DNA of 38,707 nt from Acidobacteriota bacterium (GTDB taxonomy: Bacteria; Acidobacteriota; Terriglobia; Terriglobales; Acidobacteriaceae), in assembly GCA_021813745.1 (NCBI GenBank), contig JAKAJO010000058.1, positions 1 to 38,707 of the forward strand, given 5' to 3'. Numbering within the stretch: the first letter of the stretch is position 1; the number at the start of each line of letters is the position of its first letter. The position numbers were made by a program, and so were the translations under genes. Shown piece by piece: positions 1 to 38,707 of the stretch. The notes below the pieces were generated by a model. That model saw nothing but the letters and a program-made list of their open reading frames with translations. It did not search any database and was not told the DNA's origin.

Positions 1-1
1 C

Positions 2-328
2 TGCATGGTCAACGTAGCCCGTTTCTTCATCGAGTTCTGCATGACCGAGTCCTGCGGCAAATGCATCCCCTGCCGCGCCGGAACCGCACAGATGTATACG
101 CTCCTCACACGCATCTGCAATGGCTCGGCCACCATGGCAGACCTCCACCTGCTTGAAGATCTCTGCAGCACCGTCAAAGAAGCAAGCCTCTGCGGACTCG
201 GTCAGACGGCTCCCAATCCCGTGCTCAGTACCCTGAAGTATTTTCGAGACGAGTACATCCAGCACATCGAACAGAAACGATGCCCCGCTGGGGTCTGCAA
301 ATTTGACGCAGTGGAGGTGACGGCATGA
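2..328 (+). CDS. hoxF: NAD-reducing hydrogenase diaphorase subunit HoxF, C-terminal part (5' truncated by window)
   Basis: This is the C-terminal end of the flavoprotein (NuoF-like) subunit of a bidirectional hydrogenase, which carries FMN and one [4Fe-4S] cluster and exchanges electrons with NAD(H). About 108 codons are visible, and the reading frame is open to the window edge, so the true start lies outside. The motif [13 protein letters not shown] (roughly residues 15-27 of the visible part), with a further Cys in [13 protein letters not shown], is the classic cluster ligand set of NuoF/HoxF. NuoF of complex I is the alternative, but the downstream hydrogenase subunits settle the assignment. 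The stop codon overlaps the hoxU start (ATGA, 325-328), and a strong GGAGGTGA lies just inside the end of the gene, so the two are translationally coupled. Confidence 0.93.
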
Positions 329-1038
329 CGGATGCGGGCGATGTCAAAACACTCATCATCGACGACCGAGAGGTCAGCGCCCTGCGCGGTCAAACGATCC
401 TCGAAGTTGCTCGCGAAAATGGCATCGATATTCCCACGCTCTGCCACGTCAACGGCCTCGGGGACGTCGGCGCATGCCGCATGTGCCTCGTGGAGATCAA
501 AGGCACCAGCAAGCTCCAGCCGGCCTGCGTCACCACCATCTACGAAAGTATGGAGGTCAGCACCAACACAGAACGCCTCCAGAAGCATCGCCGCACCATC
601 CTCGAACTCCTCTTCGCCGAGCGAAATCACATCTGCTCGGTCTGCGTCGCCAACGGCCATTGCGAATTACAGTCTCTCGCACAGCAGCAAGGCTTAACCC
701 ATGTCCGCCTTCCCTATCGCAATCCGGACCTGCACGTCGATGGCTCGCATGAGCGCTACACCATCGATCACAATCGATGCATCCTCTGCACCCGCTGCGT
801 GCGTGTCTGCGCAGAGATTGAAGGCGCCCATGTCTGGGATGTCATGGGACGCGGCATCAACTCCATGATCATCTCCGATCTCAACAATCCCTGGGGCGAA
901 TCCAGCTGCACGCGCTGCGGCAAATGCGTGCAGGTCTGCCCCACCGGCGCGCTCTTTGATAAGAGCAAAGTCGGTGATGCCCATCCCAAGTACCCCGACT
1001 TTCTGCCCTATCTCAACCTGATGCGGGAGGCGAAATGA
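325..1038 (+). CDS. hoxU: NAD-reducing hydrogenase diaphorase small subunit HoxU
   Basis: A 237-aa iron-sulfur subunit that passes electrons between the HoxF flavin and the HoxY hydrogenase subunit in the cytoplasm. It has three parts in order. First is an N-terminal plant-type [2Fe-2S] domain with Cys in [16 protein letters not shown] and QPACVT. Next is the His-Cys [4Fe-4S] region (HRRTILELL...[15 protein letters not shown]). Last is a 2x[4Fe-4S] ferredoxin module ([11 protein letters not shown] and [16 protein letters not shown]). Length and order match HoxU, which equals the N-terminal part of NuoG. It overlaps hoxF and hoxY by 4 bp each (ATGA at both junctions), which indicates one operon. 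The NuoG N-terminus is the only serious alternative, and the following hydrogenase genes exclude it. Confidence 0.95.
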
Positions 1039-1568
1039 GCAAGCTGACCCTGGCAACAGTGTGGCTCGACGGATGCTCTGGCTGCCACATGTCTTTTCTC
1101 GACCTGGATGAGCGCCTGCTCGCTCTCGCCGAGCTTGTTGACATCGTCTACAGTCCCATCGTCGATCGCAAGGATTATCCAGACCATGTCGACATCGCTC
1201 TCGTCGAGGGCGCCGTCGCCTCCGTCGATGACGAAAAAAAAATTCACAAGATTCGCGCCCACACCAAAACCCTCGTCGCCATGGGCGATTGCGCCGTCGC
1301 CGGCAATGTCCCCTCCATGCGCAACCCCATCGGACCCAAGGCCATCCTTGATCGCGCCTTCATCGAAAACACGACGAGCCAGCCTCAGATTCCCTGCATC
1401 GTTGTTCCCAAACTCCTGCCCATCGTCCGGCCCATCCACGAGTTCGTCAAAGTCGATGTCTTTCTGCCGGGCTGCCCACCCTCGGCAGATACCTTCCACG
1501 CAGCGCTCACCGCCCTCGTCACCGGCACCCCGCTGGATGTTCCAGCCCTCACCCGCTTTGGAGCCTGA
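1035..1568 (+). CDS. hoxY: NAD-reducing [NiFe] hydrogenase small subunit HoxY
   Basis: A 177-aa electron-transfer subunit of the hydrogenase module, holding the proximal [4Fe-4S] cluster next to the Ni-Fe site in HoxH. Cys14 and Cys17 ([17 protein letters not shown]) form the first ligand pair. A further Cys is in [15 protein letters not shown], and the last is in [16 protein letters not shown], the usual small-subunit ligand pattern. It has no Tat signal and no medial or distal cluster domain, so it is the short cytoplasmic group-3 form, not a membrane uptake hydrogenase. It starts at the ATGA overlap with hoxU and is followed 3 bp later by hoxH. Confidence 0.95.
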
Positions 1569-1571
1569 GCC

Positions 1572-2996
1572 ATGAGCCAGACCATCACCATCGATCCCGT
1601 CACCCGTCTTGAAGGCCACGGCAAAATCACGATCCACCTCAACGAGCAGGGCCAGGTCTCCGATGCGCACTTTCACGTCACCCAGGTGCGCGGCTTCGAG
1701 CGCTTCTCGGAGGGCCGCCCCTTTTACGAGATGCCCAGCCTCATGGCGCGGATCTGTGGAATCTGTCCCGTCTCGCACTTGATCGCATCGGCCAAAGCCT
1801 GTGAAGCCATCATGTCCGTGCGCATTCCGCATGCCGCCGCGCAGCTTCGCCGCATGCTGAACCTTGCCCAGATGGTCCAGTCCCACGCACTCAGCTTCTT
1901 CCATCTCTCCTCGCCCGACCTGCTTCTAGGCCTCGATTCCGACCCCGCAAAGCGCCATATCTTCGGAGTTGCCGCCGGCTATCCCGAGCTTGGACGCGCC
2001 GGTATCGGCCTGCGTCGCTTCGGCCAGCACATCATCGAACTGCTCGGCAACAAGCGGATTCATCCAGGCTGGGTTGTGCCCGGCGGCGTCACCGAACCGC
2101 TTGCTCCCGCCAAGCGCGATGAAATCCTGAGCTTGCTCCCCGAGGCCTACGCCAACATTCAGCTCGCCCTCGATGCCTACAAAAAGACTTTTGCATCCTT
2201 TCGCAGCGAAGCCGACGTCTTCGCCAACTTCCCATCCCTCTTCCTGAGCCTCGTCCACGAGGACGACTCCATCGAACTCACCGATGGCACGCTGAAGCTC
2301 ATCGACGCAAAAGGCAGTGTCGTCGAGGAAGGCATCACCGCCCATCGATTCACTGAGGTCATCGGAGAAGCTGTCGAACCCTACAGCTATACCAAGTTCG
2401 CTTACTACAAGCCGCTTGGCTATCCCGATGGCAGCTATCGCGTCGGTCCGCTCGCCCGCCTCAACATCGTAAAATCGATGGGCACTCCGCGCGCCGAGAA
2501 GGAACTCGCCGAGTTCAAACAGATTGCCGACGGCCCCGTGCAAAGCTCCTTCTACTACCATCACGCACGTCTCGTTGAGATTCTTTATGGCATTGAGAAG
2601 ATTGAACAGATTCTCAGTGACCCGCTTATCCTCGACAAGCACGTCCGTGCCACCGCGGGAGTCAACCGGCTTGAAGGCGCCGGCATAGCAGAGGCTCCAC
2701 GCGGAACCCTGATGCACAATTACAAAGTTGACGAGAACGGACTCATCGTCTGGGCTAACCTTGTCATCGCCACCGGCCAGAACAACAACGCCATGAACCG
2801 CGGCGTACTGCAGGCCGCGCGTCACTACATCAAGGATGGAAAATTCACTGAAGGCATACTCAACCGCGTCGAGGCCGTTGTCCGCACCTTCGACCCATGC
2901 CTCAGCTGCTCCTCGCACGCCTTCGGCCAGATGCCGCTCCAAATCACCCTTATGGCCTCCACGGGCGAGGTTCTCGACACAGTAACCCGCTCGTGA
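1572..2996 (+). CDS. hoxH: NAD-reducing [NiFe] hydrogenase large subunit HoxH
   Basis: A 474-aa catalytic subunit that reversibly oxidises H2. The nickel ligands are complete. The L1 motif [10 protein letters not shown] carries Cys62 and Cys65, and the L2 motif DPCLSCSSH carries Cys443 and Cys446 with His449. Twenty-five residues follow His449. In this family such a tail is removed by an endopeptidase after NiFe(CN)2CO insertion, and the next gene encodes that protease. The N-terminus [15 protein letters not shown] is typical of the family. The hypA-F genes needed for cofactor assembly are not in this window and must lie elsewhere. The assignment to group 3d (NAD-coupled) rests on the hoxFU context. 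Confidence 0.96.
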
Positions 2997-3001
2997 CTGC
3001 C

Positions 3002-3505
3002 ATGACCGCCGAGCCCATTCCCTGCCTCATCCTCGCCTGCGGCAACCCGCTCCGCGAGGACGATGGCATCGGCCCTCACCTCGCTGAGTGGGCCGCAGAC
3101 CGCTGGCGCGCTGATCCGCGCATTCGCATCATCTCTCGTCAACAGTGGACGCCCGAACTGGCCGCCGACATTGCCACAGCTCATTCTGTTGTCTTCCTCG
3201 ACTGCTCCATCGACGCCGCGCCGGGCCAAGTCAATCTTCAGCCCGTCCAGCCCGCCGCGCCGCAATTTGTTCCCGCCACGCACCACTCAGGCGCAACAGA
3301 ACTCCTCGCACTCGCTCGTGACCTCTACAATGCAGCTCCGCAAAAGGCGCTCCTGCTCACCGTCGGAGCAGGCTCACTCACATTCGCGGAGGATCTGAGC
3401 AGCACCGTGCAGGCTGCGTTGCCGCGTGCCATCCACCTCTTGCAAACAACCGTACAGGATCTCCTCAGCGATATCCCCGCACCAGCTGAGCCTCAATCCG
3501 CATAA
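3002..3505 (+). CDS. hoxW: Hydrogenase maturation protease HoxW (peptidase M52)
   Basis: A 167-aa endopeptidase of the HycI/HyaD/HoxW family that cleaves the C-terminal tail of the matured HoxH precursor. The N-terminal ILACGNPLREDDGIGPHLA is the family signature G-N-x-L-x-x-D-D-G. The Asp after the Arg-Glu pair contributes to nickel-dependent recognition in characterised homologues. The ATG at 3002 is chosen because it lies just after the hoxH stop and directly precedes the conserved beta strand. The open frame runs further upstream inside hoxH, but that part has no family character. The end overlaps by 13 bp with the 3' end of the convergent fucosidase gene. Confidence 0.9.
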   Translation: MTAEPIPCLILACGNPLREDDGIGPHLAEWAADRWRADPRIRIISRQQWTPELAADIATAHSVVFLDCSIDAAPGQVNLQPVQPAAPQFVPATHHSGATELLALARDLYNAAPQKALLLTVGAGSLTFAEDLSSTVQAALPRAIHLLQTTVQDLLSDIPAPAEPQSA

Positions 3506-4920
3506 CCGCTCAGCTTCAGCACATACGCATACTTGCCTGGCAGCGTCTCCGGCAGCGTCACGCGCAGATCCCCGCCCGCAGCCGATGCCTGCAGCGCCTC
3601 CGCTTCGCCGAGCAGTGTCACTGCTCCCTTTCTCGACGCAACACCTTGCACCGTGACCGTCTTCGCCTTTGGCGTGCCCAGGATCGTCACATACAGGTCA
3701 CTTCCTTTCCGCGTGAAGCGCAGATCATCACCCTCCGCGCTCTTGCCTGTCGCGCGCATCCATGGCGTTGTGTCATAGATCGCCTCCCCGTTCTGCTTCA
3801 GCCACGCGCCCAGTGCCTTCAGCCGCTCCATCTGCACCGGCGGAATCGTCCCATCTGCTTCCGGTCCCACGTCCAGCAGCAGGTTCCCGTTCTTGCTCAC
3901 AATGTCCACCAGCAATGCAATCAGATCCGCCGGCGCAATCGTCTCCGCTTCACCCTCCGCGCGGTTGTAGCCGAACGACCGCCCCAGCCCACGGCACTCC
4001 TCCCACTTCTTCTGGCTGATCGCATCCAGCTTTTTGTACTCTGGCGAAGTAAAGTCCGAGTGCTTGATCCCAAAGCGGTCGTCAATCACGCCATCCGGCA
4101 CCGCGTTGTAGTAGTCCGCTTCCACCTCCAACGCCCGTCCCGTCTTCGGCCAATCAATGTCGTTCCACAGGACCGCCGGATGATACCTGTCGATCAACTC
4201 ATGAATCTGCGCATAGGCGTAGTCACCATACGCCTGTGTCTCCGGCTTTACCGTCTGGTAATCCGCTGCCGTCTCAATCGGCCCCGAGTTGAATGTCCAG
4301 TCGTACCCGCCTGAATAGTACAACCCCATCCGCATTCCCTTTTTCTCAACGGCAGCCGTCAACTCGCCCACAATATCCCGTTCCGCATGCCGCTCGTTCA
4401 TCGGAATCGAGGGATTTGGATTCACCGTTGTACTCGGCCATAATGTAAAACCCTCATGGTGCTTGCTCGTCAGCACCACATAGCGCGCGCCCGCGTCGTG
4501 GAAAATTTGTGCCCACTCGTCGGGATTCCACTTCTTCGACTCCCGATTAAAGACTGGTGCAAAGTCGTAATAGCCGAAGTCCGCGCCATAGTGCTCGCGA
4601 TGATACGCCTGCGTCGGCGACCCTGGAATCCGCATCACGTTCAGATACCACTCCGCATACGGGTTGTACTTGATGTAATCTGCCGAGGTGAAGTCGTGGT
4701 CAGGATGCGAAAGCGGCGCCCAGCCCGGCACTGAATAAAGGCCCCAGTGAATGAAGATGCCCAGCTTCGCGCCCGCGTACCATTGGGGCAGCGGATGGCT
4801 GTCCAGCGACTCAAGCGTCGGCTGATATTTGGCCGGCGTCTGTGCCACACACAATCCGCACAATCCAGAAAGCACCAGCGCTGGAACCGCTGCCCTCACC
4901 CATCCAAAACGCATCATCAT
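3493..4920 (-). CDS. Secreted alpha-L-fucosidase (GH29)
   Basis: A 475-aa glycoside hydrolase that removes alpha-L-fucose from glycans with retention of configuration. A signal peptide is visible (MMMRFGWVRAAVPALVLSGL, then CGLCVAQ), followed by FIHWGLYSVPGWAP and YVVLTSKHHEGFTLWPS, both hallmark GH29 strands. The nucleophile is the Asp in AVLWNDIDWP (residue 254 from the chosen start). The C-terminal third is a beta-sandwich-like region (YVTILGTPKAKTVTVQGV). The start at 4920 is preferred over upstream codons because it begins the signal peptide and follows AGAGGAG; any of three tandem ATGs (4920, 4917, 4914) could be used. It is convergent with hoxW and not part of the hydrogenase operon. 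The fucose-degrading partner genes are not nearby. Confidence 0.93.
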   Translation of the reverse strand: MMMRFGWVRAAVPALVLSGLCGLCVAQTPAKYQPTLESLDSHPLPQWYAGAKLGIFIHWGLYSVPGWAPLSHPDHDFTSADYIKYNPYAEWYLNVMRIPGSPTQAYHREHYGADFGYYDFAPVFNRESKKWNPDEWAQIFHDAGARYVVLTSKHHEGFTLWPSTTVNPNPSIPMNERHAERDIVGELTAAVEKKGMRMGLYYSGGYDWTFNSGPIETAADYQTVKPETQAYGDYAYAQIHELIDRYHPAVLWNDIDWPKTGRALEVEADYYNAVPDGVIDDRFGIKHSDFTSPEYKKLDAISQKKWEECRGLGRSFGYNRAEGEAETIAPADLIALLVDIVSKNGNLLLDVGPEADGTIPPVQMERLKALGAWLKQNGEAIYDTTPWMRATGKSAEGDDLRFTRKGSDLYVTILGTPKAKTVTVQGVASRKGAVTLLGEAEALQASAAGGDLRVTLPETLPGKYAYVLKLSGYAD

Positions 4921-5032
4921 CCTTCGGTCTCCTCTGTGCGGCAGGATCCAATCCCACTTTCGGCCGAAACTCCGCACCCCCGCATCATAACGATGCAGTC
5001 GCACCATGCCAACTCATTCGCTCCTTCAAAGC

Positions 5033-5064
5033 AAAACGGCGGCAGCATCTGTATGCCACCGCCG
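5033..5064 (-). terminator. Rho-independent terminator of the nifJ / DHOD-like unit
   Basis: On the minus strand a 12-bp stem (arms at 5053-5064 and 5037-5048, two internal G:T wobble pairs) with a 4-nt loop (5049-5052) is followed by TTTTGCTTTG. It begins 24 bp after the stop codon of the DHOD-like gene, in the correct orientation to end the nifJ transcript. Confidence 0.8.
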
Positions 5065-5087
5065 CCTTGCATCACAATCGAGTGAGA

Positions 5088-6104
5088 TCAGAACGCTGTC
5101 ACCGTCTGCCGCAGACTGTACGAGCTAAGCGTCTTGATGTAATTCCCGCGGTCAAACGGCGACACATCCGGCACGCTCTTCCGGCTGAGGCATCCCCGCG
5201 TGCCCCACAGCGTTTCGTACTCATGCCGTTCTAGCCAGTACTGCATATCCGCCAGCACGCGCCCAATGTGCTCAATGCCATGAATGTGCAGGGCCGACGC
5301 CATCATCGTGATGCTCGCCCCTGCCATAATGCTCTTCAGCACATCCTCCGCCGTGTGCACGCCGCCGGTAATCGCAATGTCCAGGTCGACCTGCCCATAC
5401 AGAATCGCCGCCCAGTGCAGCCGCGGCAATAATTCAGAGGACGTGGAGAAATGCAGGGACGGCCGCACTTCCAGCGCCTCAATATCAAAATCCGGCTGAT
5501 AGAACCGGTTGAACAACGCCACGCCGCGCGCACCCACCTGCTCCAGCCGGCTCACCAGCGATGCCATACTCGTGTAAGACTGCGACAACTTCACCGAAAC
5601 CGGTATCTTCACTTCCTGGCAGACACTCTCCACCAGTTCCAGCAGCTGCACTTCCAGCACCACTGAAGTTTGATTCTTGTCCGTCGCCAGCGCATATGTG
5701 TTCAGCTCAATCGCATCCGCGCCTGCCTGCTCCATCTCCTTCGCAAACCGCACCCAGCCTCCCGGCGTCACACCGTTCAAGCTCGCCAGAATCGGAATCC
5801 GAACCGCATCCTTGGCTTTCCGCAGATGCTCCAGATACACCTCCTGCGTGATGCGATAATCCGCCTGCTTCGGCAAGAAGTCCAACGACTCCGCAAACGA
5901 CTCCGTTCCTCGCGCAAGGTCCTCATCCAGTGCCTTCGACTCCAGAATCAGCTGCTCTTCAAACAGCGACGTCAGCACAACCGCCGCTGCTCCCGCGTCC
6001 TCCATGCGCCGAATGTTGTCGAGAGACTCCGACAGTGGCGTGGACGACACGATGATTGGTCCTTTCAGATCCAATCCCAGATACTTTGTCGAAAAGTCGA
6101 TCAT
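5088..6104 (-). CDS. Dihydroorotate-dehydrogenase-like FMN protein partnered with NifJ
   Basis: A 338-aa TIM-barrel flavoprotein of the DHOD-like family, related to PyrD and to the PreA half of dihydropyrimidine dehydrogenase. Recognisable segments are LDLKGPIIVSSTPLSES (N-terminal strand), ILASLNGVTPGGW, DAIELNTYA, IPVSVKLSQSYTSM (FMN phosphate side) and IAITGGVHTAEDVLKSIMAGA. No Fe-S motif is present. The start at 6104 is set by GGAGGTG upstream and by the 4-bp ATGA overlap with the nifJ stop (6101-6104). This close coupling to pyruvate:ferredoxin oxidoreductase is recurrent in several phyla, but the substrate of this subfamily is not established. I would not call it PyrD or assign it to pyrimidine synthesis. 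Confidence 0.85.
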   Translation of the reverse strand: MIDFSTKYLGLDLKGPIIVSSTPLSESLDNIRRMEDAGAAAVVLTSLFEEQLILESKALDEDLARGTESFAESLDFLPKQADYRITQEVYLEHLRKAKDAVRIPILASLNGVTPGGWVRFAKEMEQAGADAIELNTYALATDKNQTSVVLEVQLLELVESVCQEVKIPVSVKLSQSYTSMASLVSRLEQVGARGVALFNRFYQPDFDIEALEVRPSLHFSTSSELLPRLHWAAILYGQVDLDIAITGGVHTAEDVLKSIMAGASITMMASALHIHGIEHIGRVLADMQYWLERHEYETLWGTRGCLSRKSVPDVSPFDRGNYIKTLSSYSLRQTVTAF

Positions 6105-9100
6105 TCCGCACCTCCGCCCACTGCCACCGCAACCTTCTCCTCCGGCTTCTCCTTGGGGGCGATGTCCGGTGTCTCTCCTCGTCCCGGCATGGCAGCCCTC
6201 GCGGAGTACACGCGCCACTGCCGCTCGACATCGTCCTGCGCTTCTTCCAGCAGCTTCGCTGCCAGCTCGGGATTGCTCCGCGCCAGCATCGTGTACCGCG
6301 CCTCGCGATACGCATATTCCTTCAGCCGAATCGATGGCGCCTTCGAGTCCAGCTGGAACGGATTCTTTCCTTCCTCACGCAACGCCGGGTTATAGCGCAT
6401 CAAAGGCCAGTAGCCTGACTGCACCGCCAGCTTCTGCTGCTCCAGCCCATGCACCAGGTCGTACCCGTGCGCAATGCAGGAGGCATACGCGATGATGAGC
6501 GACGGGCCCTCATGCGCTTCGGCCTCCTGAAAGGCCTTCACCACGTGCGTGTCGTTGCCCCCCAGCGCCACCTGTGCCACGTACACTGAGCCGTAGCTCA
6601 CCGCTTCCATCGCCAGGTCTTTCCGGCTCACGCGCTTGCCGCTCGCGGCAAACTTCGCCACTGCGCCGCGCGGCGTCGCCTTCGACGACTGCCCGCCCGT
6701 ATTCGAGTACACCTCCGTATCCAGCACCAGCACGTTGATGTTTTTGCCCGAACCCAGCACGTGGTCCAGCCCGCCGAACCCAATGTCAAACGCCCAGCCG
6801 TCGCCGCCCAGGATCCAGACGCTCCTCCGCACCAGCGCATCTGCAATGGCCAGCAAGTTCCGCGCATCGGATGAATCCAGCGCCGCCAACTTGATGCGTA
6901 ACACGTTCACGCGATCACGCTGCGCGTGGATCTCCTCTTCCGTTCTCTGCGGAGCGTCCAGCAGCGCATGCACCAGTCCGCTGCCCACCTGGGGAGCCAA
7001 TCGCATCAGCAGCGTCTCGGCAAACTCCTTCTGCTGATCCAGCGCGGTCCGCATCCCGAAGCCGAACTCCGCATTGTCTTCAAACAGCGAGTTGGCCCAT
7101 GTCGGCCCACGTCCTTCCGCATTCGTGCTGTACGGCGTCGTCGGCAGGTTGCCGCCATAGATCGACGAACACCCTGTCGCATTTGCAATATACAGCCTGT
7201 CGCCAAACAACTGAGTCAGCAGTTTGATGTACGCCGTCTCGCCGCAGCCTGCGCATGCACCAGAAAATTCGAACAGCGGCCGCAGAAGTTGCAGGTCCTT
7301 CACCTGCCCGTGCGACAGCTTGCTCCGATCCATCTCCGGTAGCGTCAGGAAGTATTCCCAGTTCTCGCGCTCGCTCGCGCGCAGCGGTGCCTGCGGCGCC
7401 ATGTTGATCGCCTTCCGGCCCGCATCGCTTTTGTCCTTCACCGGACACACATCCACGCACACCGCGCAGCCCGTGCAATCCTCCGGCGATACCTGTAGCG
7501 TGTAGTGGTCGTTCTCCATTCCGCGCCATTTCGGTTTCGCCCACTGGAAGGTCGCAGGAGCCTTTTCCGCATACTCGGCTCCATACACCTTCGAGCGAAT
7601 CACTGCATGCGGGCATACCATCACACACTTGCCGCACTGGATGCACAAATCCTTCTCCCACACCGGAATCGACTGCGCAATGTTCCGCTTCTCCCACTGC
7701 GACGTCGCCGTCGGAAACGCACCGCCCGCAGGAATCGCGCTCACCGGCAGCAGGTCGCCGCGTCCCGCCGCAATCTCGCCCAGTACCGACCGCACAAACT
7801 CCGGAGCCTTGTCAGAGATCGAAGGAATCAGGTCAAACTCCGACGACACACTCTCCGGGACCGACACCTTTTCCAGATGCGCCAGTGCTGCATCCACGGC
7901 CGCGTAGTTTTTCTCTACCACCGCCTCGCCGCGCTTGCCATAGGTCTTCTTGATCGCCTTCTTAATCTGCGCAATCGCCTCTTCGCGCGGTAGCACGCCA
8001 CTGATCGCAAAGAAGCAAGTCTGCATAATCGTGTTGATGCGCGAGCCCATCCCCGCCTCGCGCGCCACCGTGTAGCCGTCAATCACATAAAACTCAATCT
8101 TCTTTTCAATCAGCTCGCGCTGCATCGTCCGCGGCAGCTTCTCCCAGATCTCCGCTGCCCCATACGGCGCATTCAGCAGGAAAACCGCGCCCGGCATCGC
8201 CGCTTCCAGCACGTTCATCTTTTCCAGGAAGCTGAAGTTGTGGCACGCCACAAAGCTCGCCTGCGTGATCAGGTACGTCGAGTGAATCGGCTTCGGCCCA
8301 AAGCGCAGATGCGACGTCGTCATCGACCCCGACTTCTTCGAGTCGTACACAAAATAGCCCTGCGCAAAGTTCGGTGTCTCGCTGCCGATAATCTTGATCG
8401 AGTTCTTGTTCGCGCCCACCGTGCCATCCGAGCCCAGCCCGTAGAACAGCGCCCGCACCGTCTGCGGATCCTCGGTGGAAAACGACGGATCATACCGCAG
8501 GCTCGTGTGCGTCACGTCATCGTCAATCCCGATCGTGAAGTGATTCTTCGGCGCCGTCTTCTCTAGTTCGTCGAAGATGCCCTTTACCATCGCCGGCGTG
8601 AACTCCTTTGACGACAGGCCGTAGCGTCCGCCCACCACCGTCGGCATCGCCGCAAACGGTAGGCTCGCCGCGTGCTCGGCCAGCACCGTCATCACATCCT
8701 GGTAGAGCGGCTCGCCCGTCGCACCCGGCTCCTTGCAGCGGTCCAGCACGGCAATCGACTTCACCGTCGCCGGCAACGCCGCCAGCAGCGCCTTCGCGTC
8801 AAACGGCCGATAGAGCCGCACTTTCACCAGCCCCACCTTCGCGCCCTGCCGGTTCAGCGCATCCACCGCTTCCTCCGCGGCCTCCGCGCCGGAGCCCATC
8901 ATCACAATCACCCGCTCCGCATCCGCCGCGCCTGCGTAGTCAAACAGGTGATACGCGCGACCCGTCTGCGCCGCCAGCCGGTTCATCACGCCCTGCACGA
9001 TCCCCGGCACCGCCGCGTAATACGGGCTGCACGCCTCCCGCGCCTGGAAAAACACGTCCGGGTTCTGCGCCGAACCGCGCAGCCGCGGATGGTCCGGGCT

Positions 9101-9727
9101 CAACGCCTGCTTGCGATACGCCAGGATGTACTTGTCGTCCAGCAGCGCACGAATCGTCTCGTCCGCAATCGGCTCAATCTTCGCCACCTCGTGCGAAGTC
9201 CTGAAGCCATCAAAGAAATGAATAAACGGAATCCGCGACTCCAGCGTCGCAATCTGCGCCACCAGCGCCATGTCTGCCACTTCCTGCACGGAGTTCGAGG
9301 ACAGCATCGCCCAGCCCGTCGTGCGGCACGCCATCACGTCCGAGTGGTCGCCAAAAATCGAAAGCGCATGCGTGGCAATCGTCCGCGCCGTCACGTGCAT
9401 CGTGGCCGGCGTCAGCTCGCCCGCTATCTTGAACATATTGGGAATCATCAGCAGCAGGCCCTGGCTCGCCGTAAACGTCGTGCCAAAAGCCCCCGCCTGC
9501 AGCGCCCCATGCAGCGCGCCCGCCGCGCCGCCCTCGCTTTGCAACTCTTCCACGATGGGCAACGCGCCCCAGATATTCTTCTTCCCCTCGGCCCGCCACT
9601 GGTCGGCCCACTCCGCCATCGGCGACGACGGCGTAATCGGATAAATCGCCACCACTTCGCTCAACCGATAGGCCACTGAAGCCGCAGCTTCGTTCCCATC
9701 CAGAATCACCATCTTCTGCTCACTCAT
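6101..9727 (-). CDS. nifJ: Pyruvate:ferredoxin (flavodoxin) oxidoreductase, single-chain
   Basis: A 1208-aa cytoplasmic enzyme that converts pyruvate, CoA and oxidised ferredoxin to acetyl-CoA, CO2 and reduced ferredoxin. Domains in order: the N-terminal alpha domain (VAYRLSEVVAIYPITPSSPM), the beta/CoA-binding domain, the gamma domain (FYGLGSDGTVGANKNS), a 2x[4Fe-4S] ferredoxin domain (CIQCGKCVMVCPHAVI and CTGCAVCVDVCPVKDKS), and the C-terminal TPP domain (GACAGCGETAYIKL, GGDGWAFDIGFGGLDHV, YSNTGGQSSKATPRGA). Length and order are those of complete NifJ/PFOR. ATG 9727 is preferred over the GTG 15 bp upstream because GAGG lies 12 bases before it. With the Hox hydrogenase on the facing strand it fits fermentative or micro-oxic growth: PFOR makes reduced ferredoxin, and the hydrogenase can dispose of excess reductant as H2. 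Confidence 0.97.
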   Translation of the reverse strand: MSEQKMVILDGNEAAASVAYRLSEVVAIYPITPSSPMAEWADQWRAEGKKNIWGALPIVEELQSEGGAAGALHGALQAGAFGTTFTASQGLLLMIPNMFKIAGELTPATMHVTARTIATHALSIFGDHSDVMACRTTGWAMLSSNSVQEVADMALVAQIATLESRIPFIHFFDGFRTSHEVAKIEPIADETIRALLDDKYILAYRKQALSPDHPRLRGSAQNPDVFFQAREACSPYYAAVPGIVQGVMNRLAAQTGRAYHLFDYAGAADAERVIVMMGSGAEAAEEAVDALNRQGAKVGLVKVRLYRPFDAKALLAALPATVKSIAVLDRCKEPGATGEPLYQDVMTVLAEHAASLPFAAMPTVVGGRYGLSSKEFTPAMVKGIFDELEKTAPKNHFTIGIDDDVTHTSLRYDPSFSTEDPQTVRALFYGLGSDGTVGANKNSIKIIGSETPNFAQGYFVYDSKKSGSMTTSHLRFGPKPIHSTYLITQASFVACHNFSFLEKMNVLEAAMPGAVFLLNAPYGAAEIWEKLPRTMQRELIEKKIEFYVIDGYTVAREAGMGSRINTIMQTCFFAISGVLPREEAIAQIKKAIKKTYGKRGEAVVEKNYAAVDAALAHLEKVSVPESVSSEFDLIPSISDKAPEFVRSVLGEIAAGRGDLLPVSAIPAGGAFPTATSQWEKRNIAQSIPVWEKDLCIQCGKCVMVCPHAVIRSKVYGAEYAEKAPATFQWAKPKWRGMENDHYTLQVSPEDCTGCAVCVDVCPVKDKSDAGRKAINMAPQAPLRASERENWEYFLTLPEMDRSKLSHGQVKDLQLLRPLFEFSGACAGCGETAYIKLLTQLFGDRLYIANATGCSSIYGGNLPTTPYSTNAEGRGPTWANSLFEDNAEFGFGMRTALDQQKEFAETLLMRLAPQVGSGLVHALLDAPQRTEEEIHAQRDRVNVLRIKLAALDSSDARNLLAIADALVRRSVWILGGDGWAFDIGFGGLDHVLGSGKNINVLVLDTEVYSNTGGQSSKATPRGAVAKFAASGKRVSRKDLAMEAVSYGSVYVAQVALGGNDTHVVKAFQEAEAHEGPSLIIAYASCIAHGYDLVHGLEQQKLAVQSGYWPLMRYNPALREEGKNPFQLDSKAPSIRLKEYAYREARYTMLARSNPELAAKLLEEAQDDVERQWRVYSARAAMPGRGETPDIAPKEKPEEKVAVAVGGGAE

Positions 9728-10035
9728 TTCGCTTTGCCTCACAGCGCGGTTCAGGGAGATATTCCGCTACCGTGAGTCTCTGCGTGGCCTCTGCAAGCCG
9801 CTGTGATGTGAGGCACATGGGCAACACGGCTTCTTACATCGTGGAACACCGTACGATCCCCCGTCCTGCAGCTGACTCCGCACGATCCCACCTCACTCAG
9901 ACAGCATTGCTTTTCTCCGCTCCGCCCATTAGCCTGACCCTGTCGCCCGTTCCGGCAATGTCGCTCTTTTCCGCGACTCGCACCCTTGCCCGTCGCCAAC
10001 GCACACTGCACCGCTCACCCCACGCGAGGCTTCCT
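9728..10035. other. Divergent intergenic region between nifJ and SDR gene
   Basis: About 310 bases between two divergent genes, so both promoters must lie here. I see no clear consensus sigma-70 promoter, no terminator and no convincing regulator palindrome. The open frame leading into the SDR gene on the plus strand has no conserved character before 10036 and is treated as non-coding. Confidence 0.5.
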
Positions 10036-10755
10036 ATGCATCTTGATTTCTCAGGAAAAGTCGTTCTCGTCGCCGGCGGCACCGGAGGCCTTGGCCGCTC
10101 CGTCAGCCTCACGTTCCTTGCCGAAGGCGCCTCGGTCCACGTCACCTATCGCAATCCGGACGAATTCACTGCGCTTCAGCAATCCGCCGGTCCAGCTTCC
10201 GCATCGCTCACCGGCCACCGCGTCGACGTCACCAACGAATCCGCCGTCGCCGAAGTCATGACGCGCATCCTTGCCGCGCACCATCGCCTTGACGCACTCG
10301 TCAACACCATCGGCGGTTACGCCGGTGGCATCCCGCTCTGGAACCTCGACGCCGCCACGCTTGACCGCATGTTCTCGCTCAATCTCCGCTCCGGATACGT
10401 TCTCGCCCGCGCCGCTCTCGTGCCCATGCGCCGCCAGTGCGCCGGTTCCATCGTCAACGTCAACGCCAAAGCTGCGCTCGACCACGCCGCCGGAGCCGCC
10501 GCCTACGCAGCTTCCAAGGCCGCTTCGCTGGCTCTCTTTGATTCCCTTGCCGCCGATCTCCGCGGCTCCGGCATCCGCGTCAACTCCGTCCTGCCCAGCA
10601 TCATCGACACCCCGGCCAACCGCAGCGCCATGCCCAGCGCCGACTTCGCCGCCTGGCCCAAGCCCGACGACATCGCCCGCGTCATCCTCTTTCTCACCAG
10701 CGATGCGGCCCGCGTCATTCACGGCGCCGCCCTTCCCGTCTACGGCAACAGCTGA
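10036..10755 (+). CDS. Short-chain dehydrogenase/reductase (SDR) family oxidoreductase
   Basis: A 239-aa Rossmann-fold oxidoreductase using NAD(P)H; the substrate is unknown. The cofactor loop is VLVAGGTGGLGRSVSL (classic SDR T-G-x-x-x-G-x-G variant, residues about 10-25). NTIGGYAGG stands in for the NNAG motif. The catalytic Ser is expected in the SIVNVNAKAAL strand, although a Ser is less obvious there than usual, and the Tyr-Lys pair is in AAYAASKAA. The C-terminus contains VIHGAALPVYG, a typical SDR ending. ATG 10036 is chosen because it starts the first beta strand and follows GAGG. It is monocistronic, convergent with the small gene downstream. Confidence 0.88.
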   Translation: MHLDFSGKVVLVAGGTGGLGRSVSLTFLAEGASVHVTYRNPDEFTALQQSAGPASASLTGHRVDVTNESAVAEVMTRILAAHHRLDALVNTIGGYAGGIPLWNLDAATLDRMFSLNLRSGYVLARAALVPMRRQCAGSIVNVNAKAALDHAAGAAAYAASKAASLALFDSLAADLRGSGIRVNSVLPSIIDTPANRSAMPSADFAAWPKPDDIARVILFLTSDAARVIHGAALPVYGNS

Positions 10756-10783
10756 GACGCTCGCCTCAGCCGCTCGCGCCCCA

Positions 10784-11071
10784 TCAACGCAGAAGCCCAT
10801 CCACCAGCGCCACCCACTCTGCCGCGAGCGCCTCGCGCCGGTACTGCCGTCCCGCGCGCCCGTACCAGTACTCCGCATTCCACTCCACGCCCTCCTTGCG
10901 GTGCAGATACGCATGCACCGCCATCCCCTCGCGCGTCTCCAACTCATCCACCAACCCATGTGCCCGCGCCCACTCGCCCTTCGCATCCCACCACAGCGCC
11001 TCTACCGGCGCACTCAAACCCGCTGGCGGCGTCACTCGTTCCAGGCTCTTCTCAAAATCCGCTCGTGTCAT
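10784..11071 (-). CDS. Small conserved-looking hypothetical protein
   Basis: A 95-aa soluble acidic protein, MTRADFEKSLERVTPP at the start, rich in Trp and Tyr in its second half (ALWWDAKGEWARAHGL, WNAEYWYGRAGRQYRREAL). It has no signal peptide, membrane segment or metal motif. I do not recognise a named family, although the Trp-rich helical layout resembles uncharacterised proteins of soil bacteria. The start at 11071 follows GCGAGGCA. An in-frame GTG 30 bp upstream is possible. It faces the SDR gene with a 28-bp gap and is transcribed divergently from feoA. Confidence 0.65.
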   Translation of the reverse strand: MTRADFEKSLERVTPPAGLSAPVEALWWDAKGEWARAHGLVDELETREGMAVHAYLHRKEGVEWNAEYWYGRAGRQYRREALAAEWVALVDGLLR

Positions 11072-11337
11072 TGCCTCGCCTGCTTCCTGGGTCCAAGCCA
11101 CATGCCCCCTCGATTGTCTCCCACCCGCTCGGATATTCTCCCACCCCGGTGATTTAGGTCACATCCTTGCTTCGCTCAGGCTGTTACACATGAATCGACG
11201 TCCGATACACACCTGTAAAGGCCGTCACCGGTCCAGGCAGGATGCGCCAGATTCCCATTCCTCCCCGTGCCGCCCCCCGGAGGGAAAAGCCCATGTTCTT
11301 CGGCCAAAAGTTTTTCTCACCTGTGGTTTGCGAATCA

Positions 11338-11377
11338 GACCAAATTGGTCGTATACTGAAGTCCGACTATTCTGGTC
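11338..11377 (+). promoter_or_regulatory. feoAB promoter with two Rrf2/IscR-like operator palindromes
   Basis: GACCAAATTGGTC (11338-11350) is a perfect 13-bp palindrome, and GACTATTCTGGTC (11365-11377) is a close relative of it. Their centres are 27 bp apart. Both resemble the GACT-N5-AGTC core of IscR type-1 sites bound by Rrf2-family Fe-S regulators. They overlap a plausible promoter: TTGGTC (11345-11350), a 17-bp spacer and TATTCT (11368-11373), which places transcription start near 11380, downstream of both sites. A bound regulator would cover the -35 and the -10, so iron-dependent repression is the natural reading. No Rrf2 gene is in the window. The rest of the gene-free stretch 11072-11424 shows nothing else I can support. 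Confidence 0.6.
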
Positions 11378-11424
11378 GTAGTTTTAGAGTGCTGCCCTTC
11401 AGGCGGCTCTCGGGGGTCCGGCGA

Positions 11425-11703
11425 TTGAGCGTGCTGAGCGAACTCAAAATTGGTGAAACCGGTATCCTGGTCTCCCTTGACCTCCCCGATTCCGTCCAGA
11501 ATCACCTGATGCATATGGGCTTCGTCCCTAACGCGCTCGTCACCGCGGTTCGGCGCGCACCCGCAGGCGACCCCACCGTCTACGCCATTGATGGCATGGA
11601 GATTGCTCTCCGCGTCGAAACCGCCAAGTCCATACGGGTCCGCTCTGCGGAAGCTGAAACTGCCGCTCACCCCTTCAACCAGCCCGTTGAGGTTGCGCAA
11701 TGA
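11425..11703 (+). CDS. feoA: Ferrous iron transport protein A
   Basis: A 92-aa SH3-like cytosolic protein that associates with FeoB and supports Fe(II) uptake. The core LSELKIGETGILVSLDLPD, then HLMHMGFVPNALVTAVRRAP and DGMEIALRVETAKSIRV, is the standard FeoA fold, and the length fits. The start is uncertain. TTG 11425 (GGGGG 8 bases upstream) is chosen, and GTG 11431 is nearly as good. An upstream ATG at 11293 has a strong GGAGGGA, but starting there would make the promoter and both operators part of the coding sequence and add about 44 residues unlike FeoA. It overlaps feoB by 4 bp (ATGA). Confidence 0.85.
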   Translation: MSVLSELKIGETGILVSLDLPDSVQNHLMHMGFVPNALVTAVRRAPAGDPTVYAIDGMEIALRVETAKSIRVRSAEAETAAHPFNQPVEVAQ

Positions 11704-13616
11704 ACGCCTGCTGCGAGACACCGACCTTCCAGCCGCCCAAGGCGCCACCCACGCCCGGCGCGCTGCGCACCGTCGTGTTGATCGGGCCGCCCAACTCCGG
11801 CAAGTCCACACTCTTCAATCGCCTCACAGGCCTGCGCCAGAAGGTCGCCAACTACCCCGGCGTCACCGTCGAGCAGCGCATGGGCCTCATGGCTGGCATC
11901 GGCCGCGACGACCTCACGCTCATCGACCTCCCCGGCGTCTATTCGCTCGATCCTTATTCCGAAGACGCCCGTGTCTCCGTCGACGTGCTCCAGGGCAAAA
12001 TGCCCGGCACGCCCAAGCCCGATGCCGTCCTGCTGGTCCTCGACTCGCTCCACCTCACGCGGCAGTTGATGCTCGCCGCACCTGTCCTTGCCCTCGGCCT
12101 GCCCACCTTGGTCCTGCTCAACATGTCGGACCTCATGGAGTCCCGCGGCGGCGCAATCGACGCCCTCAAACTCGCCCGCGAACTCGGCACCCCCGTCGCG
12201 CAAATCAGCGCCTTCCGCGGCACCGGCCTGGACGCGGTTCCGCTCTTTCTCAATCAGCAGGCCACACGCCAGGGCGCGCAGCCGCTTTCCCTGCCCGTAC
12301 TTGGCAATGCCGCCAGCACGCACACCTGGGCCGCGCAGCTCAGCCGCAGCACCGGCTATCGCGCGCCGCTCTCGGCTGAGCGCAGCCGCAAGCTCGACAA
12401 CATCCTGCTCCATCGCATCTGGGGACCGTTGCTCTTCCTCGTCGTTGTCGTCGGCGTCTTTGAAGTCGTCTTTTCCATCGGCCAGCCACTCTCCGACGGT
12501 TTCGGCGACCTGCTGGCCCGCGCCGCTGAGCTCGTCCGTCCGCTGCTCCCCATGGGCTGGCTGCAATCGCTCCTCATTGACGGTGCATGGAAAGGCATCA
12601 GCTCCATCCTCGTCTTTCTTCCCCAGATTCTTCTGCTCTTCCTCTTCATCGGCATTCTGGAGGACTCCGGCTATCTGGCCCGCGCCGCGCTCATCGCCGA
12701 CCGCGTCATGCGCACCACAGGACTCAACGGCAAGGCCTTCATCCCGTTGCTCTCCGCCTACGCCTGCGCAGTCCCCGCCATCATGGCCACGCGCACCATT
12801 GAGAATAAGCGTGACCGTCTCGCCACCATCCTCGTCACCCCGTTCATGACGTGCTCCGCCCGCCTGCCCGTCTACATGTTGCTCATCGCGGCATTCATCC
12901 CCGCCCGCTATTACCTGCATGGCATGATCGGTTTGCAGACCCTCGTCATGCTCGGACTCTATCTCGCCGGATTCGTCGCCGCCATGACCACCGCATGGCT
13001 GCTCAAAAGCTCTGTCCTCAGGTCCAGCGAGACGCCCTTTATCCTCGAGCTGCCGCAATACCGCATGCCCACGCTGCGCTCGCTGGCGATTCGACTCGTC
13101 GATCGCGCCCGCGTCTTTCTTCGCCTCGCCGGAACCATCATTCTCGGCGTCACCCTGGCTCTATGGCTCCTCGCGCACATCCCGCCCGTCCCGGTAGCAG
13201 GCGGCCACTACACAGCACCCGAACTCGCTGACAGCATGATCGGACGCATGGGCCACTTCATCGAGCCAGCCATCGCCCCCCTCGGCTTCAATTGGAAAAT
13301 CGGCATCGGCCTCATCTCCAGCGTCATCGCCCGCGAGGTAATGGTCAGCACCATGGGCACGCTTTATGGCGCAGACCCCAGCACTCAAACCCTTGGCCTC
13401 CACGCCGCGCTGCGCAGTGACCTCACCCTCGGCGGCGCGCTCGCCCTCATGATCTTCTTCGCCTTTGCCATGCAATGCACCTCCACCATGGCAGTCGTCC
13501 GCCGCGAAACCAACAGTTGGAAGTGGCCCGCCCTCCAATTCGCCTACATGCTCGCCCTCGCTTATGGCGCAGCCTTCGCAGTCAACCACATCACCATGTT
13601 CTTCCTCGGCACATAA
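11700..13616 (+). CDS. feoB: Ferrous iron transporter FeoB
   Basis: A 638-aa inner-membrane Fe(II) permease with an N-terminal G domain. G1 is GPPNSGKST (29-37), G3 is in DLPGVYSLDPYSEDARVS, and G4 is LNMSD. After a shortened helical spacer come the membrane segments with the two Gate regions. One is YACAVPAIMATRTIENKR followed by FMTCSARLPVYMLLIAAF; the other is SSVIAREVMVSTMGTLYG. At 638 residues it is shorter than the E. coli protein (about 770), as in many FeoBs with compact spacers. It has no C-terminal FeoC-like domain, and no feoC follows. It is translated with feoA from the putatively iron-regulated promoter. Confidence 0.95.
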   Translation: MNACCETPTFQPPKAPPTPGALRTVVLIGPPNSGKSTLFNRLTGLRQKVANYPGVTVEQRMGLMAGIGRDDLTLIDLPGVYSLDPYSEDARVSVDVLQGKMPGTPKPDAVLLVLDSLHLTRQLMLAAPVLALGLPTLVLLNMSDLMESRGGAIDALKLARELGTPVAQISAFRGTGLDAVPLFLNQQATRQGAQPLSLPVLGNAASTHTWAAQLSRSTGYRAPLSAERSRKLDNILLHRIWGPLLFLVVVVGVFEVVFSIGQPLSDGFGDLLARAAELVRPLLPMGWLQSLLIDGAWKGISSILVFLPQILLLFLFIGILEDSGYLARAALIADRVMRTTGLNGKAFIPLLSAYACAVPAIMATRTIENKRDRLATILVTPFMTCSARLPVYMLLIAAFIPARYYLHGMIGLQTLVMLGLYLAGFVAAMTTAWLLKSSVLRSSETPFILELPQYRMPTLRSLAIRLVDRARVFLRLAGTIILGVTLALWLLAHIPPVPVAGGHYTAPELADSMIGRMGHFIEPAIAPLGFNWKIGIGLISSVIAREVMVSTMGTLYGADPSTQTLGLHAALRSDLTLGGALALMIFFAFAMQCTSTMAVVRRETNSWKWPALQFAYMLALAYGAAFAVNHITMFFLGT

Positions 13617-13746
13617 CCCAGCCTGCTCACGCCCTCAGAGAAGCAGATCCCACTCGCTCCAATCCACACTCCATTCGATGACATAAAAAGAAATCGCCGA
13701 ATTCGCACCATCCCTCCCCGCGCGTCATCCGGATACTGCATCCATC

Positions 13747-13831
13747 CCAAAAGTGACTCTCCTCTTTCAGCATCATGGGAGACCGGGGAGACGAATGATT
13801 TTGGCGTCATCTCCACGCCATTCACTTTTGG
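13747..13831 (+). promoter_or_regulatory. Nested inverted repeats upstream of the VWFA gene
   Basis: CCAAAAGTGA (13747-13756) is exactly complementary in reverse to TCACTTTTGG (13822-13831). Inside lies a second hairpin, TGGCGT (13802-13807) with ACGCCA (13815-13820) and a 7-nt loop. The structure ends 11 bp before the start codon of the VWFA gene. It could be a 5' leader structure or the distal terminator of feoAB. The evidence is structural only. Confidence 0.35.
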
Positions 13832-13842
13832 AAAGGTCGTCT

Positions 13843-14949
13843 ATGCGCGCTGTCACTCTTGTCGCTGCATCCTTCTGCCTCTTTGCCTCGTCCATCGCAC
13901 TCTCTGCCCAATCCGCAGCAACCTCAAAAACTGCCGCCAGCTCCTCCACGCAGCCTCACACCATTCATCTCGATGTGCTGGTTAAAAACGCGGCGGGCCT
14001 GCCCATCTCCGGCCTCGATAAGCACGCCTTTACCGTTCTTGACAACGGCCGACCTCAGCAGATCGTCAGCTTCACGCCGGTTCCGACGCGCAACGATCCC
14101 ACTGCGGTCACCGTCCTCATCGTCATGGATATGATTAACCCCGGCTACGATTCGGTGACCTGGGGCCGCGAGCAGCTCAGCGAATACCTGACCCACGAAG
14201 GCGGCGCCCTGCGCCACCGCACCGCCATCGCCGCCATAACCGAAGATGGCCTTAAGATGATGTCCGGCTCAACCACCGACGGCAACGCCTTGCAAGCCGA
14301 GTTCCAGAAGTTCGCCACAGATATTCGCCCCGTTACCCAGCGAAGCGGATGGCAGGGATTCGAGCAGATGCTTCAACAATCCATCCAGCAGTTCAGCCAG
14401 ATTCTCTCCGTTGAGCAGGCGCGTCCCGGTCGCAAGCTGGTGCTCATCATCTCTCCCGGCTGGCCCATGCTCGGCGACTGGGGCTCGCAGCAGGATCTCC
14501 ACTCCGTGCAGCAGGATTTCAACATGATTGTCGCCCTCACCAACACCGTCCATGACGCCCGCACGGTCATCTACCGCCTGGATCCCTACGAGCTCGGCGG
14601 CCTGCACGCTGGACCACAGGACCCCTTCTACTTCAAAGACTTTCTCAAGCCCCTCACTGATCCAAAGAAGGCCACATTCCCCTACCTGGGCCTGGGCGTC
14701 TTCGCGGTCCACTCCGGCGGCCGCGTGCTGGTCACCGGCCACGACATCACCGGCGAAATCAATTCCGTCTTGCCGGACGCAGGCGCCTACTATGAGATTA
14801 CCTGCACGGCACCTCCGAACCCTGCGCCCAACGAGTACCAGGCCATCGAAGTGCGCGTGAGCCAGCCTGGCGCTACCGCACATACCATCAGCGGCTTCTA
14901 CGCCAACCCGCAACTCGTTGGACCTGCGCCAAAGCCGAAGAAGAACTGA
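13843..14949 (+). CDS. Secreted VWFA-related protein (Acidobacterial type)
   Basis: A 368-aa exported protein with an N-terminal signal peptide (MRAVTLVAASFCLFASSIAL, cleavage probably near SAQSAA). It is followed by the family start IHLDVLVKNAAGLPISGL and FTVLDNGRPQQIVSF, then a von Willebrand A-like fold. The VLIVMDMINPGYDS segment sits where a MIDAS motif would be, but a canonical DxSxS is not evident. This layout is that of the VWFA-related domain family first described in Acidobacteria, whose function is unknown; adhesion or envelope protein interaction is the usual guess. ATG 13843 begins the signal peptide and follows GGAAAGG. It is probably monocistronic. Confidence 0.8.
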   Translation: MRAVTLVAASFCLFASSIALSAQSAATSKTAASSSTQPHTIHLDVLVKNAAGLPISGLDKHAFTVLDNGRPQQIVSFTPVPTRNDPTAVTVLIVMDMINPGYDSVTWGREQLSEYLTHEGGALRHRTAIAAITEDGLKMMSGSTTDGNALQAEFQKFATDIRPVTQRSGWQGFEQMLQQSIQQFSQILSVEQARPGRKLVLIISPGWPMLGDWGSQQDLHSVQQDFNMIVALTNTVHDARTVIYRLDPYELGGLHAGPQDPFYFKDFLKPLTDPKKATFPYLGLGVFAVHSGGRVLVTGHDITGEINSVLPDAGAYYEITCTAPPNPAPNEYQAIEVRVSQPGATAHTISGFYANPQLVGPAPKPKKN

Positions 14950-15109
14950 GCCGCGTCCCTGTCCGTTCCTTGTGAGAAACTGGAAGAGCCATAGTCCTCC
15001 GGGCGTCGCGTCCATCCGCGCGCCCAAACCGTGACTCAACACCATCTTTCTCACTCGGCCGGCTCAGCCGATACCCCGCTGCGGCCCGCCCACAGGAAAC
15101 AGACTCGGA

Positions 15110-16708
15110 ATGATCAGCGTCAGCAACGTCACCATGCGCTACGGCTCCAAAGTCCTCTTTGAAGACGTCTCCGCCACTTTCACCTCCGGCCGCCGCTACG
15201 GTCTCACCGGCCCCAACGGCTCCGGAAAATCCACCTTCATGAAGATCCTTACCGGCGAGCTCGAGCCCCAGAAAGGCACCGTCGTCCGTCCCCGTAAGAT
15301 GGGCGTCCTCAGCCAGGATCAGTTCGCCTTTGACGCCTATCGCGTCATCGACACCGTCATCATGGGCAACAAGCCCCTCTGGGCTGCCCTTGAAGAGCGC
15401 GACCGCATCTACGAGAAGGCCGAGATGACTGACGAAGACGGCATGCGCCTCGGCGAACTCGAAGGCATCATCGGCGACGAAGACGGCTACACCGCCGAGT
15501 CCGACGCCGCCATTCTCCTCCAGGGCCTCGACATCCCCGACGAGCTCCACGAGCGCAAGATGTCCGAGCTCCAGGGCGGCCAGAAGGTCCGCATCCTCCT
15601 CGCACAGGCGCTCTTCGGCAAGCCTGAAGCACTCCTGCTCGACGAGCCCACCAACTACCTCGACCTCGACTCCATCCACTGGCTCCAGGACTTCCTTCTG
15701 AACTACGACGGCACCCTCATCGTCATCTCCCACGACCGCCACTTCCTCAACAGCGTCACCACCCACACCGCCGACATCGACTATCAAACGATCATCGTCT
15801 ACACCGGCGGCTACGACGACATGGTGATGGCCAAAACCCAGATCCGCTCCACCCTTGAGTCGCAAAACGCCCAGCGCGAAAAGAAAATCGCTCAGCTCAA
15901 CGAGTTCATCGCCCGCTTCGCCGCCGGCACGCGCTCCTCGCAGGTCACCAGCCGCCGCAAAGAGGTCGAGCGCCTCCAAACCAACGAGCTCGCCCGCTCC
16001 AACATCCAGCGCCCCTTCATCAAATTCGATCAGGTACGCCCCAGCGGCAAGCACGTCCTCGAGTTCAAACACGTCACCAAGGTCTACGGCGACCACACCG
16101 TCCTCGACGCCTTCTCCGCCAACGTCCTCCGCGGAGAAAAAGTCTGCCTCATGGGCCGCAACGGCGCCGGCAAAACCACGCTCCTCAAAAGCCTCCTCGC
16201 CAACTTCCCCGGCCTCGCCGACAAGGAATTCACTCTCGACTCAGGCTCTGTCTTCTGGGGCCACGAGGCCCACATCGGCTATTTCGCGCAGGACATCGGC
16301 TCCACCATCGAGCACGGCCTCACCGTCGCCGAGTGGCTCCATCGCTGGAAACCCGATGCCCACGTCGAAGAGATCCGCGGCATCCTCGGCCAGATGCTCT
16401 TCAGCGGAGAAGAAGGCGCCAAGCCCACCAAGGCGCTCTCCGGCGGCGAGCAGGCGCGCCTCATCTTCTGCAAGCTCATCCTCACCAAGCCCAACATCCT
16501 CATCTTCGACGAGCCCACCAACCACCTCGACCTCGAATCGATCAACGCCCTCAACATCGCGCTCCAGCGCTTCGAAGGCACCGTCCTTCTCGTCACCCAC
16601 GACCACGACCTCATCGACGAAGTCGCCACCCGCCTCTGGAACTTCGACCACGGCCACATCGAAGACTTCCAGGGCCCCTACGCCGAGTGGAAGGGCAAGC
16701 ACAACTAG
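15110..16708 (+). CDS. ABC-F family ATPase, YbiT type
   Basis: A 532-aa soluble protein with two ATP-binding cassettes and no membrane segments, as in ribosome-associated ABC-F factors. The first cassette has GPNGSGKST (Walker A), LQGGQKVRILLAQALF (signature) and LLLDEPTNYLDL (Walker B). The second has GRNGAGKTT, LSGGEQARLIF and LIFDEPTNHLDL. A charged linker (about residues 245-300) joins them. The N-terminus MISVSNVTMRYGSKVLFEDV, the QDQFAFD block and the overall length closely resemble E. coli YbiT. ABC-F proteins act on ribosomes with non-productive tRNA or drug binding; which role this one has cannot be told from sequence. The ATG follows AGGAAACAG. Confidence 0.92.
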   Translation: MISVSNVTMRYGSKVLFEDVSATFTSGRRYGLTGPNGSGKSTFMKILTGELEPQKGTVVRPRKMGVLSQDQFAFDAYRVIDTVIMGNKPLWAALEERDRIYEKAEMTDEDGMRLGELEGIIGDEDGYTAESDAAILLQGLDIPDELHERKMSELQGGQKVRILLAQALFGKPEALLLDEPTNYLDLDSIHWLQDFLLNYDGTLIVISHDRHFLNSVTTHTADIDYQTIIVYTGGYDDMVMAKTQIRSTLESQNAQREKKIAQLNEFIARFAAGTRSSQVTSRRKEVERLQTNELARSNIQRPFIKFDQVRPSGKHVLEFKHVTKVYGDHTVLDAFSANVLRGEKVCLMGRNGAGKTTLLKSLLANFPGLADKEFTLDSGSVFWGHEAHIGYFAQDIGSTIEHGLTVAEWLHRWKPDAHVEEIRGILGQMLFSGEEGAKPTKALSGGEQARLIFCKLILTKPNILIFDEPTNHLDLESINALNIALQRFEGTVLLVTHDHDLIDEVATRLWNFDHGHIEDFQGPYAEWKGKHN

Positions 16709-16826
16709 CGAAAAGACCACACCGCGTCGGGAGCTAGGCACGCCAAAGGGTAGAAGCATGTTAGAGGGGTTGTCACCTGCGCTATTCTTGGAGTGCCGAA
16801 AATGGAACTCTTGAGGGTGGTGTTAG

Positions 16827-17936
16827 ATGCTTTTGGATGAAATCACCAGCGCACAACGCTTGGTCAGAACAGATGCTTATCAAATGTCCCTCGGCGAGAT
16901 TGTGGGAATGTACGAAAAGGAAGAGATAATCATTGAACCTGACTTTCAAAGACTGTTTCGCTGGAACGACAGTCAGAAATCGAAACTGATTGAGTCTCTG
17001 CTCCTAGGCATACCTCTGCCGCCAATATTTGTATTTGAAAAGGAAGACGGTAGATGGGAACTAATAGACGGGCTCCAGCGAATCTCTACGGTACTTGAAT
17101 TCATGGGCGCGCTCCGTAGGCCGCCGAACGGCACACAGCCGCCTTCAATCCTCGAAGCAACAAAGTATCTCCCTTCACTCCACAATGCAGTCTGGGAACG
17201 GTCAGAGCTGATAACTGATACCCCACTTGAGGACCAGCGACCTCTCGAGAAGGCTCTTAAATTATCAATCCGCAGGGCACGAATCGGAGTGGAGATATTG
17301 AAACGCCCCAGCGACGACCAAACCAAATACGACCTATTCCAGCGCCTCAACGCGGGGGGAACCCAGGCGAACGCGCAGGAACTTCGTAACTGCATAATGA
17401 TCATGGTCAACAAGGGCTTCTTTAAGGAAATCCAAACCGCTGCTGATAACTCGACGTTCCAGCAAATCATCGCCGTCAATGAGGAGCAGATTGAGAGACA
17501 ACGCCACATGGAGTACGCCGTCCGGTTCCTTGTCCTCACATCGAAAGAGTATGACGGCACACTCGATGTCGAGGAATACATCGACGATGGGATTGTCGCG
17601 CTTGCTAAAGAGAACCACGGGCCACTAATGACCTCCCTGCTGGTCGAGACATTCGAACTTTTAAATGCAGCGGCCGGCAGGGACGCCCTGAAAAGATTCG
17701 AAAATGGACATTTCTTGGGGAAGGTCGGACTCGTCGCGCTAGAAGGAATTGCGGTCGGCATCGCGAAGAACCTACGCGAGATCAAAGCAATGGCGTCTCC
17801 AGTCGAATTCGCAAGACGAAAGATCGAGGGGTTCTGGAGCCAACCGCAAACAGCAAGCTTTACGTCACCCGGACTTCGCGGAACTACGCGAATCCAACGG
17901 ACCGTGCCGTTTGGGGAGGTGTGGTTCCGGCCATGA
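16827..17936 (+). CDS. DUF262 (GmrSD N-terminal-like) protein
   Basis: A 369-aa protein with a ParB/Srx-like DUF262 domain, the nucleotide-binding half of GmrSD-type modification-dependent restriction systems and related defence genes. The domain begins at SLGEIVGMYEKEEIIIEPDF and continues with FQRLFRWNDSQKSKLIESLL and WELIDGLQRISTVLEF. The usual motif is DGQQR; here it is DGLQR, so one Gln is replaced. No DUF1607/HNH nuclease half is present in the chain or nearby. Instead, the next gene, overlapping by 4 bp (ATGA at 17933-17936), encodes a HEPN protein. Codon third positions are much more A/T-rich than in neighbouring genes, which suggests horizontal gain. Confidence 0.82.
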   Translation: MLLDEITSAQRLVRTDAYQMSLGEIVGMYEKEEIIIEPDFQRLFRWNDSQKSKLIESLLLGIPLPPIFVFEKEDGRWELIDGLQRISTVLEFMGALRRPPNGTQPPSILEATKYLPSLHNAVWERSELITDTPLEDQRPLEKALKLSIRRARIGVEILKRPSDDQTKYDLFQRLNAGGTQANAQELRNCIMIMVNKGFFKEIQTAADNSTFQQIIAVNEEQIERQRHMEYAVRFLVLTSKEYDGTLDVEEYIDDGIVALAKENHGPLMTSLLVETFELLNAAAGRDALKRFENGHFLGKVGLVALEGIAVGIAKNLREIKAMASPVEFARRKIEGFWSQPQTASFTSPGLRGTTRIQRTVPFGEVWFRP

Positions 17937-18622
17937 GCAAGGTCTACACGGATGCGGAGTTCTCGGCCAGAACCTCTGAAGACAGAACCTGGCGCATTAA
18001 GGAAATCTCCGACCTAAAGAGCGCGGCCAAACGAGCAGGAAAAGATGAAAACCTCCGCCGTGTACTGCTCCGAGCTCTAGTCACAATTTGCTACGCCCAT
18101 TGGGAGGGCTCCGTGAGATTCGCAGCTCGAACATACCTTGAGTACATCGCGGTGCGAAAGCTGAACTATTCAGAACTAGACCGCCAGTTCCTCTGCAACT
18201 ACTTCTTACCCCGCCTTGCTGCTCTCTCTGTCTCGAGGACCAGCATCTCCGATCGATGCGCCCTCGTCGAAGATGTCCTTGATTCATCAAAGAAGCGATT
18301 TTCGAGAGCCAACAATGAGCTTATTGACACGAGGTCCAACCTGAATTTTGGAGTTCTAAAGGATATATGCACAATTTGCGGAGTCCCGATCGCATCGTTC
18401 GAGGACCACGAGACCTTCATAGATATCATTCTTCTAAAGCGCCGGAATGCGATCGCCCACGGCGAGGAAACATACGTCGAAATCGACGGCGCTGATGAAC
18501 TCGCCGAAAGGACGATAAAGGTGATGAGAGCTTTCGGAGAGGCGCTAGAGAATCAATTTTGTCTCGGACAGTACAGAGCGAATTCCACGGAGAGTTTCAG
18601 GAGCCATACCATCCCAAATTAG
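17933..18622 (+). CDS. MAE_28990/MAE_18760-like HEPN protein
   Basis: A 229-aa helical protein. The HEPN RNase-type motif R-x4-6-H appears as KRRNAIAHGEE near residue 180, preceded by an all-helical region with VTICYAHWEGSVRFAARTYLEY, typical of the MAE_28990 HEPN family. HEPN proteins of this kind are predicted ribonucleases acting in toxin-antitoxin or abortive-infection modules, and association with DUF262 genes is a known pattern. Its start codon overlaps the DUF262 stop, so the pair is co-translated. A GTG 12 bp upstream is possible but sits too close to the GGGGAGG. It shares the low-G+C codon use of its partner. RNA cleavage itself is inferred from family, not shown here. Confidence 0.78.
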   Translation: MSKVYTDAEFSARTSEDRTWRIKEISDLKSAAKRAGKDENLRRVLLRALVTICYAHWEGSVRFAARTYLEYIAVRKLNYSELDRQFLCNYFLPRLAALSVSRTSISDRCALVEDVLDSSKKRFSRANNELIDTRSNLNFGVLKDICTICGVPIASFEDHETFIDIILLKRRNAIAHGEETYVEIDGADELAERTIKVMRAFGEALENQFCLGQYRANSTESFRSHTIPN

Positions 18623-18639
18623 ACAGCCCGGTGCCGGGC

Positions 18640-18666
18640 CCCGGTCCCTCGCAGTCGGGGACCGGG
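18640..18666 (+). terminator. G+C-rich stem-loop after the DUF262-HEPN pair
   Basis: CCCGGTCCC (18640-18648) pairs perfectly with GGGACCGGG (18658-18666) across a 9-nt loop, 17 bp after the HEPN stop. No T tract follows, so it may be a transcript 3'-end stabiliser, not a true intrinsic terminator. Confidence 0.45.
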
Positions 18667-18982
18667 CAACGCACCAACCCCACCCCGCCACCAGTCCCTG
18701 ATCCCTCAGTCCCGTCAACCCCTTCAACCACCGTCCCGCCCGCAACTCCCTCATTCCAAGCGCAATTCTCTGCCCCCTTTTGCCGACTCTTTCCCCGCCC
18801 CGGCGCATGCTGGTTTCATGACAATCACCACGCTCCCGCACCGCCCCTTGGCACATTCGTGTTACTGGGCACCAATTTGTTGTATTGAGCACCTTGGCGA
18901 AATCCCTCATCCTAGTCCCCATAACAGTTCCCCGCGGCACCAGTCATTGGGACTCATCGAAGAGAACATCAAGGAGAAGAAG
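18667..18982. other. Gene-free stretch
   Basis: About 315 bases, C-rich in the first half. Short open frames on both strands are proline- or arginine-rich and show no conserved character. A good ribosome-binding site for the next gene (AAGGAGAAGAAG) sits at its right end. I see no promoter consensus or RNA gene. Confidence 0.4.
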
Positions 18983-19273
18983 ATGCGAGAAACCATCGAG
19001 GCCGGCGATCTGGTGAAAGTCTCATGCAAGGCTGGGCTGTGGACGGTTGTCGCGGTCCGCGCGCGCAACCTTGAGCCAAAATTCATGGTTCAGCTCGGAG
19101 AGGACCCGACAACGAGTCAGTGGTTCCAAAGTGACGCCGTGAGGCTCATGCTGAAATCTCCGAAGCCCGAGCCAGTGCCTGTGCCAATGTCTGAGCCAGA
19201 GTCCACGTCAGAACCAGCGAGCGCTTCACAATATTCTTGGATGACCTGCGTCCCGCAATACAGTAGGCATTAA
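18983..19273 (+). CDS. Small SH3-like hypothetical protein
   Basis: A 96-aa protein. The first 55 residues (IEAGDLVKVSCKAGLWTVVA, then FMVQLGEDPTTSQWFQSDAV) look like a small all-beta SH3/KOW-like barrel of the kind seen in YodC-like proteins. The tail is a low-complexity Pro-Glu-Ser repeat (EPVPVPMSEPESTSEP). No signal peptide or membrane segment is seen. ATG 18983 is supported by AAGGAG 8 bases upstream. It sits alone between the defence-like pair and the 80-bp repeats. No function can be assigned. Confidence 0.6.
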   Translation: MRETIEAGDLVKVSCKAGLWTVVAVRARNLEPKFMVQLGEDPTTSQWFQSDAVRLMLKSPKPEPVPVPMSEPESTSEPASASQYSWMTCVPQYSRH

Positions 19274-19403
19274 AACTACGCCCCATCCCTTTCGCATGGT
19301 TCGCCGGGGGTCGGAGATCGTAGACTGACCGCAGGGCAGAAATCTACAATCCCCACCCCCGCCAAACACCATCAGCTGTCCCTCCACCAGCGAGCTGAAA
19401 GCA

Positions 19404-19781
19404 TCGTCAAGCCCACCTCAACCCAACATTTTCCCTAACTTCCTCATTCCACTCAGCAAAAAGTTCGCCGGGTGCCCCACTTTCGCCGGTGCGCGAATGC
19501 GCAGCGGCTAAGGTGGGAAACCTCAATCCACAACCCACCGCCAGACCCCGGGTGCCCCACTTTCGCCGAGCGCGACAGCGCAGCGGCTAAGGTGGGAAAC
19601 CTCAATCCCCGTCCCCGCCACCAGACCCCGGGTGCCCCATCTTCGCCGGTGCGCGAATGCGCAGCGGCTAAGGTGGGAAGCCTCAATCCCCGTCCCACCG
19701 TCAGCAAGCCAGAAGACTCGTCAAGCCCCCTCAACCCAACATTTCCCCTAACTCCCTCATTCCACTCAGCAAAAAGTTCGC
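19404..19781. repeat. 65-bp direct repeat bracketing a tandem array
   Basis: The segment 19404-19468 recurs at 19718-19781 with only a few differences; both copies begin TCGTCAAGCCC and end CTCAGCAAAAAGTTCGC. The pair exactly brackets the three 80-bp tandem repeats, as if the tandem block was inserted in or expanded between the two copies. Confidence 0.85.
19469..19708. repeat. Three tandem 80-bp imperfect repeats with internal dyad
   Basis: Units begin at 19469, 19549 and 19629. Each opens with GGGTGCCCCA and a CTTTCGCC-like stretch, has a GCGCAGCGGCTAAGGTGGGA block, and continues with CCTCAATCC. The CCCCACTT and AAGGTGGG parts can fold into an imperfect hairpin, so each unit resembles a REP-like intergenic palindrome. 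The first and third units share GTGCGCGAATGCGCAGC, while the second has AGCGCGACAGCGCAGC. No coding sense is visible. Confidence 0.85.
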
Positions 19782-20210
19782 ACCGTTTTGCATGTTCTTT
19801 CCAGCAAGCGCGCATACTAAGTACATCAGCCTGAGAAACGTGCCCACCAGCCCGTGCTCTCAGGCATTTTCATTGCAGGAGACCGCACCATGCCGTCGAT
19901 CAACACCCTCGCCCACCCGTCGCAGTGTCGGGCTTACCACCGCTCAAAATGTCAGGGACCTGCCCGGCCCGTACCGAAAGAAAATAAATACCCACCCCCC
20001 CTCTCCCCTGAATTGATCTGCACTTTTCCACAAATGCCTTGCATGTTTTGGCCTTGACGACTTTCACCTTTCTTCGCCTTTACAGTCGAGGCTGGATTCT
20101 CCCCTGATAAGCCCGGTCGTGTTCCAAGGAGCCACACGCAATTCAATTCGACTTGTTCTTCGCGATCTCGGCCCATGCCTTCTCTTCGCGCGCCTCGGGG
20201 CAGTTGCGTC
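19782..20210. other. Gene-free stretch after the tandem repeats
   Basis: About 430 bases with no convincing gene. A 55-codon frame at 19890 has a passable CAGGAGA upstream but an unlikely composition. A C-run (CCCACCCCCCCTCTCCCC) occurs near 19990. No hairpin terminator for the minus-strand gene to the right was found. Confidence 0.4.
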
Positions 20211-20801
20211 CTATCGCCCGTAGCGCCCGATGACCTGAGCATGCGCCAGGATATGTCCTCGCATCGCCTTTTCCACCTCAGCGCGGGTCGCTCCCGGCTG
20301 CAGCTTCAGCATCGTGTCCAGCGCATACAGATCAAAGAAGTAGCGGTGCGCCGAATGGCCCGGAGGACACGGCCCGCCGTAGCCGATGCGTCCAAAGTCG
20401 TTGCGTCCCTGCTTGCCGCCGTCTGCCAATTGCGCCACGTCCGGCACGCCGGCCACAAGGTGGCGACGATCCAGTGGCATGTCGTACAGAACCCAGTGCA
20501 CCCACGTTCCCGCCGGCGCGTCTGGATCCGTCACCACCAGCGTCATGCTCTTGGTCCCCGCGGGTGGCGCGCTCCATGTCATCTCCGGGGAGCGGTCCGC
20601 CCCATCACACGTGCATTCCACTGGTATTTGCCCTTGATGAAAGCCTGGTATTGTCAGGTCCATTGCACTCCCTCCTGCGGCGCTCACTCTGACATGGCAA
20701 CCCACCAACACCAGCACGCAGAATAAGGCCGCAAGGCTCTTTCCGCCTCTTCGCGGACTTCGCCTCTCACACTTTGGAATGGGATTCAAAGAGACAATCA
20801 T
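20211..20801 (-). CDS. YbhB/YbcL-family (PEBP-like) lipoprotein
   Basis: A 196-aa phosphatidylethanolamine-binding-protein fold. The N-terminus is basic, followed by a hydrophobic stretch ending in the lipobox LVGC (LAALFCVLVLVGCHV), so the mature protein is probably lipid-anchored in the envelope. PEBP signatures are DPDAPAGTWVHWVLYDMP and GPCPPGHSAHRYFFDLYAL. Bacterial members are annotated Raf-kinase-inhibitor-like; their ligands are mostly unknown. ATG 20801 follows GGAGG at good spacing. It lies about 100 bp downstream of the flavin-reductase-like gene on the same strand and may share its transcript. Confidence 0.88.
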   Translation of the reverse strand: MIVSLNPIPKCERRSPRRGGKSLAALFCVLVLVGCHVRVSAAGGSAMDLTIPGFHQGQIPVECTCDGADRSPEMTWSAPPAGTKSMTLVVTDPDAPAGTWVHWVLYDMPLDRRHLVAGVPDVAQLADGGKQGRNDFGRIGYGGPCPPGHSAHRYFFDLYALDTMLKLQPGATRAEVEKAMRGHILAHAQVIGRYGR

Positions 20802-20903
20802 GAGCCTCCTCTCCGCGCCAACAACTCACGCCGACCAAGGCTCCTACCGCACCACATTAAAGCAGTTTTCCATCCCCCGCAGTGACGCGGGAGACGTCAC
20901 TGG

Positions 20904-21527
20904 CTACTTGGGCCGCTCCAATTCCAGCAACTCCCGTGTCCGCACCCAGGTATTCCCCGCCATGCGTCCCAATGCCGCCAGACCCACAGGATCCACGCGA
21001 AAATTCTCCACCAGGTCTTCCCGCACGTGGAAGCGCAACACCTCACCCAGAACAATCACACCCGCGCCCGGAACATGCCCTGTGTAGATCACCTGGAGCA
21101 GCTTGCACTCCATCTGAGCCGGAGACTCCGCCACCCGCGGTGGCTTCACAACCTCGCTGGCCAACGCCGTAAGCCCGGCCAGCTTGAATTCATCTACCTC
21201 CGGCGCCACCTCCGCTGCCGTCGCATTTGCCGCGTCCGCCAACTCCTCGCTCACCACGTTCACGACAAACTCGCGCGTCTGCTCCACGTTGTGCAAAGTG
21301 TCCTTGCGATGTCCCGCCGGGCCCTCCGTCGCCCGCCGCAACGTCGGGCAAAACAGCACCGTCGGTGGCACGGAGCCCACGCCCGTAAAAAAGCTGAACG
21401 GGGCAAGATTCACCTGTCCCTGCTCGTCCACCGTGGACACCAGCGCCACCGGCCGCGGCACAATCAACCCGCTCATCAGCTTGTAGCTGTCCCGTGCCTC
21501 GCACTTCGCCGCATCAAACGTCAGCAT
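20904..21527 (-). CDS. Flavin reductase-like FMN-binding protein
   Basis: A 207-aa split-barrel protein of the flavin_reduct family. LMSGLIVPRPVALVSTVDEQ and VNLAPFSFFTGVGSVPPTVLF form the FMN-binding barrel, and TLHNVEQTREFVVNVVSEEL follows as expected. Members reduce FMN or use it for small oxidoreductions, and the partner is unknown. ATG 21527 is chosen because GAGGGTGGCG precedes it. An ATG at 21548 is in frame but its GGAAGG is too close. It is divergent from phoU. Confidence 0.85.
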   Translation of the reverse strand: MLTFDAAKCEARDSYKLMSGLIVPRPVALVSTVDEQGQVNLAPFSFFTGVGSVPPTVLFCPTLRRATEGPAGHRKDTLHNVEQTREFVVNVVSEELADAANATAAEVAPEVDEFKLAGLTALASEVVKPPRVAESPAQMECKLLQVIYTGHVPGAGVIVLGEVLRFHVREDLVENFRVDPVGLAALGRMAGNTWVRTRELLELERPK

Positions 21528-21704
21528 CGCCACCCTCGTCACACCCATCCTTCCAGCCTAGAACATCCAAATGAATCGTGTCGCGTCCAACACCACAAGG
21601 CTTACCCGTGCCCAAAGTGTCGTAATCCTTCTGGTGCCGGTTTGTATTTTTGCAATCTGGTAACACGGCTTGATGCACAATCAAGTAGAGGAGTAACAAA
21701 CCGA

Positions 21705-22376
21705 GTGCCGCGTATTCACTTCCAATTGCAACTTGCCGAGCTCAAGGACAAACTCCTTGCCATGGCTGCCCTCGCGCAGCAGGCCGTCGAGTCCGCGGTC
21801 GAAGCTTATCTCCAACGCGATCTCTCCCTCTGCCAGTACGTCAAGCAGAATGAGACCGCAATCAACACCGCCCAGCGTGAGCTCGACGAGATGGCCTACG
21901 AACTCCTCGCCAAAGAGCAGCCCATGGCCATTGACCTCCGCTTCATCCTCGCCGTCATCAAGATCAATGGCGACCTCGAACGCATCGGCGATCAGTCCAT
22001 GGGGATTGCCCGCCGCACACGCGACATCGTTAAAACTGGCGAAATCGATCTGCCTGTCGACTTCGCGGCCATGGGCGAATACGCCGGCCGCATGATCCGA
22101 ACCGCCATTCACTCCCTGCTTGAGGGGGATGCACGGCTTGCTGACACCGTCCGCGATATGGACGACGAGATCGACCGCATGAATCGCCGCGCCCACGCCG
22201 ACCTGCTCAAGCTCATCCAGGAGAAACCCGAGTTCACCCAGCAGGCCATGAATGGCCTCATGGTCTCCCGCAGCCTGGAACGCATCGCCGACCATGCCGC
22301 CAACATCGCCACCGACGTCATCTTCTGGATCCGAGGTGCCGACGTTCGCCACCAGCTCAGCCTTGCAATGGACTAA
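21705..22376 (+). CDS. phoU: Phosphate-specific transport regulator PhoU
   Basis: A 223-aa all-helical cytosolic protein with two PhoU three-helix bundles. The conserved metal-binding stretches are visible as INGDLERIGDQSMGIARR in the first half and SLERIADHAANIATDV in the second. PhoU links the Pst transporter to the PhoR/PhoB two-component pair and represses phosphate uptake when Pi is ample. The start is GTG 21705, preceded by AGAGGAG; the frame is open much further upstream but without PhoU character. No pst or phoBR genes are adjacent, which is uncommon for phoU but not rare. A strong terminator follows. Confidence 0.93.
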   Translation: MPRIHFQLQLAELKDKLLAMAALAQQAVESAVEAYLQRDLSLCQYVKQNETAINTAQRELDEMAYELLAKEQPMAIDLRFILAVIKINGDLERIGDQSMGIARRTRDIVKTGEIDLPVDFAAMGEYAGRMIRTAIHSLLEGDARLADTVRDMDDEIDRMNRRAHADLLKLIQEKPEFTQQAMNGLMVSRSLERIADHAANIATDVIFWIRGADVRHQLSLAMD

Positions 22377-22400
22377 GACCGCCTCTCATTGGCAGCAGAA

Positions 22401-22433
22401 AGGGCGCAACTCCCCCAAGAGTTGCGCCCTTTT
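22401..22433 (+). terminator. Rho-independent terminator of phoU
   Basis: A perfect 12-bp stem AGGGCGCAACTC (22401-22412) / GAGTTGCGCCCT (22419-22430) with a 6-nt loop is followed by a TTTT run. It lies 24 bp after the phoU stop, between convergent genes. On the minus strand only a short T run follows, so it serves phoU best. Confidence 0.92.
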
Positions 22434-22462
22434 ACCGTCAGGCCTTGTTCTGTGCCCAGTCG

Positions 22463-23440
22463 TTACGCGCCCTGGTTGGCATTGTGCAGCAGCACCGCCA
22501 CGGCGCAGCTGGTCAGCCGCGTCTCGGCGGAATCCGCGCGGCTCGTCAGAATCACCGGCACCCGCGCGCCCAGCACGATGCCCGCCAGTTGCGCGCCGCC
22601 CAGATACTCAAGCTGCTTGGCCAGCATGTTGCCGCTCTCCAGGTCCGGCACCACCAGGATGTCTGCCTGCCCTGTCACCGGCGAGTCCAGATGTTTGATC
22701 TTCGCCGCCTTCAGGCTCACCGCCGTGTCAAATGCCAGAGGCCCATCCAGAATGCCGCCCGTAATTTGCCCGCGGTCCGCCATCTTACACAGAGCTGCCG
22801 CTTCCATCGTAGAAGGAATCTTCGGATTCACCGTCTCCACCGCAGAAAGCAACGCAACCTTTGGCTCCGGAATTCCCAGCGCATGCGCCAGGTCAATCGC
22901 GTTTTGCACAATGTGAATCTTGTCCTCAAACTCCGGCTTGATGTTGATCGCAGCATCGGTAATCAGCAGCGTCCGCGCATAGGCCGGCGTATCCATCACA
23001 AACACATGCGTGATGCGTCGCGAAGTGCGCAGTCCTGTATCGCGCGCCATCGCCACCTTCATCAGCTCATCGGTATGCAGGCTGCCTTTCATCATCGCCT
23101 GCGCTTGCCCGCTGCGGCACAGACTCACGCTGATCTCGGCAGCCTTGGTCTCCGTCTCCGCATCCACAATGGAAAACTTTGAAATGTCCACGCCAATCTT
23201 TGCTGCCAACGCCTTCATCGCCGCTTCGTCGCCAATCAGCGTCGGCTCAATCAATCCCGCAGCGGCTGCTTCCACCGCGCCGCGCAGCGCCACATCCGAC
23301 AACGGCCAGCACACCGCCGTCGTAATCGCAGGCAGACATTTACAGCGCTCAATGAATTTGTGAAAGACGTGGTAGTCCGCCGGATGACCCACCAGCGGGT
23401 CAACCACTACGGCTTCAGCAAGAGGGGCAAGATCACTCAT
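22463..23440 (-). CDS. Phosphate acetyl/butyryltransferase family protein
   Basis: A 325-aa member of the PTA/PTB family, transferring an acyl group between CoA and phosphate. Conserved segments are GLIEPTLIGDEAAMKALAAK, AQAMMKGSLHTDELMK, RITHVFVMDTPAYARTLLIT, KVALLSAVETVNPKIPSTME and TGQADILVVPDLESGNMLAK. These resemble Ptb and the C-terminal half of MaoC-PTA fusions more than long Pta. The MaoC-like domain is absent. ATG 23440 is chosen for GGAGA upstream and because the conserved region starts soon after. No butyrate or acetate kinase is adjacent, so the substrate is open. It could convert acetyl-CoA from PFOR to acetyl-phosphate. Divergent from xylB. Confidence 0.85.
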   Translation of the reverse strand: MSDLAPLAEAVVVDPLVGHPADYHVFHKFIERCKCLPAITTAVCWPLSDVALRGAVEAAAAGLIEPTLIGDEAAMKALAAKIGVDISKFSIVDAETETKAAEISVSLCRSGQAQAMMKGSLHTDELMKVAMARDTGLRTSRRITHVFVMDTPAYARTLLITDAAINIKPEFEDKIHIVQNAIDLAHALGIPEPKVALLSAVETVNPKIPSTMEAAALCKMADRGQITGGILDGPLAFDTAVSLKAAKIKHLDSPVTGQADILVVPDLESGNMLAKQLEYLGGAQLAGIVLGARVPVILTSRADSAETRLTSCAVAVLLHNANQGA

Positions 23441-23667
23441 CTGTCGGGTTCTCCAGGGGCCGCAGCGCATCGTTTCGCGGAGCGGCCTTACGCAATCATT
23501 CTCACCCGGCGCGCTCACAAAGCTTGTGCCTCGCGTCACACTCCGACTCAGCATCTCTGATTGTGATACCAGAATCCGCTCCATTCTTCTATTGGCCACC
23601 GCTTCTCCCAAACTGATATTCTTGCCAGCGTTGAGAAAACCGATTTATGCAATTGAGGTGAATGACA

Positions 23668-25143
23668 ATGTGGTTCCTTGGCATGGATGTCGGTACAGGC
23701 GGCACACGCGCGGTCGTGGTCGATGCGACAGGCAGGGTGATTTCCAGCGCTTCCAGCGAACACGCTCCCTTCCGCACGCCGCATCCCGGCTGGGCTGAGC
23801 AGGACCCCGAAGACTGGTGGCGCGCCGCGCAGGAAGCCATCCGCTTTGCCCTGGCCGCCGCGCCCGAGCCACGGCAGCCCATCGCCGCCATCGGCCTCAC
23901 CGGCCAGATGCACGGCGCCGTCCTGCTCGATGAAAACGGCGCAGTCCTGCGCCCCTCGCTCATCTGGTGCGACACGCGTACGCAGCCCGAGTGCGACTGG
24001 TTGCACGAAAAGATTGGCTACGACCGGCTCATCGAACTCACCTGCAACCCTGCCCTGCCCAACTTCACCCTCACCAAGCTCCTCTGGGTCAAGACACACG
24101 AGCCGGAGATCTTCGCCAAGACACGGCACGTCATGTGCCCCAAGGACTACGTCCGCTACCGCCTCACCGGCGAGTTCGCCATCGACGTTCAGGAGGCGAG
24201 CGGCACGCTCCTGCTCGACGTCACCCATCGCCGCTGGTCGCGCGAAGTCGCCGAGGCCGCGGGCATTCCTGAAAGCTGGCTGCCGCGCGTCTATGAATCG
24301 CCCGAGGTCTGCGCGCGCATCAACGAGTCCGCTGCGGCACACACCGGCCTCGCCGCCGGCACACCCGTCGTCGCCGGCGCGGGCGACCAGGGCGCGGGTG
24401 CGGTCGGCATGGGCATTTTGCAACCGGGCTCGGTTTCTGCCACCATCGGCACCTCTGGCGTGGTCTTCGCTGCCACCGCCGAGCCGACGCGCGATCCCAA
24501 AGGCCGCCTGCACACCTTCTGTCATGCCGTTCCCGGCGTCTGGCACGTCATGGGCGTTACGCAATCTGCGGGCCTCAGCTTCCGCTGGCTCAAGGAGACC
24601 TTCTTCGCCACGCAGGACTACGACGCCCTCACCGCCGCCGCGGAAAAGATTCCCGCTGGCAGCCAGGGCTTGATGTGGGCTCCCTATTTGCTCGGCGAGC
24701 GCACGCCGCATCTCGACCCCGAGGTTCGCGCCGCCTTCGCAGGCATCGGCTCCAGCCACACCGCTGCACACTTCGTCCGCGCTGTGCTCGAGGGCGTCGC
24801 CTACTCGCTCCAGGACACCTTCACTCTCTTCGCCGAGCTCGGCATTCCCGTCAGCGCCGTGCGTCTCGGCGGCGGCGGCGCGCGCGGCCCGCTCTGGCGA
24901 AAGATTCAGGCAGGCATCTACAACCAGACCGTCGAAGTGCTTACCGCCGAGGAAGGCGGCGCCTTCGGTTCCGCGCTGCTCGCGGGCGTTGGCGCGGGCC
25001 ACTGGCCCAATCTCGATGCAGCCTGCGGCCAGGCCATTGAAGTCGCCCAGCGCATCGTTCCAGACCCCGCCGATGTTGCCGCATACACGGCCGGCTACGC
25101 ACACTGGCGCAAGCTCTATCCCGCTCTGCGAAGCCTCCGCTAG
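23668..25143 (+). CDS. xylB: Xylulokinase
   Basis: A 491-aa FGGY sugar kinase that phosphorylates D-xylulose, feeding the pentose phosphate pathway. The phosphate-binding loop is WFLGMDVGTGGTRAVVVD. Substrate-side motifs are GLTGQMHGAVLLDENGAVLR and SLIWCDTRTQPECDWL, both characteristic of XylB. The catalytic base is Asp240 in GAGDQGAGAVGMGI, and the adenosine motif is LGGGGARGPLWRKI. ATG 23668 has GAGG 9 bases upstream, and an ATG 6 bp earlier overlaps that site too closely. No xylose isomerase is in the window. Confidence 0.92.
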   Translation: MWFLGMDVGTGGTRAVVVDATGRVISSASSEHAPFRTPHPGWAEQDPEDWWRAAQEAIRFALAAAPEPRQPIAAIGLTGQMHGAVLLDENGAVLRPSLIWCDTRTQPECDWLHEKIGYDRLIELTCNPALPNFTLTKLLWVKTHEPEIFAKTRHVMCPKDYVRYRLTGEFAIDVQEASGTLLLDVTHRRWSREVAEAAGIPESWLPRVYESPEVCARINESAAAHTGLAAGTPVVAGAGDQGAGAVGMGILQPGSVSATIGTSGVVFAATAEPTRDPKGRLHTFCHAVPGVWHVMGVTQSAGLSFRWLKETFFATQDYDALTAAAEKIPAGSQGLMWAPYLLGERTPHLDPEVRAAFAGIGSSHTAAHFVRAVLEGVAYSLQDTFTLFAELGIPVSAVRLGGGGARGPLWRKIQAGIYNQTVEVLTAEEGGAFGSALLAGVGAGHWPNLDAACGQAIEVAQRIVPDPADVAAYTAGYAHWRKLYPALRSLR

Positions 25144-25220
25144 ACCGCTGCGCATCGGGTGTACACACACACGAGCCATGATGTAGCCTTGCTTCCGATT
25201 TCGATGTGCGGGGCTACCTC

Positions 25221-27335
25221 ATGCGTTCTTTTGTTCTTGCCAGTTCTCTCTCTTTTCTGTGCGCTGCCTGGACTCTCACCACAGCGGCGCAGTCTGCGGT
25301 CTCCTGCGCGGATTTGCACCTCATCCCAGCGCCGCGCGAGTGCAGGGCGGTTGCCTCTATCCCGCTCGGCACAGGCGGCATCCACGTTGAAGCGGAACAC
25401 AATGCCGACGACGAGTTCGCCGCCAGCGACCTAGCAGACGCTTTAAAGGCCCGCGGCGTCCCTGCTGCCGCGCACGACGAAGTCACCGTGCGCCTGTTGC
25501 ACGCAGACTCACCGGCTGCGAAGCAGCTCTTAACCCGCCACTCCCTCACGCTCGACCCCGCCATGCACGACGAGGGCTACATCCTTGTCCCCGAAGGCTC
25601 CCGCGGCCTCGCCGTCATCGCCGACACCGCAGCAGGTGTCTTCTACGGAGCGCAGACCGTCAAGCAACTCGTCCGCGGCACCGGCAATGCGCGCACGCTG
25701 CTCGCGCCCACCCTGCGCGACTGGCCGGCCATGCCGCATCGCGGCGTCTCTGACGACTGGTCGCGCGGGCCGCTTCCAAACATGGACTTCCTCAAGCGCG
25801 AACTGCGCACTCTGGCCGCATACAAATACAACATCTTCTCGCCTTACTTTGAGGCCACCTTTGCCTACGCCAGCTCGCCCGTCGCGGCCTTTCCCGGCGG
25901 AGCCATGACGCCCGACGAAGCTCGCGAGATGGTCGCTTACGCAGCGAAGCTCCACATCACCATCATTCCCGAGCAGGAATCCTTCGGGCATCTGCACCAC
26001 GTCCTCAAATTTGATGAATACTCTCCTTTAGGCGAGACGCCGCACGGCTCCGTGCTGGCTCCGGGAGATCCGGCCACTCTGCCGCTCATCACCAATTGGT
26101 TCACTGAACTGGCGAAGATCTTTCCCGGTCCCTACGCGCACATCGGCGCTGACGAAACCTTCGAGCTGGGCCTGGGCCGCACCCGCGCCGAGGTGCAGCA
26201 GAAGGGTCTCAGCCCCGTCTACCTCGACTTCCTCACGCGCATCCACGCTGCCCTCGCGCCGCTCCACAAGCAACTCCTTTTCTGGGGCGACATCGCGGGG
26301 AAGTCGCCCGAACTCGTCGGCACGCTGCCCAAGGACATGATCGCCGTCCAATGGATCTACGACGCCCGTCCCGACTTTACCAAGGACATTCTGCCCTTCA
26401 CCAATGCGGGCCTTGAGACGTGGGTCGCCACCGGCGTCAACAACTGGAATCGCGTCTACCCCAACAACAACGAGGCACTCGGCAACATTCGCAACTTTGT
26501 GCGTGACGGCCAGAAGCTCGGCGCCAAGGGCCTGCTCAATACCGTATGGAACGACGACGGCGAAGGCATCTTCGACGAGAACTGGTTTGGCATTCTCTTC
26601 GGCGCAGCCGCTTCGTGGCAGCCCGGCGAAAGCTCCGAAGAAGCCTTCACCGACTCCTACGGGCTCGCCTTTCATAACGACCCCACGGGCAAAATCAACG
26701 ATGCGCAACGCGCCCTGATGGCCGCCCACGCGGTCTTCCGCAAGGCCGACCTCGAAGATGTGCAGGACAGCTACTTCTGGGTGGATCCCTTCTCACCCCA
26801 AGGCCAGCAGACCAGCACAAAGATATTGCCCGTAGCCCGCGAGATGCGGCTCGACGCTGAGCGCGCCATCACGTTGCTGGCGCAGGCACGCGACGCGGCA
26901 AAGGCCAGCGGCAACACACTCGAAAATCCTGAAGCCCTTGACGCCATGGAACTCGGCGCGCGCCGCATGGACTTCATCGGACTCAAATTTGAGGAAGCCG
27001 CCGAGTGCGCGCAGATCTACAGCGAAGCGCGCTCCATCGCCGCCGACAAGACCCGCTGGGATGAGGTTTCCGAGATGCTTGAAACCATCGGCTCCAACAA
27101 CGGCAAGCTCCAGGACATGCGCGACGGCTACACCCAGCTCGGCCAGCTCTATCAGCAGGCATGGCTGCGCGACAATCGTCCCTACTGGCTGGCCAACAAC
27201 ATGGCCCGCTACGACCGCTCCGCGCAAATGTGGATCGGCCGAGGCGATGCCTGGAATCAGGTCATCGATCACTGGTGGAGCACCCACACGCTGCCTCCAG
27301 CCAGCGAGGTGCACCTGCCCGACGCCAGTCATTAG
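25221..27335 (+). CDS. Secreted GH20 beta-N-acetylhexosaminidase-like enzyme
   Basis: A 704-aa exported glycoside hydrolase. A signal peptide (MRSFVLASSLSFLCAAWTL, then TTAAQ) is followed by a GH20b-like N-terminal domain. That domain ends in GVFYGAQTVKQLVRG, as in hexosaminidases. The TIM barrel then carries RGVSDDWSRGPLPNMDFLKR and the catalytic Asp-Glu pair Asp311-Glu312 in HIGADETFELG. GH20 enzymes release terminal GlcNAc/GalNAc by substrate-assisted catalysis. The C-terminal 250 residues are helical and unlike simple chitobiases. ATG 25221 starts the signal peptide; its ribosome-binding site (GGGG) is weak, and a GTG 15 bp upstream is possible. It runs convergent with the sortilin-like gene, 24 bp apart. 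Confidence 0.85.
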   Translation: MRSFVLASSLSFLCAAWTLTTAAQSAVSCADLHLIPAPRECRAVASIPLGTGGIHVEAEHNADDEFAASDLADALKARGVPAAAHDEVTVRLLHADSPAAKQLLTRHSLTLDPAMHDEGYILVPEGSRGLAVIADTAAGVFYGAQTVKQLVRGTGNARTLLAPTLRDWPAMPHRGVSDDWSRGPLPNMDFLKRELRTLAAYKYNIFSPYFEATFAYASSPVAAFPGGAMTPDEAREMVAYAAKLHITIIPEQESFGHLHHVLKFDEYSPLGETPHGSVLAPGDPATLPLITNWFTELAKIFPGPYAHIGADETFELGLGRTRAEVQQKGLSPVYLDFLTRIHAALAPLHKQLLFWGDIAGKSPELVGTLPKDMIAVQWIYDARPDFTKDILPFTNAGLETWVATGVNNWNRVYPNNNEALGNIRNFVRDGQKLGAKGLLNTVWNDDGEGIFDENWFGILFGAAASWQPGESSEEAFTDSYGLAFHNDPTGKINDAQRALMAAHAVFRKADLEDVQDSYFWVDPFSPQGQQTSTKILPVAREMRLDAERAITLLAQARDAAKASGNTLENPEALDAMELGARRMDFIGLKFEEAAECAQIYSEARSIAADKTRWDEVSEMLETIGSNNGKLQDMRDGYTQLGQLYQQAWLRDNRPYWLANNMARYDRSAQMWIGRGDAWNQVIDHWWSTHTLPPASEVHLPDASH

Positions 27336-27359
27336 ACCGGCGCCGCGCCGCTACCTCTT

Positions 27360-30248
27360 CTACTCGTCGTCATTCTCCCGCGGCTCCGCATCGGCTCCCT
27401 GCGGCAGCTTGCGGGGATCGGGCAAGACCGTCACAGGTCGTGTGAGTGTCTCGCCGTCCACTGTCATCCGCACTATATAGATGCCAGGTTCCAGATTTCC
27501 AGGTCCGAGGAAGAGGCTCAACTCGGGAGAGATCACCGGCTCTGGAGCCGATCCGGCCGGATGGCATGCATCCACCGGCGGCGCGGCAAGCTTCTGCGGA
27601 CCAAAGCCAAAGCTGCGCGGAAGCAAAGGTGGTCCATGCAGTTCCACACGATGCATCCCCGCCTCCGCCGAGGGCGGCGGCGGGGGCTGCAGCCAGTATG
27701 CCTGCACATTGATCGTTTCTGTATCGACGGGCTTCACCGGCGCATCGCTGGCCACGCAAGCCACCACTTTCTTCTCTGCGTCCAGCAACTCAATCTTGAC
27801 CGGAGACTGAGCCGCTGACTTGATCCAGTAGTAGGCAACCACTCCAGACGGCGGATTCTGTTCCTGCGGTTCCTCGTGCGGCAACGGCGTACCATTCTCT
27901 CCGCCCTGATGGATCGCCCACGTTGTGCCCGGAGTAAAGAGCCACGCCTTTGCGGACGCAATTGCTCGTCCCTGCGCCGCAATCTGTCGCAATGCCGACA
28001 TCTGGTCAAGCACCCAGAAGCCACGCCCATGCGTCGCAATGTCAAGGTCATCTCCGTGAATCACCAGATCACGCACTGAGGTCACCGGCATGTTCAACTG
28101 CAAGGGCAGCCACTCTTCACCATTGTTGAACGACACATAGACTCGCAGCTCCGTCGCTGCATAGAGCAGTCCCTTCTGCTTCGGATCTTCTTTGACTGAG
28201 TTGACGAATGCTCCTTCCGGAATGCCGCGTGTAACATTCCTCCAGCTCTTGCCTCCATCTCCCGTACGGTAGATGTAGGGTTGCATGTCTCCAAGCCGAT
28301 GACGATCCACCGATGCGTACGCTACCTTTGCATCAAAATGACTCGCCTCTATTTGCGACACCTTGCTCCAGGCCGTCATCGCCGGAGGCGTTACGTTGCT
28401 CCAGTGGGCTCCATCGTCGTGCGTGACGTAGATCAGGCCGTCATCTGTTCCCACCCACACGGTCTTCGCTTCCAGCGGTGAGGGACCAATTGTGTAGATC
28501 ACGCCAAATCGGTCCGTCATCGGCTGATCGATGTCGCGTGCCGTCACCGGATCAAGTGTCTCTGGAACTGTGGGATGCACACGCGAAAGATCAGGGCTGA
28601 TTCTCTGCCAGCTTTTGCCTCGGTCGCGCGAGCGAAACAAAAACTGGTTGGCATAATACAATGCCTCATCTGCCGGGGAAAAAACCTGGGGCAGCGTCCA
28701 GGTTCGACGACTCGGATCCCTGGGGTCGGTCGCGGGCAACTTGCCTCCGGCCGGCGCAGGAAGATTCAAAGCCTGGTTGCAGCGCTGGTCGCCATTTCCG
28801 TACAGCAGGTTGCCATCGTCCGGATCCGGCACCACAGTGCTGCTTTCACCCGCAAGACAGGTGGGCTCCCAGTCGCGGAACGTGAGCGTCTCCATTCGGG
28901 ACCAGGTGCTGACCCCCACGCCTCCTGAGTCCTGCTGGGCTCCGTACAGCCAGTAGGGAAACCGGTTGTCAGCAGCCACATGATAGAGCTCGGCCGTGGG
29001 CTGGTTGTACCACGTGCTCCATGTCGCCCCTCCATCTACGGAAACCACCGTTCCCTGGTCGCTTGAAAGCACCATGCGATTCCCGTCCGTCGGATTGATC
29101 CACATCTGGTGATAGTCGTCGCCACCGGGAGCCCCTTTGATGGGCACCCAGGTCTTTCCCGCATCCAGCGTCATATACGTGGCCGTATTGATGTCGTACG
29201 CACGATCGGGATTCTTGGGATCCACTGCCATCTGGCCGAAGTACCAACCCCGCCCCCACAGCCTGCGCTCGTTGTTCACCATGCGCCACGTCGCACCGGC
29301 ATCGTCCGAGAGATAAATTCCGCCTGAAGGCTTGGTAGCCGTCGCTTTCCTGGCCAACATCGTGGCCCGATACGAGGGAGCAATCGCGGTTCCCAGATCG
29401 TCGACCACCGCGTACACACGGTTCGGATTGCTCGGTGCCACCGCAATGCCGATTCTCCCCACGAAAGGATCCGACGGAAACCCGTTCGCCAGGCGCTGCC
29501 AGGTGTTGCCGCCATCGGTTGACTTGTACAGCCCACCGCCCGGCAGATTTGTCGGAGCGTACACCGCCCACGGCGGCCGACGCGTGGCCCACAGCGATGC
29601 GTAGAGGGTCATGGGATGCTCAGGATCGAGTGCCAGGTCCACGGCTCCCACATCATTGGGGTTCGCGGAAGAAGCCAACACCTTTTGCCAATGCGCGCCG
29701 CCGTCAAGACTCCGAAAGACTCCCCGTTCGGCACTGGCTTTGTACGGACTTCCCAGGGCGGCCACATACACGCGATTCGGATCGGAGGGGTCCACAACAA
29801 TCTTTCCGATTTGCATGCTATCGGCCAGTCCCACGAAGTGCCACGTTTTCCCTGTGTCAGTCGACTTGAAAACGCCGATTCCGTAGGAATGCTGGCTTCG
29901 GATATCGGTCTCGCCGGTACCCACGTAGATGACCTTGGAATCGGACGGAGCCACTGCAATCGCGCCGATGGAGCCAATCGGGATACCCGTTTCCGGATCG
30001 TCGGCAATCGGCTCCCATGTGCGTCCGGAGTTCTCTGTCTTCCATACCCCGCCGCCCACCGATCCCATATAAAACGTGTCAGGCTGCGTCGCGTTGCCCG
30101 CAACAGCAAAGGAGCGCCCACCTCGCATCGGACCCACATCGCGCCACCGCAGCCCCGCAAGCATCGCGTCAGGATACTGTTGTGCCCCTCCCGGAATCGC
30201 AAAGAAAAGAAGAATTGCAGCAGCACGTAAAAGGCCGGTTGCGTTCAT
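27360..30248 (-). CDS. Secreted VPS10/sortilin-like Asp-box beta-propeller protein
   Basis: A 962-aa exported protein made mostly of Asp-box/BNR repeats. Examples are GVWKTENSGRTW, VFKSTDTGKTWHFVG, VFRSLDGGAHW, LYKSTDGGNTW, YLSDDAGATW, VSVDGGATW, FRSRDRGKSW and IYRTGDGGKSW. These build one or two beta-propellers like those of VPS10, GH74 and photosystem assembly factors. A signal peptide (MNATGLLRAAAILLFFAIPG, then GAQQ) precedes them. The last 150 residues form a separate domain with LFLGPGNLEPGIYIVRMTVD. No catalytic pair for GH74 could be picked out, so a hydrolase name would be unsafe. ATG 30248 is chosen because GGAG lies 8 bases upstream; an ATG two codons earlier is possible. Confidence 0.8.
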   Translation of the reverse strand: MNATGLLRAAAILLFFAIPGGAQQYPDAMLAGLRWRDVGPMRGGRSFAVAGNATQPDTFYMGSVGGGVWKTENSGRTWEPIADDPETGIPIGSIGAIAVAPSDSKVIYVGTGETDIRSQHSYGIGVFKSTDTGKTWHFVGLADSMQIGKIVVDPSDPNRVYVAALGSPYKASAERGVFRSLDGGAHWQKVLASSANPNDVGAVDLALDPEHPMTLYASLWATRRPPWAVYAPTNLPGGGLYKSTDGGNTWQRLANGFPSDPFVGRIGIAVAPSNPNRVYAVVDDLGTAIAPSYRATMLARKATATKPSGGIYLSDDAGATWRMVNNERRLWGRGWYFGQMAVDPKNPDRAYDINTATYMTLDAGKTWVPIKGAPGGDDYHQMWINPTDGNRMVLSSDQGTVVSVDGGATWSTWYNQPTAELYHVAADNRFPYWLYGAQQDSGGVGVSTWSRMETLTFRDWEPTCLAGESSTVVPDPDDGNLLYGNGDQRCNQALNLPAPAGGKLPATDPRDPSRRTWTLPQVFSPADEALYYANQFLFRSRDRGKSWQRISPDLSRVHPTVPETLDPVTARDIDQPMTDRFGVIYTIGPSPLEAKTVWVGTDDGLIYVTHDDGAHWSNVTPPAMTAWSKVSQIEASHFDAKVAYASVDRHRLGDMQPYIYRTGDGGKSWRNVTRGIPEGAFVNSVKEDPKQKGLLYAATELRVYVSFNNGEEWLPLQLNMPVTSVRDLVIHGDDLDIATHGRGFWVLDQMSALRQIAAQGRAIASAKAWLFTPGTTWAIHQGGENGTPLPHEEPQEQNPPSGVVAYYWIKSAAQSPVKIELLDAEKKVVACVASDAPVKPVDTETINVQAYWLQPPPPPSAEAGMHRVELHGPPLLPRSFGFGPQKLAAPPVDACHPAGSAPEPVISPELSLFLGPGNLEPGIYIVRMTVDGETLTRPVTVLPDPRKLPQGADAEPRENDDE

Positions 30249-30678
30249 GATCATGCTCCGTCGACTTTCCAGAAATTGGCATGGTTGCAAGGACGTCACA
30301 ACCGCAGTTGCAATGGATTGTAATGGATGGTATTCCTTCCCCCGCGATTTCGCGTCAAGTCCCTGCCCCGCAGACCGAGGTTGATTCCACGTGGTTTGAA
30401 TGCCAATGCGAGCCCGGATCGGGCACGCCTCTATCCGCAAGCTGCACAGGATGGGCGATCCTTCGAATCTCTCAGCGCAGAGTGCGCTGGTTCTGGCCAC
30501 GCATCGTGACAGTCTCCACGCCGCTCAGCCAAAAGGATGGACGACTGCCCCCAGAAAACGCGGTCCGGCGCAGCACCATGGGCGATCCACTCCAATCGAG
30601 GGTCCCGCAGAAAAGCGAGGCCAGCAATCTTATGGAATTTTTGGGGGTGTGGAGGGAGCACGCCCGTGGAAGGCTTAA
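30249..30678. other. Gene-free stretch between sortilin-like gene and tRNA-Ser
   Basis: About 430 bases. It contains a small perfect dyad GCCCG-GAT-CGGGC near 30412 and scattered short frames without family character. It must hold the promoter of the minus-strand sortilin-like gene, but no consensus is clear. No terminator with a T run is seen after the tRNA. Confidence 0.4.
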
Positions 30679-30770
30679 TGGCGGAGAGGGAGGGATTCGA
30701 ACCCCCGATAGCCTTGCGACTATGCCTGATTTCGAGTCAGGTGCATTCAACCGGGCTCTGCCACCTCTCC
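30679..30770 (-). tRNA. tRNA-Ser(CGA)
   Basis: The minus strand folds as a class II tRNA. The acceptor stem is GGAGAGG / CCTCTCC, followed by discriminator G and an encoded CCA. The anticodon arm is CCTGA-CTCGAAA-TCAGG with anticodon CGA (reads UCG). A long variable arm (CATAGTCGCAAGGCTATC) is typical of tRNA-Ser. The T arm is GGGGG-TTCGAAT-CCCTC. Its 5' end lies about 100 bp from an integrase remnant. Confidence 0.97.
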
Positions 30771-30869
30771 GCTTTGTTTACAACGAGATACGCCCCGGTG
30801 GAAACGTATTGCCAGCACTGGTGTCAAATCGGACATCTTTCTGAGATGTGCTCGCGTCGAACGCAACTG

Positions 30870-31140
30870 CAACATTGTTGGCGATCTGGTTGGCACCTGG
30901 CATGAGATGAGCATATCGCATTGTCATCCGGATCGTCGAATGGCTGGCGTACTTGGCCACGGCGGCCAAAGACACGCCTCCCACCGCCCGCAGATCGTAT
31001 GGCGGTTGTCGTGGAAGTTGCACTCGCAGATGCCTGCCTCGGCCAGCATCGGTTTGAACCCATTGTCCACGTCGGTCAGGTGCGTCTTCTGGGATCGGAG
31101 ACGTCAGCTCCCATGCTCTCCGGCACACTAATCGTGCCTG
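30870..31140 (-). pseudogene. Tyrosine recombinase (phage integrase) C-terminal remnant, frameshifted
   Basis: Two reading frames of the minus strand together restore the end of an integrase. One frame reads LTDVDNGFKPMLAEAGI and FHDNRHT (30996-31016), matching the conserved H-x-x-R box (FHDLRHT). The next frame continues with GVSLAAVAKYASHSTIRMTM and RYAHL (about 30900-30970), matching the second catalytic His and the Tyr region. A frameshift near 30985 separates them, and no N-terminal half or start is found. It is therefore a dead remnant. Boundaries are approximate. It lies between tRNA-Ser and cas9, with a tRNA-end remnant on its other side. Confidence 0.75.
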
Positions 31141-31196
31141 GTTGGATGCTGTGGACACTACCGCCGAGCGTAAGGAGAACTAAGTTGTGGATTTGA

Positions 31197-31245
31197 TGGT
31201 GGACGCGGTAGGAATCGAATCTGCAACCTAACTTATTTTCAACAA
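31197..31245 (-). repeat. tRNA 3'-end remnant, possible att half-site
   Basis: The minus strand carries a T-arm-like GCAGA-TTCGATT-CCTAC followed by CGCGTCC, A and CCA, with an anticodon-loop-like TTGAAAA upstream. The T stem has two mismatches, and no matching 5' half (GGACGCG, D arm) exists. This is what a degraded att copy of a tRNA 3' end looks like after integration of a mobile element. Confidence 0.4.
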
Positions 31246-31383
31246 CATGCAGGTCAGCGGATGACACCTAAGACCACGAAAACCAGCCGTAATCGGATAA
31301 ACAGAGCGCAGATGGAGCGCGCAAATCCTGGATGGCCTCTGCAGTAGCATGAGTGACCTTTGAAGAAAACATACCCCGTTAGC

Positions 31384-31413
31384 AAATAAGAACGCCCCGT
31401 CTCCGGGGCGTTC
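31384..31413 (-). terminator. tracrRNA terminator
   Basis: A 10-bp perfect stem GAACGCCCCG (31390-31399) / CGGGGCGTTC (31404-31413) with a 4-nt loop. On the minus strand it is followed by TTATTTG. It ends the predicted tracrRNA. Confidence 0.85.
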
Positions 31414-31483
31414 ACCTGGGATTTACCCTTCGTCGGTGAAACTTACTAGGAATGGATCCAAGAATCACCGCTCAAGTACACTG
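31384..31483 (-). ncRNA. Predicted tracrRNA of the type II-C locus (minus strand)
   Basis: Read on the minus strand, positions 31482-31462 match the plus-strand start of the CRISPR repeat over 21 nt (AGTGTACTTGAGCGGTGATT...). The next bases down to 31445 still pair with the remaining repeat when G:U pairs and a 2-nt AU bulge are allowed. This gives a full-length anti-repeat against the minus-strand repeat. A nexus-like hairpin follows (TTCACC / GGTGAA with an inner GGG-TAAAT-CCC), then a Rho-independent terminator. Length is about 100 nt. It lies directly upstream of, and divergent from, cas9. The RNA guides crRNA maturation and loads Cas9. The exact 5' end is inferred. A plus-strand reading would also contain the 21-nt match but has neither extended pairing nor a terminator. 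Confidence 0.85.
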
Positions 31484-31490
31484 TTATACT
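31482..31490 (+). promoter_or_regulatory. Putative extended -10 of the cas9 promoter
   Basis: TGTTATACT reads as TG-N-TATACT, an extended -10 element, with a predicted start near 31497 and a leader of about 32 nt before the cas9 ATG. The -35 region (near 31462-31467) is poor and falls in the tracrRNA anti-repeat. The cas9 and tracrRNA promoters therefore overlap head to head. Confidence 0.45.
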
Positions 31491-31518
31491 TGTAACCCGT
31501 TGAAAATCTATATGTCAA
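31489..31518 (-). promoter_or_regulatory. Putative tracrRNA promoter
   Basis: On the minus strand a consensus TTGACA (31518-31513) is followed, after an 18-bp spacer, by TACAAG (31494-31489). This puts the transcript start at about 31482, right where the anti-repeat begins. A better -10 match, TATAAC (31488-31483), is too far from the -35. Confidence 0.5.
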
Positions 31519-31528
31519 GGTGCATTTA

Positions 31529-34500
31529 ATGTCTCCAACCTCGGACTCTTCACAAAAGTACATTCTTGGACTTGATCTTGGTTCAGCATCTATAGGTTGG
31601 GCAGTAATTCGTCTGAATGAGCAACTTGAGCCAGCTGAAGTTTTCGACGCCGGGGTTCGGATATTCGACCCGGGCGTTGAAGTTACAGCCAAGCTCCCAA
31701 CCGAGGAAGCCATCATTAGGGGAATCGATCGCTCCAAGGCTGTCGGACGCCGTCTGGCGCGCCTGGCGCGCCGGCAAGGCGACAGAAAGCGGACGCGTCA
31801 GAACTCGCTCTTCAAATTGCTTCAAGCCAATAACTGGCTGCCTACTTATGAAGAATATCGAGATGAGCCGCTCTTTGCCCAGAAGCACCTTACCTTCAAC
31901 AGACTCGACAAGGAGCTCGCTCACGCGTTCTCACGATCCAGACGCCGGCGTGGAGCAGACGCGGTCATGCTAGAAACAGACCAGGCATTGCCATACGTGT
32001 TGCGGAAAGAAGCCCTGGAACGAGAGCTGAAACCGTGCGAATTGGGCAAGATTATCTACCATCTCTCACAGCGTAGAGGATACCGTCCAAGCGCCGTGGA
32101 TGAAACCGACAGGGAGGGAATTGCTGAAGAAGAGGAAACTGCATCCTCCTCCAAGAAGGGCAAGAAGAAACGTGAGACCGAAGATGAGGGAGATGAGCAG
32201 AACACAGGCAAGGTCGAAAAAGGCATCAGCGATCTGAACACGAAGATGCAGGCAGCATACCAGACGGGAACGATCAAAGCGCCACTGATCGGCCCTTATT
32301 TCGGCACGTTCACAGCCCATAATCCCCATGACGAGCGCATCCGTCACCGCTGGACCGCGCGAGAGATGTTTGAAGATGAGTTCGATCTTATCTGGGCAAA
32401 GCAAGATGAGTTTTATCGCACTAGCCATCCGGGGTTGACACCGGAAGAGTTGGAGAAGAGAGAGAAGCTTCGGCAGGCGATTCGCAAGCTGCTCTTCTTT
32501 CAGCGGCCACTCGCCAGTACGGCCAACCTGATTGGATTCTGCGACCTCGAGCAGGAAGAGCGCCGTGCTCCCTGGGCATCGCTCGAAGCGCAGCAGTTCC
32601 GGCTGCTGCAGAAGGTTAACAACCTGCGCTATTTTGACCGTACCGACATGCTGGAAAAGCAGCTACCCGAGGAGAAAAGCGCAAAGTTGGTAAGAAAACT
32701 CCAGGAGGAAGGCGACCAGACATTTCCCGCGATCCGGAAGCTCCTCGACATGCCTGACGCGGAGTTCAACCTCCAGAAGAAGCGGAAGCCGGGTGATGAC
32801 CCTAAGAAAAAGCTCAACGAGGGGAAGATTGAGGGGAATCGCGTCAATGCTGTCATGCTGCGGGTCTTTGGGGTGGAACGGTGGGACTCATTCACTTGGG
32901 ACGAGAAAGTTGCGATCGTTGAAAGATGGCGCATCACCGAGGGCCTGAAGGAGCGTGAGCGCGTTGCCGCGGATCAATGGGGTCTTGATGAATTGCATGC
33001 GCAAATCTGGGCAGAGAATCGCCCTCCGGCCGACTACTGCAAACTCTCGCGCAAGGCGATTCTGAATCTGCTCGATCCGGCGAAGGGAGGGATGTGGAAC
33101 GGCGTTTCCTTCATGACTGCACGGCTGAAGGTGTACCCAAATCCGCTCGCCGGGAAGGAACCGCTTGATTATGTACCTGAGGTGACCGGCCCGAACGGGT
33201 TCATTCGCAGCCTTACTAATCCTGCCGTGATCCGCGCGCTGACGGAACTGCGCAAGGTTGTGAATGCAGTCATTCGCAAGCACAACAAGCCCTACGAGAT
33301 TCGGATTGAGCTAGCCCGTGAACTGAGGAAGAACCGTAGGCAGCGCAAGGATACGGAGGAGGCCAATGAAAAGAATCACGAGCGCCGGCTTGAGGCGGCG
33401 AGGAAGATTCTGAAAGAGTGCCAGAACTATGACGCCGAAGGGCTCGACGCAGAAGGGTTGGTACGCCAGAAACGTGACGACGTCACCAAGATGCTCCTGC
33501 TGATGGAGTGTCACTGCACCTGCCCCTATACGGGAGCTCCCATCAGTTACGCTCAGCTGTTTGGCGGCGAGGTCGAAATTGAACACATCATTCCACAGAG
33601 CATGATGCTGGACAACAGCTTCGACAACCTCACGCTGACATTCCGGAGCACAAATCACGAAAAGCTGGATCGAACGCCCTGGCAACATTTCGGCAATCAG
33701 AAGGATTGGGGAAATATCCTGCAACGCGTCGAGAAGTTCGGGAACAAACGCAAGCTGGCCCTCTTTCAATTGCGCACTCCTGAGGAGGCACGCAAGTTTG
33801 GCGCGCGGCGGCTCAATGACACCCGGTATACCAGCAAGCTTGCCGGTCGTCTGCTGATGACACTTTACGGCGGGCGGGATGTATTGCCGGACGCTGGTGT
33901 CGAAATTGATGAGCAAGATGAGTTCAAGGACAGCACGGGCCGGCGCGCCATCTTCGTCTCCTCCGGTATGGTGACAGCTCTGTTGCGCGATGCATGGATG
34001 TTGAACCTCCATGAACTGATCGGCAATGGCGCGACTAAAGCCGCTGAAACAGCCCAGGAGAAGCGGGAGAAGAACAAGCAGTCGAAGAAAAAGGACCGCA
34101 GCGACCATCGGCATCACGCACTCGATGCGGTTGTGATAGGGCTGACGACAGAGAGCTTGGTCCGGAAGATCAACACTCTCAGCGCAAGTTATTACGTCCA
34201 GCACCAGAATGACGGGTACACATCACTCGGCTACCGGGAGTTGCTGAAACTAGTCCGGCGCGAAGTGCGTCCTGCATGCCTGAACGGCGAGCGTCTGGAA
34301 AGATTGCGCGGCACCTTCAAGGACATCGTGACCTCGCATCGAGTCAATCACAGATTGCGCGGTGAGTTACACAAGGCGGGGTATTTCGGCAAGGAGCGCG
34401 GACGCACGCCGAAAAGCGACACACCAATTCGCCACAAGCGCGTCTCGATCCGGGATCTGAGCAAGATGGAGAAGCCGGAGGATATTGAAAGTACGATTGC

Positions 34501-35242
34501 GCACATTGTGGAAGGGAAAAACAAGGACGGATCGCCGAACACAACCATTCAACGAATCATTCGCGAATTCGGCGAAACGATTCGCGGCAAGAACAAGAAG
34601 GGCGAAGAGGTTCGCGGTTATCCGATGTGGAAGGAGGCAGAGCACGGATACCCAACCCTGCCCGGCAAACGCCTTGGTAAGCCTGTACCTATCAAGAAGT
34701 TCACCACCTGGTTCACGAAGAATACGACCTCTCTCGGGATGGATAAACGTTGGAAAGGGTATCCGGAGCGCAATGTGGAGACGGGCGAGATTGCCTATGT
34801 GAGCTTCTTCAACGTGCAGAACCGGCGAGGGACAAAATGGAGGTGGGATGTGGTCAAACTCTTTGATGCGGCGCAGAGCATCCAGTCGATACCGAAACGC
34901 GAACGCGCCCGCACAAACATCTTCGCGCTGCCGTCGGAGGAGTTCAAGAAGAGCCTCAGGGACGATGATGAAGTCACCTACCGGTTCTCCCTGATGAAGG
35001 GGGATATGGTTGAGATGGAGAACAGAAAGATTGTAATCGTGCGGCGCTTCGAAAGCGATGGCCGAATTTGGATCTCTGCGGTGAACGCTGCTGGCACAGA
35101 TAAGATGCTGAAAGAAACGAACTCACTACATCGCATCGGCCTCTCAGATTTCCTCAAGAAAAGGCCGAAAGATTCAGACAGCCCACAGCCGATTCGGATC
35201 GACCCGATTGGAAATAAAAGCCGCGTCGAACTTGGCGCCTGA
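31529..35242 (+). CDS. cas9: Type II-C CRISPR-associated endonuclease Cas9
   Basis: A 1237-aa RNA-guided DNA endonuclease. RuvC-I is YILGLDLGSASIGWAVI with Asp16. An Arg-rich bridge helix follows (about 68-95, GRRLARLARRQGDRKRTRQN), then a long recognition lobe. RuvC-II is IRIELARELRKNRR with Glu594. The HNH domain has EIEHIIPQS with His686 and SFDNLTL with Asn700, 14 residues later as in other Cas9s. RuvC-III is HRHHALDAVV with His863 and Asp866. All catalytic residues are present, so it should be active. A Cys-rich CHCTCPYTG precedes HNH. A charged insert (about 192-236, Glu/Lys/Ser runs) lies in the recognition lobe, and the protein is larger than most II-C Cas9s (around 1000-1150). ATG 31529 follows AAGG; a GTG 9 bp upstream is possible. 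cas1 starts 11 bp after the stop. Confidence 0.97.
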   Translation: MSPTSDSSQKYILGLDLGSASIGWAVIRLNEQLEPAEVFDAGVRIFDPGVEVTAKLPTEEAIIRGIDRSKAVGRRLARLARRQGDRKRTRQNSLFKLLQANNWLPTYEEYRDEPLFAQKHLTFNRLDKELAHAFSRSRRRRGADAVMLETDQALPYVLRKEALERELKPCELGKIIYHLSQRRGYRPSAVDETDREGIAEEEETASSSKKGKKKRETEDEGDEQNTGKVEKGISDLNTKMQAAYQTGTIKAPLIGPYFGTFTAHNPHDERIRHRWTAREMFEDEFDLIWAKQDEFYRTSHPGLTPEELEKREKLRQAIRKLLFFQRPLASTANLIGFCDLEQEERRAPWASLEAQQFRLLQKVNNLRYFDRTDMLEKQLPEEKSAKLVRKLQEEGDQTFPAIRKLLDMPDAEFNLQKKRKPGDDPKKKLNEGKIEGNRVNAVMLRVFGVERWDSFTWDEKVAIVERWRITEGLKERERVAADQWGLDELHAQIWAENRPPADYCKLSRKAILNLLDPAKGGMWNGVSFMTARLKVYPNPLAGKEPLDYVPEVTGPNGFIRSLTNPAVIRALTELRKVVNAVIRKHNKPYEIRIELARELRKNRRQRKDTEEANEKNHERRLEAARKILKECQNYDAEGLDAEGLVRQKRDDVTKMLLLMECHCTCPYTGAPISYAQLFGGEVEIEHIIPQSMMLDNSFDNLTLTFRSTNHEKLDRTPWQHFGNQKDWGNILQRVEKFGNKRKLALFQLRTPEEARKFGARRLNDTRYTSKLAGRLLMTLYGGRDVLPDAGVEIDEQDEFKDSTGRRAIFVSSGMVTALLRDAWMLNLHELIGNGATKAAETAQEKREKNKQSKKKDRSDHRHHALDAVVIGLTTESLVRKINTLSASYYVQHQNDGYTSLGYRELLKLVRREVRPACLNGERLERLRGTFKDIVTSHRVNHRLRGELHKAGYFGKERGRTPKSDTPIRHKRVSIRDLSKMEKPEDIESTIAHIVEGKNKDGSPNTTIQRIIREFGETIRGKNKKGEEVRGYPMWKEAEHGYPTLPGKRLGKPVPIKKFTTWFTKNTTSLGMDKRWKGYPERNVETGEIAYVSFFNVQNRRGTKWRWDVVKLFDAAQSIQSIPKRERARTNIFALPSEEFKKSLRDDDEVTYRFSLMKGDMVEMENRKIVIVRRFESDGRIWISAVNAAGTDKMLKETNSLHRIGLSDFLKKRPKDSDSPQPIRIDPIGNKSRVELGA

Positions 35243-35252
35243 GGGAATTGCG

Positions 35253-36239
35253 ATGATTGACCGCATCGTTGAAATCTCGAATCCTGCACGGTTAAGCGTG
35301 CGCGACTCTCAGTTGGTGATTGAACTTGCGCCCGAGGAGCAGCTTTCGCTCCCCTTTACGATTCCTGTCAACGATATTGCCGCTCTGCTGCTTGCGCATC
35401 CGCAGATCACTCTGTCGCAGGCTGTGCTCTCGCGCATTGCCGAAGCTGGTGGGTCGGTCATCACCATAGATGGCAAGTTTCTGCCTGCATCGATGCTGCT
35501 TCCAGTGCAGAGCCACTTCATCCAGACGGAGCGATTCGCCCGCCAGATGGGGATTTCCCTGCCCACACGCAAGCGGCTCTGGCAACAGATCGTCCGCGTC
35601 AAGATAAAGGCCCAGGGCGAGCTTCTGCGCGAACTCCACGGCAGCGATGAAGGATTGATCGCTCTCTCGGCGCGGGTCCGCTCCGGCGATGTCGGCAACC
35701 TGGAGGCCCAGGCCGCGCGCCGTTATTGGAAGCACCTGTTTCCTGGTGGCAGGTTCCGGCGTGGTTCCGATGAGAATGATCAGAACCGGCACTTGGATTA
35801 CGGCTATACCGTCCTGCGCGCAGCTGTAGCGAGGGCTCTGTGCGCTGCCGGCTTGCATCCCTCTATTGCCCTCAAGCACAGCAACCGTTACGATCCATTC
35901 TGCCTGGCTGCGGATGTAATGGAGCCATTCCGCCCGCTAATTGACCGGCGCGTGGCACAGTGGATTGCTCGCGAAGACGCAGCGGCCCCACTCGACTCGC
36001 GCACAAAGAACTGGCTCATCGGCGCAGTGACTGCTCGGTACATCTTCGAGGGCGAAGAGCGCACTCTCTTCGACATTCTGCTGCGGGTTACGAATTCGCT
36101 AGCTAAGTGCGTTACAGGAGAACAGAGAGACCCGGTATTACCGAACCTGCTGGAAGCAATCTTGGTTGAGCCAGCGCCGAAGCGCGGCGTGAAGCGCGCG
36201 GAGGTCGAAGGTATTTGGGCTTTGAAAGCTAACGGATGA
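35253..36239 (+). CDS. cas1: CRISPR integrase Cas1 (type II)
   Basis: A 328-aa spacer-acquisition integrase, acting with Cas2. The N-terminal beta domain reads RIVEISNPARLSVRDSQLVI. The catalytic helical domain has the expected Glu in VGNLEAQAARRYWKHLF, His in GLHPSIALKHSNRYDPF and Asp in LAADVMEPFRPLIDRRV, so the metal site looks intact. ATG 35253 is chosen because GAGGGA lies just upstream, between the cas9 stop and the ATG. The frame is open into cas9, but that part is not Cas1-like. It is co-transcribed with cas9 and cas2. Confidence 0.96.
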   Translation: MIDRIVEISNPARLSVRDSQLVIELAPEEQLSLPFTIPVNDIAALLLAHPQITLSQAVLSRIAEAGGSVITIDGKFLPASMLLPVQSHFIQTERFARQMGISLPTRKRLWQQIVRVKIKAQGELLRELHGSDEGLIALSARVRSGDVGNLEAQAARRYWKHLFPGGRFRRGSDENDQNRHLDYGYTVLRAAVARALCAAGLHPSIALKHSNRYDPFCLAADVMEPFRPLIDRRVAQWIAREDAAAPLDSRTKNWLIGAVTARYIFEGEERTLFDILLRVTNSLAKCVTGEQRDPVLPNLLEAILVEPAPKRGVKRAEVEGIWALKANG

Positions 36240-36251
36240 ACTGGGAATGCC

Positions 36252-36590
36252 ATGAAAGCGAGGCCGCTATCCGCGTATCGATCCTTGTGGCTGATTGCCA
36301 TGTTCGATCTCCCCGTAGAAACGCCGGTCAACCGGCGCGATTACACGCGCTTTCGCAAGGCTCTGATCAAAGACGGCTTCATGATGCTGCAGTTCTCTGT
36401 CTATGCGCGGTTTCTTCCCAGTGAGGAGGCGGCCGCGGCACACCGCAGCACGATCCGTGGAGTCATTCCACCGCTGGGGCAAGTGCGGTTGATCACTGTG
36501 ACGGACCTGCAATTTGGGAAGATGGAGGTTTTCTATGGCAGAAAGCCGAAGCCACCGGAAGAGATTCCGGAGCAGATACTTCTTTTCTAA
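36252..36590 (+). CDS. cas2: CRISPR-associated Cas2 (type II)
   Basis: A 112-aa ferredoxin-fold protein that bridges Cas1 dimers in the integration complex. The first strand LWLIAMFDLPVETPVNRRDY contains the conserved Asp19. GFMMLQFSVYARFLPSEEAA and VRLITVTDLQFGKMEVFYG follow in family order. It starts 12 bp after the cas1 stop. No csn2 or cas4 follows, which fits subtype II-C. The array begins 50 bp after the stop, beyond a long hairpin. Confidence 0.95.
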   Translation: MKARPLSAYRSLWLIAMFDLPVETPVNRRDYTRFRKALIKDGFMMLQFSVYARFLPSEEAAAAHRSTIRGVIPPLGQVRLITVTDLQFGKMEVFYGRKPKPPEEIPEQILLF

Positions 36591-36597
36591 AAGTGCG

Positions 36598-36638
36598 AAC
36601 CCCGCCAACCTGCTTGAAATGAGCAGGTTGGCGGGGTT
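36598..36638 (-). terminator. Perfect 17-bp hairpin between cas2 and the array
   Basis: AACCCCGCCAACCTGCT (36598-36614) and AGCAGGTTGGCGGGGTT (36622-36638) form a perfect 17-bp stem with a 7-nt loop. On the minus strand it is followed at short distance by TTTT (CGCACTTTTAG); on the plus strand no T run follows and the first repeat starts at 36641. It is best read as the terminator of an array transcribed on the minus strand, and it may also stop cas mRNA from entering the array. Confidence 0.7.
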
Positions 36639-36640
36639 CT

Positions 36641-38707
36641 AGTGTACTTGAGCGGTGATTCCCGGCCATCCCCAGCGGCCATCGGCTCTGGGTTGATGCT
36701 TTGGACAGTGTACTTGAGCGGTGATTCCCGGCCATCCCCAGCAGAAACGGCTGCACCAAGCCGTAGTGATTTAGTGTACTTGAGCGGTGATTCCCGGCCA
36801 TCCCCAGCCACGCGCATGATGAGGTCCTGATCCAAAAGTGTACTTGAGCGGTGATTCCCGGCCATCCCCAGCGCTGTACAGCCTGTGACGCGGCCACAGC
36901 CAGTGTACTTGAGCGGTGATTCCCGGCCATCCCCAGCATGCCATTCAAAGGATTGACCTTGTAGATTAGTGTACTTGAGCGGTGATTCCCGGCCATCCCC
37001 AGCGGTCTACCGCCGAGAGCCGCGGACTGGCGCAGTGTACTTGAGCGGTGATTCCCGGCCATCCCCAGCATCTTGAGTGATGGCAAGTTCCGGCTCACAG
37101 TGTACTTGAGCGGTGATTCCCGGCCATCCCCAGCGGCCATGAGAATTGTAGCCGCATCTCCAATAGTGTACTTGAGCGGTGATTCCCGGCCATCCCCAGC
37201 TCGGAGCACCATAGTCGGCGCAGTTCAGGAAGTGTACTTGAGCGGTGATTCCCGGCCATCCCCAGCGGGTTGGAGCACCCGCCGTCGACGGCAGTGAGTG
37301 TACTTGAGCGGTGATTCCCGGCCATCCCCAGCATCGGTGAATGTAATCCCGTTCTGTGCCGCAGTGTACTTGAGCGGTGATTCCCGGCCATCCCCAGCGG
37401 AAACTGTTGACGCCTTATATCGCAAGTGAGTGTACTTGAGCGGTGATTCCCGGCCATCCCCAGCGGCAGAGGAAATGGTCAGCAAAGGCAAATCAGTGTA
37501 CTTGAGCGGTGATTCCCGGCCATCCCCAGCGCAGAGCGTAATACGCACATGCTGCTGGCTAGTGTACTTGAGCGGTGATTCCCGGCCATCCCCAGCGCAG
37601 TGAACGATTTGGTCAAGGTGCCTTTAAGTGTACTTGAGCGGTGATTCCCGGCCATCCCCAGCGGGCCGTGGAGTACAACTTCCTCAGTCTCAAGTGTACT
37701 TGAGCGGTGATTCCCGGCCATCCCCAGCCAGCCAGGTGCGCGACGTGTGGCAGACGCAAGTGTACTTGAGCGGTGATTCCCGGCCATCCCCAGCAGACCG
37801 TGGAGTACAAATTCCTCAGTCTCAAGTGTACTTGAGCGGTGATTCCCGGCCATCCCCAGCCCGCCAGTGCCTCCAGCCAGATACACGAAAGTGTACTTGA
37901 GCGGTGATTCCCGGCCATCCCCAGCTCAGTTGGCGTCTGCCATGCTGAAGAAGTAAGTGTACTTGAGCGGTGATTCCCGGCCATCCCCAGCTTCCGGCAT
38001 GGTGTAGGCCGTCCAGTCCTCAGTGTACTTGAGCGGTGATTCCCGGCCATCCCCAGCAACCCAGCGTCCGCTCCATACTGAGCTTTTAGTGTACTTGAGC
38101 GGTGATTCCCGGCCATCCCCAGCTCATCTCAAATCACCCCTGCTAGATTTGCGAGTGTACTTGAGCGGTGATTCCCGGCCATCCCCAGCTGCTTGCCGAG
38201 TATAATGCGCATCACGAAAGTGTACTTGAGCGGTGATTCCCGGCCATCCCCAGCTTGCGTGTGTCAGACAAGAACTGAGAGATCAGTGTACTTGAGCGGT
38301 GATTCCCGGCCATCCCCAGCTCAGCGATTGCGTACACGCCGAAAGGTTCAAGTGTACTTGAGCGGTGATTCCCGGCCATCCCCAGCATCGCGTGAGCGCG
38401 AGGCAGCGATACCATCAGTGTACTTGAGCGGTGATTCCCGGCCATCCCCAGCCGCAGCCGAAGATTTCGGCAACTTGGGAGAAGTGTACTTGAGCGGTGA
38501 TTCCCGGCCATCCCCAGCCGCAGCCGAAGATTTCGGCAACTTGGGAGAGTGTACTTGAGCGGTGATTCCCGGCCATCCCCAGCTCTGCATGGGTGGGAGC
38601 CATCCCCTTCGGAAGTGTACTTGAGCGGTGATTCCCGGCCATCCCCAGCGGGTTCGGGAAACTGCGCGTATTGCTGTGAGTGTACTTGAGGGGGGATTCC
38701 CGGCCAT
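36641..38707 (-). CRISPR. CRISPR array, at least 32 repeats of 36 bp, continuing past the window
   Basis: Thirty-two repeat starts are visible, at about 66-bp intervals from 36641 to 38679, giving 31 spacers of 28-30 bp. The repeat on the plus strand opens AGTGTACTTGAGCGGTGATT and closes CCCGGCCATCCCCAGC, and it is nearly invariant. Read as crRNA on the minus strand it begins GCTGGGGATGG and ends AAGTACACT. The last repeat (from 38679) is cut by the window and carries two substitutions (GAGGGGGGATT). The two spacers at 38453 and 38519 are duplicates, and those at 37663 and 37795 are near-identical. The minus-strand orientation is inferred from full-length tracrRNA pairing; the leader would then lie right of the window. 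Confidence 0.98.

Follow-up and report, generated by a model that had tools for sequence, protein, structure and literature searches.

A type II-C CRISPR-Cas9 locus lies ~60 bases inside the left end (LE) of what is likely an element integrating at tRNA-Lys. We give this reading, in which the locus would defend by RNA-guided DNA cutting and relatives hold CBASS-type or TIR genes in the same cargo slot, a probability of about 0.7. The locus lies in the window, the whole stretch analysed, which is an entire contig (G000:C15, 38707 nt) of a 136-contig genome bin. The shared ends, the different cargo in relatives and a second copy, on contig C17 of the same bin, that is bracketed at tRNA-Lys make CRISPR-Cas9 look like replaceable cargo on a small integrative element. 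With odds a little better than even, a more general pattern holds: compact (~7–11 kb) defence cassettes, which integrate at tRNA-Lys and have conserved ends plus two recombinases, swap whole systems (II-C CRISPR-Cas9, CBASS, TIR) in one slot, and the Cas9 cargo swaps PAM-reading tails while the guide RNA is kept. If true, complete and already immunised CRISPR-Cas9 systems would have a route to move between acidobacteria as single cassettes, sharing one integration site with other defences.

Genes, array and guide RNAs of the locus

From left to right the region contains tRNA-Ser, recombinase remnants, a decayed tRNA-Lys 3′ end, the tracrRNA on the minus strand, cas9, cas1, cas2, a hairpin and an array with 31 full repeats (Table 1).

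Table 1. Features of the window around the CRISPR-Cas9 locus
Feature	Position	Strand	Basis
tRNA-Ser(CGA)	30679–30770	−	
Remnant (29 aa) of int390/int374-like tyrosine recombinase, end of older neighbouring element	31073–31159	+	tblastn, 66% identity, E 3e-9
Right-end-like sequence CTAAGTTGTGGATTTGA of older element	31180–31196	+	resembles sequence beside att core in C17, C114 and C30
Decayed att core, 3′ end of tRNA-Lys(CTT)	31197–31229	−	own-genome pattern search, ≤2 mismatches: 6 places in the bin, one of them the intact tRNA-Lys on C114
Left end (LE) of integrative element	31197–31321	.	88% over 124 nt to LE of CBASS-carrying G002 element; aligned with C17 LE
Motif pair GAGCGCA/GAGCGCG, 11-nt spacing; predicted arm-type sites for the recombinases	31304–31321	+	same pairs at both C17 and G002 ends
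tracrRNA (predicted); anti-repeat 31445–31482, terminator stem-loop 31390–31413	31384–31485	−	36/36 pairing; 31388–31483 identical in C17
cas9, 1237 aa, type II-C	31529–35242	+	TIGR01865, 549 bits (cut-off 100)
PI tail of Cas9 (aa 1163–1237), different in C17	35015–35239	+	identities, mismatch profile, conflicting trees, fold
cas1, 328 aa	35253–36239	+	TIGR03639 (cas1_NMENI), 248 bits (cut-off 120)
cas2, 112 aa	36252–36590	+	TIGR01573, 59 bits (cut-off 24.5); PADLOC Cas2_II, 134 bits
Inverted repeat between cas2 and array, predicted terminator of minus-strand array transcript	36594–36639	.	read from sequence
CRISPR array, 31 full repeats and a cut one; crRNA strand minus	36641–38707	−	

The cas9 ORF as called (31520–35242) has a GTG start; we moved the start to the ATG at 31529 because in the second copy this conserved ATG is closely preceded by an in-frame TGA. 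Besides TIGR01865, the protein matches the HNH_4 and RuvC_III profiles, and the residues D16, E594, H860 and D866 (RuvC) and H686 (HNH) are all present, in line with the statement of a sequence-only reading of the window that the active-site residues of Cas9 are intact. The gene set is that of type II-C: cas1 and cas2 are present and the operon has neither csn2 nor cas4. In the window the hairpin and the array directly follow cas2, leaving no space for a further gene, and the ORF beyond the C17 array has no Pfam match. That reading had also described a complete locus with a long, nearly invariant array. The locus is apparently intact, with cas9-cas1-cas2 scoring above the profile cut-offs, and the 31 complete 36-nt repeats are identical throughout (spacers, 28–30 nt), so many identical repeats excluding chance; ‘complete’ has to be dropped, since the contig ends inside the array, where a 32nd repeat is cut and altered. 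At 37663–37824 and 38453–38548 the window has two near-identical spacers (27/30) and one duplicated spacer, a pattern that suggests repeated sampling of related targets or duplication within the array.

Every repeat base pairs with the predicted minus-strand tracrRNA (36/36); the duplex, with a 2-nt bulge in the tracrRNA, has an energy of −62.6 kcal/mol, while 200 shuffled repeats gave a mean of −18.2 and a best value of −35.4 kcal/mol. The z-score of the tracrRNA fold is −3.4. The anti-repeat and the terminator hairpin proposed by the sequence-only reading are both recognisable; the nexus that it also listed is just a 3-bp hairpin, at a place where relatives have a longer stem. We aligned 16 tracrRNA sequences picked from 25 extracted stretches. 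Their consensus contains 31 pairs; 449 of its 485 cells are paired, and seven pairs are changed on both sides. The window and C17 tracrRNAs break several of the middle pairs, hence the weak nexus in these two; they have the shared terminator. A promoter scan revealed no strong tracrRNA promoter (TTGACA at 31513–31518 on the minus strand has no good −10 partner), and Rfam at the gathering threshold detected no RNA family except tRNA in the window. In 15 of 16 same-class Cas9 loci an anti-repeat is situated upstream of cas9 on the opposite strand; the divergent layout is therefore the rule.

For the GCTGGGG handle at the start of the crRNA repeat, previously noted as uncommon and G-rich, the label ‘uncommon’ is not upheld. 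The 18 same-class loci examined have 13 arrays, six of them with this handle; the 80 loci examined from named genomes have 53 arrays, five of them with it, and two of the named contigs duplicate records of the same-class set. One of the six same-class arrays (L089, G070:C53:46-1198) has a repeat identical to that of the window (36/36), with no Cas9 match within the 12 kb fetched. The handle of the Acidothermus Cas9 (AceCas9) repeat presumably starts similarly; the main text of the AceCas9 paper contains no GCUGGGG or GCTGGGG string. Protein scores do not back a close relationship to AceCas9: in a phmmer search the window Cas9 scored 160 bits against NmeCas9 and 54 bits against AceCas9 (the tree has no AceCas9 row), and the resemblance suggested for the handle does not appear to carry over to the protein.

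Relatives of the window Cas9 were detected in 16 of 300 sampled family genomes (E ≤ 1e-30, own genome counted); none was confirmed in viral contigs. In the tree it falls in a fully supported clade of same-class loci and the closest full-length proteins. No member among the rows of this clade is characterised, in a tree whose rows include no laboratory-studied Cas9, which is compatible with the earlier suggestion that the locus may represent an uncharacterised branch. The window Cas9 is indeed long, as claimed: none of the 90 locus-based relatives measured reaches its length (median 1059 aa, maximum 1219), the excess being made of many small insertions; but the closest full-length proteins (P0002, P0003, P0004, P0006 and P0007; 1238–1254 aa) are equally long. 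P0002 and P0003 (1238 aa) are 92% identical to it, P0006 (1252 aa) 70% and P0007 from Acidobacteriaceae (1243 aa) 63%; the C17 Cas9 has 1254 aa. As a CRISPR locus, then, this one is ordinary for its clade in layout and handle.

By analogy with what is known of these protein families, array transcripts from the minus strand would pair with the tracrRNA and be trimmed by RNase III, and Cas9 would cleave spacer-matching DNA beside a PAM. Cas1-Cas2 together with Cas9 would add spacers on the cas2 side, an orientation suggested by the degenerate repeat at the far end of the arrays in C17 and C114. Searches for targets yielded no protospacer, hence no PAM was derived. The window array had no match among phage records and one weak 42-nt match among plasmids (E 0.6); the C17 array matched a single phage, present in two records, with 86% identity over 36 nt (E 0.3); and seven exact spacer patterns, made from 8 of the 57 known spacers, had 0 matches each in viral contigs. 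As a DNA query against 200 family genomes, with two candidates scored per genome, the window array gave related arrays and many short weak matches.

Ends and cargo of the probable tRNA-Lys element

The contig with the second copy (C17, 37693 nt) has one tRNA-Lys core before the tracrRNA and another one after two recombinase genes (579 and 390 aa, Pfam Phage_integrase), with 10.8 kb between them. The ORFs of at least 150 aa between these ends are the cas genes, the two recombinases, one unknown ORF and frames in the array or antisense to genes; there are no conjugation genes among them. Direct repeats of the tRNA 3′ end at both ends, with recombinase genes inside, are present both in C17 and in the element of genome G002; the window contig holds the left copy and stops before the position of the recombinases. 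The recombinase pair at the right end was observed in C17, C114 and G002. Its two recombinases would recognise the paired arm motifs and integrate the element into the tRNA-Lys 3′ end, and each insertion would bring one immune system. An empty site is seen in G034, where an intact tRNA-Lys lies between the homologue of the C30 left flank, ~0.5 kb away, and that of the C114 right flank, ~1.2 kb away; in G033 the same site is divided between two contigs, one ending and one beginning at the core.

Of 300 family genomes searched, 15 have relatives of the 579-aa recombinase, and of 80 genus genomes, six have relatives of the 374-aa one (own genome included in both). Loci were fetched from 10 of the 14 other genomes with relatives of the 579-aa protein, and the LE was matched in three of these ten: in G002 and, at 72% identity, in G088 (E 2.6e-5) and G073 (E 4.2e-5). 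G002, a one-contig genome without a Cas9 match, has the recombinase pair adjoining a copy of the tRNA-Lys core; at a distance of 7.1 kb from this core, a stretch matches window 31197–31320 with 88% identity. Its cargo between core and LE is a CBASS cyclase (385 bits) and a 2TM/Cap15 effector (220 bits), with no CRISPR. Cargo was scanned in five of the ten loci, picked by eye for defence-like ORFs; the others carry a ThsB-like TIR protein (373 bits) and a NERD/SEC-C protein (G088), TIR and AIPR (G073), and type I (G091) and type IIG (G079) restriction-modification, the LE being not found in the G091 and G079 loci. The slot is occupied by other likely anti-virus systems in relatives whose ends match, which makes it likely that the window CRISPR-Cas9 is carried on a mobile element.

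The paired motifs of the ends were scored out of 21: C17 has 21, G002 20, and the window LE has 20 with the C17 right end and 19 with that of G002, the maximum among 300 shuffles of the C17 pair being 16. The score is not specific, as the unlike pairs window LE/C114 (17) and G073 LE/C17 (19) also exceed all shuffles, and the like pairs of G073 and G088 reach just 16 and 15, with GATTGCA-type motifs seen by eye at uneven spacing; this score alone does not distinguish elements. Nor do ends and cargo have a single shared history: the 579-aa recombinase of C17 (int579) is 44% identical to the 584-aa one of C114 (int584), the smaller partners (int390 and int374) are 82% identical, and the CRISPR parts ~95%.

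It is unlikely, in our estimate, that the locus is an ordinary resident of the chromosome and that the tRNA-Lys fragment and LE similarity are relics of an unrelated older insertion alongside. Such an origin would fit the chromosomal left flank (hydrogenase, NifJ-like and FeoB-like genes, ORFs judged by eye), the recombinase remnants adjoining tRNA-Ser, the window contig having no right end of the element, and the fact that genes like int579 and int584 are absent from 20 other same-class stretches scanned, most of them with a cas9 of 40–46% identity (two, L015 and L090, have a weak int398-type match). It does not fit the C17 copy, bracketed by an LE and a right end with two recombinases, nor the same LE preceding different cargo in G002. 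Returning to the integrated-element reading, the window copy may be immobile at present, its left side being a recombinase remnant near tRNA-Ser.

Several further observations concern these contigs. Two apparent recombinase remnants follow tRNA-Ser(CGA) in the window (30679–31196): the one on the plus strand has a significant int374-like match and the one on the minus strand was recognised by eye, with no Pfam match. On C30 an 11.8-kb stretch between two tRNA-Lys cores (G000:C30:57745-69515, L026) contains type III restriction-modification-like genes (MTase_III, 540 bits; ResIII) and a 398-aa integrase. The flank beyond attR of C17 (G000:C17:20706-26518, L013) is 90% identical to G034:C232 over 5.8 kb and, judging from this match, may also be mobile. 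A sequence of ~105 bp on C114 (G000:C114:12143-12250, L027) recurs on at least six other contigs of the bin at 96–100% identity, three of the recurrences being close to a contig start.

A join of the window to C114 was at first deemed likely, given the same repeat version and only three bin contigs with the repeat. It was weakened by the C114 right-end motif, which reads differently, and by G034, where the genes of the window left flank are beyond the other side of tRNA-Lys. C114 is retained, on its repeat version, as a candidate for the right end of the window element.

A second copy with a different Cas9 tail

The C17 system is 94.6% identical to the window at the nucleotide level over 31388–35064. 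Its array has 17 repeats of a one-base variant, the last one degenerate, and the one-base difference keeps the pairing with the tracrRNA, which the two copies share (Table 1). Compared with the 30 complete spacers of the window and the 11 of C114, its 16 spacers gave no match at 20 or more positions. The two Cas9 proteins are 94.8% identical over 1162 residues and 37% identical over the last 75, and the tree of the tail conflicts with the tree of the body. The PAM-reading tail has probably been swapped, as these comparisons indicate. A structure search with the window model characterised the C-terminal fold as WED/PI-like, and the tail is predicted to choose the DNA targets; the model of the C17 tail has a pLDDT of 81.2, low in loop 284–304. 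Recombination in the tail would change the PAM and leave guides interchangeable between the copies.

Fast point evolution in the C17 lineage, which may leave the PAM unaltered, is a rather improbable source of the tail divergence. In its favour, cas1 too shows raised divergence (8–17%) over its first 450 nt, the alignment of the tail spans just 77 columns, and identity between the C17 tail and P0006 is no higher than 66% in one part of the tail and 47% in the other. Against this, the divergence begins sharply, and P0006 is still nearer to the C17 tail than is P0001 (48% and 35%), although the body excludes P0006. With recombination as the preferred reading, window and C17 make a matched natural pair of Cas9s with a common guide RNA and different PI tails, in which PAM change by tail recombination becomes testable.

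Residence of both copies in one genome would let a shared pool of guides serve two Cas9s that differ in PAM, an inherent safeguard against PAM escape or anti-CRISPRs. That both CRISPR contigs are in one bin, where C114 is the sole other contig carrying the repeat, and that the tracrRNAs are identical and the repeats pair despite the one-base difference, speaks for such an arrangement; we nonetheless consider it improbable, as a 121-bp stretch at the C17 left end recurs unchanged at the end of a 117 kb contig binned with another species (G033) and in the left flank of C30. C30 in turn is 99.98% identical to that G033 contig (G033:C57, L224) over 4767 bp, while other loci shared by the bins of these two species are 72–75% alike; this overlap is likely misbinning. 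The two-copies-in-one-cell reading is weakened accordingly. Given the 121-bp identity, C17 is likely a member of the G033 population and thus probably stems from a neighbour population, and metagenome bins could contain mixed species. A tetranucleotide comparison did not assign C17 to either species.

Comparison with known systems

The systems described here share with the type II-C systems of NmeCas9, GeoCas9 and AceCas9 the order cas9-cas1-cas2, a tracrRNA, 36-nt repeats, ~30-nt spacers, the RuvC and HNH residues and a WED/PI-like C-terminal fold. They differ in Cas9 length (1237–1254 aa, with several small insertions), in an anti-repeat that pairs with the whole repeat and in the weak nexus. 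Tn7-like CRISPR-associated transposons also carry CRISPR components as mobile cargo. In contrast to these, no Tns gene was noticed in the scanned parts; tyrosine recombinases and a tRNA att site are present instead, and the CRISPR system is a nuclease-type defence system.

Among the matches listed, no title in the open-licence literature concerns such elements in Acidobacteria; mobile and duplicated genes of the acidobacterium Candidatus Solibacter are the subject of PMC3174227. The nearest known counterpart among the matches listed is CampyICE1 (PMC8743540): a type II-C cas9 on a tRNA-inserted element with a XerC-type recombinase and an integrase. CampyICE1 is 70–129 kb long, has conjugation genes and is reported to have a sole Cas9 protein, whereas the 10.8-kb C17 element also has cas1 and cas2. 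For the tail exchange the parallel is Nme1Cas9 and Nme2Cas9 (PMC9433092), two close II-C relatives that can use each other's guides and differ in their PI domains; here, by comparison, the two copies are metagenomic and the change is confined to approximately the last 75 residues.
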